This document shows positions 1-64,000 of a DNA stretch of 64,000 nucleotides, one piece after another. Under the pieces are notes generated by a model. That model worked only from the letters and a program-made list of their open reading frames with translations, ran no database searches and was not told the DNA's origin. Source of the stretch: Flavobacteriaceae bacterium. GTDB lineage: Bacteria; Bacteroidota; Bacteroidia; Flavobacteriales; Flavobacteriaceae. Made by a program: the position numbers and the translations under genes. Location: contig JAHEKV010000004.1 of NCBI GenBank assembly GCA_024638165.1, positions 286,703 to 350,702 on the forward strand, written 5' to 3'. The first letter of the stretch is position 1; every line of letters starts with the position of its first letter.

Positions 1-1451
1 GGTTCAAGGGTACGATTATCAAATAGCATATTCGCATTAGAGGCATATTCAAGCTCATTTGCTAACAGTTTTAAGTTTGAATAGTGCGTTGTAATCACCC
101 CGTAAGATTCTTTCTCATAAAAGGTCTCTAAAAACGTCTCTGCAAGTGCTCCTCCTAACTCTGGATCAGAACCGGTACCAAATTCATCGATAAGAAACAA
201 AGTTGAATCATTACATTTTTTCAAAAATTGATTCATATTCTTTAGTCGATAACTGTAGGTACTTAAATGATTTTCAATGGATTGATTATCACCAATATCG
301 GTTAAAAAACGACCAAAGATGCAAACGGTACTATTTCGGTGCACAGGAATGAGGATTCCAGCCTGCACCATTAGTTGTAATAAACCAACCGTTTTTAGTG
401 TAATACTTTTTCCTCCCGCATTTGGTCCAGAAATTACGATGATCCTATTCTCAGGATGTAATTGAATACTTTGAGGAAAGGTTTCTTTTTTTTCCTGTTT
501 GTTTTGAAGATATAAAAGCGGATGAAAGGCGTCCTTTAAATGTAAACTACGATTGGTGTTCAATCGTGGTTTTATACCGTTAATATCTCGTGCAAACTTG
601 GCTTTTGCAGCTATTAAATCGATGCTTACAAGATAGTCTTGAAATTTTATTAGATCTGGTTTAAAAGGTCTAATCGTATCTGTTAAAACGATTAGAATTC
701 TCCTAATTTCTTCGGTTTCCTCATACTCTAAATCGGCGAGTTCTCTGACATAACGTTGAGTCGACTCAGGTACGATATATACGATTGATCCTGTTTTAGA
801 GGATCCCATGAGTGTGCCTTTAACTTTCTTACGATAAGTCGCTTTAACAGCTAGTACACGTCGGTTGTCTATAAAGGATTCTTTAATATCATCTAGGTAG
901 TCATTAGATAAAGCAGAGGATAGTGCAGCCCCAAAACTTTGATTGATTTTTGATCGAACCTCTGCCATTTGTCTTCGTAGATCAGCTAGGGCAGGGGAGG
1001 CCGTATTTTTGATTTCACCGAATCGATCAACGATAAGATCAATTTCCTTTTTCAAAAAAGAAAGATCCTCCAAAGGTTCGCTTTGAGTGTTTAGGGTAGG
1101 GTAGTACTCTTTAAATTTTTTAAAAAATTTCTGATGTCCTTTAACTTGATCGACAATACTTGCAATCTTTTTGAATCCAGCAGGTTCTATGGCGGTATTT
1201 TCAATACTCAGTAAACGGAGTTCACCGTCGATTGCATCAAAGCCATGATTGGGTATGACATTATCGTTCTCAAAGGAACTGAGGTATTCAGAAGTTTTAT
1301 TCAGAGACTCTTCAATAGTTTCAAAATCACTGGAAACCTCAAGATTATAGGCAACTTCTTTTCCTTTGTCTGTATTACATCTTACCGAAACTTGATAACA
1401 AATCTTATCAAATTCGAGGTCTTGTAATGCTTTTTTAAATAATGAATTCAT
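1..1451 (-). CDS. mutS2: MutS2-family ATPase/endonuclease, 3' end cut by window edge
   Basis: About 483 codons are visible, starting at an ATG at 1451 and running off the window at base 1. By hand translation the protein begins MNSLFKKALQDLEFDK. It carries a MutS-type Walker A, GPNAGGKS, near residues 342-349, and a Walker B, LFLIDEFGTGSD, near residue 417. The helical core and clamp precede them, and there is no N-terminal mismatch-recognition domain, which fits MutS2 rather than MutS. MutS2 proteins act in recombination suppression and ribosome rescue. The C-terminal Smr nuclease domain expected in the family would lie outside the window. A TAnnTTTG box ends 8 bases before the ATG, so the leader is nearly absent. 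The gene is divergent from ung. I am confident of the family; the exact cellular role in this group is not shown by sequence. Confidence 0.9.
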   Translation of the reverse strand, partial: MNSLFKKALQDLEFDKICYQVSVRCNTDKGKEVAYNLEVSSDFETIEESLNKTSEYLSSFENDNVIPNHGFDAIDGELRLLSIENTAIEPAGFKKIASIVDQVKGHQKFFKKFKEYYPTLNTQSEPLEDLSFLKKEIDLIVDRFGEIKNTASPALADLRRQMAEVRSKINQSFGAALSSALSNDYLDDIKESFIDNRRVLAVKATYRKKVKGTLMGSSKTGSIVYIVPESTQRYVRELADLEYEETEEIRRILIVLTDTIRPFKPDLIKFQDYLVSIDLIAAKAKFARDINGIKPRLNTNRSLHLKDAFHPLLYLQNKQEKKETFPQSIQLHPENRIIVISGPNAGGKSITLKTVGLLQLMVQAGILIPVHRNSTVCIFGRFLTDIGDNQSIENHLSTYSYRLKNMNQFLKKCNDSTLFLIDEFGTGSDPELGGALAETFLETFYEKESYGVITTHYSNLKLLANELEYASNANMLFDNRTLE

Positions 1452-1459
1452 AGCTTATA

Positions 1460-1467
1460 CAAAGATA
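1460..1467 (-). promoter_or_regulatory. Bacteroidota -7 box (TATCTTTG) of mutS2
   Basis: This is an exact match to the TAnnTTTG consensus on the minus strand. Its last base lies 8 nt before the mutS2 ATG. No clear -33 element was seen. Confidence 0.55.
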
Positions 1468-1487
1468 GGATGAATACTTATCTTTAA

Positions 1488-2189
1488 ATGATGTTTGACT
1501 TACCGAATAACGATTGGGATAATTTCGTCACCGCTGAATTTGAAAAGGATTACTTTCAATCCCTTGAAAAAGACTTGATTTCAGCCTATCAAAAAAGTTC
1601 TATTTTTCCTCCAAAAGAACTGGTTTTAAGAGCTTTCGCGCTTTGTTCATTAAATAACCTGTCTGTGGTGATTGTTGGGCAAGACCCTTATCCACAACCA
1701 GGATATGCAGAAGGTCTTTCGTTTTCAGTGAAAAATGGCATCCGACCACCAGCCTCTCTTAAAAACATACTGATTGAAAGTGAAAATCATCCGAACCAAG
1801 TTAATCCTAGTTTAGTGCCATGGGCTGAACAGGGGGTTCTACTATTAAATCGAACGTTAACTGTTCAGAAGGGAGCGCCTAATAGCCACTCAAAGTTAGG
1901 TTGGCAAAACTTTACCCTCAACTGTATCGATTACATTAACGAGCGAAAAGAAAATGTAGTTTTTATGTTATGGGGAGCTGCAGCTATAACTTTAGAGAAG
2001 TGGATAGATCATGAAAAACATCTTGTACTTAAGAGTGGTCATCCGTCACCACTTAGTGCGAATAGGGGGCTGTGGTTTGGTAATGGACACTTCGATAAAG
2101 CAAACAACTACTTAAAGGTTAACCATAAGAAGGTGATTAATTGGAATCTACCCTCCAACACGTTTAACCGTGAACCCACACTCTTTTAA
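1488..2189 (+). CDS. ung: Uracil-DNA glycosylase, family 1
   Basis: This 233-residue protein removes uracil from DNA to start base excision repair. The water-activating loop reads GQDPYP at residues 64-69 with the catalytic Asp at 66. The His loop HPSPLS lies at 185-190, and the Leu-rich insertion segment is intact. Family 1 enzymes usually read GQDPYH, so the Pro in the last position is a variant. Two adjacent ATGs (1488, 1491) can start it. A near-consensus box TATCTTTA at 1479-1486 would put the transcript start almost at the codon, favouring 1491 or a leaderless message. Its last 42 bases overlap the convergent SUI1-like gene. Divergent from mutS2, so two genome-maintenance genes share one short intergenic region. 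Confidence 0.95.
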   Translation: MMFDLPNNDWDNFVTAEFEKDYFQSLEKDLISAYQKSSIFPPKELVLRAFALCSLNNLSVVIVGQDPYPQPGYAEGLSFSVKNGIRPPASLKNILIESENHPNQVNPSLVPWAEQGVLLLNRTLTVQKGAPNSHSKLGWQNFTLNCIDYINERKENVVFMLWGAAAITLEKWIDHEKHLVLKSGHPSPLSANRGLWFGNGHFDKANNYLKVNHKKVINWNLPSNTFNREPTLF

Positions 2190-2483
2190 AAAACTCATGA
2201 TTACTTCGCGGTAATCGCCTTGAATAACAATATCATCAGACTTAATACCACCTCCGATATTGAACTTTTTTTTAATGGCACTCGCTAATTTCTTGAAGTC
2301 GGCGGGTGTTCCTTGATACGATTTAATCACTGTGGTAGCCTTTCCTTTGCGCTTCTCATAGCAACATTGTAGTGTAGGAGTGGTGTGCACATAAAAGTCA
2401 AACGATTTTTCCTCGTTCGACGCTACTGTTTCTTCGGGTTCGTGATCTGGAAAGGCATTTCTCAATGCATCGGCTAAATCCAT
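2148..2483 (-). CDS. SUI1/YciH-like translation initiation factor family protein
   Basis: This 111-residue protein belongs to the eIF1/SUI1 fold family, known in bacteria as YciH. The conserved core is visible: KGKATTVI, then GTPADFKKLASAIKKKF, GGGIKSDDIVIQGD, and the closing helix IMSFLKECGF. The N-terminal 30 residues are acidic and probably flexible. Archaeal and eukaryotic relatives proofread start codon selection. The bacterial role is less clear and may involve stress or initiation fidelity, which is interesting in a genome without Shine-Dalgarno signals. It follows the 2-oxoglutarate oxygenase gene by 7 bases and is probably co-transcribed with it. Its 3' end lies inside the ung 3' end (42-base tail-to-tail overlap). 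Confidence 0.88.
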   Translation of the reverse strand: MDLADALRNAFPDHEPEETVASNEEKSFDFYVHTTPTLQCCYEKRKGKATTVIKSYQGTPADFKKLASAIKKKFNIGGGIKSDDIVIQGDYREVIMSFLKECGFTVKRVGG

Positions 2484-2490
2484 TTCGTAT

Positions 2491-3429
2491 TTATTTTAGC
2501 AGGCCTAATTCTCTTAAACGTTCATCGAGATATTCACCAGCAGTACAGTCTTCAAATTGCTTTGGTGAATGGTTATTTACACAAGATTCTAAACAATTAA
2601 GTGGCATTTCTCTCTTCGGATGCATAAAAAATGGAATAGAATATCTTGACTCATTAACGATATCCTCATCTGGATTAACCACGCGATGAATGGTTGATTT
2701 TAATCGATTATTGGTTAAACGAGAAAGCATATCTCCAACATTAATCATCAATTCATCTGGTTCAGCGATCGCATCAACATAAACTCCATCAAGACGTTGT
2801 ACTTGTAAACCTTTACCATGCGCACCCATAAGTAAGGTGATCAAATTAATATCCCCATGCGCAGCTGCTCTAATCGCTTTTCTATCCTCAGGTTTTACTG
2901 GCGGATAATGGATAGGGCGTAGTATTGAATTACCCCCAATTACCCACTGATCAAAATAATTAACAGGCAGATCAAGGTTTTCAGCTATAGCGCGGAGTAA
3001 ATGAAGCCCCGTGTTTTCAAGAGCTTTATAAGCCTTTTCACCGTAAATATTGAATGAATCTAACTCTGAAACCACGCAATTAGGAGGGTAAATGCCGTCA
3101 GAATCATGATATTGACCAAAGTGCCAGAACTCCTTTAAATCAGCGATCTTACTTCCTTTAGCAGTTTCTCGTCCGAAAGAAGTGTATCCTCGCTGACCCG
3201 CCATGCCTTCAATTTCATATTGAATCTTGATCGATTCAGGAAGCGCGAAGAAATCTTTAACAGAGGTGTAAAGATGATTGGTAAGGGTATCATCTAAAAA
3301 ATGACCCCTCAAAGCAACGAAGCCTATTTCAGAAAATGCGGAACCTACAGCATCAATAAAGGCAAGTTGTTCATTTCTAGTACCATTGATATAATGACTT
3401 AAGTTGACAGATGGGATAGCTGATTTCAT
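2491..3429 (-). CDS. Isopenicillin N synthase-like 2-oxoglutarate/Fe(II) dioxygenase
   Basis: This 312-residue protein has the full non-haem iron triad of the IPNS/2OG oxygenase superfamily: His191 and Asp193 in AAHGDINL, and His248 in STIHRVVNP. The co-substrate anchor RYS (Arg262, Ser264) is also present. The N-terminal DIOX_N-like half covers about residues 5-120. Such enzymes hydroxylate, desaturate or cyclise small molecules with 2-oxoglutarate and O2. The substrate cannot be read from sequence. The family is common as a single-copy gene in flavobacterial genomes. It lies upstream of the SUI1-like gene (7-base gap) and 33 bases after the EamA gene, so it may be the middle of a leftward operon. 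Start ATG at 3429; no strong -7 box was seen. Confidence 0.87.
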   Translation of the reverse strand: MKSAIPSVNLSHYINGTRNEQLAFIDAVGSAFSEIGFVALRGHFLDDTLTNHLYTSVKDFFALPESIKIQYEIEGMAGQRGYTSFGRETAKGSKIADLKEFWHFGQYHDSDGIYPPNCVVSELDSFNIYGEKAYKALENTGLHLLRAIAENLDLPVNYFDQWVIGGNSILRPIHYPPVKPEDRKAIRAAAHGDINLITLLMGAHGKGLQVQRLDGVYVDAIAEPDELMINVGDMLSRLTNNRLKSTIHRVVNPDEDIVNESRYSIPFFMHPKREMPLNCLESCVNNHSPKQFEDCTAGEYLDERLRELGLLK

Positions 3430-3462
3430 ATTCTATTTTACATAATATAAATTATGGGACAT

Positions 3463-4380
3463 TTATTTTAGACGTTTCATAGCACGTGCTCTTAGGTATA
3501 CCCGAGGGTCTCGTTTCATATTTATAAAGTAGACACCAGTCAATAATACAACTGCTGCTATCACACTTTGAGTACTAATCGTTTCGTTCAATACTAAATA
3601 TCCTAAAATCATGGCAACAATCGGATTAATATATGTTGAAGTGGCTACCTTTTCAGGACTCACTGTTCTTAACAGATAATTGAAAGACGTAAACGCAACG
3701 ATACTGCCAAAAATAATTAATCCTAACATAGACCATTTCACGTTGATTTCCCATTCATCAGGACTTACCCAATGTTCTTGTTTAATCATACTCATTGAAA
3801 TAAGCCAAATACTTCCAAAAAACATTTGATAGGCAGAATTGACTAAATAATTTTTTGGCAATTCTGCTTTACCAACAAAAATGCTAGCATAACCCCAGGT
3901 AATTACGCAACCTATGATCATCAATATCCCTTTCAATGATTCTGGAGAAGACGTGATTTGATTCTGACTAATCAGTAAAAACATCCCTAGTAGCCCTATA
4001 AAAACACCGATCCAGGAAAATAATTTGATGCGTTTATTTTCTATAATCCAAAGTAATAACAATACGATTAAGGGTTGGGATGATATGGTAAGAGCCGCTA
4101 AACCACTATCTACATAGTATAAAGCCCAAACGACCACTCCATTACCAATGGCTAGGAATAGGAAACCAGCAATTGCTGCATTCTTCAGCTGAACCAAAGT
4201 CACCTTTAAACTTTTGCCAGAGACTTTCACAATTAGAAACATTAAAAAGGACGCTGAAAGAAATCGAACACCTGCCAACATGAACGGCTCTAACTGACCT
4301 ACTGCGATCTTGTTTAATAAATAGGTAGAGCCCCAAATTAAATAGATCGATACAAAAGCTAAAACCTTAGTAATGTTCAT
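3463..4380 (-). CDS. EamA-family (DMT superfamily) permease
   Basis: This 305-residue integral membrane protein is made of two repeated EamA domains of five hydrophobic helices each. The family signature IYLIWGSTYL lies at residues 12-21, and the second repeat starts near residue 150 (LMIIGCVITWGYA). The C-terminus is short and basic (KRDPRVYLRARAMKRLK). Members export metabolites or amino acids from the cytoplasm; the RhaT/YedA-like branch is a reasonable placement. The substrate is unknown. The gene starts at ATG 4380 after a 65-base very AT-rich spacer that separates it from the M14 peptidase gene. Confidence 0.9.
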   Translation of the reverse strand: MNITKVLAFVSIYLIWGSTYLLNKIAVGQLEPFMLAGVRFLSASFLMFLIVKVSGKSLKVTLVQLKNAAIAGFLFLAIGNGVVVWALYYVDSGLAALTISSQPLIVLLLLWIIENKRIKLFSWIGVFIGLLGMFLLISQNQITSSPESLKGILMIIGCVITWGYASIFVGKAELPKNYLVNSAYQMFFGSIWLISMSMIKQEHWVSPDEWEINVKWSMLGLIIFGSIVAFTSFNYLLRTVSPEKVATSTYINPIVAMILGYLVLNETISTQSVIAAVVLLTGVYFINMKRDPRVYLRARAMKRLK

Positions 4381-4445
4381 TTTAAAGTGTTTTGTATAAA
4401 ATTTTAGTTTAAAATAAACTTTTAATTTAAATAAATTTAATTAAA
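4381..4445. other. Very AT-rich intergenic spacer
   Basis: These 65 bases between the M14 peptidase stop and the EamA start consist almost entirely of A and T in TTTAA-like runs. They probably hold the EamA promoter, but no TAnnTTTG match is present. I see no hairpin with a clear GC stem. Confidence 0.4.
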
Positions 4446-5849
4446 TTATTGTAAATCAATAAGTTGACCTTTTAAAAAAAGATGTTTCGGTTCGTTGAAT
4501 TCGTTTATTAAAAAATAGGTGTTTTCAAGCGATATCTCCTGCTCTACCCCGTCATTATACTGAAGCATTGTCTGAGGTAAATACCTTCTTGAAGGAGCTT
4601 TTGTATAATATAGAATCCCTTCTTTAAGTAGCGATTTTTCGTGAGCACTATCTTTGATCTTACCTTTATAAACCTTAGGATATAAAATCTTTAGTCCTTC
4701 TGCATTAATGCTGTTGTAACCTGTGTAAGTGCTTAAATCTCCTTGATCTTCTAAGGTTACATGATAAACTACCTTGCCAAGGTTAGAATCGTAGCCTGAT
4801 TCCTCTAAATAATAACCAAGATCAACGGTGTAATAGGAACCATTCACCTTTTTTTGAACTTTCTCAATCTTTAAATCAAATAAGTTTCGGTCGTTGCGCG
4901 GAATCTGGTTGTATTGCTCTACCGAAATTGCTTTGTGAAGTCCTTTTTGAATAGCTTCTAAAGCGGATCCAATTAATACAAAATTGAGTTTTCTTCCCAA
5001 TTGCTTTTCTGGATCATTTTTGAAGCCTCCTGTTTCGATCAATATGAGTTTTGTTCCCCATTTTTGAATATTATCGCCAAAGGCACGTGGTTCGAAGTCG
5101 TCATTGTACCGACCAGTATGATTTGGAATATATTGTTGATTAATTTGGTACAAATAAGAGATTAATTGCATGGCCTCGTCTCTTCCTGCACTTCTACTTT
5201 TCTTATAATCGAAAGCAGTGGCTAAAAATGAAATACTGGCTTCATTGCTTAAGCGTTCCACATTATAGTACTTACTCTGATCGTGAAGATTAAAACCATA
5301 ATCTGCATTCAAACTATCTCTTACTCCCTTTAATATTCGAGATTCTGGTGCGACCAAGCGCAGTGCATCACGATTAAGATCAATACCAATGGCATTTTCA
5401 CGAGTCCAGCGGCTAGCCCCATCAGGATTCAACATGGGAATAAAATGAATTCGAAGATCTTGTAATAAACTTTTTACCGATTTATGATTTCTGTTTTCTG
5501 CGATAAAAGAAAGTAAATCAACGATAGACCGAGTTGCTGTAGACTCATTTCCGTGCATTTGAGACCACATAAGAACATCAGTATTTCCATTACCAACACT
5601 TAACATTCTTATTGGCCGACCCTCAACAGAATGACCTAACAGTTGAACTTCGAAAAGCTCTGGAGCCTTACTAGTAATCAGGTCTATTTGTTTTTGTAAA
5701 AAATCTGGCTGCACCTTCATGTTTGAAAAGCCCTCTACCTCATATTTCGAATATTCGTTGAATAACTCTTCTGTAAACGAACTTAACTGCTGCCCAAACG
5801 ATAACGTTGTAAAAACAAGGCTAAGTATAACTGATTTTATGAAATCCAT
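4446..5849 (-). CDS. Exported M14-family zinc carboxypeptidase
   Basis: This 467-residue precursor has a Sec signal peptide (hydrophobic stretch at residues 7-18, cleavage probably near SFGQ). The M14 zinc site is intact: His99 and Glu102 in QMHGNES, and His189 in NLHDQ. The substrate-binding GIDLNRD motif lies at 155-161, and the catalytic Glu is Glu272 in LILIETGG. After the peptidase domain (to about 300) there is a C-terminal region of about 165 residues that is probably beta-rich. It should hydrolyse peptides or cell-wall amides outside the cytoplasm. It starts inside the end of menB (13-base overlap) and so is probably translated from the same message. A shorter paralogue without signal peptide lies at 33651-34694. 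Confidence 0.9.
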   Translation of the reverse strand: MDFIKSVILSLVFTTLSFGQQLSSFTEELFNEYSKYEVEGFSNMKVQPDFLQKQIDLITSKAPELFEVQLLGHSVEGRPIRMLSVGNGNTDVLMWSQMHGNESTATRSIVDLLSFIAENRNHKSVKSLLQDLRIHFIPMLNPDGASRWTRENAIGIDLNRDALRLVAPESRILKGVRDSLNADYGFNLHDQSKYYNVERLSNEASISFLATAFDYKKSRSAGRDEAMQLISYLYQINQQYIPNHTGRYNDDFEPRAFGDNIQKWGTKLILIETGGFKNDPEKQLGRKLNFVLIGSALEAIQKGLHKAISVEQYNQIPRNDRNLFDLKIEKVQKKVNGSYYTVDLGYYLEESGYDSNLGKVVYHVTLEDQGDLSTYTGYNSINAEGLKILYPKVYKGKIKDSAHEKSLLKEGILYYTKAPSRRYLPQTMLQYNDGVEQEISLENTYFLINEFNEPKHLFLKGQLIDLQ

Positions 5850-6673
5850 TGATCTTGTTTAAAGTTAGGATTGCGTTTTTCAAGAAAAGCATTTCGACCT
5901 TCTTTGGCCTCGTCAGTCATATAAGCAAGTCTAGTAGCTTCGCCTGCAAATACCTGCTGTCCAACCATGCCGTCATCGGTAAGATTCATAGCGAATTTTA
6001 GCATTTTAATGGCTGTCGGAGACTTTGCGAGTATTTCATTTGCCCATTCTATAGCCGTATCCTCTAGTTTTGAATGTTCTACGACACAATTTACCATTCC
6101 CATTTCAAAAGCCTCATCAGCAGAGTAATTTCTGCCAAGGAAAAAGATCTCTCGAGCCTTCTTTTGTCCAACCATTTTTGCCAAATACGCTGAGCCATAA
6201 CCCGCGTCGAATGAACTTACATCCGCATCGGTTTGTTTGAAAATTGCATGTTCCTTACTAGCAATAGTTAGGTCGCAAACGACATGAAGACTGTGACCTC
6301 CTCCAACTGCCCATCCGGGAACCACTGCAATAACCACCTTAGGCATGAATCGAATTAAACGTTGTACCTCTAAAATGTTTAGTCGATGAACGCCATTGTC
6401 ACCAACATAACCGCGTTCTCCCCTAGCCTTTTGATCTCCTCCGCTACAAAAAGAATAAATTCCATCCTTAGGGGAAGGACCTTCACCTGTTAGCAGAACA
6501 ACACCTATAGTTGGATCTTCAGAAACCGTATAGAAGGCATCGTACAATTCAGAAGTCGTTTTTGGTCTGAAGGCATTTCTAACTTCTGGACGATTAAAGG
6601 CAATTCTAGCAATATTGCCCCTTCTTTTAAAGGTAATGTCTTCGTATTCTTTTACCGTTTCGAATTGTGACAT
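5837..6673 (-). CDS. menB: 1,4-dihydroxy-2-naphthoyl-CoA synthase
   Basis: This 278-residue crotonase-fold enzyme closes the naphthoate ring from o-succinylbenzoyl-CoA in menaquinone synthesis. MenB-specific segments are clear: ITFKRRGNIARIAFNRPEVRNAF near residue 13, the GGDQKARG loop, WAVGGGHSLH (oxyanion hole), and SSFDAGYGSAYLAK with the catalytic Asp, followed by the ENP-like C-terminal helix. Menaquinone is the usual respiratory quinone of Bacteroidota. The other men genes are not in the window. The gene sits between a glycosyltransferase (15-base gap) and the M14 peptidase (overlap) in a leftward run, with no obvious functional link to either. Confidence 0.96.
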   Translation of the reverse strand: MSQFETVKEYEDITFKRRGNIARIAFNRPEVRNAFRPKTTSELYDAFYTVSEDPTIGVVLLTGEGPSPKDGIYSFCSGGDQKARGERGYVGDNGVHRLNILEVQRLIRFMPKVVIAVVPGWAVGGGHSLHVVCDLTIASKEHAIFKQTDADVSSFDAGYGSAYLAKMVGQKKAREIFFLGRNYSADEAFEMGMVNCVVEHSKLEDTAIEWANEILAKSPTAIKMLKFAMNLTDDGMVGQQVFAGEATRLAYMTDEAKEGRNAFLEKRNPNFKQDQWIS

Positions 6674-6688
6674 AAGGCCTGTGTGTTT

Positions 6689-7876
6689 TTAAGTTTTATT
6701 AGTCTTCAAGGTAAGGTATTTACCTAGATTTTCAGTTGAATTAATCGTCGAATGGCGCATTACTTGTTTTAGTATTTCTAGAGCTTTTGAATGGTTCTCA
6801 ACGTTTAATTTAGCAATCCAAGAATCATTTGAAAAATCAGAAAAATGACGAAGTAGCTCTGATTGTATCAACTGCTCCCTTTCTAAGATTTCACTGTTAT
6901 TAAGAATACTTTCTATGGTATTCAAATACTCGTTCTCACTATTTAAATGCATAAAAAGGGATTGTCTTTCCATGTCGATTCCTTCACTTGCCAAAGAAGA
7001 ACAAAGGCAAGTAACCCCATTAGTTATAGACTGGAGTATTTTACCTTTTAACCCAGCCCCAAACGGCGTGGGTGATAGTAAAAATTGATAATTAAGAAGC
7101 ATTGCGTCTAGGTCTTCAACCCACCCTAGAAAAGAAACCTGTTTTAATTTACTGGCCTTATTTATCAATGATTCTGGGTAATAAGCACCAAAGATGAATA
7201 AGGAGCTTTCAGGCTGTATTTTTAAAATTTTTGGCCATATCTCAATGATACGTTGTAAGGTTGCCGTATTACCCGGATGTTTGCCAGAACCGAAAAAAAC
7301 AAAGCTCCAAGGTTTTCGATTGAGCTTATTAATTATTTCTCTACGAGGAGTAATTAAGGGGGCGTAGATAAGTTTTGAACCTATGGATGGCAGTATAGCG
7401 GTTAATTTATTAATCTCCTCACGCGAAATGATCAAGACTTTATCAACGCGATAGAAACTGGCAATTTCTCGCTTAAAAGTGTCTGTAGTCTCCCATTCCT
7501 CCTCTTTCCCTTTCGATCTTGAAAGCCGAAGACTGTGCAGGTCTTCTGTGTTTAACAGAGTGAAGCATTGGGGTAAATTCTTATAAACTCTCCATCCGAA
7601 TTGCTCCTCTGAAATAAATCGATCGAAAAGAACGATCTCAGGCTGAAGATCTATAAGTAGTTCATCAAATGAATTGCAGTTCAAGACAATTTGATGAACC
7701 TGAATATCGTATTCACTTAAGGAATCCCCTAATGGAGTCTTATCTAAAGTGCATCCGAGATGCACCTCGTATTGTGCGTTTTTAAAAGATTGAATAAGAG
7801 TTAATAAATGCTGACCAGCAGCAGTAGTAGTTGACTCTGGCCATAAATGCGCAATTATTAGCAGTTTTCGTTTCAC
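6689..7876 (-). CDS. Glycosyltransferase, GT4-like (GT-B fold)
   Basis: This 395-residue protein resembles GT-B glycosyltransferases: an N-terminal Rossmann start KLLIIAHLWPESTTTAAGQ, then a C-terminal domain with FVFFGSGKHPGN, FIFGAYYPESL, VSFLGWVEDLD and SPTPFGAGLKGKILQS. That order (nucleotide-sugar domain with the acidic/GxGxK loop) fits family 4-type enzymes. Donor and acceptor are unknown. The start codon is GTG at 7876, overlapping the TGA stop of the upstream helicase gene as GTGA, so it is translationally coupled to it. There is no signal peptide or membrane segment, so it should act in the cytoplasm or at the inner membrane face. Confidence 0.75.
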   Translation of the reverse strand: MKRKLLIIAHLWPESTTTAAGQHLLTLIQSFKNAQYEVHLGCTLDKTPLGDSLSEYDIQVHQIVLNCNSFDELLIDLQPEIVLFDRFISEEQFGWRVYKNLPQCFTLLNTEDLHSLRLSRSKGKEEEWETTDTFKREIASFYRVDKVLIISREEINKLTAILPSIGSKLIYAPLITPRREIINKLNRKPWSFVFFGSGKHPGNTATLQRIIEIWPKILKIQPESSLFIFGAYYPESLINKASKLKQVSFLGWVEDLDAMLLNYQFLLSPTPFGAGLKGKILQSITNGVTCLCSSLASEGIDMERQSLFMHLNSENEYLNTIESILNNSEILEREQLIQSELLRHFSDFSNDSWIAKLNVENHSKALEILKQVMRHSTINSTENLGKYLTLKTNKT

Positions 7877-9429
7877 GAGGAGAGCGTAGCGAATTGTCGA
7901 GCAATATTGGCTCTAAGTTTTCGAATATAGTCCTCTTCAAGCCATTCTTTATAATTCTTGGTATTGTTCATGATACAGTAGGTGTATTGCTGAACTCGAT
8001 ACTGTATTTCCTCTTCAAGTAATTTCGCTAACTGACGTGCTTCTACAACCGTTTCACTATTTTCTACGCACATCTGAGTATGCTGTTCGATACTTTCTTC
8101 TAAGACTTGCTTACTTCTACCTCCCTCAGCAAAAACCTCCTTGTAACGCTCTTTAATATTAAAAGTAGGATCAATAGTTTTTTTAAACCTTTCACGTATT
8201 GCATCGGGCATAATGTATTCAAAATCTCTTTCGATATCTTCATCACTTTTAATACTCTCTAAATAGAAATCAGGAAAATGAAAAATCTCTTGCCAATCAA
8301 TTGGTTCGTCCCATGGTCCAAAGCGCAAGGTGTTATTTCCTAGGTCGATTACCTTAAACGAAGATTTGTCAGGTAAAACCCTAGATCCTCGACCAATCAT
8401 TTGAAAATAAAGCGTCAATGATCTTGTCGCTCTGTTAAGAATAACCGTTTCGACACTTGGTTCGTCAAACCCTGTTGTGAGAATACTTACAGAAGTTAAT
8501 ATTGCGTCTGGGGTGTGTTTAAACCAATCTAAAATCTCAGCGCGCTCTGTTGCCGAACTTTTATTGTCTAAATGTCGGATGGGTAAATCCAACTTACTAA
8601 ATGCTTCATAAACCGAGTAAGAGGCAAAAATTCCATTATTGAAAATAAGTGTTTTTTTACCTTTAGAAAGCTCCATATAGGCATTCAAAAGTTTTCCAAT
8701 CATACTCTGATTGGTATAGAAAGCATCACTACTTTTTACGGTATAGTCACCATTAGCTCCAAGCTTTAAACTTTGTAGACTCAAATCGAATCGATGAATC
8801 TCGGCCTTGGCCAAAAATCCTTTATCGATTAAGGATTTAATAGACTCTCCTATGATTAATTTTTTATAATAATCCTTCATAGGAAGTTTGATGTTCGAAC
8901 TCAATGGAGTAGCAGTTACCCCTAGCACATAAGCATTCTCAAAGTATTTAAAGAGCTTCCTAAATGAATTGTAATGCGCCTCATCGATGATGACTAAACC
9001 AATGTTTTCTAAAACGATTTTTTCATCGTTTAATCGGTTATTCAAAGTCTCCACCATAGCTACATAACAGGTATGGTCATCATCAGCAGGAATTTCTTTA
9101 ACCGAGGAGTTAATCACCTTGTTTTTAACGCCAAATTCAGCCAACATTTTAGACGTTTGTGCGCTAAGTTCTATGCGGTGTGTAAGTACAACTACTTTCT
9201 TACGGTAGGTTTCGATATACCTTCGTGCAATCTCACTGAAAATGACCGTTTTACCTCCTCCCGTTGGTAGTTGATAAAGAATGTTTGCACCCACATCTAA
9301 GGACTCAATGGAATCAAAAATGCGTTTTAGATCATTCTGTTGGTAGTTGTAAAGGTCTTTGGAACGTGGCAATAGAGATGTGATTTTGACTAAAGTGCAA
9401 AAATAGCCCAAATCTCTACCTTCTGCCAA
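7873..9429 (-). CDS. DEAD/DEAH-box helicase (SF2, SSL2/RadD-like)
   Basis: This protein of up to 518 residues has all core SF2 motifs: Walker A LPTGGGKT, DEAH box VIIDEAHY, motif III VTATPL, TTGFDEPSVETV, and motif VI QMIGRGSR. It resembles type III restriction-like or SSL2/RadD helicases that remodel DNA. There is no restriction or modification partner nearby, so a repair role is more likely than restriction. The start is uncertain. ATG 9429 would lie upstream of a good -7 box at 9398-9405, while a TTG at 9372, just before PRSKDLYNYQQNDL, would fit that promoter and the family's usual N-terminus. It is divergent from rpoD. Confidence 0.85.
   Translation of the reverse strand: MAEGRDLGYFCTLVKITSLLPRSKDLYNYQQNDLKRIFDSIESLDVGANILYQLPTGGGKTVIFSEIARRYIETYRKKVVVLTHRIELSAQTSKMLAEFGVKNKVINSSVKEIPADDDHTCYVAMVETLNNRLNDEKIVLENIGLVIIDEAHYNSFRKLFKYFENAYVLGVTATPLSSNIKLPMKDYYKKLIIGESIKSLIDKGFLAKAEIHRFDLSLQSLKLGANGDYTVKSSDAFYTNQSMIGKLLNAYMELSKGKKTLIFNNGIFASYSVYEAFSKLDLPIRHLDNKSSATERAEILDWFKHTPDAILTSVSILTTGFDEPSVETVILNRATRSLTLYFQMIGRGSRVLPDKSSFKVIDLGNNTLRFGPWDEPIDWQEIFHFPDFYLESIKSDEDIERDFEYIMPDAIRERFKKTIDPTFNIKERYKEVFAEGGRSKQVLEESIEQHTQMCVENSETVVEARQLAKLLEEEIQYRVQQYTYCIMNNTKNYKEWLEEDYIRKLRANIARQFATLSS
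9398..9405 (-). promoter_or_regulatory. -7 box (TATTTTTG) inside the 5' end of the helicase frame
   Basis: This is an exact TAnnTTTG match. It lies downstream of the ATG at 9429 and 25 nt upstream of an in-frame TTG at 9372, so it argues for the shorter protein. Confidence 0.4.
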
Positions 9430-9535
9430 ATCTTAAGTTGCAGAATCTTTGGTGATAACTTCTTGATAACCCCTATTTCGTTCTATTGTGGTGACTATAA
9501 ATGATTTGTATCATAGATATTGTAAAATCAAACCC

Positions 9536-10399
9536 ATGAGACAGCTAAAAATCGCTAAGCAGGTAACTAACAGGGAATCGAAATCTCTCGATAAGTACCT
9601 TCAAGATATCAGTAAAATTGATTTGATCACCGCAGAAGAAGAGGTTGAATTAGCACAGAAAATCAAAAAAGGTGATCAGAGAGCTCTAGAGAAATTGGTT
9701 AATGCCAATCTTCGATTTGTTGTTTCAGTGGCTAAGCAATATCAAAATCAAGGCCTAACCCTCCCCGATCTTATTAACGAAGGAAATTTCGGATTAGTTA
9801 AAGCAGCTAAGCGTTTCGATGAAACCCGCGGATTTAAATTCATATCATATGCAGTTTGGTGGATTCGCCAAAGTATTCTGCAGGCTCTGGCTGAACAATC
9901 TAGAGTAGTTCGCTTACCCCTCAATAAGATTGGCTCCATTAACAAAATCAATAAAACTTTTTCTTATTTAGAACAGGCGCATGAACGCCCTCCATCGGCT
10001 GAAGAAATCGCAGAAGAATTAGACCTTTCGGTTTCAGAAGTGAAACAATCTTTGAAAAATGCTGGAAAGCACATTTCTATGGATGCTCCATTTGCTGAAG
10101 GAGAAGATTCAAATTTATATGATGTTATTTCGGCCTCAGAGACTCCAATGCCTGATACAGAGTTGGTTAAAGAATCTATAAGAGATGAAATAGGTCGTGT
10201 TTTAGAGACCTTAAGTGAACGAGAAGCCGATGTTGTGAAACTCTATTACGGTATTGGACAGAGTTCTACCATGACTCTAGATGAAATTGGAAATACCTTT
10301 GATTTAACTCGTGAGCGCGTAAGGCAGATCAGGGAGAAAGCCATTCGAAAACTTAGAAAATCGGCAAAAAGCGACCTTATTCAGTCTTTCATTGACTAA
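9536..10399 (+). CDS. rpoD: Primary sigma factor RpoD/SigA, short Bacteroidota type
   Basis: The protein has 287 residues counted from the ATG at 9536 ([15 protein letters not shown]), which matches the conserved start of flavobacterial RpoD. An in-frame upstream extension to 9488 is probably not translated. Sigma regions are clear: 1.2 ([16 protein letters not shown]), 2 ([20 protein letters not shown], with [10 protein letters not shown] for -10 recognition), 3 ([11 protein letters not shown]) and 4 ([42 protein letters not shown]). Region 1.1 and the large non-conserved insert of E. coli RpoD are missing, as is usual for this phylum. This factor should read the TAnnTTTG promoters seen in the window. 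Its 3' end is 10 bases before the next small gene. Confidence 0.97.
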
Positions 10400-10409
10400 C
10401 ATTTTGATC

Positions 10410-10817
10410 ATGTCTACCAGAAGTGAAAAATTACTACAGCAACGCCCAGACATCCCCACCTCTAAAATCAATGATCAGATGGGGTCTGAAGAATATTTTC
10501 AAAATGCGGTTCTTCGACCCATACTAAAACTTCAAAACGATCTCTTTATAAGTGTCTTTAAAAACTATATCAAAAAACATAAGAACGTTTTTTATGACCT
10601 TAGTTTAGAGAAGAAACAACGTTATATTGAGCATGCGATTCAAAAGGATATTAAATTTCGAAACTCACTAAAGGGAATGATCATTGGAATGTTTACAGTT
10701 GAGGAGTATGAAACCTATACGATGAATTCTTCAGCTTTGAATAAACGAATGATGAATTTACTTATCGTTCGTTTGAAAGATCAATTGTTACTTTTTGATC
10801 GAATCGATGCCGCTTAA
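10410..10817 (+). CDS. Conserved protein of unknown function downstream of rpoD
   Basis: This 135-residue basic, Lys-rich, probably all-helical protein starts at ATG 10410 (MSTRSEKLLQQRPD). An upstream TTG at 10392 would overlap rpoD. There is no signal peptide, no membrane segment and no motif I recognise. Notable segments are FKNYIKKHKNVFYDLSLEKKQRYIEHAIQ (helical, charged) and a C-terminal LLIVRLKDQLLLFDRID. Similar small proteins occur in flavobacteria and are sometimes labelled glyoxalase, a name the sequence does not support. It follows rpoD by 10 bases and is probably co-transcribed with it. Its last 4 bases overlap the convergent DUF2461 gene. Function unknown. Confidence 0.75.
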   Translation: MSTRSEKLLQQRPDIPTSKINDQMGSEEYFQNAVLRPILKLQNDLFISVFKNYIKKHKNVFYDLSLEKKQRYIEHAIQKDIKFRNSLKGMIIGMFTVEEYETYTMNSSALNKRMMNLLIVRLKDQLLLFDRIDAA

Positions 10818-11485
10818 ACGATAGGCTCTCCATTAAGATCGGTAGTAAGGGCAAGAGTCATAAAATCTAGAAAAGGTCGAGCAGCAACAAAGCTTTGTAT
10901 GACTTTTTCTGAAAAACCATCACTCAGACACTCCTCATTTGTAAAATTCTTTTTTAGAATGAATTGCTTAAACCGCAACCATTGAATAGCCTCATGTTCT
11001 TTATCAAAACCTTTTGGACAAGACTTTAGCCGATCTCCGAAAAGTTCTCCCCATTGATTCTTTAAATCCTTTTTACTAAGAAGATTAGAAAACTCTTCGT
11101 ATTCTAATTCTAATTCTTTTCGAATTCTAAAAAGATCTTCTTTGTTAGGATTCCAAATACCACAGGCGATAAAATTATTATTTGGCTCTAAGTGAATATA
11201 GTATCCGCCACGTAATTGTTTGCCCTCACGATGAATAGACGTTGATAAATGAGTCTTAAAGGGTAATTTATTTTTAGAGAATCGAACGTCTCTGTAGATT
11301 CTGAAAATTTTGTGATTTTCAAGTTGATCTGTAGCCCCTAACCCTCTTTGTACATCGTCAAAAATAAGTGAAGAACTATTTTTTAATTGGTTGTAACGAT
11401 TCTTGTTTTCAGCGAACCACTCTCTGTTATTATTATTCTTTATTTCGTCTAAAAACGTATAAAGACTCTTAGGAATTTGATTCAT
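10814..11485 (-). CDS. DUF2461 (TIGR02453) family protein
   Basis: This 223-residue protein starts at ATG 11485. A TTG at 11491, overlapping the preceding TGA stop as TTGA, is the alternative. Family hallmarks are seen: LYTFLDEIKNNNNREWFAENKNRY at the N-terminus, KIFRIYRDVRFSKNKLPFKTH in the middle, GGYYIHLEPNNNFIACGIW, and the C-terminal FVAARPFLDFM. The molecular function of the family is unknown. It is the third gene of a tightly coupled leftward operon after the VWA and MoxR-like genes, so it may assist or be a client of that chaperone-like module. There is no secretion signal. Confidence 0.87.
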   Translation of the reverse strand: MNQIPKSLYTFLDEIKNNNNREWFAENKNRYNQLKNSSSLIFDDVQRGLGATDQLENHKIFRIYRDVRFSKNKLPFKTHLSTSIHREGKQLRGGYYIHLEPNNNFIACGIWNPNKEDLFRIRKELELEYEEFSNLLSKKDLKNQWGELFGDRLKSCPKGFDKEHEAIQWLRFKQFILKKNFTNEECLSDGFSEKVIQSFVAARPFLDFMTLALTTDLNGEPIV

Positions 11486-11487
11486 AA

Positions 11488-12939
11488 TCAAGAAAAATAG
11501 CTGCTATACAAGTCATTAATCATCGTTGTGTTCTCAAACCTTCCTTTAGCTAGTTTTTGACTGGCTACTAATCCGAAAATCACTAATTCTTTAAAAAAGT
11601 ATTTCAAATCGCCTTCGGCTTCAGGTGCATATTTATTTAAAAGCTGTTCTAAAGGTTTGATTTGATCAAGACACTGACGATAGTAGGTGTCATCTGCGTT
11701 GTCGTGAAGTTCTAAGGCATCATTTTCATAAAACCAGGTATAAAGTTGATCATAAGGTGTCTCTACCCCTTTCTTTTCCAACTTTTCTATTTTTGGAAAA
11801 TAATCTTCAAAGATCTGCTTGATTGCATGTTCTATAAGGTGTTCAGCGACAAATACAGGGCCTTCATTTTCTCCTTCATATACTAACTCAACCTTTCCTG
11901 TTATTGCTGGCACTACAGCTAGAATATCAGAGACACGGATTGTTCCACTCTCCTGTCCATTTTCGATTAAGCGCAGTTCGGCATGACTCATCATATGCTC
12001 AAACGCAGAAATGCTTAACCGAGCTGAAACCCCACTTTTAGCATCTACATATTCACTCTTTCTAGCTTGAAACCCAATCGATTCAATAATATCTCTTGCA
12101 GGCTCTGGGATAGTAATATTAGTGGTTGAGTTCCATTTTGCTTCTTGAGCGGTAATCGCCTTAGCGATTTCTATGTCTTTCGGATAATGGGTGACGATTT
12201 GAGACCCTATTCGATCCTTAAGTGGCGTAACGATACTCCCTCTATTGGTATAATCCTCAGGGTTCGCGGTAAATACGAATGCTACATCTAATGGAAGTTG
12301 TAGCTTAAATCCGCGGATCTGCACCTCCCCTTCTTGTAGGATAGAAAATAACGAAACCTGAATTCTTGCCTGAAGATCTGGTAATTCATTAATGACAAAT
12401 AAACATCGATTGGCTCTTGGGACCATGCCGTAATGAATAACCTCTGGATCAGACAAGGCTAATTTCAGGTTAGCTGCTTTAATCGGGTCTACATCGCCGA
12501 TTAGATCTGCAACACTTACATCAGGGGTAGCTAATTTCTCAAAGAACCTTTCTGATCGATGTAGCCAATCTACTGGGGTCTGGTCACCTAGTTCATTGAT
12601 AGTATTTTTTGCAAAGTCAGATATAGGATTAAAAGGATCGTCATTAATTTCTGTTCCTGATACAATCGGAATGTATTCATCGAGCAATTCAATCATTTGA
12701 CGGGCCATTCTTGTTTTCGCTTGACCACGTAATCCAAGAAAATTAATATTATGCTCTGCGAGAATTGCTTGCTTTAATTGAGGAATTACACTGTGCTCGT
12801 ATCCTTGAATCCCCTCAAAAAGTTCTTTCCCATCACGTGTATGACGGATGAGATTTTCTCTCATCTCTCTTTTTATACTTTTTGATTGATAGTTGATCTT
12901 CTTTAAATCACCTAGTGTTTTTAGTTCGCTAACATTCAT
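11488..12939 (-). CDS. MoxR/magnesium-chelatase-like AAA+ ATPase
   Basis: This 483-residue AAA+ protein has a Walker A of the form GLRGQAKT at residues 69-76. The Walker B region reads CLFVINELPDL, with Asn-Glu instead of the canonical Asp-Glu. Sensor 1 lies in FVFTANPEDYTNRG, and an arginine-finger region in RIGSQIVTHYP. A C-terminal region of about 180 residues follows. Such ATPases work with VWA-domain partners to insert metals or remodel protein complexes. The partner is the gene directly upstream, coupled by an ATGA overlap at 12936-12939. Automated pipelines often call this type 'magnesium chelatase', but there are no tetrapyrrole genes here. I therefore infer a MoxR-type chaperone role, target unknown. 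Confidence 0.85.
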   Translation of the reverse strand: MNVSELKTLGDLKKINYQSKSIKREMRENLIRHTRDGKELFEGIQGYEHSVIPQLKQAILAEHNINFLGLRGQAKTRMARQMIELLDEYIPIVSGTEINDDPFNPISDFAKNTINELGDQTPVDWLHRSERFFEKLATPDVSVADLIGDVDPIKAANLKLALSDPEVIHYGMVPRANRCLFVINELPDLQARIQVSLFSILQEGEVQIRGFKLQLPLDVAFVFTANPEDYTNRGSIVTPLKDRIGSQIVTHYPKDIEIAKAITAQEAKWNSTTNITIPEPARDIIESIGFQARKSEYVDAKSGVSARLSISAFEHMMSHAELRLIENGQESGTIRVSDILAVVPAITGKVELVYEGENEGPVFVAEHLIEHAIKQIFEDYFPKIEKLEKKGVETPYDQLYTWFYENDALELHDNADDTYYRQCLDQIKPLEQLLNKYAPEAEGDLKYFFKELVIFGLVASQKLAKGRFENTTMINDLYSSYFS

Positions 12940-14072
12940 AATCTTCTTTTTCTATTTGCAGTATAATCCTCAAAAATCATTGAGCCTAAATCATCTAGGC
13001 CAGTGTAAAACGCTTTGCCTCCGTTTAATCTTGTAAACTCTTGAATAAAATGCATCAAGTAAGTGTCTTGAGCAATCATAAAAGTAGTTACAGGTATTTT
13101 ACTTTTGGCTAGAAAACGTGCTCTTTGATAGCACTCCTCTACAATCATTTCATCCAAACCAACACTGTTTTTATAATACGTTCCGTCTTTCATCCTAATA
13201 CAACTAGGCTTTCCATCGGTAATCATAAAAATTTGTTGATTGGTATTTTTCTTACGTTTCAATAACTGCAGCGCTAAATCTAATCCAGCCACAGTATTGG
13301 TGTGATAAGGTCCTACTTTAAGATACGGTAATTCAGCAATTGAAATCGGCCAAGCATCGTTTCCGAAAACAATAATTTCGAGGCTATCTTTTGGAAAACG
13401 TGTAGTAATCATCTCAGATAACGCCATCGCTACTTTTTTCGCCGGTGTAATTCGATCTTCCCCGTACAGAATCATACTATGACTGATGTCAATCATAAGA
13501 ACAGTGCTCATTTGAGACTTATGTTCTGATTCGTAGACTTCTAGATCATCGTGATCTAACGTATAATTATCAATACCTGAACGAAGCATCGCATTTTTAA
13601 GCGATTGATTCATATCGATCTGATCCACCGAATCTCCGTATCGATATGGTCTTGTAGACCCTGTTCGTTCTTCAGAGACACCTGAAGATTTTGTATTATG
13701 ATTTCCCTTTTGCCCTTTCTTTAGTTTCCCAAAAATCTGATTTAGTGCTCTTTTACGAAGTTCACGTTCAAGCTTGGCTGTGGCTTTAAGCTTTTTAGCA
13801 GCTTCTGAAGGGGTATTACCATCTGTAGGATCATCTTCAAACTCTTGGCGCACCACTCCTCTTTCGAGTAAATCGTCTATAAAGTCATCAATAGTGTATT
13901 CCTCAGTGGTGAGTTCGTACTCTTTGTCTAGTTCTCTTAACCAATCAATAGCTTCCTCAACATCACCAGAGGTATGGGTAACTAACTCCTGAAATATATC
14001 ATAGAGTCTCTGAAAAGGAGACTTTTCTTCTGGGGAGTTTAGGGTAATTCGATAACCTAAATCTAAATTCAT
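12936..14072 (-). CDS. VWA domain protein, partner of the MoxR-like ATPase
   Basis: This 378-residue protein starts at ATG 14072 (MNLDLGYRITLNSPEE). An upstream TTG at 14090 lies inside the promoter box and is rejected. The C-terminal half is a von Willebrand A domain with MIDAS motif DISHS at residues 195-199 and later MIDAS positions near FMITDGKPS. The N-terminal half is acidic and helical, with a basic linker at about 95-135 (LERELRKRALNQIFGKLKKGQKG). No signal peptide or membrane anchor, so it is a cytoplasmic VWA protein, as in MoxR/ChlD-like systems. It is the first gene of the operon VWA-MoxR-DUF2461. The overlap with the ATPase start (ATGA) suggests fixed stoichiometry. Confidence 0.88.
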   Translation of the reverse strand: MNLDLGYRITLNSPEEKSPFQRLYDIFQELVTHTSGDVEEAIDWLRELDKEYELTTEEYTIDDFIDDLLERGVVRQEFEDDPTDGNTPSEAAKKLKATAKLERELRKRALNQIFGKLKKGQKGNHNTKSSGVSEERTGSTRPYRYGDSVDQIDMNQSLKNAMLRSGIDNYTLDHDDLEVYESEHKSQMSTVLMIDISHSMILYGEDRITPAKKVAMALSEMITTRFPKDSLEIIVFGNDAWPISIAELPYLKVGPYHTNTVAGLDLALQLLKRKKNTNQQIFMITDGKPSCIRMKDGTYYKNSVGLDEMIVEECYQRARFLAKSKIPVTTFMIAQDTYLMHFIQEFTRLNGGKAFYTGLDDLGSMIFEDYTANRKRRL

Positions 14073-14087
14073 AGCCCTATAAAGGTA

Positions 14088-14095
14088 CAAATTTA
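14088..14095 (-). promoter_or_regulatory. -7 box (TAAATTTG) of the VWA-MoxR operon
   Basis: This is an exact TAnnTTTG match ending 15 nt before the ATG at 14072. It decides the start, because the longer TTG start lies inside the box. Confidence 0.6.
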
Positions 14096-14101
14096 GTGTT
14101 C

Positions 14102-14704
14102 CTATTTTTCTCTTGATTTCAAGATTTCAAGTACATCATCAAGACTATAACCTTTAGCCTTTAAAAGAATCAAATAGTGAAACAAAAGATCTGCAGATTC
14201 GTTTAAAAACAATTCTTCGTTATCATCTTTGGCCTCAATCACTACTTCAACAGCTTCTTCTCCAACCTTTTGAGCGATCTTGTTGATACCCTTTTCAAAA
14301 AGAGAAGCTACGTAGCTTTTAGAGTCTCCACTTTGTTGACGTTGTTCAATAATCGATTCAAGATGCTTAATCCAATCGTAGCCAATAGTATTTACTTCAT
14401 TAAAACAAGTATCAGCGCCTGTATGACATACCGGGCCTAGTGGGTTAACCTTGATCAAAATACTATCTAAATCACAATCTAATTTGACTGAACATACCTG
14501 TAACTCATTTCCGCTTTTTTCTCCTTTTTTCCATAGTCTTTGCTTGGATCTCGAATAGAACCAAACCACTTTATCGTTTAGGGTTTTCTGAAACGATTCT
14601 TCATTCATGTAACCCTGCATCAAAACTTTTCCAGTTTGATCGTCTTGAATTACAGCGGGTACTAATCCGTCTGCATTTTTAGTAAAATCAGGTTCGTTAT
14701 TCAT
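14102..14704 (-). CDS. hisIE: Bifunctional phosphoribosyl-AMP cyclohydrolase / phosphoribosyl-ATP pyrophosphatase
   Basis: This 200-residue HisI-HisE fusion catalyses steps 2 and 3 of histidine synthesis. HisI spans about residues 1-108: [31 protein letters not shown] and the metal-binding [12 protein letters not shown] / CHTGADTCF. HisE spans about 112-200: [27 protein letters not shown] and [17 protein letters not shown]. The fusion is widespread in bacteria. It is the last gene of the leftward his operon and starts inside the hisF stop (ATGA at 14701-14704). Downstream, the VWA operon has its own promoter only 7-14 bases upstream of the hisIE stop region's far side, leaving no room for a terminator between them. 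Confidence 0.96.
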
Positions 14705-15453
14705 CGTACAAGTATGTTTTTTGATCGTAAGTAATCTTTTAAATCAGCTATTTCAATTTCAGAAAAATGGAAAACACTCGCTGCTAAGGCGGCATCTACG
14801 TTTGATTTCAAAAACACTTCTGAAAAGTGTTCTTTAGTCCCTGCTCCTCCTGATGCTATAATTGGAATGTTTACTCTAGAGGACAATTCGGCTAAGGCCT
14901 CAATGGCGAAGCCAGCCTTAGTTCCATCATGATCCATTGAGGTAAACAAAAGCTCACCAGCACCTCTATTAGTAACCTCTTCAGCCCATGAGAACAATTC
15001 AAGAGCCTCAGATTGCTTACCTCCGACGGTATGCACTCTCCAAGTGCCATCAATGAACTTTGCATCAATAGCTACGACCAAGCACTGAGAACCAAATTTA
15101 TTCGCTATTTCTGAAACAAGCTCTGGACGTTTAACAGCAGAACTATTTATAGCCACCTTATCTACTCCCTTTTGAAGCAAGCTACTCACCTTATCTGTTG
15201 AACGTATTCCCCCTCCAACTGTGAAAGGAATAGATAGTGTTTTAGCAACTTCATAGATCAAGGGTTCAAAAGCACCTCTGCCTTCCTCGGTTGCTGAAAT
15301 ATCTAGAAAAACTAACTCATCAGCTCCACGCTTGCTGTAAGACGAGGCAAGAGCAACTGGGTCTCCGGCATCTTTCAGGTCTACAAAGTTTATTCCTTTG
15401 ACCGTTCTACCATCTTTGATGTCTAAACAGGGTATGATTCGTTTACTAATCAT
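14701..15453 (-). CDS. hisF: Imidazole glycerol phosphate synthase, cyclase subunit
   Basis: This 250-residue (beta-alpha)8 barrel turns PRFAR and ammonia from HisH into imidazole glycerol phosphate and AICAR. The N-terminus [17 protein letters not shown] holds catalytic Asp11. The second catalytic Asp lies in [15 protein letters not shown], and phosphate sites are in FTVGGGIRS and IIASGGAG. Length and motifs are normal. It pairs with HisH, encoded two genes upstream. The start overlaps hisA by 8 bases, and the stop overlaps the hisIE start by 4 bases, so translation is probably coupled along the operon. Confidence 0.97.
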
Positions 15454-16180
15454 TCAGGATGAAGTTTTCGAGTTCCTTAAGCGTAATTCGGTTTTCATAA
15501 ATAGCCTTGCCCAATATGGCACCCGAACACCCTATTTCTTTTAATTGTTCTAAATCTGATAAATCCTTGATACCGCCACTTGCAATTAAGTGTAGATCGC
15601 TTCCGAATTCATTGATTAATTCACTATACAATTCTACAGAAGGTCCTGTTAACATACCGTCCACAGCAATATCTGTGCTAATTACGTGTTTAATACCCTT
15701 ATTAAGGTAATCACTGATAAAGGTATTGATCGTAATATCAGACTCTTCTAACCATCCCGAGATGGCAATTTTGCGGTCTTTCGCATCAGCACCAAGAATG
15801 ATCTTTTCATTACCATATATTTTTAACCAAGAAAGGAATTGCGAAGGGTTTTTCACTGCTATACTACCTCCCGTAATTTGTTTAGCTCCCGAATCGAAGG
15901 CTATTTTAAGATCTTCATCTGATTTTAAACCACCACCAAAATCGATTGATAAATTCGTTCTTGAGGCAATTTTTTCGATCACCTTATAGTTAATGATTCT
16001 TCCGGCTTTAGCACCGTCTAAGTCGACTAAGTGAAGCTTTGCTACTCCGTGGGCTTCAAAGGATTTGGCTATTTCTAGCGGATCTTCGTGATAGACCTTC
16101 TTAGTTGTATAATCACCTTGGGTAAGTCTTACACATTTACCCTCGATTAAATCAATAGCTGGTATAACTGAAAAACTCAT
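15446..16180 (-). CDS. hisA: ProFAR isomerase
   Basis: This 244-residue (beta-alpha)8 barrel isomerises ProFAR to PRFAR, step 4 of the pathway. Catalytic Asp lies in [19 protein letters not shown] near residue 10, and the second Asp in [16 protein letters not shown]. Phosphate-binding loops are DFGGGLKS and LIASGGIKD. It is a clear half-paralogue of the neighbouring HisF. It sits between hisH and hisF with 4- and 8-base overlaps. Start ATG at 16180 is within the hisH stop. Confidence 0.97.
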
Positions 16181-16761
16181 GATAGTTTAAGAAAGTTGTT
16201 AAGTAGTTGTTCTCCAGCTTCACCACTTCTTTCAGGATGAAATTGCACACCTATGAAATTATTATTGGCCAGTGCAGCGCTGTAAGGAATCGCATAATCG
16301 GCAAGCGCAATCGTTTGTTCGCTTACCTGTGCGTAATAGGAATGAACAAAATAGAATTGTTCATTATGGAGACGCTCAAATAAGGGGTGATTGTTAGGTT
16401 TTACTGGTGCCCACCCTACTGCGGGAACTTTAAGATTTACATTAAATTTTGCAACATTCGTGTCAAAAATTTGAAGACCTTCTGTTGGTCCTTCTTCGGT
16501 TTGTTTGCATAGCAGTTGCATTCCTAAACAGATACCTAGGACGGGTTGGTTTAATGTTTTTATAAAATCTATTAAACCTGTTTGGATAAGATGTGATTTA
16601 GCAGCCTTCGCATGTCCTACTCCTGGAAAAATAACGTGTGTTGCACTTTGAATTTCAGATGAGTCTGAGGTTACAACTGTTTTAACCCCAAGGCGTTCAA
16701 AAGCAAATCGTACACTCTGAACGTTCCCAGCACCATAATCGATGATTGCTACTTGCTTCAT
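16177..16761 (-). CDS. hisH: Imidazole glycerol phosphate synthase, glutamine amidotransferase subunit
   Basis: This 194-residue class I glutaminase supplies ammonia to HisF. The catalytic triad is visible: Cys in [11 protein letters not shown] near residue 79, and His and Glu in [13 protein letters not shown] near residue 176. The N-terminus [22 protein letters not shown] is canonical. It overlaps hisB by 4 bases upstream and hisA by 4 bases downstream. In this operon hisA separates it from its partner hisF, a normal order in many bacteria. Confidence 0.97.
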
Positions 16762-17888
16762 AGACTACCTTTTGTACTTGGAAGAATCAAATGCTCTGTA
16801 TCTCTTTTCTTTGCCATTTTAATCGCTTTAGCAAAAGCTTTAAAGAGACCTTCAATCTTATGATGTTCATTAAAACCGCTGGCCTTGAGGTTTAAATTGG
16901 CTTTGGCACCATCGGCAAACGATTTGAAAAAGTGAAAGAACATTTCTGTAGGCATATCACCTATTTTCTCTCTTTTAAAATTCGCATCCCACATCAACCA
17001 AGCTCTACCCCCAAAATCAATAGCTGCTTGGGCTAGTGCGTCATCCATCGGGAGACAGTAACCGTATCGTTCTACTCCTAATTTATTACCCAGTGCTTTC
17101 GCGAAAGCCTCCCCAAGAGCAATTCCGGTGTCTTCTATGGTATGATGTTCATCGATATGTAAATCGCCTTTGCATTTCACAAATAAATCAAGCTGTCCAT
17201 GACGAGCAATCTGTTCTAACATATGATCGAAAAATCCTAGCCCTGTATGAATTTCAGATTCGCCAGTTCCCTCTAAGTTAAGCGTGATTTCAATATCTGT
17301 TTCTTTAGTTTTTCGCTGATGAGTAATCTTGCGGTCGAGTTTCTTCAAGAAATCGGTAATCGAATTCCAGTCATCACATGCTAAGGCAATATGCTTATTT
17401 AGTTCTTGAAGAGATTCATTCAATTCATCCTTACCTGATTGACTAGCATTAAACAGAAATGATTTGATCCCTAGATTTTTCCCTAATTCTACATCAGTGT
17501 ATCGATCCCCAATGACAAAGCTATTTTCGAGATCGAAACCTTGAGACATGAGATCTGTAAGCATTCCTGTCCTAGGCTTTCTGTTCGGAGAATTTTCAGA
17601 AGGAAAACTCGAATCAATAGCAATTTTTTCAAAGCTAATTCCTTCAGACTCAAAGGTACGAATCATTAGGTTTTGAACGGGCCAAAAATCTTCTGAAGGA
17701 AAAGATTCAGTACCCAGTCCATCTTGATTGGTGATTAGCACTAATTGGTAGCCTAAAATCTTATGAGCTAATTTTAAGGAGCTAATCACATTAGGAAAAA
17801 ACACTAGCTTATCAATGTGATCGATTTGATAATCAGCTGGCTCTTTTATGATCGTACCATCACGATCTACAAACAGGTATTTCTTCAT
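16758..17888 (-). CDS. hisB: Bifunctional histidinol-phosphatase / imidazoleglycerol-phosphate dehydratase
   Basis: This 376-residue fusion covers step 8 (N-terminal HAD phosphatase, about 1-165) and step 6 (IGP dehydratase, about 188-376). The HAD nucleophile motif is VDRDGT with Asp8 and Asp10, and the GDRYTD motif is at 127-132. The zinc loop of E. coli HisB (Cys/His cluster before RKP) is replaced here by SSFPSENSPNRKP, so the phosphatase half probably lacks structural zinc. The dehydratase half shows the metal-binding repeats HTGLGFFDHML, DEHHTIEDTGIALGEAF and FNEHHKIEGLFKAF. Its ATG overlaps the hisDC stop (ATGA), and its stop overlaps hisH. It complements HisDC by carrying the alternate steps of the pathway end. 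Confidence 0.96.
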   Translation of the reverse strand: MKKYLFVDRDGTIIKEPADYQIDHIDKLVFFPNVISSLKLAHKILGYQLVLITNQDGLGTESFPSEDFWPVQNLMIRTFESEGISFEKIAIDSSFPSENSPNRKPRTGMLTDLMSQGFDLENSFVIGDRYTDVELGKNLGIKSFLFNASQSGKDELNESLQELNKHIALACDDWNSITDFLKKLDRKITHQRKTKETDIEITLNLEGTGESEIHTGLGFFDHMLEQIARHGQLDLFVKCKGDLHIDEHHTIEDTGIALGEAFAKALGNKLGVERYGYCLPMDDALAQAAIDFGGRAWLMWDANFKREKIGDMPTEMFFHFFKSFADGAKANLNLKASGFNEHHKIEGLFKAFAKAIKMAKKRDTEHLILPSTKGSL

Positions 17889-20224
17889 GAATTCAATAAT
17901 TTGATAACACGCTTGTTTTCATCGGGGGTACCGACTGTAATACGGAGCATATTTTGACATCCATATTGCGAACTTCGATTTCTTACAACAATACCAGCAT
18001 CAACGAAATCTCGATATCTTTTTGACGCATCGTCGACTTGAAATAATATAAAATTAGCTTCAGACTCGTAAACCTCAGCTACCCAGCTACATTGCTTCAA
18101 TGCGATATTTAGAATTGCTCTTTGATCCTTTAGAATTTCAATTTCACTTTGAATCATTGAATCATTTGAAAGGCGATCTAAAGCTAACTCTATATTAGGG
18201 CTACTGATATTATAGGGGGGCTTAATACGATTGAGCCATCCAATAATTTTTGGATTAGCAATAGCAACTCCTAGTCGCGCACCTGCTAAGCCATAAGCCT
18301 TTGAGAGGGTTCGCACCACAATGAGGTTCTGATATTCAGTCACTACACCTACCAGGCTCTGCTCGCTAGAAAAATCAATATAAGCTTCATCAACGACTAC
18401 TAATGCATTCGTCTCTCGGATAAATCTTTGAAGTTTTTTAGAATCGAGACGTCTTCCTGTAGGATTATTAGGATTACACAAGAACACCAGTTGAGTTCTA
18501 CCACTGATCTGGCTTTCGAATACATTCCAATCTAACTCAAATTCATCATTAAGCGGCACAGTGATCAGCTCCACATCGTTCTTGTCAGCTAATACACTAT
18601 ACATTCCATAAGATGGCTTAAAAGTCAATGCATTATGCTGTTTTGGTTCAACTACTAATTGCATGATTAAATCCAATACTTCGTCGCTTCCATTTCCAAT
18701 AAAGAGTGTATTATCTTGAATTCCCCACAGCTCGGCGATACGAGCTTTTAGGGCCAATTGATAGGGATCAGGGTATCTAGTTGCTTTACCATCAAAAGGA
18801 TTTTCATTCGCATCTAACCAAATTTTAGAGATCGCATTATCTGAGAACTCACTTCTAGCCGATGAATACACCTCAGAAACCAATAAATGTCTTCTAATAT
18901 TCGCATCTATATCGTAACCTTCTGCACCTTCATCATCTTGATTATTAAGGTGCTTAAGTCGAAGAGTCACAGCATTTTCGTGGGCTTTCAACTGTTCAGC
19001 ATTCGCCATTTGTTCAACGATAGGCCCAAGGTCACGTATCCCTTGAGCGCTAACCTTCTGAAAGGTTATAGCTTTAGTATAACTGTCTAAATTGACTCCA
19101 CTATACTGTCTGGCAAATCCATTGGTGGGTAAGGTATGATTCGTCCCTGATGCATAATCACCAGCACTTTCGGGAGTAAAATTCCCTATAAATACAGAAC
19201 CAGCGTTTTTAACCAAGGCAACCATATCTTCTGGTTTTTCACTGGCAATAATGTAATGCTCTGGAGCATATAAATTGATGAATTTAGCAGCCTTTACTCG
19301 ATCCTCAAAAAGAATAACCCTACTGTTTTCTAGTGCCTTAGTCGCAATCTCTTTTCTTGGCAGGTTCCCTAATTGGATCTTAATTTCTTCTTCTATCCTT
19401 TTTAGCTTTGATATATCGGATAGAACTAATACCACTTGACTATCAGGTCCGTGCTCTGCTTGACTTAAAAGATCTGCAGCTACGAATTCGGGCATACAAG
19501 TATCATCGGCAAATACCAGTAATTCACTAGGGCCAGCAGGCATGTCTATTGCCACTCCCTGCTGTGTAGCGAATTGTTTTGCTACCGTTACAAACTGGTT
19601 ACCAGGACCAAAAATCTTATCGACCGCAGGAATAGATTGGGTACCGTTAGTTAGTGCAGCAATGGCTTGGGCACCACCAACTTTAAATAATTGGTTTACC
19701 CCACAAAGAGAAGCAGTGTAAAGAATGGCCGGGTCTACTTTGCCGAATTGATTGGGCGGAGTACATAAGGTGATTGATTCACAGCCCGCGATCTTTGCAG
19801 GAATAGCCAACATAAGAACGGTAGAAAATAATGGCGCCGAGCCACCAGGAATATAAATTCCCACCTTTTCAATAGCTACTTTGCGTTGCTCGCAAACTAC
19901 TCCAGGCATGGTTTCAACACGTATAGGTTTGGTCTTTTGCGCCTGGTGAAAAGATTCAATATTCTGTTTTGCTTTTTGTATCGCAATTTTTAAAGTTGGA
20001 TCTACTAATTTTTCTGCTTCATCAAGCTCTTTCTTACTGATAGATAGGGTATCTAACTTGACCTTGTCAAAATTTTCGGTGTAGCCAAATAAAGCTTCAT
20101 CGCCACTATGTTTGACTTTACTAAATATCTCGCTTATTAGCGGATATAAATCCTCATAGGAGGCTGTGGGACGTTTAGTGATGTCTGCCCACTGTTCTTT
20201 ACTAGGGTTAGTGTAGGTAAGCAT
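17885..20224 (-). CDS. HisD-HisC fusion: histidinol dehydrogenase / histidinol-phosphate aminotransferase
   Basis: One uninterrupted frame of 779 residues joins two enzymes that are normally separate. HisD covers about residues 1-427, with the Gln255/His258 metal region LLSQAEHGPDS and catalytic Glu322-His323 in YAPEHY. The linker is short and acidic (NNQDDEGAEG, about 427-436). HisC covers about 437-779: YSSAR and LDANENPFD at the substrate site, NPNNPTG at 584-590, and the PLP Lys642 in TLSKAYGLAGARLG. Both halves are full length with all catalytic residues. The start ATG at 20224 lies 2 bases after the hisG stop. An extension to 20344 would overlap hisG and is rejected. There is no in-frame ATG at the linker from which HisC could start alone. 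The product does step 7 and steps 9-10. Confidence 0.93.
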   Translation of the reverse strand: MLTYTNPSKEQWADITKRPTASYEDLYPLISEIFSKVKHSGDEALFGYTENFDKVKLDTLSISKKELDEAEKLVDPTLKIAIQKAKQNIESFHQAQKTKPIRVETMPGVVCEQRKVAIEKVGIYIPGGSAPLFSTVLMLAIPAKIAGCESITLCTPPNQFGKVDPAILYTASLCGVNQLFKVGGAQAIAALTNGTQSIPAVDKIFGPGNQFVTVAKQFATQQGVAIDMPAGPSELLVFADDTCMPEFVAADLLSQAEHGPDSQVVLVLSDISKLKRIEEEIKIQLGNLPRKEIATKALENSRVILFEDRVKAAKFINLYAPEHYIIASEKPEDMVALVKNAGSVFIGNFTPESAGDYASGTNHTLPTNGFARQYSGVNLDSYTKAITFQKVSAQGIRDLGPIVEQMANAEQLKAHENAVTLRLKHLNNQDDEGAEGYDIDANIRRHLLVSEVYSSARSEFSDNAISKIWLDANENPFDGKATRYPDPYQLALKARIAELWGIQDNTLFIGNGSDEVLDLIMQLVVEPKQHNALTFKPSYGMYSVLADKNDVELITVPLNDEFELDWNVFESQISGRTQLVFLCNPNNPTGRRLDSKKLQRFIRETNALVVVDEAYIDFSSEQSLVGVVTEYQNLIVVRTLSKAYGLAGARLGVAIANPKIIGWLNRIKPPYNISSPNIELALDRLSNDSMIQSEIEILKDQRAILNIALKQCSWVAEVYESEANFILFQVDDASKRYRDFVDAGIVVRNRSSQYGCQNMLRITVGTPDENKRVIKLLNS

Positions 20225-20226
20225 AT

Positions 20227-21081
20227 TTATAAGAACATCTTTTCTATAGAACTCACCAAAATACCTTCTGCTCCTGCACTTTTGAGCTTTTCGATCATCG
20301 GCCAAAACCGTTTTTCTTCGATTACCGTGTGCACCGAAACCCATCCAGACTCTGCGAGTGGTAAAACAGTAGGACTTTTCATCCCTGGTAGTAAGGATAA
20401 AACCTCTTGTAAATTGGCCTGTTGAACATTCATTAATACATATTTATGCTCTCTTGCTCTCAATACTCCCCTTAATCTAAATAAGAGTTCTTGAAAAGTT
20501 TCATTGGATTGATCAAGTTTCGGAGAAACCGCAAGTACAGCTTCACTTTTTAATAAGGTTTCAACCTCCTTAAGGTTGTTCTTGAAAAGAGTACTACCAC
20601 TACTCACGATATCACAAATAGCTTCAGATAATCCGATATTCGGTGCGATCTCAACACTACCATTAATGACGTGTATATCAGCATTGATATTGTTATTATC
20701 TAGAAAGGAACGAAGTGTATTTGGATACGAAGTGGCAATCCTCTTATTTTCGAGATCCTGAAGTCCATTATATTCTGTACCCTTTGGTACCGCAATACAA
20801 ACGCGACATTTTGAAAACTTCAATCTTTCAACGCTCTCGATATGATTGCCTTTTTCGATAAGTAAATTTTCACCAATTATCGCTAGGTCTACTACGCCGT
20901 CTTGTAAATATTTAGGAATATCTCCATTGCGCAAATAGTATACTTCTAACGCAAAGTTAGTTGCCGGAGCCTTTAATTGATCCTTGCCATTATTGATAGA
21001 AATCCCAGCTTCTTTCAGTAATTTGATCGAATCGTCGTGAAGTCTTCCGCTTTTTTGAATTGCAATTTTTAGTCGTTCCAT
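20227..21081 (-). CDS. hisG: ATP phosphoribosyltransferase, long form
   Basis: This 284-residue enzyme catalyses the first committed step: ATP plus PRPP gives phosphoribosyl-ATP. The catalytic part (about 1-205) has IAIQKSGRLHDDS, DLAIIGENLL and CDIVSSGSTLF (PRPP loop). The C-terminal ferredoxin-like regulatory domain (about 210-284, from YVLMNVQQANLQEVLSLLPG to ILVSSIEKM) is present. This is therefore the long HisG that works without HisZ and is feedback-inhibited by histidine. It is the first gene of the his operon. Its leader carries a His-codon peptide and an intrinsic terminator, so enzyme inhibition and attenuation act at the same step. Confidence 0.97.
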   Translation of the reverse strand: MERLKIAIQKSGRLHDDSIKLLKEAGISINNGKDQLKAPATNFALEVYYLRNGDIPKYLQDGVVDLAIIGENLLIEKGNHIESVERLKFSKCRVCIAVPKGTEYNGLQDLENKRIATSYPNTLRSFLDNNNINADIHVINGSVEIAPNIGLSEAICDIVSSGSTLFKNNLKEVETLLKSEAVLAVSPKLDQSNETFQELLFRLRGVLRAREHKYVLMNVQQANLQEVLSLLPGMKSPTVLPLAESGWVSVHTVIEEKRFWPMIEKLKSAGAEGILVSSIEKMFL

Positions 21082-21090
21082 GATTGATTT

Positions 21091-21128
21091 AAATAAAAAA
21101 TCCGTTTAAACACAAGGCTCAAACGGAT
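21091..21128 (-). terminator. Intrinsic terminator of the his attenuator
   Basis: On the minus strand an 8-bp perfect stem, ATCCGTTT pairing with AAACGGAT (21100-21107 with 21121-21128), closes a 13-base loop. It is followed at once by a T-rich tract (TTTTTATTT). It lies between the leader peptide stop and the hisG ATG, the position expected of an attenuator. Just upstream, at 21130-21148, GTATGTAAA can pair imperfectly with TTTATAC. That hairpin runs into the terminator arm and is a candidate competing structure. Confidence 0.8.
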
Positions 21129-21153
21129 CGTATAAAGTATTTACATACCCAAT

Positions 21154-21207
21154 CTATCTCGCCTGAGCGCAGTAAAATAGATGATGGTGATGCGTTGTCT
21201 TATTCAT
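21154..21207 (-). CDS. hisL: his leader peptide with four consecutive His codons
   Basis: This 17-codon ORF reads MNKTTHHHHLFYCAQAR and then TAG. The His run CAT CAC CAT CAT lies at 21181-21192. It starts 8 bases after an exact TAnnTTTG box (21216-21223) and ends 26 bases before the terminator stem, 73 bases before hisG. The arrangement promoter / His-rich peptide / terminator / hisG is that of classical transcription attenuation. When charged tRNA-His is scarce, the ribosome stalls on the His run and the terminator should fail to form. It is too short for routine gene callers. Homology to the enterobacterial hisL peptide is by function, not sequence. Confidence 0.85.
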   Translation of the reverse strand: MNKTTHHHHLFYCAQAR

Positions 21208-21215
21208 TATACTTA

Positions 21216-21223
21216 CAAAAATA
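21216..21223 (-). promoter_or_regulatory. -7 box (TATTTTTG) of the his operon
   Basis: This is an exact TAnnTTTG match, 8 nt before the leader peptide ATG. The 5' leader ahead of the peptide would be only a few bases long. No clear -33 element was seen. Confidence 0.65.
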
Positions 21224-21243
21224 AGCTTGTTTTTTATTTGTCA

Positions 21244-22059
21244 CTAATTATTACCAAGAATAATCGGCAAGCCACTTTCTCCAGAACCAACAACTACTAC
21301 TTTCGCATTCGGTGATTCTGCAAGTTTCAATGTGGCTTCGATACCTTTATCTTGAAGAATCTTGTCTGTTAATGAGGCACTTAAAATTCGGTTAGCATCT
21401 GCTTTTCCCTGCGCCTCGATGATTTGTCTTTGAGCTTCCTTTTCTGCAGTTACTAATCTAAACTCGTATTCTAAAGCCGATTGTTCTTGCTTTAACTTGC
21501 GCTCAATAGCTTCACGAATCGTTGGCGGTAGGGTAACGTCTCTGACCAGAATTTCGTTCAGTTGAATGTATTGATCTTCCACAATCATTTTGGTTTCCTC
21601 AAAAATTTCCTGTTGAATAGCATCTCTTTTAGAAGAGTATAGTTGCTCTGGAGTATACCTACCAACCACCGATCTTGCTGCAGATCTAATAGCAGGAAGT
21701 AGGATACGATTTACGTATTGCTCACTTTTTTCTTGGTGGAGTTTACCTAGATACTCATAAATTGGCTGGTACCATGCCGATGCATCAATCTGAATTTCAA
21801 GACCATTCGAAGAAAGCACTTTCATTTTTTCAAATAGTTCTTGTTGTCTTACTTCATAAACAAATACGCGGTTCCATGGCGCTACCAAATGAAAACCTTC
21901 GCCCATAGGGGGTTGGTCAGTAACTACTCCACCTGAGAAGGTTCGATAAAGCACACCTGCTCTACCAGAGCCAATGGTTATAGCAGATTTAGAAATTAAT
22001 ACAATCAGTAAGAAAAAACCTACTACACCAGGAAGTAAAAATTTTGGTAAACGTTCCAT
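21244..22059 (-). CDS. Prohibitin/SPFH (band 7) family membrane protein
   Basis: This 271-residue protein has one N-terminal membrane segment (about residues 8-27) and then a band 7/SPFH domain (about 28-210: GRAGVLYRTFSGGV, GEGFHLVAPWNRVFVYEVR, IRSAARSVVGRYTPEQLY). A coiled-coil region follows, rich in Glu, Arg and Ala (EQSALEYEFRLVTAEKEAQRQIIEAQG). It resembles prohibitins more than HflC. Such proteins form membrane rings that scaffold proteases or lipid domains. It is 12 bases downstream of fabG in the same direction. The his promoter starts right after its stop, so read-through into the his leader is possible. Confidence 0.88.
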   Translation of the reverse strand: MERLPKFLLPGVVGFFLLIVLISKSAITIGSGRAGVLYRTFSGGVVTDQPPMGEGFHLVAPWNRVFVYEVRQQELFEKMKVLSSNGLEIQIDASAWYQPIYEYLGKLHQEKSEQYVNRILLPAIRSAARSVVGRYTPEQLYSSKRDAIQQEIFEETKMIVEDQYIQLNEILVRDVTLPPTIREAIERKLKQEQSALEYEFRLVTAEKEAQRQIIEAQGKADANRILSASLTDKILQDKGIEATLKLAESPNAKVVVVGSGESGLPIILGNN

Positions 22060-22071
22060 TTCAAATTTAAA

Positions 22072-22815
22072 TTAAGTTAACATACCGCCGTCTACAAGAA
22101 GGACTTGACCTGTAATATAAGAAGAAAGATCAGATGCAAAGAATAAACAAGCGTGCGCTACATCCTCTGGAGTTCCGCCACGTTTCAATGGAATGCCAGC
22201 TCGCCATTGTTCTACTACTGCTTCATCCAGCTTATCAGTCATTTCTGTTTCGATAAAACCTGGAGCAATAACGTTTGCTCTAATGTTTCTTGATCCCAAT
22301 TCTAGAGCGATACTTTTTGTGAATCCAATCATACCGGCTTTGGACGCTGCGTAATTCGCCTGCCCCGCATTACCCTTTACTCCTACAATAGAGCTTATAT
22401 TAATGATAGATCCGTTTCGCTGTTTCAAAAAGACTCTCTGGAAAGCCTTGGTCATATTAAAAACCGACTTAAGATTCACCTCTATTACTTTATCGAAGTC
22501 TTCTTCAGACATTCGCATTAGAAGATTGTCTTTAGTGATTCCAGCATTGTTAATGAGTGCATCTAATGAGTCAAAATCAGACATTACTTCTGAGGCTAAT
22601 TTTTCGCATGCCTCAAAACTAGAAGCATCACTCTTATATGCTTTAACAGTAACACCGAGCTTTGATAGTTCTTCTTGTAGTGCTAGTGCTGGTGCTTCGC
22701 TGGAACTATAGGTAAATGCGACGTTCGCACCGTTTTGCGCGAACACTCGAGCAATTCCACTACCAATACCTCTACTTGCGCCGGTGATTAAAACCGTCTT
22801 TTTGTTCAATAACAT
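22072..22815 (-). CDS. fabG: 3-oxoacyl-[ACP] reductase
   Basis: This 247-residue short-chain dehydrogenase is the ketoreductase of fatty acid elongation. The cofactor motif GASRGIGSG is at about residues 12-20, with NNAGITKDNLLMRMSEEDFD typical of FabG. The catalytic Ser lies in INISSIVGVKGNAGQ, and the Tyr-Lys pair in NYAASKAG. Closing segment YITGQVLLVDGGM is standard. It lies 10 bases after sucD in the same direction. The next gene is the prohibitin-like protein. It is likely the housekeeping FabG, given its motif fidelity and nearby lpx/fabZ genes. Confidence 0.95.
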   Translation of the reverse strand: MLLNKKTVLITGASRGIGSGIARVFAQNGANVAFTYSSSEAPALALQEELSKLGVTVKAYKSDASSFEACEKLASEVMSDFDSLDALINNAGITKDNLLMRMSEEDFDKVIEVNLKSVFNMTKAFQRVFLKQRNGSIINISSIVGVKGNAGQANYAASKAGMIGFTKSIALELGSRNIRANVIAPGFIETEMTDKLDEAVVEQWRAGIPLKRGGTPEDVAHACLFFASDLSSYITGQVLLVDGGMLT

Positions 22816-22825
22816 GTCTTTCTAA

Positions 22826-23698
22826 TTAAGCTAAAACCTCTTTAACCTTAGCACCGATCATTGCAGGAGAATCTACCACATGAATACCACAAGAAGCCAT
22901 AATTCGCTTCTTAGCTTGAGCGGTATCATCGCTACCTCCAACAATAGCACCGGCATGTCCCATGGTTCTACCCGCAGGAGCAGTTTCACCAGCGATGAAA
23001 CCTACTACAGGTTTTTTACTACCACTATTTCTATACCAATGAGCAGCGTCAGATTCTAATTGACCTCCAATTTCACCGATCATTACAACACAATCTGTTT
23101 CTTCGTCTTCAATTAGTAATTGCAGTGCTTCTTTAGTTGTAGTACCGATAATAGGATCACCTCCAATACCGATGGCTGTAGAAACTCCTAAGCCTTGACG
23201 AACAACCTGATCTGAAGCTTCATAGGTCAATGTTCCCGATTTAGAAACAATACCCACTTTTCCTTTTTTGAATACAAAGCCTGGCATAATACCAACCTTA
23301 GCTTCTTCTGGAGTAATTACACCCGGACAGTTAGGACCAATTAAACGGCAATCGTATTGCTTAATATAATCGTATACTTTAACCATATCTGCCACAGGAA
23401 TACCTTCGGTGATTGCAATGATTACTTTAATCCCTGCATTTGCAGCCTCCATAATAGCATCTGCTGCAAATGCTGGTGGAACAAAAATGATAGAGGTATT
23501 AGCTCCGGCCTTTTCTACTGCCTCTCTCACCGTGTTAAAAACAGGACGATCAAGATGAGTTTGTCCTCCTTTACCCGGAGTTACCCCTCCTACTACATTA
23601 GTTCCATATTCGATCATTTGCTCAGCGTGAAAAGTACCTTCGGTACCTGTGAAACCTTGAACAATAATGCGAGAATCTTTATTTACTAATACACTCAT
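22826..23698 (-). CDS. sucD: Succinyl-CoA synthetase alpha subunit
   Basis: This 290-residue TCA-cycle subunit makes succinate and ATP or GTP from succinyl-CoA. The CoA-binding Rossmann region includes [20 protein letters not shown], the central part is [21 protein letters not shown], and the active-site phosphohistidine is in [10 protein letters not shown] near residue 247. Length is normal. The beta subunit gene sucC is not in the window; separate sucC and sucD loci are common in Bacteroidota. An exact -7 box (23715-23722) lies 16 bases upstream, so sucD-fabG-prohibitin may form a unit. Confidence 0.96.
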
Positions 23699-23714
23699 AT
23701 CTATATTTTGATTG

Positions 23715-23722
23715 CAAATTTA
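23715..23722 (-). promoter_or_regulatory. -7 box (TAAATTTG) of sucD
   Basis: Exact TAnnTTTG match in the 59-base efp-sucD gap, ending 16 nt before the sucD ATG. Confidence 0.55.
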
Positions 23723-23757
23723 AAAACGACAAAGGAAAGATTTGCCGATGATTTTGT

Positions 23758-24324
23758 TTATTCTTTAACTCGTTCGATGTATGATTTCTTTTCGGTGTCA
23801 ATTTTGACCTTATCTCCTTCGTTAATGAACAAAGGAACATTAATCCTTGCTCCTGTTTCTACGGTTGCTGGTTTAGTAGCATTCGTAGCTGTGTTCCCTT
23901 TAACACCGGGTTCAGAGTGGGTAACTTCTAGTACAACACTGGCTGGCATATCTACTGATAATGGCGCGCTATCTTCTGTATTGAATAAAATAGTAACCAC
24001 CTCTCCTTCTTTAAGTAAATCATGTGCTTCTAAGGCCTCTTCCTCTAGTGTAATTTGATCGTAATCTTCGGTATTCATGAAGTGATAAGTCGAACCTTCA
24101 CTGTAGAGAAATTGAAAACTACGAGTCTCTACACGAACGTCATCTAGTTTATGACCCGCAGAAAAGGTGTTGTCAAGTACTTTTCCTGTAGTTACACTTT
24201 TAAGTTTGGTTCTTACGAATGCCGGTCCCTTTCCAGGTTTAACATGCAAGAATTCAATGATTTTGTAGATATCGTTATTGTAACGAATGCAAAGTCCTTT
24301 TCGGATGTCTGAAGTTGACGCCAT
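23758..24324 (-). CDS. efp: Elongation factor P
   Basis: This 188-residue factor relieves ribosome stalling at polyproline. It has the KOW-like N-terminal domain (TSDIRKGLCIRYNNDIYKI) and two OB-fold domains, ending in GARINVPLFINEGDKVKIDTE. The loop tip that enters the peptidyl-transferase centre reads PGKGPAF with Lys32 at the tip. A Lys here is the type modified by EpmA or another Lys pathway in some bacteria, rather than the rhamnosylated Arg type. No modification gene is in the window. It lies 2 bases after lpxA in a leftward run with lpxC/fabZ and lpxD. Confidence 0.96.
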   Translation of the reverse strand: MASTSDIRKGLCIRYNNDIYKIIEFLHVKPGKGPAFVRTKLKSVTTGKVLDNTFSAGHKLDDVRVETRSFQFLYSEGSTYHFMNTEDYDQITLEEEALEAHDLLKEGEVVTILFNTEDSAPLSVDMPASVVLEVTHSEPGVKGNTATNATKPATVETGARINVPLFINEGDKVKIDTEKKSYIERVKE

Positions 24325-24326
24325 AA

Positions 24327-25112
24327 TTATGAATTATTAAAATAGCCTTTCATGATACCGCGTTTAGAAGCTCTGATGAATTCGAGTATTTCATCTCGTT
24401 CATGCGTAGCTTCCATTTCAGCTTCAATAATTTCTAAGGCTTGGGTGTTATTGTAATTCTTTTGGTATAAAATTCGATAAATCTGTTGAATCTCTTTGAT
24501 TTTTTCAGATGTAAAACCTCTTCTTCTAAGTCCTACAGAATTTACTCCAACATAAGATAGCGGTTCTCTAGCTGCTTTAACAAATGGTGGAACATCCTTT
24601 CTTACCAGAGCACCACCCGTAACAAAGGAATGATGGCCGATAGAAACAAATTGGTGTACCGCAACCATCCCAGCCATAACAACGTTAGGTCCTACATTTA
24701 CATGACCTGCGAGTGTAGAATTATTACTGAAAATACATCCGTCAGATACATTACAATCGTGTGCTATATGGCAATACGCCATGATCAGACAATTCGATCC
24801 AACGATGGTCTTCCAACGATCCGTGGTACCTCTATTTATGGTAACGCACTCTCTAATTGTGGTATGGTCACCGATAACCGTTATGGTATCTTCGCCTGAG
24901 TACTTTAAATCTTGCGGTGGAGCAGAAATCACTGAACCGGGATAGATGAAACAGTTTTTACCGATTCTCGCACCTTCCATTATTGTTACATTAGAACCAA
25001 TCCAAGTTCCCTCACCAATTTCCACATTATTGTGAATCATTGCGAAGGGCTCAATGGTAACGTTTTTAGCAATTTTCGCTCCCGGATGTACGTAAGCTAA
25101 TGGTTGATTCAT
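24327..25112 (-). CDS. lpxA: UDP-N-acetylglucosamine acyltransferase
   Basis: This 261-residue enzyme starts lipid A synthesis by acylating UDP-GlcNAc at the 3 position. The left-handed beta-helix is built from hexapeptide repeats (residues about 8-185: VTIEPFAMIHNNVEIGEGTWIG and so on), with the catalytic His in CHIAHDCNVSDG. The C-terminal helical domain (KIKEIQQIYRILYQKNYN) is typical. It follows the lpxC/fabZ fusion by 6 bases and precedes efp by 2 bases. The gene set lpxD-lpxC/fabZ-lpxA encodes the first three lipid A steps plus FabZ. Confidence 0.97.
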   Translation of the reverse strand: MNQPLAYVHPGAKIAKNVTIEPFAMIHNNVEIGEGTWIGSNVTIMEGARIGKNCFIYPGSVISAPPQDLKYSGEDTITVIGDHTTIRECVTINRGTTDRWKTIVGSNCLIMAYCHIAHDCNVSDGCIFSNNSTLAGHVNVGPNVVMAGMVAVHQFVSIGHHSFVTGGALVRKDVPPFVKAAREPLSYVGVNSVGLRRRGFTSEKIKEIQQIYRILYQKNYNNTQALEIIEAEMEATHERDEILEFIRASKRGIMKGYFNNS

Positions 25113-25118
25113 CTAGAC

Positions 25119-26504
25119 TTATTTAATTTTCACAATTTGGGCCATTAATTCTGCCTCAGAAACGAGTTTATCTCCGACGAATGCCAAAGCTCTCATATGA
25201 CAGATACCACGTCGTATAGGAGTAATTAACTCACAATCGAAAATCAGGGTGTCTCCAGGATTTACCTGATGTTTAAATTTCACATTATCCATCTTCATGA
25301 AGAAGGTCAGGTAATTTTCCGGATCTGGAACGGTATTAAGAACCAAAACCCCTCCTGTTTGGGCCATAGCCTCAATTTGAAGTACTCCAGGCATTACAGG
25401 AGCACCAGGAAAGTGGCCTACAAAGTAGGCTTCATTCATGGATACGTTTTTCAGTCCTACGACTCTAGAGTCAGTTAGTTCTAGAATCTTATCTACTAAA
25501 AGAAATGGAGGACGATGCGGTAACATATCCATGATCTGTACCGTATCCATTACGGGGTCAGCATAGATATCAATTTTTGGTACTCGCTTGCGCTTTTCGT
25601 CCTTGATTTTCTTTTGCATCACCTTAGCAAATTCAGTATTCACCAAGTGACCGGGTTTACAAGCAATTACTCTACCCTGTATTTTACTTCCAATAAGAGC
25701 TAAATCTCCGATTACATCAAGTAGTTTGTGCCTTGCTGCTTCATTGGGATACTTTAATTCTAAGTTATTGAGAATGCCGTTTGGAGTAACCTGAATATCT
25801 TCTTTCTCAAAGGCTGCTTTCAGTTTACTTAAAGTTTCATTTGAAAGCTCCTTATCTACATACACAATGGCATTGTTTAGATCTCCGCCTCTAATTAGGC
25901 CTTGATCTAGCAACATCTCGATGTCATGCAAAAAGCTGAATGTACGAGCATCAGCGATTTCTTCTTTGAACTCCTCAATGGAATAAAGTGAAGCATTTTG
26001 TGTCCCAAGAATCTTAGTACCAAAATCAACCATCACCTGTACCTCGTAGTTCTCAGAAGGCAAAATGATAATTTCAGATCCAGATTCTGCGTCTTTGTAA
26101 TGAATTGGTTCAGAAACGACATAGACTTCACGATCTGCCTCTTGTTCTACCTTACCTGCCTTTTCAAGAGCTTCGATAAAATACTTCGCAGATCCATCTA
26201 AAATAGGTGGTTCGCTGGCGTTAATTTCAATGATTGCGTTATCGTAATCTAATCCAGTTAGTGCAGCAAGAACATGCTCTGAAGTTTGAACTTCTACACC
26301 GTTACAATCTAACACAGTGCTTCTTTGAGTTTTATTGACCCATTTGGCAGAAGCAGGCACCTCTGGACTTCCTTCAAGATCAACTCTTTTAAAAACGAAC
26401 CCTGTGTCTGGCGCAGCGGGCAAAAAAGTCAAAGTTACTTCTTGACCTGTATGCAGGCCAATACCAGATATACTAATCGCTCTCTCTAAAGTAGTTTGTT
26501 TCAC
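25119..26504 (-). CDS. Bifunctional LpxC deacetylase / FabZ dehydratase
   Basis: This 461-residue fusion is typical of Bacteroidota. The LpxC half (about 1-305) carries the zinc ligands His in TSEHVLAALTGL, and His and Asp in HKLLDVIGDLALIG, with the second His region CKPGHLVNTEFAK. The FabZ half (about 318-461) has LPHRPPFLLVDKI, the catalytic GHFPGAPVMPGVLQIEAMAQTGG and NPGDTL. LpxC commits UDP-3-acyl-GlcNAc to lipid A, and FabZ dehydrates hydroxyacyl-ACP. They compete for the same hydroxyacyl-ACP pool, so the fusion fixes their ratio. The start overlaps the lpxD stop by 4 bases. Confidence 0.96.
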   Translation of the reverse strand: MKQTTLERAISISGIGLHTGQEVTLTFLPAAPDTGFVFKRVDLEGSPEVPASAKWVNKTQRSTVLDCNGVEVQTSEHVLAALTGLDYDNAIIEINASEPPILDGSAKYFIEALEKAGKVEQEADREVYVVSEPIHYKDAESGSEIIILPSENYEVQVMVDFGTKILGTQNASLYSIEEFKEEIADARTFSFLHDIEMLLDQGLIRGGDLNNAIVYVDKELSNETLSKLKAAFEKEDIQVTPNGILNNLELKYPNEAARHKLLDVIGDLALIGSKIQGRVIACKPGHLVNTEFAKVMQKKIKDEKRKRVPKIDIYADPVMDTVQIMDMLPHRPPFLLVDKILELTDSRVVGLKNVSMNEAYFVGHFPGAPVMPGVLQIEAMAQTGGVLVLNTVPDPENYLTFFMKMDNVKFKHQVNPGDTLIFDCELITPIRRGICHMRALAFVGDKLVSEAELMAQIVKIK

Positions 26505-27538
26505 TTCTTTGATGATTTATTGCTTACTTGTTCTAATTGTTTAACTCTAGCTTCAAGAGATACTAGATTTTTAAAATGAATGTACGATTTGCTGTAGGTA
26601 TTATAGTCTATCGCTGGGGTACCTTGAATTTTCTCGTTGTTTTTGACTTTACGGGTAACACCGCTTTGAGCTTGAATCTTGGCTCCGTCACCGATTTCAA
26701 TATGACCCACGATACCTGCCTGACCTCCTATCATCACTTGGCTACCAATCTTCGTCGATCCTGCTACACCGGTTTGAGCGGCGATTACGGTATTTGGACC
26801 AACACAAACATTATGTGCTAGATGTACTTGATTATCGAGTTTAACACCCTTTGAAATACGAGTTTCCCCGAAGGTTGCTCGATCAATAGTACAGGAAGAA
26901 CCAATGTCTACCCCATCTTCGATGACTACCTTTCCTAATTGAGGAATTTTATCAAACCCACCATTTTCATTAGGAGAGAATCCAAATCCAGGTGCACCGA
27001 TTACAGAATTAGCATGAATAACAACATCATTCCCAATTATGGTATCTGAATAAATCTTTACACCAGGGTAAATTTCACAACGTTCACCAATGGTAACATT
27101 ACGACCAATAAAGGATTGAGCGTGAATTTGTGTATCTGAAGCAATCTTGGCACCCCTTTCAATTACCGCTAGCGGACCTACATATACTGAGGTTTCAACA
27201 GACGCGCTCTCATGAATGTTCGCCGAACTATCAACACCATGATATTCCGGCTTTATTGCTTGTTCATAAGCCCTCAATAACTGAGCAAAAGCACGATAAG
27301 GGTCCTCTACCTTTAGCAAGGTGGTATGAATAGGTTCTTTAAGTTGAATGCCTTTAGATACAATTACTGCAGAAGCTTCAGTGCTATAGAGAAAGTTTTC
27401 ATATTTCGGATTCGCTAAAAACGAAATTCCACGATCGCTTCCCTCTTCAATTGCCGAGAAGTGGTCAATAACTTGATTAGGGTCGCCAATGATCTCGGCC
27501 CCAATCCAATCGGCAATTTGTTGTACATCAAAGTTCAT
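26501..27538 (-). CDS. lpxD: UDP-3-O-acylglucosamine N-acyltransferase
   Basis: This 345-residue protein starts at ATG 27538 (MNFDVQQIADWIG). A TTG at 27547 lies inside the -7 box and is rejected. The uridine-binding N-terminal domain (about 1-95) is followed by a long hexapeptide beta-helix (about 100-310), with the catalytic His in DNQVHLAHNVCVG and HANSVIGAPGFGF typical of LpxD. A C-terminal helix (FKNLVSLEARVKQLEQV) follows. It adds the second hydroxyacyl chain of lipid A. It overlaps lpxC/fabZ by 4 bases. The -7 box ends 6 bases from the ATG, so the message should be almost leaderless. Confidence 0.96.
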   Translation of the reverse strand: MNFDVQQIADWIGAEIIGDPNQVIDHFSAIEEGSDRGISFLANPKYENFLYSTEASAVIVSKGIQLKEPIHTTLLKVEDPYRAFAQLLRAYEQAIKPEYHGVDSSANIHESASVETSVYVGPLAVIERGAKIASDTQIHAQSFIGRNVTIGERCEIYPGVKIYSDTIIGNDVVIHANSVIGAPGFGFSPNENGGFDKIPQLGKVVIEDGVDIGSSCTIDRATFGETRISKGVKLDNQVHLAHNVCVGPNTVIAAQTGVAGSTKIGSQVMIGGQAGIVGHIEIGDGAKIQAQSGVTRKVKNNEKIQGTPAIDYNTYSKSYIHFKNLVSLEARVKQLEQVSNKSSKK

Positions 27539-27544
27539 TCGGCG

Positions 27545-27552
27545 CAAAGGTA
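27545..27552 (-). promoter_or_regulatory. -7 box (TACCTTTG) of the lpx operon
   Basis: Exact TAnnTTTG match with only 6 nt between the box and the lpxD ATG at 27538. It sets that start and predicts a transcript with a leader of about 0-3 bases. Confidence 0.6.
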
Positions 27553-27557
27553 AGGAT

Positions 27558-28778
27558 TTATGGCAGTTGTAGTTGAGGTGAGCAGATATAGTTCTTCTCG
27601 TGTTTTACACTAAATGCACCGGCTCCCGCATAACGACTCGCCTGCATAAAATCCATCACCTCACCTCCTCTAAAAAGAATCCGAATGGGTTGTTTATTAG
27701 GGTTATAAGCTAAGTTCCAAAGTGTACCGTCATAAACGAGATAATGTGCATCACTTAAACTCACCTTATATTCCTTTGCTACCTCTGACTTTAATGCTGT
27801 TAATTCTTTTTCGGTTACGCGTTCTTCTCTAAACCTAACCTCAAGTAAATCCCTATTGAGAATTCCGCTACAAAGACGAGCTAGAATCGAATCGCTGTGG
27901 TTTGACCATCTTTTAATACATGCCATAATATCAATATCATCGATCGCAGCAAATTGATGAAGCGTAACACTATCGTTTGAAAATTGTTGATTCAAAAAGT
28001 ACATCAGATTCGGTGGACCCTCAATGGATTCCCCGCTACGAATTAATTCTTTAGCTCTTTCAATGATCTTTCCGAGCATGATTTCAGCGACGATACTCGT
28101 CTTGTGAAGGTAAACCTGCCAATACATAAAGCGGCGCGCCATTAGAAATTTCTCAACGGAGTAAATTCCCTTTTCTTCTATGACAAGAGAATCATTCACC
28201 ACGTTTATGGTACTAATCAAACGCTCCGAATTGATATTTCCTTCAGTAACACCAGCAAAGAAGCTATCTCGTTTGAGATAATCAAGACGGTCCATATCAA
28301 GCTGACTAGAAACTAGTTGATTTAAAAAAGGTCGATCTGATTCCCCTTTAAAAATGGCGATTGCTTTATCGAGTTGACCATCAAATTCTTCATTCAAAAG
28401 CTCCATAAATCCTAAAGAAAGGGATTCATGATGTTTCGAAATTAACTTCTCTTCTAATGCATGAGAAAATGGACCATGGCCTATATCGTGAAGTAAAATT
28501 GCTAATAACAATCCTTGTTTCTCTTCTGACGAAATGCTTACTCCCTTGAGGGTCAAGGTATCAATCGCTTTTTGCATTAAATTCATCGCACCCAAAGCGT
28601 GATGAAAACGAGTATGATGCGCACCGGGATACACCAAATAGGAAAGACCCATTTGTGAAATTCGTCTTAACCTTTGAAAAAAAGGATGAGAGATAACTTG
28701 AAGAATAAGTGGTGAAGGAATGGCGACAGATCCGTATATCGGGTCATTAAACACCTTTAATTTATGGCTAGACAACAC
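27558..28778 (-). CDS. HD-domain phosphohydrolase (dGTPase-like)
   Basis: This 406-residue HD-superfamily protein has the metal-binding set HTRFHHALGAMNLM (near residue 54), LLHDIGHGPFSHALE (H-D) and a later Asp in QLDMDRLDYLKRDSF. The last motif is typical of the SAMHD1/YdhJ-type branch acting on nucleotides. No ATG is available; the start is GTG at 28778 or TTG at 28775. It is divergent from tsaE and leads toward lpxD, 20 bases downstream. A one-mismatch -7 box (CATCTTTG, minus strand, 28802-28809) lies upstream. The substrate is not deducible. Confidence 0.88.
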   Translation of the reverse strand: MLSSHKLKVFNDPIYGSVAIPSPLILQVISHPFFQRLRRISQMGLSYLVYPGAHHTRFHHALGAMNLMQKAIDTLTLKGVSISSEEKQGLLLAILLHDIGHGPFSHALEEKLISKHHESLSLGFMELLNEEFDGQLDKAIAIFKGESDRPFLNQLVSSQLDMDRLDYLKRDSFFAGVTEGNINSERLISTINVVNDSLVIEEKGIYSVEKFLMARRFMYWQVYLHKTSIVAEIMLGKIIERAKELIRSGESIEGPPNLMYFLNQQFSNDSVTLHQFAAIDDIDIMACIKRWSNHSDSILARLCSGILNRDLLEVRFREERVTEKELTALKSEVAKEYKVSLSDAHYLVYDGTLWNLAYNPNKQPIRILFRGGEVMDFMQASRYAGAGAFSVKHEKNYICSPQLQLP

Positions 28779-28786
28779 TATCTTTG
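28779..28786 (+). promoter_or_regulatory. -7 box (TATCTTTG) of tsaE
   Basis: Exact TAnnTTTG match ending 20 nt before the tsaE ATG at 28807. It begins 1 base beyond the GTG start of the divergent HD-domain gene, so the two promoters are interleaved. Confidence 0.55.
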
Positions 28787-28806
28787 ATACTTATAGAGTC
28801 ACAAAG

Positions 28807-29265
28807 ATGACCATAAATATGTCAGTAGGCAAGAAAGCACATCCCGACCTTGTACTTGAGTACACCTTAGAAGATATCGACCAATACGCTTTAGAGATTA
28901 TTAATCGACTACCTTCTAGAGGTGAAGTGTACGTGGAAGGAGAAATGGGTACAGGAAAGACTACATTAATAAAGGCCATTTTACGGATTTTGGGAGTAAA
29001 AGATGTTATTAGTAGCCCTACCTTCTCCCTGGTGAATACTTATGAATTACCTAACCACATGCCTGTATATCATGCCGATCTTTATCGAGTTGAAAACGAA
29101 GAAGAACTTTATGATATTGGTTTTGACGAGTACCTTGATTCAAACAGCTTAATCTTTATTGAATGGTCAGAACGTATGTCTTCCCTATTTAATCCTAAGG
29201 CCATTACGGTATCGATTGAAATCACTGCAGAGAATCGACGGAAATTGAGTATTTATCGTTCCTGA
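28807..29265 (+). CDS. tsaE: tRNA threonylcarbamoyladenosine biosynthesis ATPase TsaE
   Basis: This 152-residue P-loop ATPase drives t6A37 modification of ANN-decoding tRNAs together with TsaB and TsaD. Walker A is GEMGTGKTT, the TsaE signature is SSPTFSLVNTYE, followed by HADLYRVENEEELYDIGFDEY and FIEWSERM. The start is ATG 28807 (MTINMSVGKK), or ATG 28819. A longer frame back to 28720 overlaps the divergent HD gene and the promoter and is rejected. It is followed by alanine dehydrogenase 18 bases later, which is the usual neighbour in flavobacteria. Confidence 0.94.
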   Translation: MTINMSVGKKAHPDLVLEYTLEDIDQYALEIINRLPSRGEVYVEGEMGTGKTTLIKAILRILGVKDVISSPTFSLVNTYELPNHMPVYHADLYRVENEEELYDIGFDEYLDSNSLIFIEWSERMSSLFNPKAITVSIEITAENRRKLSIYRS

Positions 29266-29283
29266 TTTTGTATTTTTCGCAGC

Positions 29284-30477
29284 ATGAGTAAATCTCCATT
29301 TTCAAGAACTGAGCTTTTACCTCAAGAGGAAAGACTTTGGGTTAACCATTCTGATGAGCGCCTAATTGTAAGCTTTGCAAAGGCTTCAACGCTTCAAGAA
29401 AGAAGAGTTGCAATTACACCAGAAGGAGTGAAACAGCTTTGTCATTTAGGTCATGAAATAATCATTGAGAAGGATTTAGGACTACATGCAGGATATGACA
29501 ATCGGTCATATTCTGAGGCGGGTGCTGAGGTTACAGCTGATGACAAAAGAGTATTTGGTTCTCCATTTATTGTCAAGATTGATCCTTTTACCATAGAGGA
29601 GATTGAAAAGGTTACGGTAGGCTGTACCCTTTTATCTGCTCTTCAGATAAAAACTAAGGAGAAAGCCTACTTTGAAAAGCTTCTTGAAAAGAAAATTACG
29701 GCGATTGGTTTAGAATTTATTCGAGAAGGTTCTGATCATTTTCCATTTGTTGAAAGTTTAGGTGAGATTGCTGGGCAAAGTGCCATTCATATTGCTTCTG
29801 AATTACTTTCTGCCTCTAATAAAGGTAACGGTTTGCTTTTCGGAAGTATTACTGGTGTTCCTCCTTTACAAACAGTGGTTATAGGAGCACAAACGACAGG
29901 TATAGAAGCTGCTCGAACCGCTTTATCCTTAGGATCAGATGTAACACTATACGATAATGATTTATCAAAATTAAGAAGTGCTCGTAACAGTATAGGACCA
30001 AATTTACATACCTCTACCCTATCCCAAGAGGGAATATCAAGACATCTTAAAACTGCAGATGTTGTCATCGGAACGCTTACAGGAGAAAAAAGAGCACCGA
30101 TTGTCGTCTTAGAGTCCATGGTTGCTCAAATGAAATCAGGATCGATCATTGTCGATGTTAGCATCGATAGTGGGGGGTGTATCGAAACCTCAGAGCTTAC
30201 CACTCATGATGATCCTATTCGTGTTATTTATGATGTAGTTCATTATGGGGTTCCAAACATTCCATCGAGATATCCAAAAACTTCCTCTATCGCGCTCAAC
30301 GCATTAGTGGTTTCCTATCTTCTTAAATTGACCTCAAATGGAGGAGTGCCAGCAGGATTTAAAAATTCTCAAGAATTACAATCAGGGGTTTATACCTATA
30401 ACGGATATTTAACTAGTAACTTTGTATCTGATTGGTTTCCTCTACCCTTTCGAAATCTTTCGCTATTAACACTATAA
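29284..30477 (+). CDS. ald: Alanine dehydrogenase
   Basis: This 397-residue NAD-dependent enzyme interconverts L-alanine and pyruvate plus ammonia. The N-terminal catalytic domain has KASTLQERRVAITPEGV (substrate Arg and Lys), and the Rossmann region is TVVIGAQTTGIEAARTALSLGSDVTLYDND. The C-terminal part has SIIVDVSIDSGGCIETSE and YGVPNIPSRYPKTSSIAL. The chain is longer at the N-terminus than Bacillus Ald (residues 1-30 extra), as in the Bacteroidota branch. A one-mismatch box TGATTTTG at 29263-29270 lies just upstream. It is likely co-transcribed with tsaE and the next small membrane protein. Confidence 0.93.
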   Translation: MSKSPFSRTELLPQEERLWVNHSDERLIVSFAKASTLQERRVAITPEGVKQLCHLGHEIIIEKDLGLHAGYDNRSYSEAGAEVTADDKRVFGSPFIVKIDPFTIEEIEKVTVGCTLLSALQIKTKEKAYFEKLLEKKITAIGLEFIREGSDHFPFVESLGEIAGQSAIHIASELLSASNKGNGLLFGSITGVPPLQTVVIGAQTTGIEAARTALSLGSDVTLYDNDLSKLRSARNSIGPNLHTSTLSQEGISRHLKTADVVIGTLTGEKRAPIVVLESMVAQMKSGSIIVDVSIDSGGCIETSELTTHDDPIRVIYDVVHYGVPNIPSRYPKTSSIALNALVVSYLLKLTSNGGVPAGFKNSQELQSGVYTYNGYLTSNFVSDWFPLPFRNLSLLTL

Positions 30478-30478
30478 T

Positions 30479-30805
30479 ATGGCTTTCGTTAAGCGATTAT
30501 TCTGGTACCTTATCGGATTAGGAATTGGCTCCATTTTCTTGTGGTTTATCGTTGATAAAAAAACCGATGGCAAAGGCGTAGACTTTTGTTACTTACCTAA
30601 TTGTAGAGTAGTTAAAGATCTCAGAACCGCAAATGTGATAAAGGGGCAGGATAGTTTAAAAATTGCGAAACTCCTTGAAGAGGCGTCTATCGACTTCAAA
30701 AGAAGTGAACCTCGAAAAGAACCCTGTAAGGAATATCTTTTTGAAAATGCTGGTATTGAACACAGAATCGCCCGTTGTCCTGAAGGAGTTAGGCTGATTG
30801 AATAA
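30479..30805 (+). CDS. Small membrane-anchored protein, possibly DUF4258
   Basis: This 108-residue protein has one N-terminal membrane segment (about residues 8-24, LFWYLIGLGIGSIFLWFIV) and a soluble domain with four Cys residues (FCYLPNCRV, EPCKEYLF, ARCPEGV). The middle reads KGQDSLKIAKLLEEASIDFKRSEPRKEPC. It resembles the flavobacterial DUF4258-type proteins found next to alanine dehydrogenase, but that placement is from memory and tentative. It starts 1 base after the ald stop. Its stop is 2 bases from the convergent proline dehydrogenase. Function unknown. Confidence 0.75.
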   Translation: MAFVKRLFWYLIGLGIGSIFLWFIVDKKTDGKGVDFCYLPNCRVVKDLRTANVIKGQDSLKIAKLLEEASIDFKRSEPRKEPCKEYLFENAGIEHRIARCPEGVRLIE

Positions 30806-30807
30806 GG

Positions 30808-31986
30808 TTAGTTCAGAATTTTTCTTCTCTTCAATTCCTTCGTGATCAGAGTTAATTCTCTGCCCGTTTGACCAGCGACTGAAGTATTTTCCTCAGCTCT
30901 TCTGATGAGATAAGGCAATACGTCTCTAATTGGGCCGTAAGGAATTAATTTTATGGCGTTAAAAGAATGAGAAGCCAGATTATAAGTGATCTGATCACTC
31001 ATACCATATAGTTGGGCAAATGAAACTCTTGGGTCTCCCGGCTTAATCCCCTGTTTTTTCATAAGGGTTGTCGTGAGAAGTGTGCTAGATTCATTATGAG
31101 ATCCAACTACTAAGCCGCAAAAGTCTATATTTTCAAATACTAATCGGATAGCATTGTCGAAGTTATTATCTGTCGCTTGTTTGTCTTTACAAATAGGTGA
31201 GTTATAGCCCAATTTTATAGCCCTTTCTCGCTCCTTTTCCATATAGGCTCCTCTGACAAGTTTAGCTCCGACTTTAAACCCATTATTTCTTCCAGTAATT
31301 ATCCATGAACTTAAGACCTCTAAGCGATCATGGCGATACATTTGAAAAGTGTTATTTACGATGATGTCATTCGTATTAAACCTTTCCATCATTTCTAAGG
31401 CTAAAAGATCAGCAGCATCTTGCATCCAGGTTTCTTCAGCATCAATAAGGATGCTCACGTTCAACCTAGCCGCTTCATTAAATATGGATAGGTATCGTTT
31501 ACGAATACGTTCAAACGCATCCTTTGTTTCTTGATTAGCGTCCTTTTTTAATGCATTTTCGAAAACCGAATACGCTCCTATTGCTGTTGGTTTAAAAACG
31601 CCAAAGGCTTCTCCTTCATCTTTATTTACCATTTGGAGTGAATCAATGATCGAAGCAGTTTTCTTGTCGTATTGTTCTTCAGATTCTTGGCCTTCTACAG
31701 AATAATCTAGAATGGCCTTCACCCCATTTTTATTCAAATCAGCAACCAAATCTGAACAATCTGAGCGATTAACACCACCGCAAAACTGTCTAAAAACGGT
31801 TGACTTAATGATTTGTGGAATCAATGGCAATCTAACTTTAAGACCAAAAAGAGCCAGGTTAGAACCGAAAGAAACCCATCTCGAATTCCTCATCATCTTG
31901 AACATTAAATACGCTTTTCGTAATTCTGGCGAAGACTTTTGAGAAAAGGCAATCTCGGTATTATCAAACCTTAAATCTGAATTCAT
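30808..31986 (-). CDS. Proline dehydrogenase (monofunctional)
   Basis: This 392-residue FAD-dependent (beta-alpha)8 enzyme oxidises proline to pyrroline-5-carboxylate. Family motifs are seen: ILIDAEETWMQDAADLLA, NTFQMYRHDRLEVL, GAKLVRGAYMEKERERA (FAD and substrate site), VVGSHNESS, FAQLYGMSDQITYNLA and the C-terminal PYLIRRAEENTSV. There is no fused P5C dehydrogenase, so it is not full PutA. It is divergent from aroB. The minus-strand box TATCTTTA (32000-32007, one mismatch) lies 13 bases upstream. Convergent with the small membrane protein after a 2-base gap. Confidence 0.93.
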   Translation of the reverse strand: MNSDLRFDNTEIAFSQKSSPELRKAYLMFKMMRNSRWVSFGSNLALFGLKVRLPLIPQIIKSTVFRQFCGGVNRSDCSDLVADLNKNGVKAILDYSVEGQESEEQYDKKTASIIDSLQMVNKDEGEAFGVFKPTAIGAYSVFENALKKDANQETKDAFERIRKRYLSIFNEAARLNVSILIDAEETWMQDAADLLALEMMERFNTNDIIVNNTFQMYRHDRLEVLSSWIITGRNNGFKVGAKLVRGAYMEKERERAIKLGYNSPICKDKQATDNNFDNAIRLVFENIDFCGLVVGSHNESSTLLTTTLMKKQGIKPGDPRVSFAQLYGMSDQITYNLASHSFNAIKLIPYGPIRDVLPYLIRRAEENTSVAGQTGRELTLITKELKRRKILN

Positions 31987-32054
31987 GCTCTTTTTTCAGT
32001 AAAGATATTTCAAAGAGTCCTTATTCTAAACATACGATAGTATATTTACTCCCT

Positions 32055-33095
32055 ATGAAAACTCACGAAGTATATTTTGATCATTTAGGCGTAAAACCAT
32101 TTGAAAACCTAATCATGGAATCAGGCATTTCAAAAACCTTTGTACTATGCGATCAAATCACTGCGGAGTTGTGTTTACCTGTTTTAAAGGAACTGGTTGA
32201 TCTTCGAGAATTTACCCTTATTCTTATCCCAACAGGAGAATCCCATAAGACGATTGATACATGTAATATAGTCTGGGAGCTATTAACAAAAGTCAACGCA
32301 GACAGAAAGGCCCTGCTTATTAATTTAGGCGGTGGTGTTCTAACTGATTTAGGGGGTTTTGCTGCGAGTTGCTACAAGCGAGGAATCCGATTTGTAAATA
32401 TCCCTACTACCCTACTTGCCATGGTTGATGCTTCAACAGGAGGAAAAACAGGCGTAGATTTTGGAAGTTTTAAAAATCAAATCGGTGTTTTCTCCGCTCC
32501 GGAGTTTACATGGGTTCACTCTATTTTTCTAAAGAGCTTACCTCAAAACCAAATTCGCAGTGGGGCTGCAGAAATGATCAAACACGGTCTTATTTACGAT
32601 TCTAAGCACTTCGATGAGGTAATTTCTAATTTTAGTGATTTGACATCACTTATTAGTGATTCTGTCTCGATTAAACAAGCTGTTGTTGCTCAAGATCCTA
32701 CTGAAAAAGGTTTACGAAAGATTTTAAATTTTGGGCACACCTTAGGGCATGCTATAGAGAGCTTTTACCTCAAAACCTCTTCCTCTTTACTACACGGTGA
32801 AGCGATAGCGGTCGGCATGATTTTAGAGGCTCACTTATCGCATAGAAGAATAGGTTTATCTCATGAGGACTTAGCGACCATCACTAACCATATTCATAGT
32901 CTTTACGATTTACCAAAAATCAACCCTGCTGATTACCAAGCAATTATCGAACTTACTAAACAGGATAAAAAAAACGAACACGGGAGTGTTCGTTTTGTTG
33001 GAATAGAACAAATAGGAAAAGCAGCCTATGATATACCACTAGCGGTAGAAGATGTATTAGAAGCCTTTTCCTACTATAAAGAGGTTACTTTATAG
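32055..33095 (+). CDS. aroB: 3-dehydroquinate synthase
   Basis: This 346-residue enzyme makes 3-dehydroquinate from DAHP in the shikimate pathway. NAD and substrate loops are GGGVLTDLGGFAASCYKRGI and NIPTTLLAMVDASTGGKTGVD. Metal ligands are in GAAEMIKHGLIYD (Glu), FGHTLGHAIE (His) and LLHGEAIAVGM (His). Length is normal. A one-mismatch box TATATTTA (32041-32048) ends 6 bases before the ATG. Its last 6 bases overlap the convergent Lrp gene. No other shikimate gene is in the window. Confidence 0.96.
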   Translation: MKTHEVYFDHLGVKPFENLIMESGISKTFVLCDQITAELCLPVLKELVDLREFTLILIPTGESHKTIDTCNIVWELLTKVNADRKALLINLGGGVLTDLGGFAASCYKRGIRFVNIPTTLLAMVDASTGGKTGVDFGSFKNQIGVFSAPEFTWVHSIFLKSLPQNQIRSGAAEMIKHGLIYDSKHFDEVISNFSDLTSLISDSVSIKQAVVAQDPTEKGLRKILNFGHTLGHAIESFYLKTSSSLLHGEAIAVGMILEAHLSHRRIGLSHEDLATITNHIHSLYDLPKINPADYQAIIELTKQDKKNEHGSVRFVGIEQIGKAAYDIPLAVEDVLEAFSYYKEVTL

Positions 33096-33569
33096 CTCTC
33101 TAAAGATTGTATGCATGAGTCGTTTTTTATCATTAATCGACTCTTCCATGGCAATCATCGTTTCGGTTCTACTCACACCATCGATATCATCAATCTTAAA
33201 AATGATGTTTTTGGCGTGAGTGGTGTCCCTAGCTCTGATTTTACAGAAAATATTAAACTTACCGGTGGTAATGTGCGCCACAGTAACGTATGGAATATCA
33301 GCCAAACGTTCAAGAACAAACTTGGTCATGTGCGTCTTTTCTAGAAAAATCCCGACGTAAGCGATGAATGAATAGCCTAACTTTTCATAATCTAAAGTCA
33401 AAGATGAACCTTTAATTAGGTCAGCATCCTCCATTTTTTTAACACGGACGTGAACGGTTCCGGCTGAAATCAATAATTTTTTGGCGATATCAGTGTAAGG
33501 AATACGAGTATTCTCGATTAACATGTCAAGAATCTGGTGATCAATTTCGTCTAATTTAACTTTTGGCAT
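33090..33569 (-). CDS. Lrp/AsnC-family transcriptional regulator
   Basis: This 159-residue protein has an N-terminal helix-turn-helix (about 1-60: LDEIDHQILDMLIENTRIPYTDIAKKLLISAGTVHVRVKKMEDADLIKG). It also has a C-terminal RAM/AsnC effector domain (about 68-150: SFIAYVGIFLEKTHM, VTVAHITTGKFNIFCKIRARDT). Such proteins bind amino acids and regulate amino-acid genes globally or locally. Alanine and proline dehydrogenases lie within 4 kb, but no direct link is visible. An exact -7 box lies 16 bases before the ATG. The 3' end overlaps aroB. Confidence 0.92.
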   Translation of the reverse strand: MPKVKLDEIDHQILDMLIENTRIPYTDIAKKLLISAGTVHVRVKKMEDADLIKGSSLTLDYEKLGYSFIAYVGIFLEKTHMTKFVLERLADIPYVTVAHITTGKFNIFCKIRARDTTHAKNIIFKIDDIDGVSRTETMIAMEESINDKKRLMHTIFREL

Positions 33570-33585
33570 ATCCTTGTATTTTCGG

Positions 33586-33593
33586 CAAAAATA
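33586..33593 (-). promoter_or_regulatory. -7 box (TATTTTTG) of the Lrp-family gene
   Basis: Exact TAnnTTTG match ending 16 nt before the ATG at 33569. Confidence 0.55.
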
Positions 33594-33650
33594 CTACAGA
33601 ATTGAAGAAAATCTTATAAATAATTCAATTTTATTAAAAATTACTGAGAA

Positions 33651-34694
33651 TTATTCATTTTCAAGATATTGACTCAATCTCAAACGAATTAATTGCTGTT
33701 CTTCAGATGTCCCCTTACGATAGTCTAAAATTTGTCTAAGATTTACTAGACTTAAATCCACTTGATCGTAAGAAGTGAATTCAAAGATGGTATCTATTTG
33801 ATTGTTAACTAATACCTCTATATATCTGACATAGAATTGATGCTTCTCTGAAATGACTAGCTCGTCGTAACTATTCGTTCTATTTTCTGAAATTTCACCA
33901 TATTCTTTGAGAATTGCCTCATCTGATTGTTCAGGTATTGGCTTGGATAAAAACTCTAAAAGATTTGACAAGCATTGCGCAATAATCGACGCAACCTCTA
34001 TTCTTGTATAATCCTTGCCTAATTGACCAGCTTCAAAAAGCACCGTCGGTATACCTTTAGCATGAAAGTAGTCTCCAGTGCAATTTGGGTTGAAAGCATC
34101 GTCATATCTTCCGATATGCATCTTGAAATTGTTAGGTAATGACGATACCATATGGTTAATCAGACGCATGGCTGCAATTCTTGTAGATGTTATCTTACGC
34201 GTTTCATCGGCTGACGCTGATAGAAAAGACAAAGCGGCTTCCTTATTAGTATCACCAACAGTAAATCGGGTTCTTTGATCGTGTAAATTCAGATTGTAAT
34301 GAGGTCTAAATTCTTCAACGATTCGCATAAGAACTTTGATCTCACTTTGTGATTGAATAAGTGCATCACGGTTAAGATCTATCCCCTTTCCGTTGGCTCG
34401 GGTGTACTTATCGGCGCCATCAGGGTTTAGTTGCGGAATAATAAGTAAACTTAATTCTTCTTGGTAAGTTGGATATTGAAGATACTTTTCAAGCCAGATC
34501 AGTAATCCTCTGGTTGTCGTTGATTCATTGCCATGCATTTGCGACCACATGAGAATCCTAACAGGACCTTCTCCTATACGTATCGCATGAATGGGTTTCC
34601 CGAGTTCAGAGCTACCGATAATTTCGGTTTCAATGGTATGAGCGGTTAACCAATCTTTCAGACGACTACTTGGAAAATAACGTTCTTTAAACAT
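33651..34694 (-). CDS. M14-family zinc carboxypeptidase, no signal peptide
   Basis: This 347-residue protein starts at ATG 34694 (MFKERYFPSSRL); a TTG at 34703 is less likely. The zinc site is complete: His54 and Glu57 in QMHGNES and His138 in NLHDQR. GIDLNRD lies at 104-110 and the catalytic Glu is Glu221 in VLFEAGQLG. It closely resembles the exported M14 peptidase at 4446-5849 in the core (same QMHGNES, NPDGA, GIDLNRDAL, NLHDQ and GRYDD/GRYND blocks). However, it lacks the signal peptide and most of the C-terminal extension. A cytoplasmic role such as peptide turnover is inferred. It is divergent from the lipoprotein gene. Confidence 0.88.
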   Translation of the reverse strand: MFKERYFPSSRLKDWLTAHTIETEIIGSSELGKPIHAIRIGEGPVRILMWSQMHGNESTTTRGLLIWLEKYLQYPTYQEELSLLIIPQLNPDGADKYTRANGKGIDLNRDALIQSQSEIKVLMRIVEEFRPHYNLNLHDQRTRFTVGDTNKEAALSFLSASADETRKITSTRIAAMRLINHMVSSLPNNFKMHIGRYDDAFNPNCTGDYFHAKGIPTVLFEAGQLGKDYTRIEVASIIAQCLSNLLEFLSKPIPEQSDEAILKEYGEISENRTNSYDELVISEKHQFYVRYIEVLVNNQIDTIFEFTSYDQVDLSLVNLRQILDYRKGTSEEQQLIRLRLSQYLENE

Positions 34695-34711
34695 CGCACG
34701 CAAGGTAATAG

Positions 34712-34719
34712 TATATTTG
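34712..34719 (+). promoter_or_regulatory. -7 box (TATATTTG) of the lipoprotein gene
   Basis: Exact TAnnTTTG match, 22 nt before the TTG start at 34742. An in-frame stop at 34724 rules out any start between box and TTG except the TTG itself. Confidence 0.5.
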
Positions 34720-34741
34720 TATTTGAATCAAATACGTACTC

Positions 34742-35134
34742 TTGAAATCACTTTTTTCTTTATTCCTAATTCTTATTTTCTTTAGTGCTTGTTTTAGAGC
34801 ACCTGAAAGAAATTGTTCAGATTTTAAAACTGGAGTTTTTGAATTCGTAGCAATTACAGACTCAGACACCTTAATTTCCATATTTGAACGACATGAAGAC
34901 TACGAGATCGATCGATTTCAGAATCAAGTGGATACTTCTTCGGTAAGATGGATTAATGATTGTGAAATGATTCTTCGAAATAAAAACCCAAAAAATAATC
35001 AGGAAAAAGAGGCTATTCATATCAAAATTCTTGAAACCGATGTGGATGGTTATCGATTTGAATATGGATACTTATCTGAGCCTATCAAAATGAGAGGATA
35101 TGCTAAAAAAATACGCTCTTTAGAAAAGAGTTAG
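34742..35134 (+). CDS. Small lipoprotein next to parC (often misnamed 'DNA topoisomerase IV')
   Basis: This 130-residue protein begins with a lipoprotein signal MKSLFSLFLILIFFSAC, the lipobox Cys being residue 17. The mature part has ERNCSDFKTGVFEF, a beta-rich body and WINDCEMILRNKNPKNNQEKEAIHIKILE. I recall close relatives in flavobacteria annotated as topoisomerase IV only because they sit beside parC. Nothing in the sequence resembles a topoisomerase. The start is TTG at 34742, fixed by an upstream in-frame stop and by the signal peptide. The last 15 bases overlap the convergent parC end. It should be a periplasmic or outer-membrane lipoprotein of unknown function. Confidence 0.8.
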   Translation: MKSLFSLFLILIFFSACFRAPERNCSDFKTGVFEFVAITDSDTLISIFERHEDYEIDRFQNQVDTSSVRWINDCEMILRNKNPKNNQEKEAIHIKILETDVDGYRFEYGYLSEPIKMRGYAKKIRSLEKS

Positions 35135-37726
35135 TTCTCCTCCTTCACTTTGTGCGTCAGCGTCATCATTTGAACCTTTATTTTTTGATTCATCGGTCTC
35201 ATCCTTAACAGCTTCTGCTTCCTCGTAAGGTAAAGGGTCTTCAACATGTACTTGTTTGATCTTGTCTGTGGTGACTTGATTACCTAGAGCCTTGATCCCC
35301 TTAACGCTGATAAAATCCTCTACATTGAGGGTTAAGTCAGGCAATGGATCTTTACCTCTTGGCTTGACAAACTCTAAACGAATAACAGGGCGATAATCAG
35401 TCAAGAATGCAATTAATTCTGATCCTTTAGTTTCACTAATAACAAGATCCTCTTTTAACTCTTGCTCGATTAGGAATCGCTTCAAAAAGTATCTTTCTCT
35501 TTCACCCTCGTAGTAAAATACTGATAGAGGTTTTGCGGGTATCCACTTTTCTAATCGCAACAAGTTGTCGGGCATGTGGAGTGCTAAATCTGGGGTAACC
35601 GTTTTTACCATTCCATCAGAGGTAACGATAAGTAAGAGATCGTCCCCTTTAAAAGCACCTAAATACTCACCTCGATCTTCAGAATTCAATCTCCTAGTAA
35701 TCGAATCATACCATAATTCACGAGGCTTTAAAGTTGATTTACCTGAATCTTTGAATTCAATTTTCTTAACGCTATGTTTCGAAACCAAATTACCCTTAGA
35801 CCCTCTCCCCTTAATCAGGATATCTGCAAAATCGATATCCCATTTCAACTTTTTAATACTACCGGTAGGTCTTAGGAAAACGGTTATGGTTTCGGCCTCC
35901 CCATTCGGATTAACACTAAAATACAAGACCTGACAGTCCTCAACATTAGAGGTTAACGAATATTTACGATCTCTGGTCACAGAGGTCACCGCAAACCTTT
36001 TTATGAACGAAGGACCTTTCTTAGGAAGTTTATAAACCATGTTATACACCATTCGCGAATCATTTTTCTTGAAGATGCCAACGTGTATAATTTCTTTTCC
36101 TACAAAGACTTTTGAATCGACCTTACTGACCTGCATTGATCCATCAGCGAAAAAGACGATAAAATCATCAATATCACTACAGTCAGCGACATATTCGTCT
36201 TTACGAAGCCCAGTACCTACAAAACCTTCTTCTCTGTTGACGTAAAGTTTAAGGTTTCGGATAACCACTTTAGTAGCTTCGATCGTATCAAACACTCTTA
36301 ATTCTGATTTGCGTTCTTTTCCTTCACCGTATTTCTTTTTCAGTGATTTGTAGTAATTAATAGCAAAATCAACAATGTGAGCTAGGTGGTTTTCGACTTC
36401 AGCAATTTGGTCTTCTAACGATTCGATATAAGCAGCCGCTTTATCGATATCAAACTTAGAAATACGCTTGATTCGAATTTCAGTAAGTCTTACAATATCC
36501 TCTTCGGTAACCGCTCTTTTCAGGTGGGTGATATGAGGCTGAAGCCCTCTATCAATTGCAGAAATCACTCCTTCCCAAGTTTCTTCTTCTTCAATCTCGC
36601 GATAGATTCGATTCTCAATAAATATGCGTTCTAATGAAGAGAAATGCCATTGTTCTTGTAACTCTTTTAATTGAATTTCAAGCTCAGACCTTAATAATTC
36701 CACCGTATGATCGGTAGAGCGCTTTAAAATTGTTTTTACGTCAATGAACGCCGGTTTGTGATCTTCGATAACACAGGCCAATGGTGCAATAGAAACTTCA
36801 CAAGAAGTAAAAGCATAAAGGGCGTCAATAGTTTTGTCTGGAGAAATCCCAGTAGGCAGGTGTATTAAGATTTCTACATTTTCTGCAGTATTATCTTCTA
36901 CCTTCTTAATTTTAATCTTTCCCTTATCGTTGGCCTTTAAAATGGAGTCTATAAGAGAAGAGGTATTAGTGCCGTAGGGTATTTCTTGGATAACAAGCGT
37001 TGACTTATCCTGAATTTCAATTCTTGCTCTCACTCTAACCCTTCCTCCTCGTAAACCATCATTATACTGAGTGGCATCAACGATACCTCCAGTCGGAAAA
37101 TCAGGTACTAGAGAAAAACTTCGATTATTTAAATACGCAACACTGGCGTCAATAAGTTCAATGAAATTATGAGGAAGAACTTTAGTAGATAGACCCACGG
37201 CAATACCCTCAGCCCCTTGAGCAAGTAGCATTGGAAACTTTACCGGCAAATGAACCGGTTCTTTCTTTCTACCGTCATAAGAACTTTGCCAATCAGTAAT
37301 CTTTGGGCTATAAACAACGTCTAATGCAAATTTGGTAAGTCTAGCTTCTATATATCTAGAGGCTGCCGCACTATCACCTGTTAATAGGTTACCCCAGTTT
37401 CCTTGGGTATCGATAAGTAATTCCTTTTGCCCGATTTGCACCATAGCATCTGAAATACTTGCATCACCATGGGGATGGTACTGCATCGTATGGCCAACAA
37501 CATTTGCAACCTTATTGTATCTCCCATCATCAAGCTCTTTAAGGGCATGAAGAATTCGGCGTTGAACGGGTTTAAACCCATCTTCGATAGCAGGAACTGC
37601 GCGCTCTAAAATCACATAGGAAGCATAATCAAGAAACCAGTCTTGATACATCCCCGAAACGGTAACCATCCGTTCATTCGGTTCAGAACCCTGATTTAAT
37701 TCATTAGGTGGTAGCTCGCTCATCAA
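35120..37726 (-). CDS. parC: DNA topoisomerase IV subunit A (ParC/GyrA family)
   Basis: This 868-residue type IIA topoisomerase subunit cuts and religates DNA. The catalytic Tyr is Tyr125 in [15 protein letters not shown]. The winged-helix region includes [17 protein letters not shown] and YHPHGDASI, where quinolone-resistance positions map. The C-terminal beta-pinwheel (about 500-810) is followed by an acidic tail rich in Glu, Asp and Lys (about 820-868). The tail and pairing with a 619-residue ParE make topoisomerase IV more likely than gyrase. It overlaps parE by 23 bases and so is coupled to it. The 3' end overlaps the lipoprotein gene. Confidence 0.94.
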
Positions 37727-39563
37727 CTAGATCTAGTTCAACTTTAAGATTATTAATTACAAATTCTTGACGATCAGGAGTATTCTTACCCATATAAAAA
37801 TTGAGTAATTGATCAATACTCATAGTTTTATCTAGAAGTATCGGCTCTAGACGAATCGATTCACCAATAAAATGCTTGAACTCTTCGGGTGAAATTTCAC
37901 CTAAACCCTTAAATCGAGTAATTTCAGGCTTAGAACCTAATTCTGCAATAGCTTCTTTTCGCTCGGTTTCACTATAGCAATAAATCGTCTTTTTCTTATT
38001 ACGAACTCTAAAAAGAGGGGTTTGAAGGATGTATAAGTGATTCTCCTTAATTAATTCAGGAAAAAACTGCAGAAAGAAAGTAATTAAAAGTAGGCGTATG
38101 TGCATTCCATCAACATCCGCATCAGTAGCAATTACGATATTGTTGTATCGTAAATCCTCCATCGAATCCTCAATGTTTAAAGCCGCTTGAAGGAGATTAA
38201 ATTCTTCGTTCTCGTAAACGATTTTCTTACTCATTCCATAAGAGTTTAAGGGTTTTCCTCTTAAACTAAAAACCCCTTGGGTGTTAACATCACGAGATTT
38301 AGTAATCGATCCTGAAGCAGAGTCTCCCTCAGTAATAAACAAGGTCGATTCAAGACGTCTGTCGTTTTTCAAATCGGTGAGATGTACTCGACAATCTCTC
38401 AATTTTTTATTGTGAAGACTGGCTTTTTTTGCACGTTCCTTAGCCAGTTTTCTAATCCCCGATAATTCTTTTCGCTCTTTTTCAGCTTGGAGAATTTTGC
38501 GCTGAATTTGATCAGCGATTTCAGGATTTTTATGCAAATAATTGTCTAAATGATGGCCAATAAAATCATTTACGTAGGTTCTAACGGTAGGTAAATCACC
38601 TCCCATATCAGTAGATCCTAGTTTTGTTTTGGTCTGACTTTCAAAAACGGGTTCCATTACCTTTATGGCAATGGCAGAAATAATAGATTTTCTAATATCT
38701 GAGGCGTCGTAATTTTTACCGTAAAAATCTCTTAGAGTTTTAACCATTGCTTCCCTAAATGCAGCTTGATGCGTACCTCCTTGGGTGGTGTGCTGACCAT
38801 TAACAAATGAATGATATTCTTCGTTATACTGGGTTTTAGAATGAGTAATGGCTACCTCAATATCATCTCCTTTAAGATGGATAATTGGATAAAGAAAATC
38901 TTCTGATGGATTTTGATCTTCGAGCAAATCCTTTAATCCATTTTCAGAATAGAATTTTTCTCCATTAAAAACGATGGTTAATCCCGGATTGAGATACACA
39001 TAGTTTTTAAGCATCCGCTCTACATATTCATCACGATATCTGAAGTTTTTAAAGATATCAGCATCTGGAATATACTCGGTTCGAGTGCCCTTGCGTTGCT
39101 TAGAATCTGATTCATTGTCATTAGACAACACTCCTCTTTCGAACTCTGCATGACGCTCTTTATTATCTCTAAAGGAACTCACCTTGAAATAGGTAGAAAG
39201 CGCATTAACTGCTTTAGTACCAACTCCGTTAAGACCTACCGATTTTTTAAAAGCACGTGTATCATACTTTCCACCGGTGTTCATCTTTGAAACGACGTCT
39301 ACGAGCTTTCCGAGCGGAATACCTCGACCGTAATCTCTCACAACCACTCGTTGATCTTTGATCAAAATTTCGATGGTTTTACCAGCGCCCATGACAAATT
39401 CATCGATACTGTTATCTAAAATTTCTTTTAGCAGAATGTATATTCCATCATCAGCGCTAGATCCGTCTCCTAACTTACCGATATACATACCCGGTCTCAA
39501 CCGGATATGTTCTCTCCAGTCAAGCGATCGTATATTATCTTCGGTATATTGGGTATTTGACAT
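37704..39563 (-). CDS. parE: DNA topoisomerase IV subunit B
   Basis: This 619-residue ATPase subunit has the GHKL fold ([42 protein letters not shown]), a transducer domain with QTKTKLGS, and a TOPRIM domain with [11 protein letters not shown] and the metal pair in [15 protein letters not shown]. Gyrase-type insertions are absent. It partners with ParC, encoded directly downstream with a 23-base overlap. The upstream 89-base gap to ychF has no clear -7 box. Start ATG at 39563. Confidence 0.95.
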
Positions 39564-39652
39564 AAATCAATTATGGAAGGTACAATATACGGGGAACCCT
39601 AGCATTTAGAGCCCTTCAACCCTAGAAGTAATTAACAAAAATCGAGGAAGTT

Positions 39653-40747
39653 TTACACATTAAAGCGGAAGTGCATTACATCACCATCCTTAACAATGTA
39701 TTCTTTTCCTTCTACACGAACTTTTCCGGCCTCTTTCACCTTTTGTTCGCTTCCATAGTGATGGTAGTCCTCGAAGGCAATTACTTCTGCACGAATAAAT
39801 CCTTTTTCAAAGTCAGTATGAATTACTCCTGCAGCCACTGGTGCCGTGCTTCCCACCTTAATAGTCCAGGCTCGTACTTCTTTAACCCCAGCCGTGAAGT
39901 AGGTTTCTAAATTGAGGAGCTTATAGGCACTGCGAATAAGTTTTGCAGAGCCCGGTTCAGTTAACCCCATGTCTTCTAAGAACATTTGTCGTTCTTCATA
40001 GGATTCTAGTTCTGTTATATCTGCCTCAGTACCTACCGCTAGAACAATGACTTCTGCATTTTCTGAGGCAACTGCTTCTTTAACACGATCAACCATGGCA
40101 TTACCTACAACGGCAGCTGATTCATCGACGTTACAAACATAAAGTACCGGCTTATCTGTAATTAACTGAAGGGAGTTAACAAAGATTTGCTGATCCTTAT
40201 TTTCGAAGGCCAAGGTTCGGACCGAATTCCCTGATTCTAAACAACTCTTCAACTGGTCTAGAATTTCTTTCTCCTTTTGCGCTTCTTTATTACCCGTTTT
40301 AGCAGCTCTCCCTACCTTTTCTAGACGTTTTTCAACGCTTTCTAAATCTTTAAGCTGTAATTCGATGTCAATCGTTTCCTTATCTCGAATAGGATCAACG
40401 CTACCATCAACGTGAACAATGTTCGGATCTTCAAAACATCTCAAAACATGAATAATAGCGTCTGTTTCTCTAATGTTTCCTAGAAATTGATTTCCTAACC
40501 CTTCCCCTTTAGAGGCACCCTTTACAAGCCCAGCAATATCAACAATTTCCACGGTAGCGGGAACTACCCTTTCAGGATTGACCATTGACTCTAAAACCTC
40601 AAGACGAGGGTCTGGAACGTTTACAACCCCTACATTAGGTTCAATGGTACAAAAGGGAAAATTCGCGCTTTGTGCCTTTGCATTCGATAGACAATTAAAA
40701 AGGGTCGATTTCCCCACGTTGGGTAAACCTACAATACCTGCTTTCAT
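39653..40747 (-). CDS. ychF: Redox-regulated ATPase YchF (Obg-like)
   Basis: This 364-residue P-loop protein has G1 [12 protein letters not shown], the switch region [10 protein letters not shown] and G3 [20 protein letters not shown]. The NVDE-type motif (YVCNVDESA) replaces NKxD, which explains ATP preference. A coiled-coil arm (about 130-180) and the C-terminal TGS domain (about 278-364) are present. YchF binds ribosomes and is linked to oxidative stress. It follows the ferredoxin gene by 20 bases on the same strand and may share its promoter. Confidence 0.97.
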
Positions 40748-40767
40748 AAATTAAGGGGTTAGGAATA

Positions 40768-41148
<381 letters not shown>

Positions 41149-41171
41149 GCTACACTCTAGATAGTAAACAA

Positions 41172-42215
41172 ATGAAGGTCCTATCATTAAATCAAAGAAT
41201 TCAAGTCTTAGCCGACCTCGGGGATGCGATACATCTCGAGTTGAAAAACTCGCCTTACAGTGAAACTTTTGAAAACCTCTTAAATAAGGTAAATCAAAGT
41301 AATCCCTGGTTCACTATTGAGAGTATAATACAAAGCTTATCCTCTTGGGCCGCACTATTAAGAAGTGAGCATTTAAATCAGTTTGTCAGTGCATATGACA
41401 CTCAACTTTTTGAGAAAAAGAACGATAAGGTAGTACTGCTAATTCTAGCAGGGAATATTCCGCTCGTTGGGCTACACGATGTGATTTGTTCCTTTCTGTC
41501 TGGTTCAAAATCAATGATTAAAGTCTCTTCAAAAGACGCTTTGCTACTAAGTTATCTCATCGAGCGAATAAAAACGATCAACCCAGAAGCTTCGGGTTAT
41601 TTTGAAATTAGTGAGACCAAGGCTCAGGGATTCACCCATGTTATCGCTACAGGAAGTAATAATAGTGCTCGCTATTTTGATCATTACTTCTCTAAATTTC
41701 CCAATATTATCAGGAAAAATAGAAGCTCTCTTGCTATTATTACACAGGAAACTACAGACTCTGAATTAGAATATTTGGCAAGTGATATTTTTCAATATTT
41801 CGGATTAGGATGCCGAAACGTAACACAACTTTGGGTACCTCGCTCCTTTGATTTTGATCGTTTAAAAAATGCATTTAAATCCTATGTAACGATCATCAAT
41901 CATAATAAATATGCAAACAATTATGACTATCACAAGGCGATTGCATTAATGAACGGCGACCCGTTTATCGACTTTGAGTTCATTCTTCTTCAGAAGAATA
42001 CGATGCTCAAGTCTCCTTTAGGAGTTCTTCATTACAGTTTTTATGAAAATCTAACAGAGGTGAAGAACTACATCCAAGAACAAAGAGAGCATATACAATG
42101 CGTAGTATCATCTGAAAATTCTTCATTCAATGAGGTGAATTTTGGTCAAACCCAGCAACCTAAATTATGGGATTTTGCAGACCAAATTGATACCTTGCAA
42201 TTCTTATTGTCCTAA
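41172..42215 (+). CDS. LuxC-like acyl-CoA reductase
   Basis: This 347-residue protein of the aldehyde dehydrogenase-like LuxC family starts at ATG 41172 (MKVLSLNQRIQVLADLG). A TTG at 41136 lies in the -7 box and is rejected. Key blocks are LILAGNIPLVGLHDV, HVIATGSNNSARYFDHYF, RKNRSSLAII and the nucleophile region YFGLGCRNVTQLWVP with Cys214. LuxC reduces acyl groups to aldehydes in luminous bacteria. Here there are no lux genes, so the role is unknown. Candidates are lipid aldehyde or alcohol formation. It is 3 bases before serC and divergent from a ferredoxin gene. Confidence 0.85.
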   Translation: MKVLSLNQRIQVLADLGDAIHLELKNSPYSETFENLLNKVNQSNPWFTIESIIQSLSSWAALLRSEHLNQFVSAYDTQLFEKKNDKVVLLILAGNIPLVGLHDVICSFLSGSKSMIKVSSKDALLLSYLIERIKTINPEASGYFEISETKAQGFTHVIATGSNNSARYFDHYFSKFPNIIRKNRSSLAIITQETTDSELEYLASDIFQYFGLGCRNVTQLWVPRSFDFDRLKNAFKSYVTIINHNKYANNYDYHKAIALMNGDPFIDFEFILLQKNTMLKSPLGVLHYSFYENLTEVKNYIQEQREHIQCVVSSENSSFNEVNFGQTQQPKLWDFADQIDTLQFLLS

Positions 42216-42218
42216 CCA

Positions 42219-43295
42219 ATGATCAAATCACACAATTTCGGTGCAGGTCCTTGTATTTTACCTAAAACAGTCTTTGAGCAGGCTGCCGAAGCCGTAAAGA
42301 ATTTTAATGGCTCAGGGCTTTCCATTTTGGAAATAAGCCACCGATCTAAGGCTTTTGTTGATGTCATAGAGGAGGCTCGAGAACTTCTCTTAAAATTAAT
42401 GAGGCTTTCAAGTAAAACCCATACAGCCTTATTTATGCATGGTGGGGCATCGCTTCAATTTGCTATGGCTCCCTATAATTTTTTGAGTCAGAGTGCCGGC
42501 TATATAAATACAGGGGTATGGAGTAAAAAGGCAATCGCTGAAGCAAAAAAGATCGGAAAAGTAACCCTACTTTTCGATGGAGAAGAAGTCGACTACAAAT
42601 CGGTACCCAACAAAAAGGAGTTAGAAGCGCTACCGACAGAAGGTTACGATTACATTCATCTTACCAGTAATAATACGATATACGGAACCCAGTTTAAAGA
42701 TTTTAACACACTAGGTAGCCCATCCATCGTCGATATGAGCTCTGATATATTTTCAACGAGCAGAGACTATACTCATTTTGACTTAATATATGCTGGGGCT
42801 CAAAAGAACATTGGACCTGCTGGTACAACAATCGTGGTGATCAAAAATCAATTTCTCGAACAGATCCTAAGCAGAAACCAATTGTCTATGTTGGATTATA
42901 GAAAGCACATTGATGCCCAATCTATGTTCAATACTCCTACTGTTTTTTCGATCTATACGAGCCTTTTAAACCTTAAATGGCTTGAAGAAAAAACGATCTC
43001 AGCAATTTCAGAGAACAATGCAAAAAAGGCAGCACTTTTGTATGACACTCTTGATAAAAGTGCCCACTTCAAAGGTTTTGCTGATAGAGAGAGTCGATCA
43101 GAAATGAATGTCACCTTCACCATAGAGAATCCGGCTATAGCAGAAGCCTTTGATCAAAAATGTAACAAAGAAAACATCGTTGGAATTAAAGGTCATCGAC
43201 TTGTCGGCGGATATAGAGCATCCATGTATAATGCCCTTTCCTTGGAAAGTGTCAAGGTGTTAACCGATATCATAAAGTATACGGATAATGCATAA
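42219..43295 (+). CDS. serC: 3-phosphoserine aminotransferase
   Basis: This 358-residue PLP enzyme makes 3-phosphoserine in serine synthesis. The N-terminus HNFGAGPCILPKTVFEQA is diagnostic. The PLP Lys lies in YAGAQKNIGPAG, and substrate residues are in ILEISHRSK and GGYRASMYNA. Length is normal. It follows the LuxC-like gene by 3 bases. The usual flavobacterial partner serA is not next to it here. Phosphoserine is also a possible precursor for the cysteate-type bases considered at 60-64 kb, though that link is speculative. Confidence 0.96.
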   Translation: MIKSHNFGAGPCILPKTVFEQAAEAVKNFNGSGLSILEISHRSKAFVDVIEEARELLLKLMRLSSKTHTALFMHGGASLQFAMAPYNFLSQSAGYINTGVWSKKAIAEAKKIGKVTLLFDGEEVDYKSVPNKKELEALPTEGYDYIHLTSNNTIYGTQFKDFNTLGSPSIVDMSSDIFSTSRDYTHFDLIYAGAQKNIGPAGTTIVVIKNQFLEQILSRNQLSMLDYRKHIDAQSMFNTPTVFSIYTSLLNLKWLEEKTISAISENNAKKAALLYDTLDKSAHFKGFADRESRSEMNVTFTIENPAIAEAFDQKCNKENIVGIKGHRLVGGYRASMYNALSLESVKVLTDIIKYTDNA

Positions 43296-43602
43296 AAAAA
43301 CTTCTTTCATGAATCGACTCAAAGAAAAATGGCAAATTAGCTCCAACTTGCAATTGGCAATCATTTTTATTGTTTTTGCCATTACCGGTAGTACAGCTTC
43401 TAAAATAGCTGCACCCGTGGTTCATTTCTTTGGAATTTACTCCGAAACCAATCCGATCCTTTACTGGCCATTAAGAATCATTTTAATCTTTCCATTATAT
43501 CAAGTGCTACTTGTATTGTTCGGATGGATCTTCGGTCAATTCAAGTTTTTCTGGGCCTTTGAAAAGAAAATGCTCAGACGTTTAAGAATTTTGAAGGATT
43601 AA
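43288..43602 (+). CDS. Small membrane protein, DUF6787-like
   Basis: This 104-residue protein has two predicted membrane segments (about residues 22-45, LAIIFIVFAITGSTASKIAAPVV, and about 62-84, LRIILIFPLYQVLLVLFGWIFG). It ends in a basic tail FEKKMLRRLRILKD. It matches a conserved flavobacterial family that I associate with DUF6787. The start ATG 43288 overlaps the serC end by 8 bases; ATG 43309 (MNRLKEKW) is an alternative closer to the family consensus. The 3' end overlaps msrA by 4 bases. Function unknown. Confidence 0.8.
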   Translation: MHKKTSFMNRLKEKWQISSNLQLAIIFIVFAITGSTASKIAAPVVHFFGIYSETNPILYWPLRIILIFPLYQVLLVLFGWIFGQFKFFWAFEKKMLRRLRILKD

Positions 43603-44129
43603 CTCATCTTATCTGAAAAGTACTTCTCTAATTTTTCAATTTTTGGATTGATTACCCACTGACAATACGGTTGTTCCTTGTGTGTACTGTAATAGTTATG
43701 GTGTTCTAGTTCGGCGTCAAAAAATTCTGTTGCCATTTTAATTTCAGTTACAATAGGTTGATCGAAAACTTGCTCCTTTTCGAGAAGTTCAATAAACTTC
43801 AATGTTTCAATTTTCTGCTCATCGGTAGTGCAGTAAATACCGCTTCTATACTGCGTTCCTTTATCATTACCTTGAGCATTAAGCTGTGTTGGGTCGTGAG
43901 TGGCAAAATTGATTTCTAGTAGTTCAGTAACACTGATTAACGTTGTTTCAAACTCAATTTCAACACACTCTGCATGACCTGTTCTTCCCGTACATACCTC
44001 GCGATATGCCGGGTTTCGAAAAAGCCCATCAATATATCCAGGCTTTACATTCACCACCCCATGAACTCTTTGAAATACAGCCTCTGTACACCAAAAACAT
44101 CCGCTAGCAAAGTAAATTTTCTCTTTCAT
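43599..44129 (-). CDS. msrA: Peptide methionine-(S)-S-oxide reductase
   Basis: This 176-residue repair enzyme reduces methionine sulfoxide. The active-site motif GCFWCTEAVF lies at about residues 10-19 with the nucleophilic Cys. YREVCTGRTGHAE and QGNDKGTQYRSGIY are standard, and the C-terminal EQPYCQWVINPKIEKL carries a possible resolving Cys. There is no signal peptide, so it is cytoplasmic, and it is not fused to MsrB. Divergent from lolD with 33 bases between. Confidence 0.96.
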   Translation of the reverse strand: MKEKIYFASGCFWCTEAVFQRVHGVVNVKPGYIDGLFRNPAYREVCTGRTGHAECVEIEFETTLISVTELLEINFATHDPTQLNAQGNDKGTQYRSGIYCTTDEQKIETLKFIELLEKEQVFDQPIVTEIKMATEFFDAELEHHNYYSTHKEQPYCQWVINPKIEKLEKYFSDKMS

Positions 44130-44162
44130 AATCTTTATTTTGCGTGAAGTTACATCACAACG

Positions 44163-44825
44163 ATGATTTTAAAAGGCCAAAATCTATATAAACATTACGA
44201 TAACAAACCGGTTTTAAACGGTGTTTCGATGGTTGTCAATAAAGCTGAAATTATTGCAATAACAGGAGCTTCAGGAGCAGGCAAGACCACCCTTCTAAAC
44301 CTATTAAGTGGTTTAGAACCCCCTGACGATAGATCTGATTCAAGCCTGACTCTATTGGATAGTGATCTTTTAAAGATTTCTGAAAAGGCCAAATCGAACT
44401 ATCGAAACAAACACATGGGCTTTGTATTTCAATTTCATGGGTTATTAGACGAGTTTAGCGCACTGGAAAACGTTATGCTTCCAGGAAGAATTGCAGGTCA
44501 AGACCACAAGATTTTAGAAGAACGTGCCCACCGTTTATTACAAAAAATGAATGTTTTAGGACAGAAAGACCAGAAACCTACAACACTTTCTGGTGGAGAA
44601 AGGCAAAGAGTTGCTGTGGCTAGATCACTGATCAATGAGCCTTCTATTGTCTTCGCCGATGAACCTAGTGGTAACCTAGATTCAATTAACGCAAGTCAAC
44701 TTTTCGACATGTTTTCTGAGCTTCGGGAGTTAACAGGCACGGCCTTTTTAATGGTAACTCATGATAAGAATTTGGCGGCTAAGGCTGATCGTATGATAAC
44801 TCTTGAAAATGGCCAGATTATCTAA
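44163..44825 (+). CDS. lolD: ABC transporter ATPase, LolD-like
   Basis: This 220-residue ATPase has Walker A GASGAGKTTLL, signature LSGGERQRVAVARSL, Walker B IVFADEPSGNLDS and the switch His in MVTHDKN. The closest named type is LolD of the lipoprotein-releasing LolCDE machine or a MacB-type exporter ATPase. No permease gene is adjacent, which is usual for flavobacterial lolD. A one-mismatch box TTATTTTG (44135-44142) lies upstream. It overlaps the next gene by 17 bases. Confidence 0.87.
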   Translation: MILKGQNLYKHYDNKPVLNGVSMVVNKAEIIAITGASGAGKTTLLNLLSGLEPPDDRSDSSLTLLDSDLLKISEKAKSNYRNKHMGFVFQFHGLLDEFSALENVMLPGRIAGQDHKILEERAHRLLQKMNVLGQKDQKPTTLSGGERQRVAVARSLINEPSIVFADEPSGNLDSINASQLFDMFSELRELTGTAFLMVTHDKNLAAKADRMITLENGQII

Positions 44826-45579
44826 AAAAGAATTAAAGCAGTATCTCGATGAAAAAGCTGCTCAGTATGAATCCCCTGAATTTTTAGAAACTGATCCTTT
44901 GGGGGTTGTTCATAGAGCTGATTCTAAGCAGGATAAAGAAATACTCGGTTTACTGACCGCGCTAATTGCTTGGGGTAATCGAAAGTCAATAATTAACAAT
45001 GCCGAAAAGATCTTTGAAATTCTAGAAGGCCAACCCTATCATTTTCTTTTAGAACATACTCCTGATGAAATTAAACATACCACCAAAGGATTTGTTCATA
45101 GAACCTTTAATGATCGTGATTTAGCCTTTTTACTTATCCGGTTAAAGGATTATTACAGTTCTAATGATAGCCTAGAGTCTTTATTTCAGACCGACACTCC
45201 CTTCTTGAATTCGGGTATATCCAATTTTCGGGATTTTATTTTAGAAGTTCCCCATGAGAGTCGTTTCGAAAAGCATCTTGCTGACCCTTCTAAGGGTTCA
45301 GCTGCGAAACGAATTCATTTGTATTTGCGATGGATGGTTAGGCCGAATCAAAAAGGTGTTGATTTTGGAATTTGGAACAAAATAAATACTTCACAGTTAT
45401 CTTGCCCTTTAGATGTTCACACCGCTCGAATAGCAAAACAATTAGGAATACTTCAAAGAAAACAGAATGATGCGAAGGCATTAATGGAATTGGATACCAA
45501 TCTAAGGTCATTTGACCCCTATGATCCTGTTAAATATGATTTTGCTCTTTTTGGAATTGGCGCCTTTGAACAGTTTTAG
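44809..45579 (+). CDS. TIGR02757 (DUF2400) family protein
   Basis: This 256-residue protein starts at ATG 44809 (MARLSKKELKQYLDEKAAQY), inside the end of lolD; a TTG at 44803 is less likely. The family marks are DPLGVVHRADSKQDKEILGLLTALIAWGNR, GFVHRTFNDRDLAFLLIRLK, FEKHLADPSKGSAAKRIHLYLRWMVR, LDVHTARIAKQLG and FDPYDPVKYDFALFGIG. The family function is unknown. The PLDVHTARI segment looks like the catalytic-Asp block of HhH-GPD glycosylases (Nth in this window has PVDTHIHRL), so a DNA glycosylase-like fold is possible. Confidence 0.9.
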   Translation: MARLSKKELKQYLDEKAAQYESPEFLETDPLGVVHRADSKQDKEILGLLTALIAWGNRKSIINNAEKIFEILEGQPYHFLLEHTPDEIKHTTKGFVHRTFNDRDLAFLLIRLKDYYSSNDSLESLFQTDTPFLNSGISNFRDFILEVPHESRFEKHLADPSKGSAAKRIHLYLRWMVRPNQKGVDFGIWNKINTSQLSCPLDVHTARIAKQLGILQRKQNDAKALMELDTNLRSFDPYDPVKYDFALFGIGAFEQF

Positions 45580-45606
45580 TACTTTAATTCAATTAAATTT
45601 AATACC

Positions 45607-47091
45607 ATGAAAAAACTCTTTGTCTTAGGTTTTATCCTCAGTTCTATGGGATTAATCGCCCAACGCAGCCTTCCTTCAGATACACTGATGGTTAAAGAAG
45701 ATCGTATTCGAATCGATAATTCTTGGTTAGAATATACCGTTGAAGTGGGTACTCAACCGGTATGGGATACCGATGGTAGTGAAATCGCCTATTTGCAATA
45801 CACCTATTACCAGAAGAAAGTTGAGAAGCAAGAAACCGAAGAAACAAGACCACTGATCATGAGTTTTAATGGGGGTCCTGGATCTGGATCGGTTTGGATG
45901 CATCTCGCCTACACAGGTCCTAAAGTACTAACGATTGATGACGAAGGTTTCCCAGTACAACCCTATGGAGTAAAAGACAATCCTAATACGGTGCTTACTG
46001 ATGCGGATATTGTTTTTATCAATCCTGTAAATACGGGTTATTCAAGAACTATACCTTTAGATCCAAAGCAAGTTGATCGTTCAAAATTCTTTGGTATTGA
46101 TGCTGATATCACCTACCTAGCAGAGTGGTTGAACACCTTCGTAACAAGACATAATAAATGGCGTGCACCAAAATATATCATTGGTGAAAGTTATGGTGGA
46201 ACCCGTGTAATGGGATTAGCACGCACCCTTCAAGAATCACAATGGATGTATCTAAATGGTGTAATCATGGTTAGCCCGGCAGACTATCAAGTGTTACGTG
46301 TTGGGGGTCCGGTATCAGAAGCTTTAAATGTCCCCTATTATACGGCTGCTGCACATTATCACAATCAATTGCAGGGTGGTTTAAATGAATTGGAGTTAAC
46401 AGAAGCTTTAAAAAAATCTGAAGACTTCACCTTGAACACCTTAATTCCTGCACTTGCTAAAGGGGGCTCATTAAAGGGAAGCGAACGTCAAAAAATTACT
46501 GAAGACTTAGCCCGATTTTCAGGACTAAGCGTTACTGAAGTTGCGGGGCTAAATTTGAGTATACCGACTTCTTATTTTTGGAAAAATCTACTCAAAGAGG
46601 AAGGCTTTACTGTTGGACGATTAGATAGTCGTTACAAAGGAATCGACAAAGAGAAAGTTGGGATGAGACCTGACTACAACTCAGAACTAACGTCATGGCT
46701 TCACAGTTTCACACCAGCAGTCAATTATTATTACAATGAAGTTCTGGGATTCAGAACCGATGTTAAATACAATATGTTCGGCCCGGTAAGACCTTGGGAA
46801 GACGATCGTATAAATACTAGAGAAGACTTAGGGATTGCCATGGCAGAAAACCCATACTTAAGAGTGCTTTGTCAATCAGGATATTATGACGGTGCCACTA
46901 CCTATTTCAATGCAAAATATACCTTGTGGCAAATTGATCCGAGTGGACAGTTTAGTGATCGCTTTAGTTTTAAAGGTTACGAATCTGGACACATGATGTA
47001 TTTAAGAGCAGCCGATTTAAAGTCTGCCAATGACGATTTAAAAGCTTTTATAAAAGAAAGCGCTGTAGGTTCGAAATCAGCTAAATACTAA
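45607..47091 (+). CDS. Exported S10-family serine carboxypeptidase
   Basis: This 494-residue precursor has a Sec signal peptide (residues 1-18, LGFILSSMGLIAQ). The S10 family blocks are complete: LIMSFNGGPGSGSVWMHLAYTGP (oxyanion hole), IIGESYGGTRVMGLA with the nucleophilic Ser, and KGYESGHMMYLR with the catalytic His. The Asp should lie in CQSGYYDGATTYFN. It should remove C-terminal residues from peptides in the periplasm or outside. A near-consensus box TAAATTTA (45594-45601) ends 5 bases before the ATG. It is followed 38 bases later by the dihydroorotase-like gene, which has its own promoter. Confidence 0.92.
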   Translation: MKKLFVLGFILSSMGLIAQRSLPSDTLMVKEDRIRIDNSWLEYTVEVGTQPVWDTDGSEIAYLQYTYYQKKVEKQETEETRPLIMSFNGGPGSGSVWMHLAYTGPKVLTIDDEGFPVQPYGVKDNPNTVLTDADIVFINPVNTGYSRTIPLDPKQVDRSKFFGIDADITYLAEWLNTFVTRHNKWRAPKYIIGESYGGTRVMGLARTLQESQWMYLNGVIMVSPADYQVLRVGGPVSEALNVPYYTAAAHYHNQLQGGLNELELTEALKKSEDFTLNTLIPALAKGGSLKGSERQKITEDLARFSGLSVTEVAGLNLSIPTSYFWKNLLKEEGFTVGRLDSRYKGIDKEKVGMRPDYNSELTSWLHSFTPAVNYYYNEVLGFRTDVKYNMFGPVRPWEDDRINTREDLGIAMAENPYLRVLCQSGYYDGATTYFNAKYTLWQIDPSGQFSDRFSFKGYESGHMMYLRAADLKSANDDLKAFIKESAVGSKSAKY

Positions 47092-47106
47092 GGCTGATTT
47101 ATTTCC

Positions 47107-47114
47107 TAAATTTG
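47107..47114 (+). promoter_or_regulatory. -7 box (TAAATTTG) of the dihydroorotase-like gene
   Basis: Exact TAnnTTTG match ending 15 nt before the ATG at 47130. Confidence 0.55.
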
Positions 47115-47129
47115 CACTAAATCATCTCA

Positions 47130-48368
47130 ATGAAGGATTATTTATTAAAAGGTGTTTCCCTAGTAGAAACAGGACATCCCTTAAACAATCAAATCGTAGA
47201 TATTAGAATACAAGGAGGGGTTATTACCGAAATTGGTACCGACCTAGAGGTTACCACTGAAGAAGCGATTGATCTTTCAGGCCAAATGGTAAGTAGCGGT
47301 TGGATCGATGCTGAGATTGCACTTAGCGAACCAGGCTACGAGGCAAAGGGTAAACTTTTAGATGATTTAACCAGCATTTCGAAAAACGGATTTACGCATG
47401 TAGGTTTATTGCCCAATACACTTCCGCTACCTGATAAGGGAAGTGCGTTATCCTTCTTTAATCAATACAAGCAACTACCTATAAGCATATTACCCTACGG
47501 TACCTTGAGCTTAGATAGCAAGGGTGATGAGCTGGCTGAACTCTATGATTTGAAACAATCTGGAGCCATTGCCTACGTCGATTATAAAAAGGGAATCACT
47601 AATACTGGTCTAATGAAATTGGCCCTTCAGTACACACAACCCTTTAACGGAATGGTTGGAGTTTTCCCTTGCGACTATTACTTAAAAGGTAAAGGCGTAG
47701 TACGTGAGGGTATAATTAGTACCCGATTAGGTTTAAAAGGAATCCCATCAATCGCTGAATCGATTCGTATTCAAAGAGATTTAGAGCTACTGAGATACAC
47801 CGGTGGTAAAATTCACTTTATGGGAATCTCAACCTCAGAGTCTGTTGAGCTCATTCACGAAGCGAAACAAGAGGGTTTAAATGTAACAGCCAGCGTTAGT
47901 ATCGGTAATCTTTACTTCAACGACGAAAAATTGGAAGGATTTGATTCTAGGTATAAGTTGAACCCACCTTTAGCTAACGAGGAAACGAGATTAAAACTTA
48001 TAGAGGCATTGAAGGAAGGTACGATAGATATCGTCGTATCAGATCATTTTAATTGTAGTACCGAAGAAAAGAACTTAGAGTTTGATCTGGCAGAATTTGG
48101 ATCAAAAACAAAGGATTATTTTTTCCCAGCCCTTTCTAAATTGGTTGGTATCCAAAAAGCAGTTCAAATCCTTTGTAGAGGCTACGAAATCTTTCAAATC
48201 CCTACCCCAGAAATAAAAGAAAGCTCTGTGGCTAATCTAAGTTTCTTTGCTCGCGATAAGTCCCATACTGCGGTTGAAAAGGACCCTCAAACCGAACTTT
48301 TTTGTGGTGAATCTTTCGAAGCTATTGGCACTGGAAGTTTTTTAAATGGGATGCTTACATTGAAATAA
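47130..48368 (+). CDS. Dihydroorotase-like amidohydrolase lacking metal ligands
   Basis: This 412-residue amidohydrolase-fold protein aligns with dihydroorotases along its length, for example DLSGQMVSSGWIDAEIALSEPGYE, VGLLPNTLPLPDKG, LKGIPSIAESIRI and DIVVSDHFN. Canonical enzymes read GxxDxHxHxREPG at the first block; here both metal His residues are gone (WIDAEIALSEPG). The bridging Lys position and later His are also doubtful, apart from SDH. The same loss is, as I recall, normal for this branch in Flavobacteriia. It may be a non-catalytic partner like PyrX of aspartate transcarbamoylase. I would not assign the pyrC reaction. The esterase gene follows by 5 bases. Confidence 0.82.
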   Translation: MKDYLLKGVSLVETGHPLNNQIVDIRIQGGVITEIGTDLEVTTEEAIDLSGQMVSSGWIDAEIALSEPGYEAKGKLLDDLTSISKNGFTHVGLLPNTLPLPDKGSALSFFNQYKQLPISILPYGTLSLDSKGDELAELYDLKQSGAIAYVDYKKGITNTGLMKLALQYTQPFNGMVGVFPCDYYLKGKGVVREGIISTRLGLKGIPSIAESIRIQRDLELLRYTGGKIHFMGISTSESVELIHEAKQEGLNVTASVSIGNLYFNDEKLEGFDSRYKLNPPLANEETRLKLIEALKEGTIDIVVSDHFNCSTEEKNLEFDLAEFGSKTKDYFFPALSKLVGIQKAVQILCRGYEIFQIPTPEIKESSVANLSFFARDKSHTAVEKDPQTELFCGESFEAIGTGSFLNGMLTLK

Positions 48369-48373
48369 TCCCA

Positions 48374-49006
48374 ATGGAGCACCTACACTACCTTCATAAA
48401 GCATCTGAAGAACCTTCTGAGGATTGTATTGTCTTACTACATGGTTATGGCAGTTCAGAAGAAGATCTTTTTGGTTTTGCAAGGTATTTACCAAATCACT
48501 TAACCGTATTTTCCCTACGAGCGCCTTATTCAACAGGGTTCTCCGGGTTTGCGTGGTATGCAATTACTTTCGAGGCAGATGGAACAAAATGGAACGATAT
48601 TAAACAAGCTGAAGACTCTGTCAAAAGAATTAAAACAGAAATTGACTTCTTGAGGAATAAATATCATTTAACAGGGAAAGTGCACCTGCTAGGATTTAGT
48701 CAAGGATGCATTCTTAGTCTCGCCTTAAGTTACCATTACCCAGACTCTTTTTATTCTATTATTGGGCTAAGTGGCTATCTCAATGAAGAGATTCTTCCTA
48801 CAGAAATAAAATCTTTACCCAACACCCGTTTCTTTCTTTCACACGGCACTGAAGATCAGGTAATACCTGTAGAATGGTCTCAACACTCTGCCAACAAAAT
48901 GAAGAGTCAAGGTTTGAATATTGATTATCGCAATTACCCTACCGGACACCAGGTTCATCCCGATAATTTTAGAGACTTCCTAAGCTTTATAAATTCAAAG
49001 GCTTAG
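48374..49006 (+). CDS. Phospholipase/carboxylesterase-type alpha/beta hydrolase
   Basis: This 210-residue enzyme belongs to the abhydrolase_2 (LysoPLA-like) family. The lid-side motif is LLHGYGSSEEDLFGFA. The nucleophile Ser lies in LLGFSQGCIL, the Asp in HGTEDQVIPV and the His in PTGHQVHPD. Such enzymes cleave acyl esters of small or lipid substrates in the cytoplasm. It follows the dihydroorotase-like gene by 5 bases in the same unit. The 3' end overlaps the small convergent membrane-protein gene by 4 bases. Confidence 0.91.
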   Translation: MEHLHYLHKASEEPSEDCIVLLHGYGSSEEDLFGFARYLPNHLTVFSLRAPYSTGFSGFAWYAITFEADGTKWNDIKQAEDSVKRIKTEIDFLRNKYHLTGKVHLLGFSQGCILSLALSYHYPDSFYSIIGLSGYLNEEILPTEIKSLPNTRFFLSHGTEDQVIPVEWSQHSANKMKSQGLNIDYRNYPTGHQVHPDNFRDFLSFINSKA

Positions 49007-49128
49007 CGAGCCTCACACCGCTCTAGCTGATCGGTTAATTGCTCTAATTTTCGCTGATAATTAACCGCTAAAAAAATGAGGATGATTAAAGTGAAGAAAA
49101 ATAAATATCTAAAAATACTCTTACTCAT
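49003..49128 (-). CDS. 41-residue single-pass membrane protein
   Basis: This small frame reads MSKSIFRYLFFFTLIILIFLAVNYQRKLEQLTDQLERCEAR. One hydrophobic helix (residues 7-22) is followed by a charged, heptad-like tail (24-41) with one Cys. Its ATG at 49128 overlaps the stop of the upstream metallo-hydrolase gene by 8 bases (AATGAGTAA), so it is placed for translational coupling. It fills the gap between the two flanking genes almost exactly, from the hydrolase stop to 4 bases inside the esterase stop. It is shorter than most gene-calling cut-offs. No family is recognised. The good start, coupling, composition and exact fit support a real gene. Confidence 0.65.
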   Translation of the reverse strand: MSKSIFRYLFFFTLIILIFLAVNYQRKLEQLTDQLERCEAR

Positions 49129-49909
49129 TACTTTCGAATTCTAGTTTTAAATTGTCATAAGCTAAGAAAAAACCTTCGGGTAAGTCAGCAGACACCTCCT
49201 CATGAAAACCCAGGGTATGACTAATATGTGTAAAATAAGTTCTTTTTGCACCAATTTGTTTTCCCAAATCAATGGCCTCACTTAACGACAAATGAGAATG
49301 GTGCGGCTCATGTCGTAATGCGTTAATAATCAATACATCTAAGTTGCCTAACAAAGCTATTTGATCTTCAGAGATCTGCTTGATGTCTGTAATATAGGCC
49401 AAACGACCTATTCTAAACCCTAATACCTGCATCCCAGCGTGATCTACTTCGATTGGTAAAAATTGAAATTCCTTTACTTTAAAAGGAACGTTTTTTACGA
49501 TGTAATTCTTCGTAATCTCAGGAACTCCGGGATACTGATAATTTTCATCGAATATATAATCGAATCGTTGAGATAAGGCCTTAAAAACCTTTTCAGTAGC
49601 ATAAAATTGCATGTCTCCCTGCCTAAAAAAGAAAGGTCTAATGTCATCTAAACCCATGGTATGGTCGGCATGCTCGTGAGTAATAAGCACTGCATCTAAA
49701 CGTTTTACTGGATTCTTAAGAAGTTGTTGTCGAAAATCTGGGCCGCAATCGATAATTACATTAGTCTCAGCACCTTCAATTAGCACAGAACTACGAAGTC
49801 TTTTGTCTTTAATATCAGTACTCAGACAGACCGGGTGATCACTCCCAATCACAGGAATTCCTTGAGAAGTACCAGTTCCTAAAAAGGTTAATGTAGTAGT
49901 GGCTTTCAC
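49121..49909 (-). CDS. Metallo-beta-lactamase-fold hydrolase (PhnP/RNase Z-like)
   Basis: This 262-residue protein has the metal-binding motif LITHEHADHTMGLDD (HxHxDH), an N-terminal GTGTSQGIPVIGSDHPVC typical of PhnP-like phosphodiesterases, VIIDCGPDFRQQLL, VDHAGMQVLGFRIG, and late His ligands in LRHEPHHSHLSL and YFTHISHTLGF. The likely reaction is hydrolysis of a cyclic or linear phosphodiester. There is no C-P lyase cluster, so the substrate is open. The start is GTG at 49909. A one-mismatch minus-strand box TAATTTTA (49914-49921) would make it nearly leaderless. The 3' end overlaps the start of the 41-residue membrane protein. Confidence 0.9.
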   Translation of the reverse strand: MKATTTLTFLGTGTSQGIPVIGSDHPVCLSTDIKDKRLRSSVLIEGAETNVIIDCGPDFRQQLLKNPVKRLDAVLITHEHADHTMGLDDIRPFFFRQGDMQFYATEKVFKALSQRFDYIFDENYQYPGVPEITKNYIVKNVPFKVKEFQFLPIEVDHAGMQVLGFRIGRLAYITDIKQISEDQIALLGNLDVLIINALRHEPHHSHLSLSEAIDLGKQIGAKRTYFTHISHTLGFHEEVSADLPEGFFLAYDNLKLEFESNE

Positions 49910-49956
49910 ACCCTAAAATTAGCGTTAAATTTCTAAGCATTCACTCGATTACTTGT

Positions 49957-49964
49957 TACCTTTG
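49957..49964 (+). promoter_or_regulatory. -7 box (TACCTTTG) of the 491-residue gene
   Basis: Exact TAnnTTTG match ending 20 nt before the ATG at 49985. Confidence 0.55.
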
Positions 49965-49984
49965 TAACGTTAGCTACATAAACC

Positions 49985-51460
49985 ATGAGTAGAATTGTTT
50001 TTCGAGAAAGTGAGTACGAAGTAGTTCCCTCTATACAGGACAAAACCCTTCGAATTAACCTAAACAAAGATATTTACGGTTCATTTGCCGAGATTGGTGC
50101 CGGTCAAGAGACTGCGCGCCATTTTTTCAGAGCAGGAGGTGCTTCTGGAACAATTGCCAAAGCGATGAGTGCTTATGATAAGTCATTCAGTGACGCTATT
50201 TATGGCACCGAACACGACGGGAGATATGTAACTGAATCTCGACTTCGAAAAATGCTTTCCCACGAAACGAATCTACTCGAGGAGCGTATTGATAAATCTC
50301 AGAATCCCGATTATCTTTTTTTTACATATGCTAATACAGTAGCAACCATCGATTTCTCGAAACGTTATAAAGGTCATGGTTGGTTAGGGATTAAATTTCA
50401 ACTTGAACCGAATCAAAAGGTTTATAATGAAATTATATTACACGTTCGTTTTAAACAAAATGAAGCTAGACTGCAGCAGGAAACATGCGGTATCGTTGGA
50501 GTTAACTTAATCTACGGCGCTTTTTATAAGCATTACGAGCCTAAAAAGCTACTTAAATATCTTTACGATCATATTGACAAAGACACCTTAGAGATTGATA
50601 TGATTAATTTCTCTGGTCCTCATTTTGAGCAGGTGGACAATCGATTAATGAGTTTGCAGCTGATTAAAAACAATATGACTGAAGCGGTTATGTTTGGTCC
50701 AGATGGCAATAACCTATTACCTGCTGCTTTACTCTATAAGAAAAACATCCTCGCATTACGTGGTAGTTTTAGACCGGTTACTCGAGTAAACATCGATATG
50801 CTGAACAAATCGAGTAAGATTTTCATGAACGAGGAAAAGGTAAATCAGAAGAATACCGAAGTCATCTTCGAAATTACACTGGATAACCTTAAAGCGCATG
50901 GCGATATCGATGAGAAAGATTTCCTAGCTCGAGCTGAACTATTGAGTTCGTTAGGGCATACTGTAATGATTTCAAAATTTCAAGAATACTATAAACTGGT
51001 TGAGTACTTCCACAAATACACGAAAAACCGCATTGGTTTAACGATGGGACTCAACAACCTTATTGATGTATTTGACGAGAAGTACTATCGCCACTTAAGT
51101 GGAGGTATTCTAGAAGCTTTCGGAAAGTTGTTCTTCAAGAATGTAAAGGTTTATCTCTATCCTATGAAAGACCCGAGTACTGGTGCTATTTTAAATAGTG
51201 ACAATATCAAGGTTCACCCGCGAATGAAAGATCTCTATAAGTTCTTCAAGCACAACGGTAAAGTGAGGGATATCGAAGATTTTGATGAGAAAAACCTAGA
51301 CATCTTCTCAAGAGAAATACTTCAAAAAATTGCTGATAACCAACCGGGGTGGGAAGAAATGCTTCCTGAAGGAATTGCAGATATTATTAAAGAAAAAAAC
51401 CTCTTCAAAAACATTAAAGTTTCAGAAGAGATTTTCCCCTACAAGAATATTCTATCCTAA
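49985..51460 (+). CDS. Conserved 491-residue protein of unknown function
   Basis: This protein matches, from memory, a strongly conserved bacterial family that databases label variously as nicotinate-nucleotide adenylyltransferase or TonB-dependent receptor. Neither label fits the sequence. There is no signal peptide, no beta-barrel and no HxGH nucleotidyl motif. Highly patterned blocks include YGSFAEIGAGQETARHFFRAGG, SGTIAKAMSAYDKSFSDAIYG, YFTYANTVATIDF, YKGHGWLGIKFQ, QQETCGIVGVNLIYGAFY, VMFGPDGNNLLPAALLY and YYRHLSGGILEAFGKLFF. The Gly-rich and charged motifs suggest an enzyme or ligand-binding protein in the cytoplasm. It has its own promoter and stands alone between a divergent hydrolase and convergent bcp. 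Confidence 0.85.
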   Translation: MSRIVFRESEYEVVPSIQDKTLRINLNKDIYGSFAEIGAGQETARHFFRAGGASGTIAKAMSAYDKSFSDAIYGTEHDGRYVTESRLRKMLSHETNLLEERIDKSQNPDYLFFTYANTVATIDFSKRYKGHGWLGIKFQLEPNQKVYNEIILHVRFKQNEARLQQETCGIVGVNLIYGAFYKHYEPKKLLKYLYDHIDKDTLEIDMINFSGPHFEQVDNRLMSLQLIKNNMTEAVMFGPDGNNLLPAALLYKKNILALRGSFRPVTRVNIDMLNKSSKIFMNEEKVNQKNTEVIFEITLDNLKAHGDIDEKDFLARAELLSSLGHTVMISKFQEYYKLVEYFHKYTKNRIGLTMGLNNLIDVFDEKYYRHLSGGILEAFGKLFFKNVKVYLYPMKDPSTGAILNSDNIKVHPRMKDLYKFFKHNGKVRDIEDFDEKNLDIFSREILQKIADNQPGWEEMLPEGIADIIKEKNLFKNIKVSEEIFPYKNILS

Positions 51461-51913
51461 GAGTTCAAGAATTTGATCTGCGTGATCCTTGGTTCTAACA
51501 TTATTGATTACGTGATTAATGATTCCGTCAGCATTAATAATAAAGGTGGTACGATGAAGCCCATCGTATTCTTTCCCCATGAACTTTTTAGGGCCCCATA
51601 CTCCATAAGCATCAATTAACTGATGTTCGGTATCTGCAAGTAAGTCATAGGTGAACCCATATTTTTCCTTGAACTTCATTTGCTTGGCAGGAGTATCTTC
51701 ACTTACCCCGAAAATCTCAAATCCACTCTTTCTTAATTCTGAAAATTTATCATTTAAACTACATGCTTCGGCAGTACACCCTGGAGTACTAGCTCTGGGG
51801 TAAAAGAAGAGAATATAAGCCCTTCCTTTAAGCTCAGAACTTTTTACGGGGTTTTCATTTTGATTTAAAACCTGAAATTCAGGAGCCTTATCTCCTACTT
51901 TAAGTGTATTCAT
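51452..51913 (-). CDS. bcp: Thioredoxin-dependent peroxiredoxin (BCP/PrxQ)
   Basis: This 153-residue peroxiredoxin reduces hydroperoxides. The peroxidatic Cys motif is YPRASTPGCTAEACSLND, with the resolving Cys five residues later in the same helix, which is the PrxQ arrangement. FGVSEDTPAKQMKFKEKYGF and the C-terminal TTFIINADG are standard. It is cytoplasmic. Divergent from nth; a minus-strand one-mismatch box TAACTTTA (51928-51935) lies upstream and interleaves with the nth box. The last 9 bases overlap the 491-residue gene. Confidence 0.95.
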   Translation of the reverse strand: MNTLKVGDKAPEFQVLNQNENPVKSSELKGRAYILFFYPRASTPGCTAEACSLNDKFSELRKSGFEIFGVSEDTPAKQMKFKEKYGFTYDLLADTEHQLIDAYGVWGPKKFMGKEYDGLHRTTFIINADGIINHVINNVRTKDHADQILELLG

Positions 51914-51916
51914 AAC

Positions 51917-51924
51917 TATTTTTG
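51917..51924 (+). promoter_or_regulatory. -7 box (TATTTTTG) of nth
   Basis: Exact TAnnTTTG match ending 18 nt before the nth ATG at 51943. It faces a near-consensus box for bcp on the other strand, 3 bases away. Confidence 0.55.
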
Positions 51925-51942
51925 TTATAAAGTTACCGATTT

Positions 51943-52599
51943 ATGACTAAGAGTGAAAAAGTGGATTTCTGTATGGAAACCCTTGAAAAATTATATCCTG
52001 AAATCCCTATACCTCTTGATCATAAAGACCCCTACACTTTATTAATTGCCGTTCTGCTATCGGCACAAAGTACAGATGTGCGAGTTAACCAGATCACTCC
52101 ACTCCTTTTCGAACGAGCCGACAATCCATACGATATGGTGAAAATGAGCGTCGAAGAAATAAGAGAGATTATTAAACCCGTTGGGTTATCTCCGATGAAA
52201 TCGAAAGGAATACACGGTTTATCTAAGATTCTCATCGATAAGTACCAGGGTGAAGTACCTAATAATTTAGAGGCATTAGAAGAATTGCCTGCTGTCGGTC
52301 ATAAAACGGCAAGTGTGGTGATCTCACAAGCCTTCGGAACGCCAGCCTTCCCTGTCGATACACATATTCACCGATTAATGTATCGCTGGGGTTTCTCAAA
52401 CGGTAAGAATGTCGTTCAAACTGAGAGAGACGCAAAGCGTCTTTTCCCGAAAGATAAATGGAACGATCTCCATCTACAGATTATTTGGTACGGACGCGAA
52501 TACTCTCCGGCTCGAGGATGGAATTTAGAGTCAGACATCATCACTAAGACGATCGGTAGAAAATCAGTCATTAATCAGTATTTAAAGTCGAAATCTTGA
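51943..52599 (+). CDS. nth: Endonuclease III, without the iron-sulfur cluster
   Basis: This 218-residue HhH-GPD glycosylase/AP lyase removes oxidised pyrimidines. The hairpin with catalytic Lys121 is LEELPAVGHKTASVV, and catalytic Asp139 lies in FPVDTHIHRL. Canonical Nth ends with four Cys that hold a [4Fe-4S] cluster; here the segment reads YGREYSPARGWNLESDIITKTIG, and the only Cys in the whole protein is Cys10. The cluster is therefore absent, which I believe is usual for Flavobacteriia. Its stop overlaps the TTG start of uvrA (TTGA), coupling two repair genes. Confidence 0.94.
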   Translation: MTKSEKVDFCMETLEKLYPEIPIPLDHKDPYTLLIAVLLSAQSTDVRVNQITPLLFERADNPYDMVKMSVEEIREIIKPVGLSPMKSKGIHGLSKILIDKYQGEVPNNLEALEELPAVGHKTASVVISQAFGTPAFPVDTHIHRLMYRWGFSNGKNVVQTERDAKRLFPKDKWNDLHLQIIWYGREYSPARGWNLESDIITKTIGRKSVINQYLKSKS

Positions 52600-55355
52600 A
52601 AGCTATTCACATACACATCAAAGGAGCTCGACTCCATAATTTGAAAAATATCGATGTACGTATACCTCGCAATAGTTTTACCGTAATCACTGGTCTATCA
52701 GGATCTGGTAAATCATCTTTAGCTTTCGATACTCTTTATGCCGAAGGTCAACGTAGATATGTAGAAAGCTTATCGAGTTATGCACGACAATTCTTAGGAA
52801 AATTAGACAAACCGAAGGTGGATCATATTACCGGTATAGCCCCGGCAATTGCCATTGAACAAAAGGTGACCAACTCAAACCCCCGTTCAATTGTCGGATC
52901 GACGACAGAAATTTACGACTACTTAAAACTATTATACGCTAGAATAGGAAAAACCTATTCACCTATTTCTGGAGAACTTGTCAAACGTGATACTGTTTCT
53001 GATGTTGTTGATTTTGTAATCTCCCAGAAGGAGGGCTCTAAATGGCTACTTATTGCGACCGTACATACTGGTGAGAAAAGAGAGGCTCATAAACTTGCTC
53101 AATTATATTCAGAAGCAGGCTTTGCTCGGGTGAAATATCAGGATAAGGTTTATCGAATTGACCAATTACCTGAAGATTTTAAAGGAGATTTTGAATTAGT
53201 GGTCGACCGAGTTATCGTCAGAAAGGAAGATGAAGATTTTAAAAATCGTCTTTCAGCAGCGGTTGACAATGCCTTCTTCGAAGGTAAAGGCACCTTACAC
53301 ATTGAATCAATGGATACTAATTTGAAACAGGTATTCAATGATCGTTTCGAAAAGGATGGTATCACTTTCGATCAGCCAAGCATACATCTCTTTAGTTTTA
53401 ATAACCCATTAGGGGCTTGTAAAAAATGTGAAGGATACGGTGATTTAATTGGCATTGACCCTACCCTTGTCATCCCTAATACCGGCTTGTCAATTTATGA
53501 AGGAGCAATTGCTCCATGGAATAGCGATCGATTTGTTCGATATAAGGATAAGCTTATAGCTAAAGCTGCATCTGTTGGTATCTCCATTCACAAGCCTTGG
53601 TTTGAACTCAGTGATGAAACAAAATTGATTATTTGGAAGGAGCGAAAGTTGTTTACAGGAATCGATGCGTTTTTCGATAAAATCGAAGAAAAGAACTATA
53701 AAATTCAAAACCGTGTACTGCTTTCTAGATATCGCGGTCGATCAGAGTGTCCAGAATGCGAAGGCAAACGTCTTCGCAAAGAGGCTTCCTACGTAAAGGT
53801 TGCTGACAAAAGTATTGCTGAGCTACTATTAATGCCTGCTGAAGATTTGCTTGATTGGATAAAAAGCGTCAATCTAAACGAACATGATAAAGCAGTATCA
53901 GAACGAATTATCATCGAGATTACTTCGAGATTAGAATACTTAGTAAAGGTTGGATTGGGCTATTTAACCCTAAACAGAAAGTCAAGTACATTATCGGGTG
54001 GTGAAAGCCAACGGATACATTTAGCTAATGCTATTGGAAGCAGCCTGGTGGGATCTATGTATATTCTTGATGAACCTACTATTGGTCTTCACTCGAAAGA
54101 CACTCATCAAATCATTGAAGTTCTGCAAGACCTTAGAGATTTAGGAAACACCGTGATTTTAGTGGAGCATGATGAGGATATTATGAAGTCAGCCGATTAT
54201 CTCATTGATATTGGACCATTGGCTGGTAGCCTCGGAGGTGAAGTAGTAGCCGAAGGATCACCTGAGCAATTTTTAAAGTCAGAGGCTCTTACCGCTAATT
54301 ACTTGACTGGAAGGTTAGAAATACCTGTTCCTGAAAAGCGAATAAAACCTAAATACTTTATCGATATTAAAGGAGCACGTGCGCATAACTTAAAAAACAT
54401 TGACGTAAGTATTCCATTAGATTGTCTAACCGTAGTAACAGGGGTTTCAGGTAGTGGAAAGAGTACACTCATCAGAGGTATTCTTTATCCTGCACTCTTA
54501 AAACATCTTCAAGGTCATGGCCCTAAAGCCTTGGAACACGATCATATCGGTGGAAGTTTAAAGAGAATTGAAGCCATTGAAATGGTTGATCAAAACCCCA
54601 TCGGACGTTCTTCTAGATCTAATCCAGTTACCTATATCAAAGCGTATGATGATATCAGAGAATTGATGGCACGTCAAAAGAGAAGTAAACTCAATCAATT
54701 CAAGGCAAAACATTTCTCTTTTAATATTGACGGCGGACGTTGTGATCAATGTAAAGGTGACGGTGAAGTAACCGTAGAAATGCAATTTATGGCCGATGTA
54801 GTGCTCACTTGTGAGGCTTGTAAAGGAACTCGATTCAAAGAAGAGGTTCTTGAGGTTCAATTCCAAGAAAAGAATATTCACGATCTTTTAAAACTCACGG
54901 TACAAGAAGCTTATGATTTTTTTGAAACCCACGGTGAGTATAAGATTGCTAGAAAGTTACGTCCACTAATCGATGTAGGCTTAGGGTATGTTCAACTCGG
55001 GCAGTCCTCTGCCACTTTATCTGGCGGTGAGGCTCAGAGAATTAAACTAGCATCATTTCTAAGTAAAGGAAATAATAGTTCTCGAACCCTTTTCATATTT
55101 GATGAACCCACCACAGGATTACACTTTCACGACATCAAACTCCTTTTAGATTCTTTTACTGCTCTAATTGCGAATGGCCATACAGTTATCGTTGTTGAAC
55201 ACCATCTTGATCTTATTAAATGTGCTGATCATATTATTGATTTAGGACCCGTTGGAGGAAATAAAGGTGGACAACTTCTTACCGTTGGAACTCCTGAAGA
55301 AGTGGTATTGTCTAAGGATTCGTTTACCGCTGAGTACCTTAGATTAAAGATTTAA
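52596..55355 (+). CDS. uvrA: Excinuclease ABC subunit A
   Basis: This 919-residue damage sensor of nucleotide excision repair has two ABC-type ATPase modules. The first has Walker A GLSGSGKSS with AFDTLYAEGQRRYVESLSSYARQFL, and signature LSGGESQRIHLA. The second has GVSGSGKST and LSGGEAQRIKLA. Zinc motifs are CKKCEGYGDL with CPECEGKR, and CDQCKGDGEV with CEACKGTRF. Length is close to the family's usual 940. The start is TTG at 52596, overlapping the nth stop as TTGA. No ATG is available nearby, so initiation is weak or coupled. The last 17 bases overlap the convergent flippase gene. Confidence 0.97.
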   Translation: MKAIHIHIKGARLHNLKNIDVRIPRNSFTVITGLSGSGKSSLAFDTLYAEGQRRYVESLSSYARQFLGKLDKPKVDHITGIAPAIAIEQKVTNSNPRSIVGSTTEIYDYLKLLYARIGKTYSPISGELVKRDTVSDVVDFVISQKEGSKWLLIATVHTGEKREAHKLAQLYSEAGFARVKYQDKVYRIDQLPEDFKGDFELVVDRVIVRKEDEDFKNRLSAAVDNAFFEGKGTLHIESMDTNLKQVFNDRFEKDGITFDQPSIHLFSFNNPLGACKKCEGYGDLIGIDPTLVIPNTGLSIYEGAIAPWNSDRFVRYKDKLIAKAASVGISIHKPWFELSDETKLIIWKERKLFTGIDAFFDKIEEKNYKIQNRVLLSRYRGRSECPECEGKRLRKEASYVKVADKSIAELLLMPAEDLLDWIKSVNLNEHDKAVSERIIIEITSRLEYLVKVGLGYLTLNRKSSTLSGGESQRIHLANAIGSSLVGSMYILDEPTIGLHSKDTHQIIEVLQDLRDLGNTVILVEHDEDIMKSADYLIDIGPLAGSLGGEVVAEGSPEQFLKSEALTANYLTGRLEIPVPEKRIKPKYFIDIKGARAHNLKNIDVSIPLDCLTVVTGVSGSGKSTLIRGILYPALLKHLQGHGPKALEHDHIGGSLKRIEAIEMVDQNPIGRSSRSNPVTYIKAYDDIRELMARQKRSKLNQFKAKHFSFNIDGGRCDQCKGDGEVTVEMQFMADVVLTCEACKGTRFKEEVLEVQFQEKNIHDLLKLTVQEAYDFFETHGEYKIARKLRPLIDVGLGYVQLGQSSATLSGGEAQRIKLASFLSKGNNSSRTLFIFDEPTTGLHFHDIKLLLDSFTALIANGHTVIVVEHHLDLIKCADHIIDLGPVGGNKGGQLLTVGTPEEVVLSKDSFTAEYLRLKI

Positions 55356-56754
55356 AAAATTCTCGAAGTTTCCCCTTTTGGTTAAGGTGTATTAGAAAAA
55401 TCGCTAATAGTCCGATAGAAATATAAACCGCATAATCCTCGAATAGAATCCAAGCCAAACTTGATAACACAATCAATAGGACTGGCCAAAAATAGCTACG
55501 GCTCACAAGTGCTATTCGAAACCATCTCCATGCGAACCCATGTTTTAATGTGGAGAAAACACAAAATGTTAGCGCGGTAGCAAAAGCGGCACCTTTAAGA
55601 CCGTATAAAGGGATCATCCAAAGATTGGTAAGCACCAGTAGAGAAAACATCAAAACACTTAAAACCAGATACTTTGAATAAAGTTTAGAGTATTGAAATA
55701 GCGGTGTGGTCAAGCCTGAAATAGCGTCGATAAATTTGGCGAAAATTAAAATGGGGATTAGGTCCAAACCCTTTTCAAACTCAGCGGGCAGAACGAATTG
55801 AATCAAAGGCAATGCAGCCAACAACAATAAAACAATAAGTGAGCTGAGATCTAAAATTTGATCGTTAGCACTTTTTAATTCATCAGCGATAGAAAACGAG
55901 TTGCTATCTAGCTGGTAAGAGCGTGCCGTCTTAGGGCCATATAGGGGTAAATAACCTCTAAACGGAATTGCAACGGTGGTTGCTATGAAAACAGCTACAG
56001 TATAATTAGCCACCTCAGAGGCAGTCATCAATTCGAACAGCATTACTTTATCTACCTCTAAAAAGAACAGACTTAAAGAACTCCCTAGTAATACCAACAA
56101 CGAGTAGCTAAGTATCTTATTCAACCTTAAACCTTTGAAATTAAAGGAGGGTAAGATTCCCGATATTTTTAAGGCTGTAATCCATATGAGTAGTGCTCGG
56201 GTTAAATAACTCATTAATAAAAACAGAATAAACCCTCTCCAATTAAAATCAGACCAAATAAGATGAATCAGGTATAGTGTTATCAATAAACGAGGATATA
56301 CTTCTTTTAAAAAAACACCGAATCGTGGTTTAAATTGAAGCTTAGCCAGAGCAAAACCAAGTTCGAATACTCCCATTGACAATGCAATCGCCAAGATCGT
56401 TATTGATTCATACAAGGAGAGATTATTGACAGCCTCCGAGTATTGGCTTAACCAACCATGTAAGTAATAAACGACACCAAATAAAATTGAAGTAATCAGT
56501 GAGATTGCTAGTATAGCAAAACCTAATAAACGGGGTCTTTCAACAGGGGTAATCGAATCGTAAAATCGAAGAAGCCCTTGAGGCATGCCTAGACTGATAA
56601 AGGGCGAAATAAGCGTAGCTGATGCTAGAATAAAAGCAATCGTGCCATATTGTTCTACACCTACTAATCGAGTATAGAGCACAAGGGTGTTTAATGCTCC
56701 AAGAATAAAACCAAAAAGGGTTAATCCGCTTGAGTGAATAGAAGTTCTATTCAT
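55339..56754 (-). CDS. Oligosaccharide flippase (Wzx/MOP superfamily)
   Basis: This 471-residue membrane protein has about 12-14 hydrophobic helices. The N-terminal block, SGLTLFGFILGALNTLVLYTRLVGVEQYG, is typical of polysaccharide exporters of the MOP superfamily. It should move lipid-linked sugar units across the inner membrane. It overlaps the upstream glycosyltransferase by 4 bases and lies in the operon YfhO-GT-flippase, so a surface glycan is the likely product. Its 3' end overlaps uvrA by 17 bases. The specific sugar is unknown. Confidence 0.87.
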   Translation of the reverse strand: MNRTSIHSSGLTLFGFILGALNTLVLYTRLVGVEQYGTIAFILASATLISPFISLGMPQGLLRFYDSITPVERPRLLGFAILAISLITSILFGVVYYLHGWLSQYSEAVNNLSLYESITILAIALSMGVFELGFALAKLQFKPRFGVFLKEVYPRLLITLYLIHLIWSDFNWRGFILFLLMSYLTRALLIWITALKISGILPSFNFKGLRLNKILSYSLLVLLGSSLSLFFLEVDKVMLFELMTASEVANYTVAVFIATTVAIPFRGYLPLYGPKTARSYQLDSNSFSIADELKSANDQILDLSSLIVLLLLAALPLIQFVLPAEFEKGLDLIPILIFAKFIDAISGLTTPLFQYSKLYSKYLVLSVLMFSLLVLTNLWMIPLYGLKGAAFATALTFCVFSTLKHGFAWRWFRIALVSRSYFWPVLLIVLSSLAWILFEDYAVYISIGLLAIFLIHLNQKGKLREFFKSLI

Positions 56755-58043
56755 AACGCCTTTATAAGTTTTACATATTGCTCTGCAGTAAAGAAACGGC
56801 TAAACGCTGAAATGTCGTTGTTTACTATCATATTCTCATTGGAAAGGTACCTAGAAAAAACTAGGTCTAGGTACGATTCTATGGCTAGCTTACTATCAGA
56901 AGTAACGCGATGAACGTTTTGAGAATCTAAAATTTTCTGTACATCCCAATTCTCAGGGCCAATAGCCAAAATTGGTCTTCTGGCTTTTAGGTAATTAAAT
57001 AGTTTTCCGGGTATTGCATAATTATATCCAGAAACTGAAGATTCGAGAAGTAGCAAACAGGCTGCCTTTCGCTCTAACTGCTCGCAATATTCTTTGGTTT
57101 GATAACCTAATAAGGCTACATAGGGTTCTAAGCCCAGACTAATCAGAGTATACTTGACTTCTTTAGAAACCTCTCCTACTAAGAAGATTTTCAAATGATC
57201 CCTCCAATCTTTACTCCTTTTAACCCTTTCACTGATCGTATGCCACAGATTTACTGAATTACGATGGGCAAAAAGTGACCCCGAATGAACCAAATAGAAT
57301 CCTTCAGGAGAACGATTATTTTCGATGAGATTCCCGTCATATCCATTGGTGATGCATTGAATCTTTTTGTCGTACTCTTTATATCGTTCTGATAAATGTT
57401 CTGCTAATGAAAAACTCGTAGTTACAATAGCATCACTTTGGCTAATAATCGATTTTTCTAGACGTTGATGTTTGTTCTTAGTTTTTTCGGTCAAGGGGAG
57501 AAATTGTAAATATCCGAGATCTGCAATGGGGTCTCGTAAATCCGAAATCCAATTGATCTCCTCAAAGAGTTCCTTTAGTCTTAAACCTACTAAATGTGCA
57601 CTATGAGGAGGTCCAGTAGTAATAAGAGTTACAGGGCCATCTATCTCCCTTTTCAGGTACCGAATGACCGTCTTACTCCAAAACAGACGAGCATCAGGAA
57701 AAAAATAATTGGCTCTGAACCAAAAAGCTAATTTCTTTAGCCGCGAACTTTTTTCATTTGAGATTAAACCCTTTGAAAAATTTTTCGATTTACCCAATGA
57801 AAGCCGATTGATCCATCGTAAAGGTTCTATTGATCGAACCTTGACCACCTTGATTTTGTTTGAAATAGAGTTAGTCAAACCTTCATCTATTTGAGGGTAA
57901 AAAGGATTTTCAGGGATAATAACCGTCAAATCCATTCCTAGATCTGAAACGTGATGGGCCAGCGAAAGCCAGCGTTGAACACCAGGACCTCCAGAGGGCG
58001 GCCAATAGTACGATATCAGGATAATTTTATTCAGCCTTTCCAC
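56751..58043 (-). CDS. Glycosyltransferase, GT4 family
   Basis: This protein has about 430 residues from a GTG at 58043 (MERLNKIILISYYWPP...). A TTG at 58061 would give 436 residues. The N-terminal GT-B start ISYYWPPSGGPGVQRW is typical of family 4 enzymes. LITTGPPHSAHLVGLRLK, ISDLRDPIADLGYL, CITNGYDGNL and the C-terminal NYAIPGKLFNYLKARRPILAIGPE (donor-binding Glu/Lys region) follow. It lies between a YfhO-family gene (17-base overlap) and the flippase (4-base overlap), so it probably adds a sugar to a lipid-linked glycan. Confidence 0.87.
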   Translation of the reverse strand: MERLNKIILISYYWPPSGGPGVQRWLSLAHHVSDLGMDLTVIIPENPFYPQIDEGLTNSISNKIKVVKVRSIEPLRWINRLSLGKSKNFSKGLISNEKSSRLKKLAFWFRANYFFPDARLFWSKTVIRYLKREIDGPVTLITTGPPHSAHLVGLRLKELFEEINWISDLRDPIADLGYLQFLPLTEKTKNKHQRLEKSIISQSDAIVTTSFSLAEHLSERYKEYDKKIQCITNGYDGNLIENNRSPEGFYLVHSGSLFAHRNSVNLWHTISERVKRSKDWRDHLKIFLVGEVSKEVKYTLISLGLEPYVALLGYQTKEYCEQLERKAACLLLLESSVSGYNYAIPGKLFNYLKARRPILAIGPENWDVQKILDSQNVHRVTSDSKLAIESYLDLVFSRYLSNENMIVNNDISAFSRFFTAEQYVKLIKAL

Positions 58044-60444
58044 GATATATGATGATAGCAACTATAACTAGAGCCAAAAGTCCAATTTGAGCGATGACTC
58101 GAATCCATAGGGTTTGTGAAACAATCTTTGGCTCGAAACTTAGGGTTATTTCTCCTTGACCTTCAGGGAGCATAGCCCCCATAAAAGAATAATTGGTTCT
58201 ATATATTTTAAGAGATTCACCCTTACTAGTTCTTAATACCCAATCCTCAGGGCTAGGTGAATAGTACCATTCTGAAAATACCACAAATGCTGGTGAATCT
58301 AATTGGTACCGATAACTAATCTGGTTTTCCTTAAACGAACTAACCGCTACCCATTCAACTTCACTAAGTGTTCGATGCTCTTCATAATCGAATGAGAACA
58401 GCTCATTGATCTCTATCGATTCTGTCTGACTGATTAGTGGTAAATTCAAGAAACTTTCTTTTAAAGAAGGTTGATAGTCAATAGACTTAGCTACCCAAAC
58501 AGGTCCTTTTGAACTCGGATAAGGAGATGCTATTCTTCTACCCTCCTCATCGTTACTTATCAGATACTTGATGTTTAATAAGTCTAATACTTCGTAGTTT
58601 TCGTTTGCGATATGATAATCAAAAATCTGACTAATATAAGCGGGCTTCGCTGCATGATATCCTCCAATCGACCGATGGTGATATGCGGTAGTTGCACCGT
58701 TTAGCCCCTCATTCAGATTAAATACTCGGAAGTAGGTACTATCCGATTGAATGTCTTTATCTGCATCGGTAAGAGGTATTGGGTTTTGGAATTCCCATTT
58801 CGATTGAAAATGATCAACAGAAGTATACCGATAAACAACTCCACCTAAATCAAGTAAGACTGCAGCTAGAACCAAATAAATAAGCGCATCTTTTAATCGT
58901 CTTGAATACAGGTAGAGAAACGTACAAACGACTAAAATGATAAGGAAAGAACGAAGTGAATCTTTTAAAGCAAGTGCGGTTCGATCCAATCGTAAAGCAT
59001 CCATAAATTCTTGACCATAGGCACTTTCGTAACTGATATCATTTACACCCGAAAACCCGAGTATAAATGGTAATAATGCGCCTACACCAATAATGATAAG
59101 ACTGACCATTAAGGCCCTGATCAACGATTGGGTACTGGGAGATAACAACCACTTTCTTAATCCCAAAACGGCAATAATCGGTACCGAGAAAGAAAGTAGC
59201 ACCTGAATGGAGGAAACTGCCCTAAACTTGTTGTAGAGCGGAAAATAATCGACAAATAAATGGCTTAGAAAACTCAGATTCTTCCCGAACGAAAGTAACA
59301 ATGCCATTATCATGGAAAAGTACAACCATTTATAATCTTTAAAGGATAAGGTGAGCAGACCTAAAACAAATAGAAACAATACCGAAGCTCCGAGGTAAGC
59401 AGGAGCTGCAACGATCGGCTGACTACCAAAATACAATGGAGCATTGCTTGTGAAACTTTCAATTTCTGCTGGGCCAACATTATACTTCTCTAATAGTTGC
59501 TCTAAACGACTTCCCTTTGGCAATGGTTCACTATTCGATCCACCGAAAAGTCTTGGAATGAAAAGATTGAAAGACTCGGCAATTCCATAACTATAGGTGG
59601 TGATATAATCAAAGCTTAATCCAGAATTAGTCGATGCTCCCTCCATTGAAATTTCTGGAGTCGATCGCGTACTAAACTGGGCGTACTGTCGGGTTGCAAA
59701 AATCGTAGAAGCGTTAAGAAGTACTGCCCAGAAAACAGATACTATAAAAACCCCTAGCCTTTTTAAAAATACTTCTGATTCTTTTGTAGTAAGAGCTTCG
59801 TATGCTTTAAATAGCAGATATACTCCGATAAGCATAAAAAGGTAGTAAGTCATTTGATAATGATTAGCTACCAGTTCTAAAGCCATGGAAACGGTTAAAA
59901 ACAGTGTAGGCAGAATGATCTTTCTCGTACGAAATAAGTAAAATAATGAAGCCAGAACTAATGGAAAATAGCCAATGGCGTGTGCCTTAGAATTATGACC
60001 TACTTCGATAATGATCAAATGATAGGTCGCTAGAGAAAAAGCTATGGAACCTAACATTGAAAGTCTAAAATCTATCTTTAAACTCGATAGTAAGAGGTAA
60101 AAGGATATTAGGTAAAGAAATAGGTAATCGATAGGTCGAGGTAAGAATCGAATGACACGATCTAACATTTTTACTCCCTGATAAGCATATTGAGCACCTA
60201 ATTGGTACGTTGGCATTCCACCGAAAGCATTTTGAGTATAGTAAGACTCCTCTCCCACCGCTCTTAATTCATTTCGCGAATGTGCCATTCCGTTATACTG
60301 AATAATGTCAGATTGCTCGAGTACTTTTCCTTGTAAGGCAGGATAATAAAAAACACAGGAAATAAGCAGAAAAGAAAGAAGTGCTATTCCATGGGTTTTA
60401 AAAAAAGTTGACATTTTAAAGGTGGATGTAGATTCGTTTGCCAT
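58027..60444 (-). CDS. YfhO-family multi-pass membrane protein
   Basis: This 805-residue protein has about 11-12 hydrophobic segments in residues 15-530, a soluble region (about 535-770), and one last helix (about 778-798). The sequence ends in YRGKAE. Family marks are YNGMAHSRNEL, GGMPTYQLG, GHNSKAHAIGYFPL and FRVFNLNEGLNGATTAYHHRSIGGYHAAKP. YfhO proteins are implicated in lipid or teichoic-acid glycosylation and are GT-C-like. In Bacteroidota they sit with glycan genes, as here. It is the first gene of the leftward YfhO-GT-flippase unit and divergent from the GNAT gene. No clear -7 box was found. Confidence 0.88.
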   Translation of the reverse strand: MANESTSTFKMSTFFKTHGIALLSFLLISCVFYYPALQGKVLEQSDIIQYNGMAHSRNELRAVGEESYYTQNAFGGMPTYQLGAQYAYQGVKMLDRVIRFLPRPIDYLFLYLISFYLLLSSLKIDFRLSMLGSIAFSLATYHLIIIEVGHNSKAHAIGYFPLVLASLFYLFRTRKIILPTLFLTVSMALELVANHYQMTYYLFMLIGVYLLFKAYEALTTKESEVFLKRLGVFIVSVFWAVLLNASTIFATRQYAQFSTRSTPEISMEGASTNSGLSFDYITTYSYGIAESFNLFIPRLFGGSNSEPLPKGSRLEQLLEKYNVGPAEIESFTSNAPLYFGSQPIVAAPAYLGASVLFLFVLGLLTLSFKDYKWLYFSMIMALLLSFGKNLSFLSHLFVDYFPLYNKFRAVSSIQVLLSFSVPIIAVLGLRKWLLSPSTQSLIRALMVSLIIIGVGALLPFILGFSGVNDISYESAYGQEFMDALRLDRTALALKDSLRSFLIILVVCTFLYLYSRRLKDALIYLVLAAVLLDLGGVVYRYTSVDHFQSKWEFQNPIPLTDADKDIQSDSTYFRVFNLNEGLNGATTAYHHRSIGGYHAAKPAYISQIFDYHIANENYEVLDLLNIKYLISNDEEGRRIASPYPSSKGPVWVAKSIDYQPSLKESFLNLPLISQTESIEINELFSFDYEEHRTLSEVEWVAVSSFKENQISYRYQLDSPAFVVFSEWYYSPSPEDWVLRTSKGESLKIYRTNYSFMGAMLPEGQGEITLSFEPKIVSQTLWIRVIAQIGLLALVIVAIIIYRGKAE

Positions 60445-60476
60445 GAATTACGTTGAATTTAAGCTAATTTAGGGCT

Positions 60477-61598
60477 ATGATTACGATCAAAGAATTAAAG
60501 ACACAAAAAGAACTCGTCGATTTTGTAAAGTTTTCTTTTAAACTCTATAAAAATACTCCTTATTGGATTCCTCCAATAATCAGTGATGAGGTAAATAGTT
60601 TCGATAAAAATCTTAACCCTGTTTTTGAACACGCTGACGCGCGCTTTTTCGTTGCTTTAAAGGGTAATGAAATTGTTGGGCGTATTGCAGCGATCATCAA
60701 TCATGTAGAAGTTAACCAGCAAGGCCTTAAGAAAATGAGATTCGGATGGTTCGATTTTATCGACGATCTCGAGGTGTCTAAGGCATTACTTGATAAAGTG
60801 AATGAAATAGGGAAAGAGAATCAATTGGAGTTTATGGAAGGCCCTGTAGGTTTCTCAAATCTAGATAAGGTTGGAGTGATGACCGAAGGTTTTGAGAATA
60901 TGGGTACCATGATCACTTGGTATAACCATGCCTACTATGTCGATCATTACAAGGCTTATGGGTTAGAAAAGGAAAAGGGATATATAGAAAGTGAATTCCC
61001 TGCAGAAAACGCAGACCCCAAGTTCTTTGCCGGTTTCAGTGAGGTTATACAAAAGAGATATAATCTTCGACCTATAAATTTCAAGCGTACTAAGGATTTA
61101 ATGCCTAAAGTGTATCAAATGTTTGATCTCTTTAATGAAAGTTATAGCAAGCTATCTTCTTTCGTACCTATATCAGAACGGCAGAAAAAGTTTTTTAAAG
61201 AAAAGTACATTTCGTTCATCAACCCCGAGTATATCAAATTTGTGGTTGACGAAAAAGATAAAATTGTTGCCTTCGCTATTGTCATGCCATCTTTTGCAAA
61301 AGCGCTAAAGAAAGCGAATGGTAAATTATTTCCTTTTGGATTCATCTACCTTCTATGGGCAAAGTACTTTTCAAAAGATGTTACCTTTTATCTGATTGGG
61401 ATTACTCCAGAATATCAATCAAAAGGAGTTACCTCAATTTTATTCACCGAATTTAAACGCGAGTTTGATAAAAGAGGTATTCAGATGTGTCATCGAACAC
61501 CAGAATTAGAAGACAATCACGCTATCCATCGTCTATGGGTTAATTTCAATACTACCACCACCCAAAAACGACAAACGATGAAAAAAGTATTGGTATAA
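60477..61598 (+). CDS. GNAT-fold acyltransferase-like protein, possible lipid N-acyltransferase
   Basis: This 373-residue protein has an N-terminal part of a conserved Bacteroidota family (KNTPYWIPPIISDEVNSFD, FFVALKGNEIVGRIAAIIN, MRFGWFDFIDD, EGPVGFSNLDKVGVMTEGF) and a C-terminal GNAT-like part (IVAFAIVMPSFAKAL, YLIGITPEYQSKGVTSILFTEF). GNAT-type acetyl/acyltransferase activity is inferred. Members often lie beside serine-palmitoyltransferase-like genes, as here. A GNAT-fold bacterial ceramide synthase is known from Caulobacter, so N-acylation of a sphingoid or sulfonoid base is a testable guess. Some databases call the family GTP cyclohydrolase, which the motifs do not support. The stop lies inside the terminator hairpin. 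Confidence 0.75.
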   Translation: MITIKELKTQKELVDFVKFSFKLYKNTPYWIPPIISDEVNSFDKNLNPVFEHADARFFVALKGNEIVGRIAAIINHVEVNQQGLKKMRFGWFDFIDDLEVSKALLDKVNEIGKENQLEFMEGPVGFSNLDKVGVMTEGFENMGTMITWYNHAYYVDHYKAYGLEKEKGYIESEFPAENADPKFFAGFSEVIQKRYNLRPINFKRTKDLMPKVYQMFDLFNESYSKLSSFVPISERQKKFFKEKYISFINPEYIKFVVDEKDKIVAFAIVMPSFAKALKKANGKLFPFGFIYLLWAKYFSKDVTFYLIGITPEYQSKGVTSILFTEFKREFDKRGIQMCHRTPELEDNHAIHRLWVNFNTTTTQKRQTMKKVLV

Positions 61599-61627
61599 AA
61601 AAAGGAGGCCATTAGCCTCCTTTTTTT
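61597..61627. terminator. Bidirectional intrinsic terminator
   Basis: A symmetric hairpin has the stem GGAGGC / GCCTCC (61604-61609 with 61615-61620) and a 5-base loop. It is flanked by seven A on the left and seven T on the right, so it can end transcripts from both the GNAT gene and the leftward alpha-oxoamine synthase gene. The A run overlaps the GNAT stop codon TAA. Confidence 0.85.
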
Positions 61628-61646
61628 ATCACTGATATTCGTTCAG

Positions 61647-62906
61647 TTATTCATTCATTGCAGCACTAACAGCTGCCGAAAGTCTTTTGTAAGTTCCATT
61701 CTCTAATCTTTCACGTATTGCTGAGAAAGCGTCTAAAGTAATTGCTACATCCTCAAGGGTATGAGTAGCAGTAGGAATCATTCTTAGTAGGATAAGGCCC
61801 TTAGGAATTACCGGGTATACTACAATAGAACAGAAAATACCATGGTTTTCACGTAAATCCTTAACAAGCGCCATTGCCTCAGGGATACTACCGTTTAAGT
61901 AGACCGGTGTAACACAACTTGATGTGGTTCCAATATCAAACCCTCTTTCTTTTAATCCACTTTGTAAGGCGTTTACATTTTCCCAAAGTTTTGCTTTCAA
62001 CTCTGGACGAGAACGAAGCATATCTAAGCGCTTAAGAGCTCCTTTTACGTAAATCATCGGTAATGATTTAGCAAACATCTGGGATCTAAGATTGTATTTT
62101 AAGTAATCGATAATTTCTTGATCTGCAGCCAAAAAGGCTCCAATACCTGCAAGTGATTTAGCAAAGGTTGCAAAGTAAACGTCAATATCGTCTTGAACTC
62201 CTTGCTCCTCACCAGCACCAGCACCTGTAGCACCTAAAGTACCAAAACCGTGTGCATCGTCTACTAGAAGTCTAAATTTGAATTTCTTTTTCAGTTCAAC
62301 GATTTCTTTCAGTTTTCCTTGCTCACCACGCATACCAAAAACTCCCTCAGAAATTACGAGAATACCTCCATTCTGTTGTTCAGCAAGTTTAGTAGCTCTC
62401 TCCAAGTTTTTCTCTAAGCTTTCAATATCATTGTGTTGAAAGGTGAAACGCTTACCCATATGAAGACGAACACCATCAATTATACATGCGTGACAGTCTA
62501 CGTCATAAACGATAATATCGTCCTTAGACACTAAAGCATCAATAGCAGACATAATACCTTGATAACCGAAGTTCAGTAAGTAAGCTGCCTCTTTATTTAC
62601 AAAAGCCGCAAGTTCGTTTTGAAGTTGCTCATGAAAACCAGTATGACCACTCATCATACGAGCCCCCATTGGGTAAGCCGCTCCATAGGTAGCAGCAGCT
62701 TCAGCATCTACCGCCTTAACTTCATCTAAGTTAGCTAGCCCTAAGTAGTCATTGATACTCCAAGTAAGTACTTCTTTTCCTTGAAATTTCATTCGATTCG
62801 AAATAGGCCCTTCTAGTTTTGGAAACACAAAGTATCCTTCTGCATGTGACGCCCATTTTCCTAATGGACCCTTATTCTCGATGATTCGATCAAATAAATC
62901 TCTCAT
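61647..62906 (-). CDS. Alpha-oxoamine synthase (serine palmitoyltransferase / cysteate acyltransferase type)
   Basis: This 419-residue PLP enzyme condenses an amino acid with an acyl-CoA or acyl-ACP. Family blocks are WSINDYLGLA, GARMMSGHTGFHEQLQ, LLNFGYQGIMSAIDALV, VDCHACIIDGVRL, LLVDDAHGFGTLGATG (PLP Asp) and the Schiff-base Lys in YFATFAKSLAGIGAF. It resembles the branch that includes the Flavobacterium johnsoniae cysteate fatty-acyl transferase needed for capnine. The serine-using SPT branch is the alternative; KBL and BioF fit less well. It is 65 bases downstream of a cysteine-synthase-like gene on the same strand. An exact -7 box lies 28 bases upstream. Confidence 0.87.
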   Translation of the reverse strand: MRDLFDRIIENKGPLGKWASHAEGYFVFPKLEGPISNRMKFQGKEVLTWSINDYLGLANLDEVKAVDAEAAATYGAAYPMGARMMSGHTGFHEQLQNELAAFVNKEAAYLLNFGYQGIMSAIDALVSKDDIIVYDVDCHACIIDGVRLHMGKRFTFQHNDIESLEKNLERATKLAEQQNGGILVISEGVFGMRGEQGKLKEIVELKKKFKFRLLVDDAHGFGTLGATGAGAGEEQGVQDDIDVYFATFAKSLAGIGAFLAADQEIIDYLKYNLRSQMFAKSLPMIYVKGALKRLDMLRSRPELKAKLWENVNALQSGLKERGFDIGTTSSCVTPVYLNGSIPEAMALVKDLRENHGIFCSIVVYPVIPKGLILLRMIPTATHTLEDVAITLDAFSAIRERLENGTYKRLSAAVSAAMNE

Positions 62907-62934
62907 ATATCTATAACATTATGAAAATATGGGG

Positions 62935-62942
62935 CAAAAGTA
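62935..62942 (-). promoter_or_regulatory. -7 box (TACTTTTG) of the alpha-oxoamine synthase gene
   Basis: Exact TAnnTTTG match, 28 nt before the ATG at 62906. It lies in the 65-base gap after the cysteine-synthase-like gene. Confidence 0.55.
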
Positions 62943-62971
62943 AGATTTAAACAATTACCCTTAGAATTTTA

Positions 62972-64000
62972 CTATGAATTTGTGATCCCCGATTTTTCTG
63001 AAGCCTCTACTAATTCTTCAGCTTCTATAAAGCCTTGTTCAGTCATCCACTTCTCACTGTAAATTTTGCTCAAATAGCGCGATCCGTGATCAGGTAAAAT
63101 AATGACTACCACACTATTTTTATCAAATATATTTTGATCATTATACAGCTCAGTAGCACGAAGTGCAGCACCTGATGTGTACCCAGCAAAAATACCTTCA
63201 GTTCGAGCAAGATTTCTAGCAGCTAGGGCGGCGTCTTTATCGGTAACCTTAACAAAGGTGTCAATCACACTAAAGTCGGTGGCACTAGGAATTAAATTCT
63301 TACCAAGGCCTTCAATACGGTACGGATGAATTTCATTTTCATCAAACTTTCCGGTTTCGTGGTATTTTTTGATCACCGATCCGTAGGCATCTACCCCTAA
63401 AATTTGAATACTCGGGTTTTGTTCTTTAAGGTACCTGGCAGTTCCAGATATCGTACCACCTGTGCCGCTACATGCAACTAGATGTGTGATACGACCTGCA
63501 GTCTGCTTCCAAATCTCAGGGCCTGTGGTTTTATAATGCGCCTCCGTATTCAGTTCATTGAAGTACTGATTAATGTATATCGAATTCGGAGTTTCAGCGT
63601 GAATTCTTTTGGCTACTTCGTAGTACGATCGAGGATCGTCAGCTGCTACATGTGCAGGACAAACATGAACCTCTGCACCCATGGCTTTTAAACCATCAAT
63701 TTTATCCTGAGAAGACTTTGAGCTAACTGCTAGGATACATTTGTACCCTTTAACCATACTTGCCATGGCTAAACTAAAACCAGTATTTCCCGAGGTAGTT
63801 TCTACGATGGTATTACCCGGCTTTATCAATCCTTTAGCCTCGGCATTCTCAATAATAGATAAGGCGATTCGATCTTTAGAAGATTGTCCCGGATTAAACC
63901 ATTCTAATTTAACATAAAATTGACCTGGATAGTTCGCAGTGACTTTCTGAAGCTTTACAAGCGGTGTATCACCTACCAAGTCTAAGATAGACTCAGATGC
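62972..64000 (-). CDS. Cysteine synthase / cystathionine beta-synthase family enzyme, 5' end cut by window edge
   Basis: At least 342 codons are visible and the frame runs on past base 64000 (visible start [17 protein letters not shown]), so the true start is outside. The PLP Lys lies in [16 protein letters not shown], the substrate loop in [13 protein letters not shown], and the phosphate cup in [15 protein letters not shown]. The C-terminus ends without CBS pairs in this window. It could be a CysK/CysM-type cysteine synthase, a cystathionine beta-synthase, or a cysteate synthase using sulfite. The neighbouring alpha-oxoamine synthase favours the last idea, but sequence alone does not decide. 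The C-terminal 25 residues are acidic and variable. Confidence 0.88.

Follow-up and report, generated by a model that had tools for sequence, protein, structure and literature searches.

A predicted histidine attenuator ahead of hisG in Flavobacteriaceae and its putative near-leaderless start

The short leader that precedes hisG in the window (the whole 64,000-nucleotide stretch of DNA that was analysed, from a Flavobacteriaceae genome of 1.74 Mb that is 99% complete) is very probably a ribosome-mediated transcription attenuator of the his operon. The reading is based on the parts of the element, on their conservation, on helices that exclude each other and on where the switch falls when the leader is folded in silico; the 5′ end, the stalling of the ribosome and the response to histidine are inferred. 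Attenuation had been put forward in the original prediction for this locus, and the idea holds, as the His run is conserved and the exclusive stems covary. With regard to the features that define his/trp-type attenuators, an amino acid-rich leader ORF, an intrinsic terminator before the first gene and an antiterminator that excludes it were all found, and the freeing of the antiterminator strand by a stall and its covering by ribosome movement were found in constrained folding only.

Layout and conservation of the hisG leader

The features of the element are collected in Table 1. As had been claimed, an exact TAnnTTTG box, a 17-codon ORF with four consecutive His codons and hisG (beginning at 21081) follow one another on the minus strand. 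The box is separated by 8 bases from the ATG at 21205-21207, and region 2 of the leader is the tail of the peptide ORF including its stop. Upstream lies an SPFH-domain gene that ends at 21244. The terminator had been described as an 8-bp stem with a T tract; a hairpin with a T-rich tail is indeed present, and the stem was set too low, as 13 pairs were counted around a loop of 5. One terminator-like site was found in 21050-21300, where shuffles gave 0.1 on average. The leader RNA also folded with a lower energy than its shuffles (z -4.49, with 0 of 200 as low). A search of the window's genome with the exact pattern detected no second copy of the element.

Table 1. Features of the hisG leader in the window.
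Feature	Positions	Strand	Basis or remark
TAnnTTTG promoter box TATTTTTG	21216-21223	minus	exact consensus match
Predicted transcript start	21208-21211	minus	box position gives 21211; pyrimidine-purine step gives 21210, an A located 3 nt ahead of the ATG
Leader peptide ORF MNKTTHHHHLFYCAQAR	21154-21207	minus	17 codons and stop; His-run peptide precedes hisG in 224/242 loci
Four regulatory His codons (codons 6-9)	21181-21192	minus	translation of leader ORF
Region 1, 5′ arm of possible protector hairpin with 21152-21160	21174-21182	minus	window MFE
Region 2, strand of the antiterminator helix, GCUCAGGCG-A-GAU with a single bulged A	21156-21168	minus	pairing with region 3, covariation
Small hairpin between regions 2 and 3, in loop	21135-21150	minus	appears within antiterminator fold
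Region 3, AUCCGUUUGAGC	21117-21128	minus	pairs with region 2 in the antiterminator and with region 4 in the terminator
Intrinsic terminator, hairpin of regions 3 and 4 with a T-rich tail that reaches about 21090	21099-21129	minus	hairpin scan, covariation
hisG, first gene of presumed operon	20227-21081	minus	Pfam HisG and HisG_C

The his genes after hisG reach down to 14102 in the presumed order hisG-hisDC-hisNB-hisH-hisA-hisF-hisIE, in which hisH, hisA, hisF and hisIE were recognised from their translations and are presumably as named. HisD and HisC are fused in one in-frame ORF of 819 residues (17885-20344, minus), with Pfam Histidinol_dh at residues 57-463 and Aminotran_1_2 at residues 516-815. 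An open hisD-hisC frame is also seen in L002, of the same genus, and in L031 (MAG JM.27). A stop was found at the end of hisD in 127 of 148 loci, and the other 21 were open at the end of the stretch; three of the 20 listed are fused and the others are cut inside hisD. No such fusion is named in the excerpts of PMC8305728, among 12 of 15 places. The hisB gene (16758-17888, minus) is bifunctional, with a HAD-type phosphatase part and an IGPD part.

A short ORF in which three or more of four adjacent codons encode His was found ahead of hisG at 224 of 242 loci (145 of 149 in the family of the window, which is itself included, and 79 of 93 in other families of the same class), counts that are not independent because the loci are related and partly duplicated. 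As controls, first-order Markov shuffles and reverse strands were run through this detector, which scored 14 of 1210 and 2 of 242, respectively. A hisG match was present in 81 of 100, 79 of 148 and 87 of 198 genomes; a part of these was used, chosen partly by similarity, and the overlapping sources gave some near-duplicate rows. The 18 loci that lacked the peptide include both loci from one family of 0.6-Mb genomes (L176 and L178). A strong hairpin with a T run (score of at least 35) followed the ORF in 208 of 224 leaders and in 2 of 224 shuffles. A looser detector scored 221 of 224 leaders (145/145 in the family, 76/79 outside it) but 122 of 224 shuffles too; this setting does not discriminate, and the stricter score was therefore relied on. 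The comparison with relatives that had been proposed as a check was thus carried through, with a His run conserved across the class and stems that covary, and among the loci sampled from this class a His attenuator with the classical layout is what usually stands ahead of hisG.

Within the family most leader peptides were found to follow the pattern M-x(4-5)-HHH(H)-x5-QA(R/K/S/N)-stop. The His run and the Q position were five codons apart in 107 of 108 leaders and, in the larger family set, in 127 of 135. The 108 leaders come from 110 loci, of which the detector missed L015, where no more than two His are adjacent, and L081, where the leader lies outside the stretch that was read. The Ala codon of the peptide ending was GCG in 130 of 135 leaders compared to 12.4% of the Ala codons in the hisG genes of the family; thus, the ending is constrained as RNA, a constraint that is likely explained by pairing with the 5′ arm of the terminator. 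The leader His codons were CAT in 542 of 581 cases compared to 159 of 323 in the hisG genes of the same loci, a bias that may stem from slower decoding, from RNA pairing or from both. In L081 the his terminator is separated from hisG by some 200 bases that contain the inverted arms GAACTCATTTAGACTTTTT and AAAAAGTCTAAATGAGTTC, and this extra DNA looks like an insertion in the leader.

Exclusive pairings and the predicted position of the switch

Region 2 of the window was found to pair with region 3 through 12 pairs and one bulged A (GCUCAGGCG-A-GAU with AUCCGUUUGAGC). Region 3 takes part in both helices, so the antiterminator (2:3) and the terminator (3:4) are mutually exclusive, and both covary. 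A hairpin at 21130-21148 had been named as a candidate competitor of the terminator; the small hairpin found there does not compete and sits in the loop between the antiterminator strands. The true competitor, which had been missed, is the end of the peptide ORF (21156-21168) paired with 21117-21128.

Covariation was scored in alignment A1, which holds 31 leaders at no more than 80% identity, drawn from 37 non-redundant of 152 leaders with QAR-like ends (L122, L125, L179, L181, L197 and L226 omitted, and the window in place of L001). For the antiterminator, 90.6% of the cells were paired compared to 88.6% in shuffled alignments (1 of 500 as high) and 25.5-50.0% when the pairing was slid, and 12 cells were changed on both sides compared to 0.7 in shuffles (0 of 500). 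For the terminator, 94.3% of the cells were paired (0 of 500 shuffles as high) compared to 20.6-56.7% when slid, and 18 cells were changed on both sides compared to 3.4 in shuffles (0 of 500). Column 105, in region 3, has changed from U to C in 8 of the 31 leaders, and there its antiterminator partner (column 51) and its terminator partner (column 121) are both G. In leaders with U at column 105, column 121 is A in 21 and column 51 is A or G (10 each), so that region 2 is in part G already. An antiterminator string with an A-C mismatch (86.4% of cells paired) was dropped in favour of the version with the bulged A. RNAalifold, when run on the alignment, predicted the terminator only.

The pairing was found to persist between families in which the sequences differ strongly (e.g., GGCUUACC-type arms). 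With one leader per family (n = 35), the mean energy of region 2 with its own region 3 was -12.79 kcal/mol compared to -9.82 (sd 0.42) for permuted partners, and 0 of 5000 permutations were as low, although permutation among related leaders overstates significance; 9 of the 35 families ranked their own region 3 partner below at least 20 others. The start of region 2 was located in 67 of 76 leaders of other families by a pairing of -9 kcal/mol or better with at least 7 pairs. By this approach, region 2 was found to begin a median of 13 nt after the last His (sd 4.9; 4.1 with one leader per family, n = 28), and its distance to the stop was more variable (sd 9.2; 9.7 with one per family, n = 28). 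Since the distance to the His codons varies less than that to the stop, the register of region 2 seems to depend more on the His codons than on the stop codon. In family f27 (L139, L142, L144, L146 and L148) region 2 lies around and beyond the stop codon (CCAATAGGTGAGC), and the antiterminator is largely outside the peptide; the distance of region 2 from the His run stays similar.

Mixed support was obtained for the protector hairpin. In A1, 73.8% of its cells were paired compared to 36.6-55.6% when slid; both-side changes were matched in 0 of 500 shuffles, but the percentage paired was matched in 22 of 500 and the number of pairs with such a change in 240 of 500. Permuted partners did as well as the true ones in 0 of 5000 cases within the family set and in 829 of 5000 outside the family, where a pairing of region 1 is unsupported.

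In the folding calculations the ribosome was represented by a masked footprint, assumed to span 15 nt before and 14 nt after the first P-site base. For window transcripts truncated shortly past region 3, at three different points, the antiterminator probability was 1.00 with His6, His7 or His8 in the A site, 0.99-1.00 at His9 and 1.00 at Leu10; it dropped to 0.15-0.66 at Phe11, 0.01-0.20 at Tyr12 and 0.00 at Cys13, Gln15, Arg17 and the stop. In a coarser measure averaged over 145 family and 76 other leaders, the mean drop likewise came right after the last His, from 0.73 at that codon to 0.21 four codons later in the family and from 0.62 to 0.27 in the others; the values with no ribosome were 0.45 and 0.27, respectively. 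A clear switch (probability above 0.5 at the last His and below 0.25 at the stop) was detected in only 94 of the 145 family and 39 of the 76 other leaders, and in this measure the window was still at 0.53 at the stop. Full-length transcripts always folded into the terminator, with a masked ribosome or with none; the order and timing of transcription must therefore decide the outcome. When the window transcript was cut after region 3 and left with no ribosome, the antiterminator was preferred (probability 0.95-0.97), so that termination in the absence of translation does not fit unless region 1 pairs first.

In the mechanism that we propose, RNA polymerase would start at the TATTTTTG promoter and a ribosome would load on the AUG about 3-4 nt from the 5′ end of the RNA. 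If charged tRNA-His were scarce, the ribosome would stall at one of His codons 6-9 with its leading edge just before region 2 (21156-21168), which would pair with region 3 (21117-21128) once the latter emerged; region 3 would be sequestered from region 4, the terminator would not form, and hisG onward would be transcribed. If histidine were plentiful, the ribosome would advance and cover region 2, regions 3 and 4 would form the terminator (21099-21129), and transcription would stop. With no ribosome on the leader, region 1 may pair with the end of region 2 and so promote termination, which is the least certain step.

Other explanations of the same parts were weighed against ribosome-mediated attenuation. 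That the hairpin merely ends transcription of the SPFH gene or is a fixed partial terminator, with the His ORF incidental, would suit the closeness of that gene and the lack of any other terminator-like site in 21050-21300; we consider it very unlikely in view of a His ORF that is present at 224 of 242 loci but in about 1% of controls, the steady spacing from His to region 2, the covariation of the antiterminator and the RNA-level GCG constraint. Equally improbable, in our judgement, is a main role in trans for the peptide or for the terminated leader RNA, to which attenuation would be secondary. Such action has a precedent in peTrpL/rnTrpL of Sinorhizobium meliloti (excerpts of PMC7298713), and the conserved QAR/QAK/QAS C-terminus in the family would agree with it. 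The peptide end is, by contrast, kept at the synonymous level, which the antiterminator explains, and outside the family it is mostly different yet the RNA pairing persists; a trans role and attenuation can also coexist. Rfam, which includes the His leader family of enterobacteria, gave 0 covariance model matches in the window at gathering score, and at relaxed thresholds L10_leader and ncr1575 alone were returned for 21040-21280, both below threshold and neither a usable family. A T-box-like tRNA sensor or a protein-bound leader, toward which the better of these matches might point (L10_leader, 20.2 bits against a cut-off of 44, E 0.22, far below threshold), is scarcely credible given the empty result at gathering score and a His run that is conserved while adjacent codons vary.

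Box spacing and the predicted 5′ end

A nearly absent 5′ leader and the lack of a Shine-Dalgarno site had both been proposed as departures from the enterobacterial model. The Shine-Dalgarno site is indeed absent, and this is not by itself a departure because it is the normal state for this phylum (excerpts of PMC6847099). The nearly absent leader is retained as a prediction, made from box spacing and the bases before the ATG. In the family, the spacing between the best TAnnTTTG-like box and the peptide ATG was found to be bimodal, at 7-9 nt in 44 of 145 leaders and 17-20 nt in 52 of 145. When wider classes were used, 50 of 145 fell at 4-10 nt and 65 of 145 at 14-23 nt, compared to 6.2% and 10.1% of shuffles, and in other families the counts were 16 and 39 of 79. 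The spacing in the window is unremarkable when taken alone (3 matches in the window; 17 of 100 shuffles have at least 3), and no TTG was found at the usual -33 distance for its TATTTTTG box.

The consensus box is placed at -12 to -5 in excerpts of PMC9723704, from which the 8-nt gap in the window predicts a 5′ leader of 4 nt. Among leaders of the short type, 42 of 51 have a pyrimidine at position -4, compared to 17 of 64 of the long type, and a pyrimidine(-4)-purine(-3) step was present in 32 of 51 and 16 of 64, respectively. This step in the short type would suit a transcript start at -3. A purine at -3 alone is ambiguous because in Flavobacterium johnsoniae an A at this position also acts as a positive signal for translation (excerpts of PMC6847099).

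When mapped on a hisG tree (quick FastTree), the short and long types required 6 changes over 100 labelled rows; among 128 rows, 52 were long, 48 short and 28 ambiguous, the last being left out of this count. With ambiguous as a third state the tree needed 20 changes compared to a shuffled mean of 57.9. These few changes indicate that the spacing type runs in lineages. The trait was ambiguous in 8 of 10 rows of genus g100, which may be Flavobacterium. The HisG of the window groups with those of named Flavobacteriaceae, on which its assignment to this family is based.

Very short 5′ leaders are a minority in this phylum: excerpts of the respective papers give 5.5% leaderless in F. psychrophilum (PMC9723704), 13% of leaders at 10 nt or less in F. 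johnsoniae (PMC6847099) and about 3.7% under 10 nt in Bacteroides thetaiotaomicron (PMC7366714). On balance we think it somewhat more likely than not that in a large part of the Flavobacteriaceae, including the genus of the window, the AUG from which the his attenuator peptide is translated lies about 3 nt from the 5′ end of the transcript.

Relation to known attenuators

The hisL leader peptide of Escherichia coli and Salmonella has seven His codons. The element of the window is like hisL in its leader peptide with consecutive His codons and its exclusive antiterminator and terminator before hisG; unlike hisL, it has four His codons, no Shine-Dalgarno site, a predicted 5′ leader of 3-4 nt and no match to any Rfam family at gathering score. 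Cys-rich sORFs of mycobacteria are generally leaderless. A mycobacterial Cys-cluster sORF has been proposed as an attenuator (excerpts of PMC4633059), and the attenuated RNA of S. meliloti starts with the ATG of trpL (excerpts of PMC7298713). Both concern other amino acids and phyla, and in the window the predicted leader is 3-4 nt, not zero.

Closest to the present case are the structured 5′ elements upstream of hisG and pheA that excerpts of PMC9723704 report for Flavobacterium psychrophilum, with strong clues for leader peptide attenuation ahead of amino acid operons; the hisG element is present in other genera and has no Rfam match. The window shares with it the family of bacteria and the gene, and in those excerpts the element is given without its anatomy and the near-leaderless promoter type is not described. 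According to excerpts of PMC2965389 (2010), leader peptide systems were, to the knowledge of its authors, unshown outside Proteobacteria and Actinobacteria, their own bacillar His case aside. Excerpts of PMC8305728, on the his genes of this superphylum, mention attenuation once, for enterobacteria.

A second leader was noticed in the genome of the window itself. On contig C50 (L249:1365-1427, plus), ahead of a prephenate dehydratase gene, lies a Phe/Tyr-rich leader peptide, MNKTRFYNDFTYFNYYQLER, followed at about 1460-1482 by a AAAGTCCCG...CGGGACTTT hairpin with a T run; by eye, GGGGCUU after the stop could pair with the terminator arm, and this leader is likely a Phe/Tyr attenuator. A crude leader-peptide filter had returned nothing at seven loci of the same genome (ilvB, chorismate-binding, prephenate dehydratase and amino acid kinase genes); it has false negatives, since the prephenate dehydratase leader was then seen by eye.

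An earlier comparative study by Lopatovskaya and others (2010), cited in excerpts of PMC4833913, may already include his leaders of Bacteroidetes. Among the literature matches listed and the excerpts consulted, no his attenuator of this phylum was found to be described as near-leaderless. The His attenuator is of a kind already known; less ordinary is the predicted near-leaderless start type, which is stable by lineage in part of the family.

The design is simple, in that the last codons of the peptide ORF also serve as the antiterminator strand and the distance of region 2 from the His codons acts as a ruler for the leading edge of the ribosome. If the prediction is true, Flavobacteriaceae would hold a near-leaderless attenuator in a phylum that lacks Shine-Dalgarno sites and in which mRNAs are mostly leadered, and in related lineages the leader of this attenuator would be longer by about 10 nt, which would allow both start modes to be compared on one device. 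A near-leaderless start, if real, would provide a natural test of Shine-Dalgarno-free ribosome loading on an RNA that is read during its synthesis.
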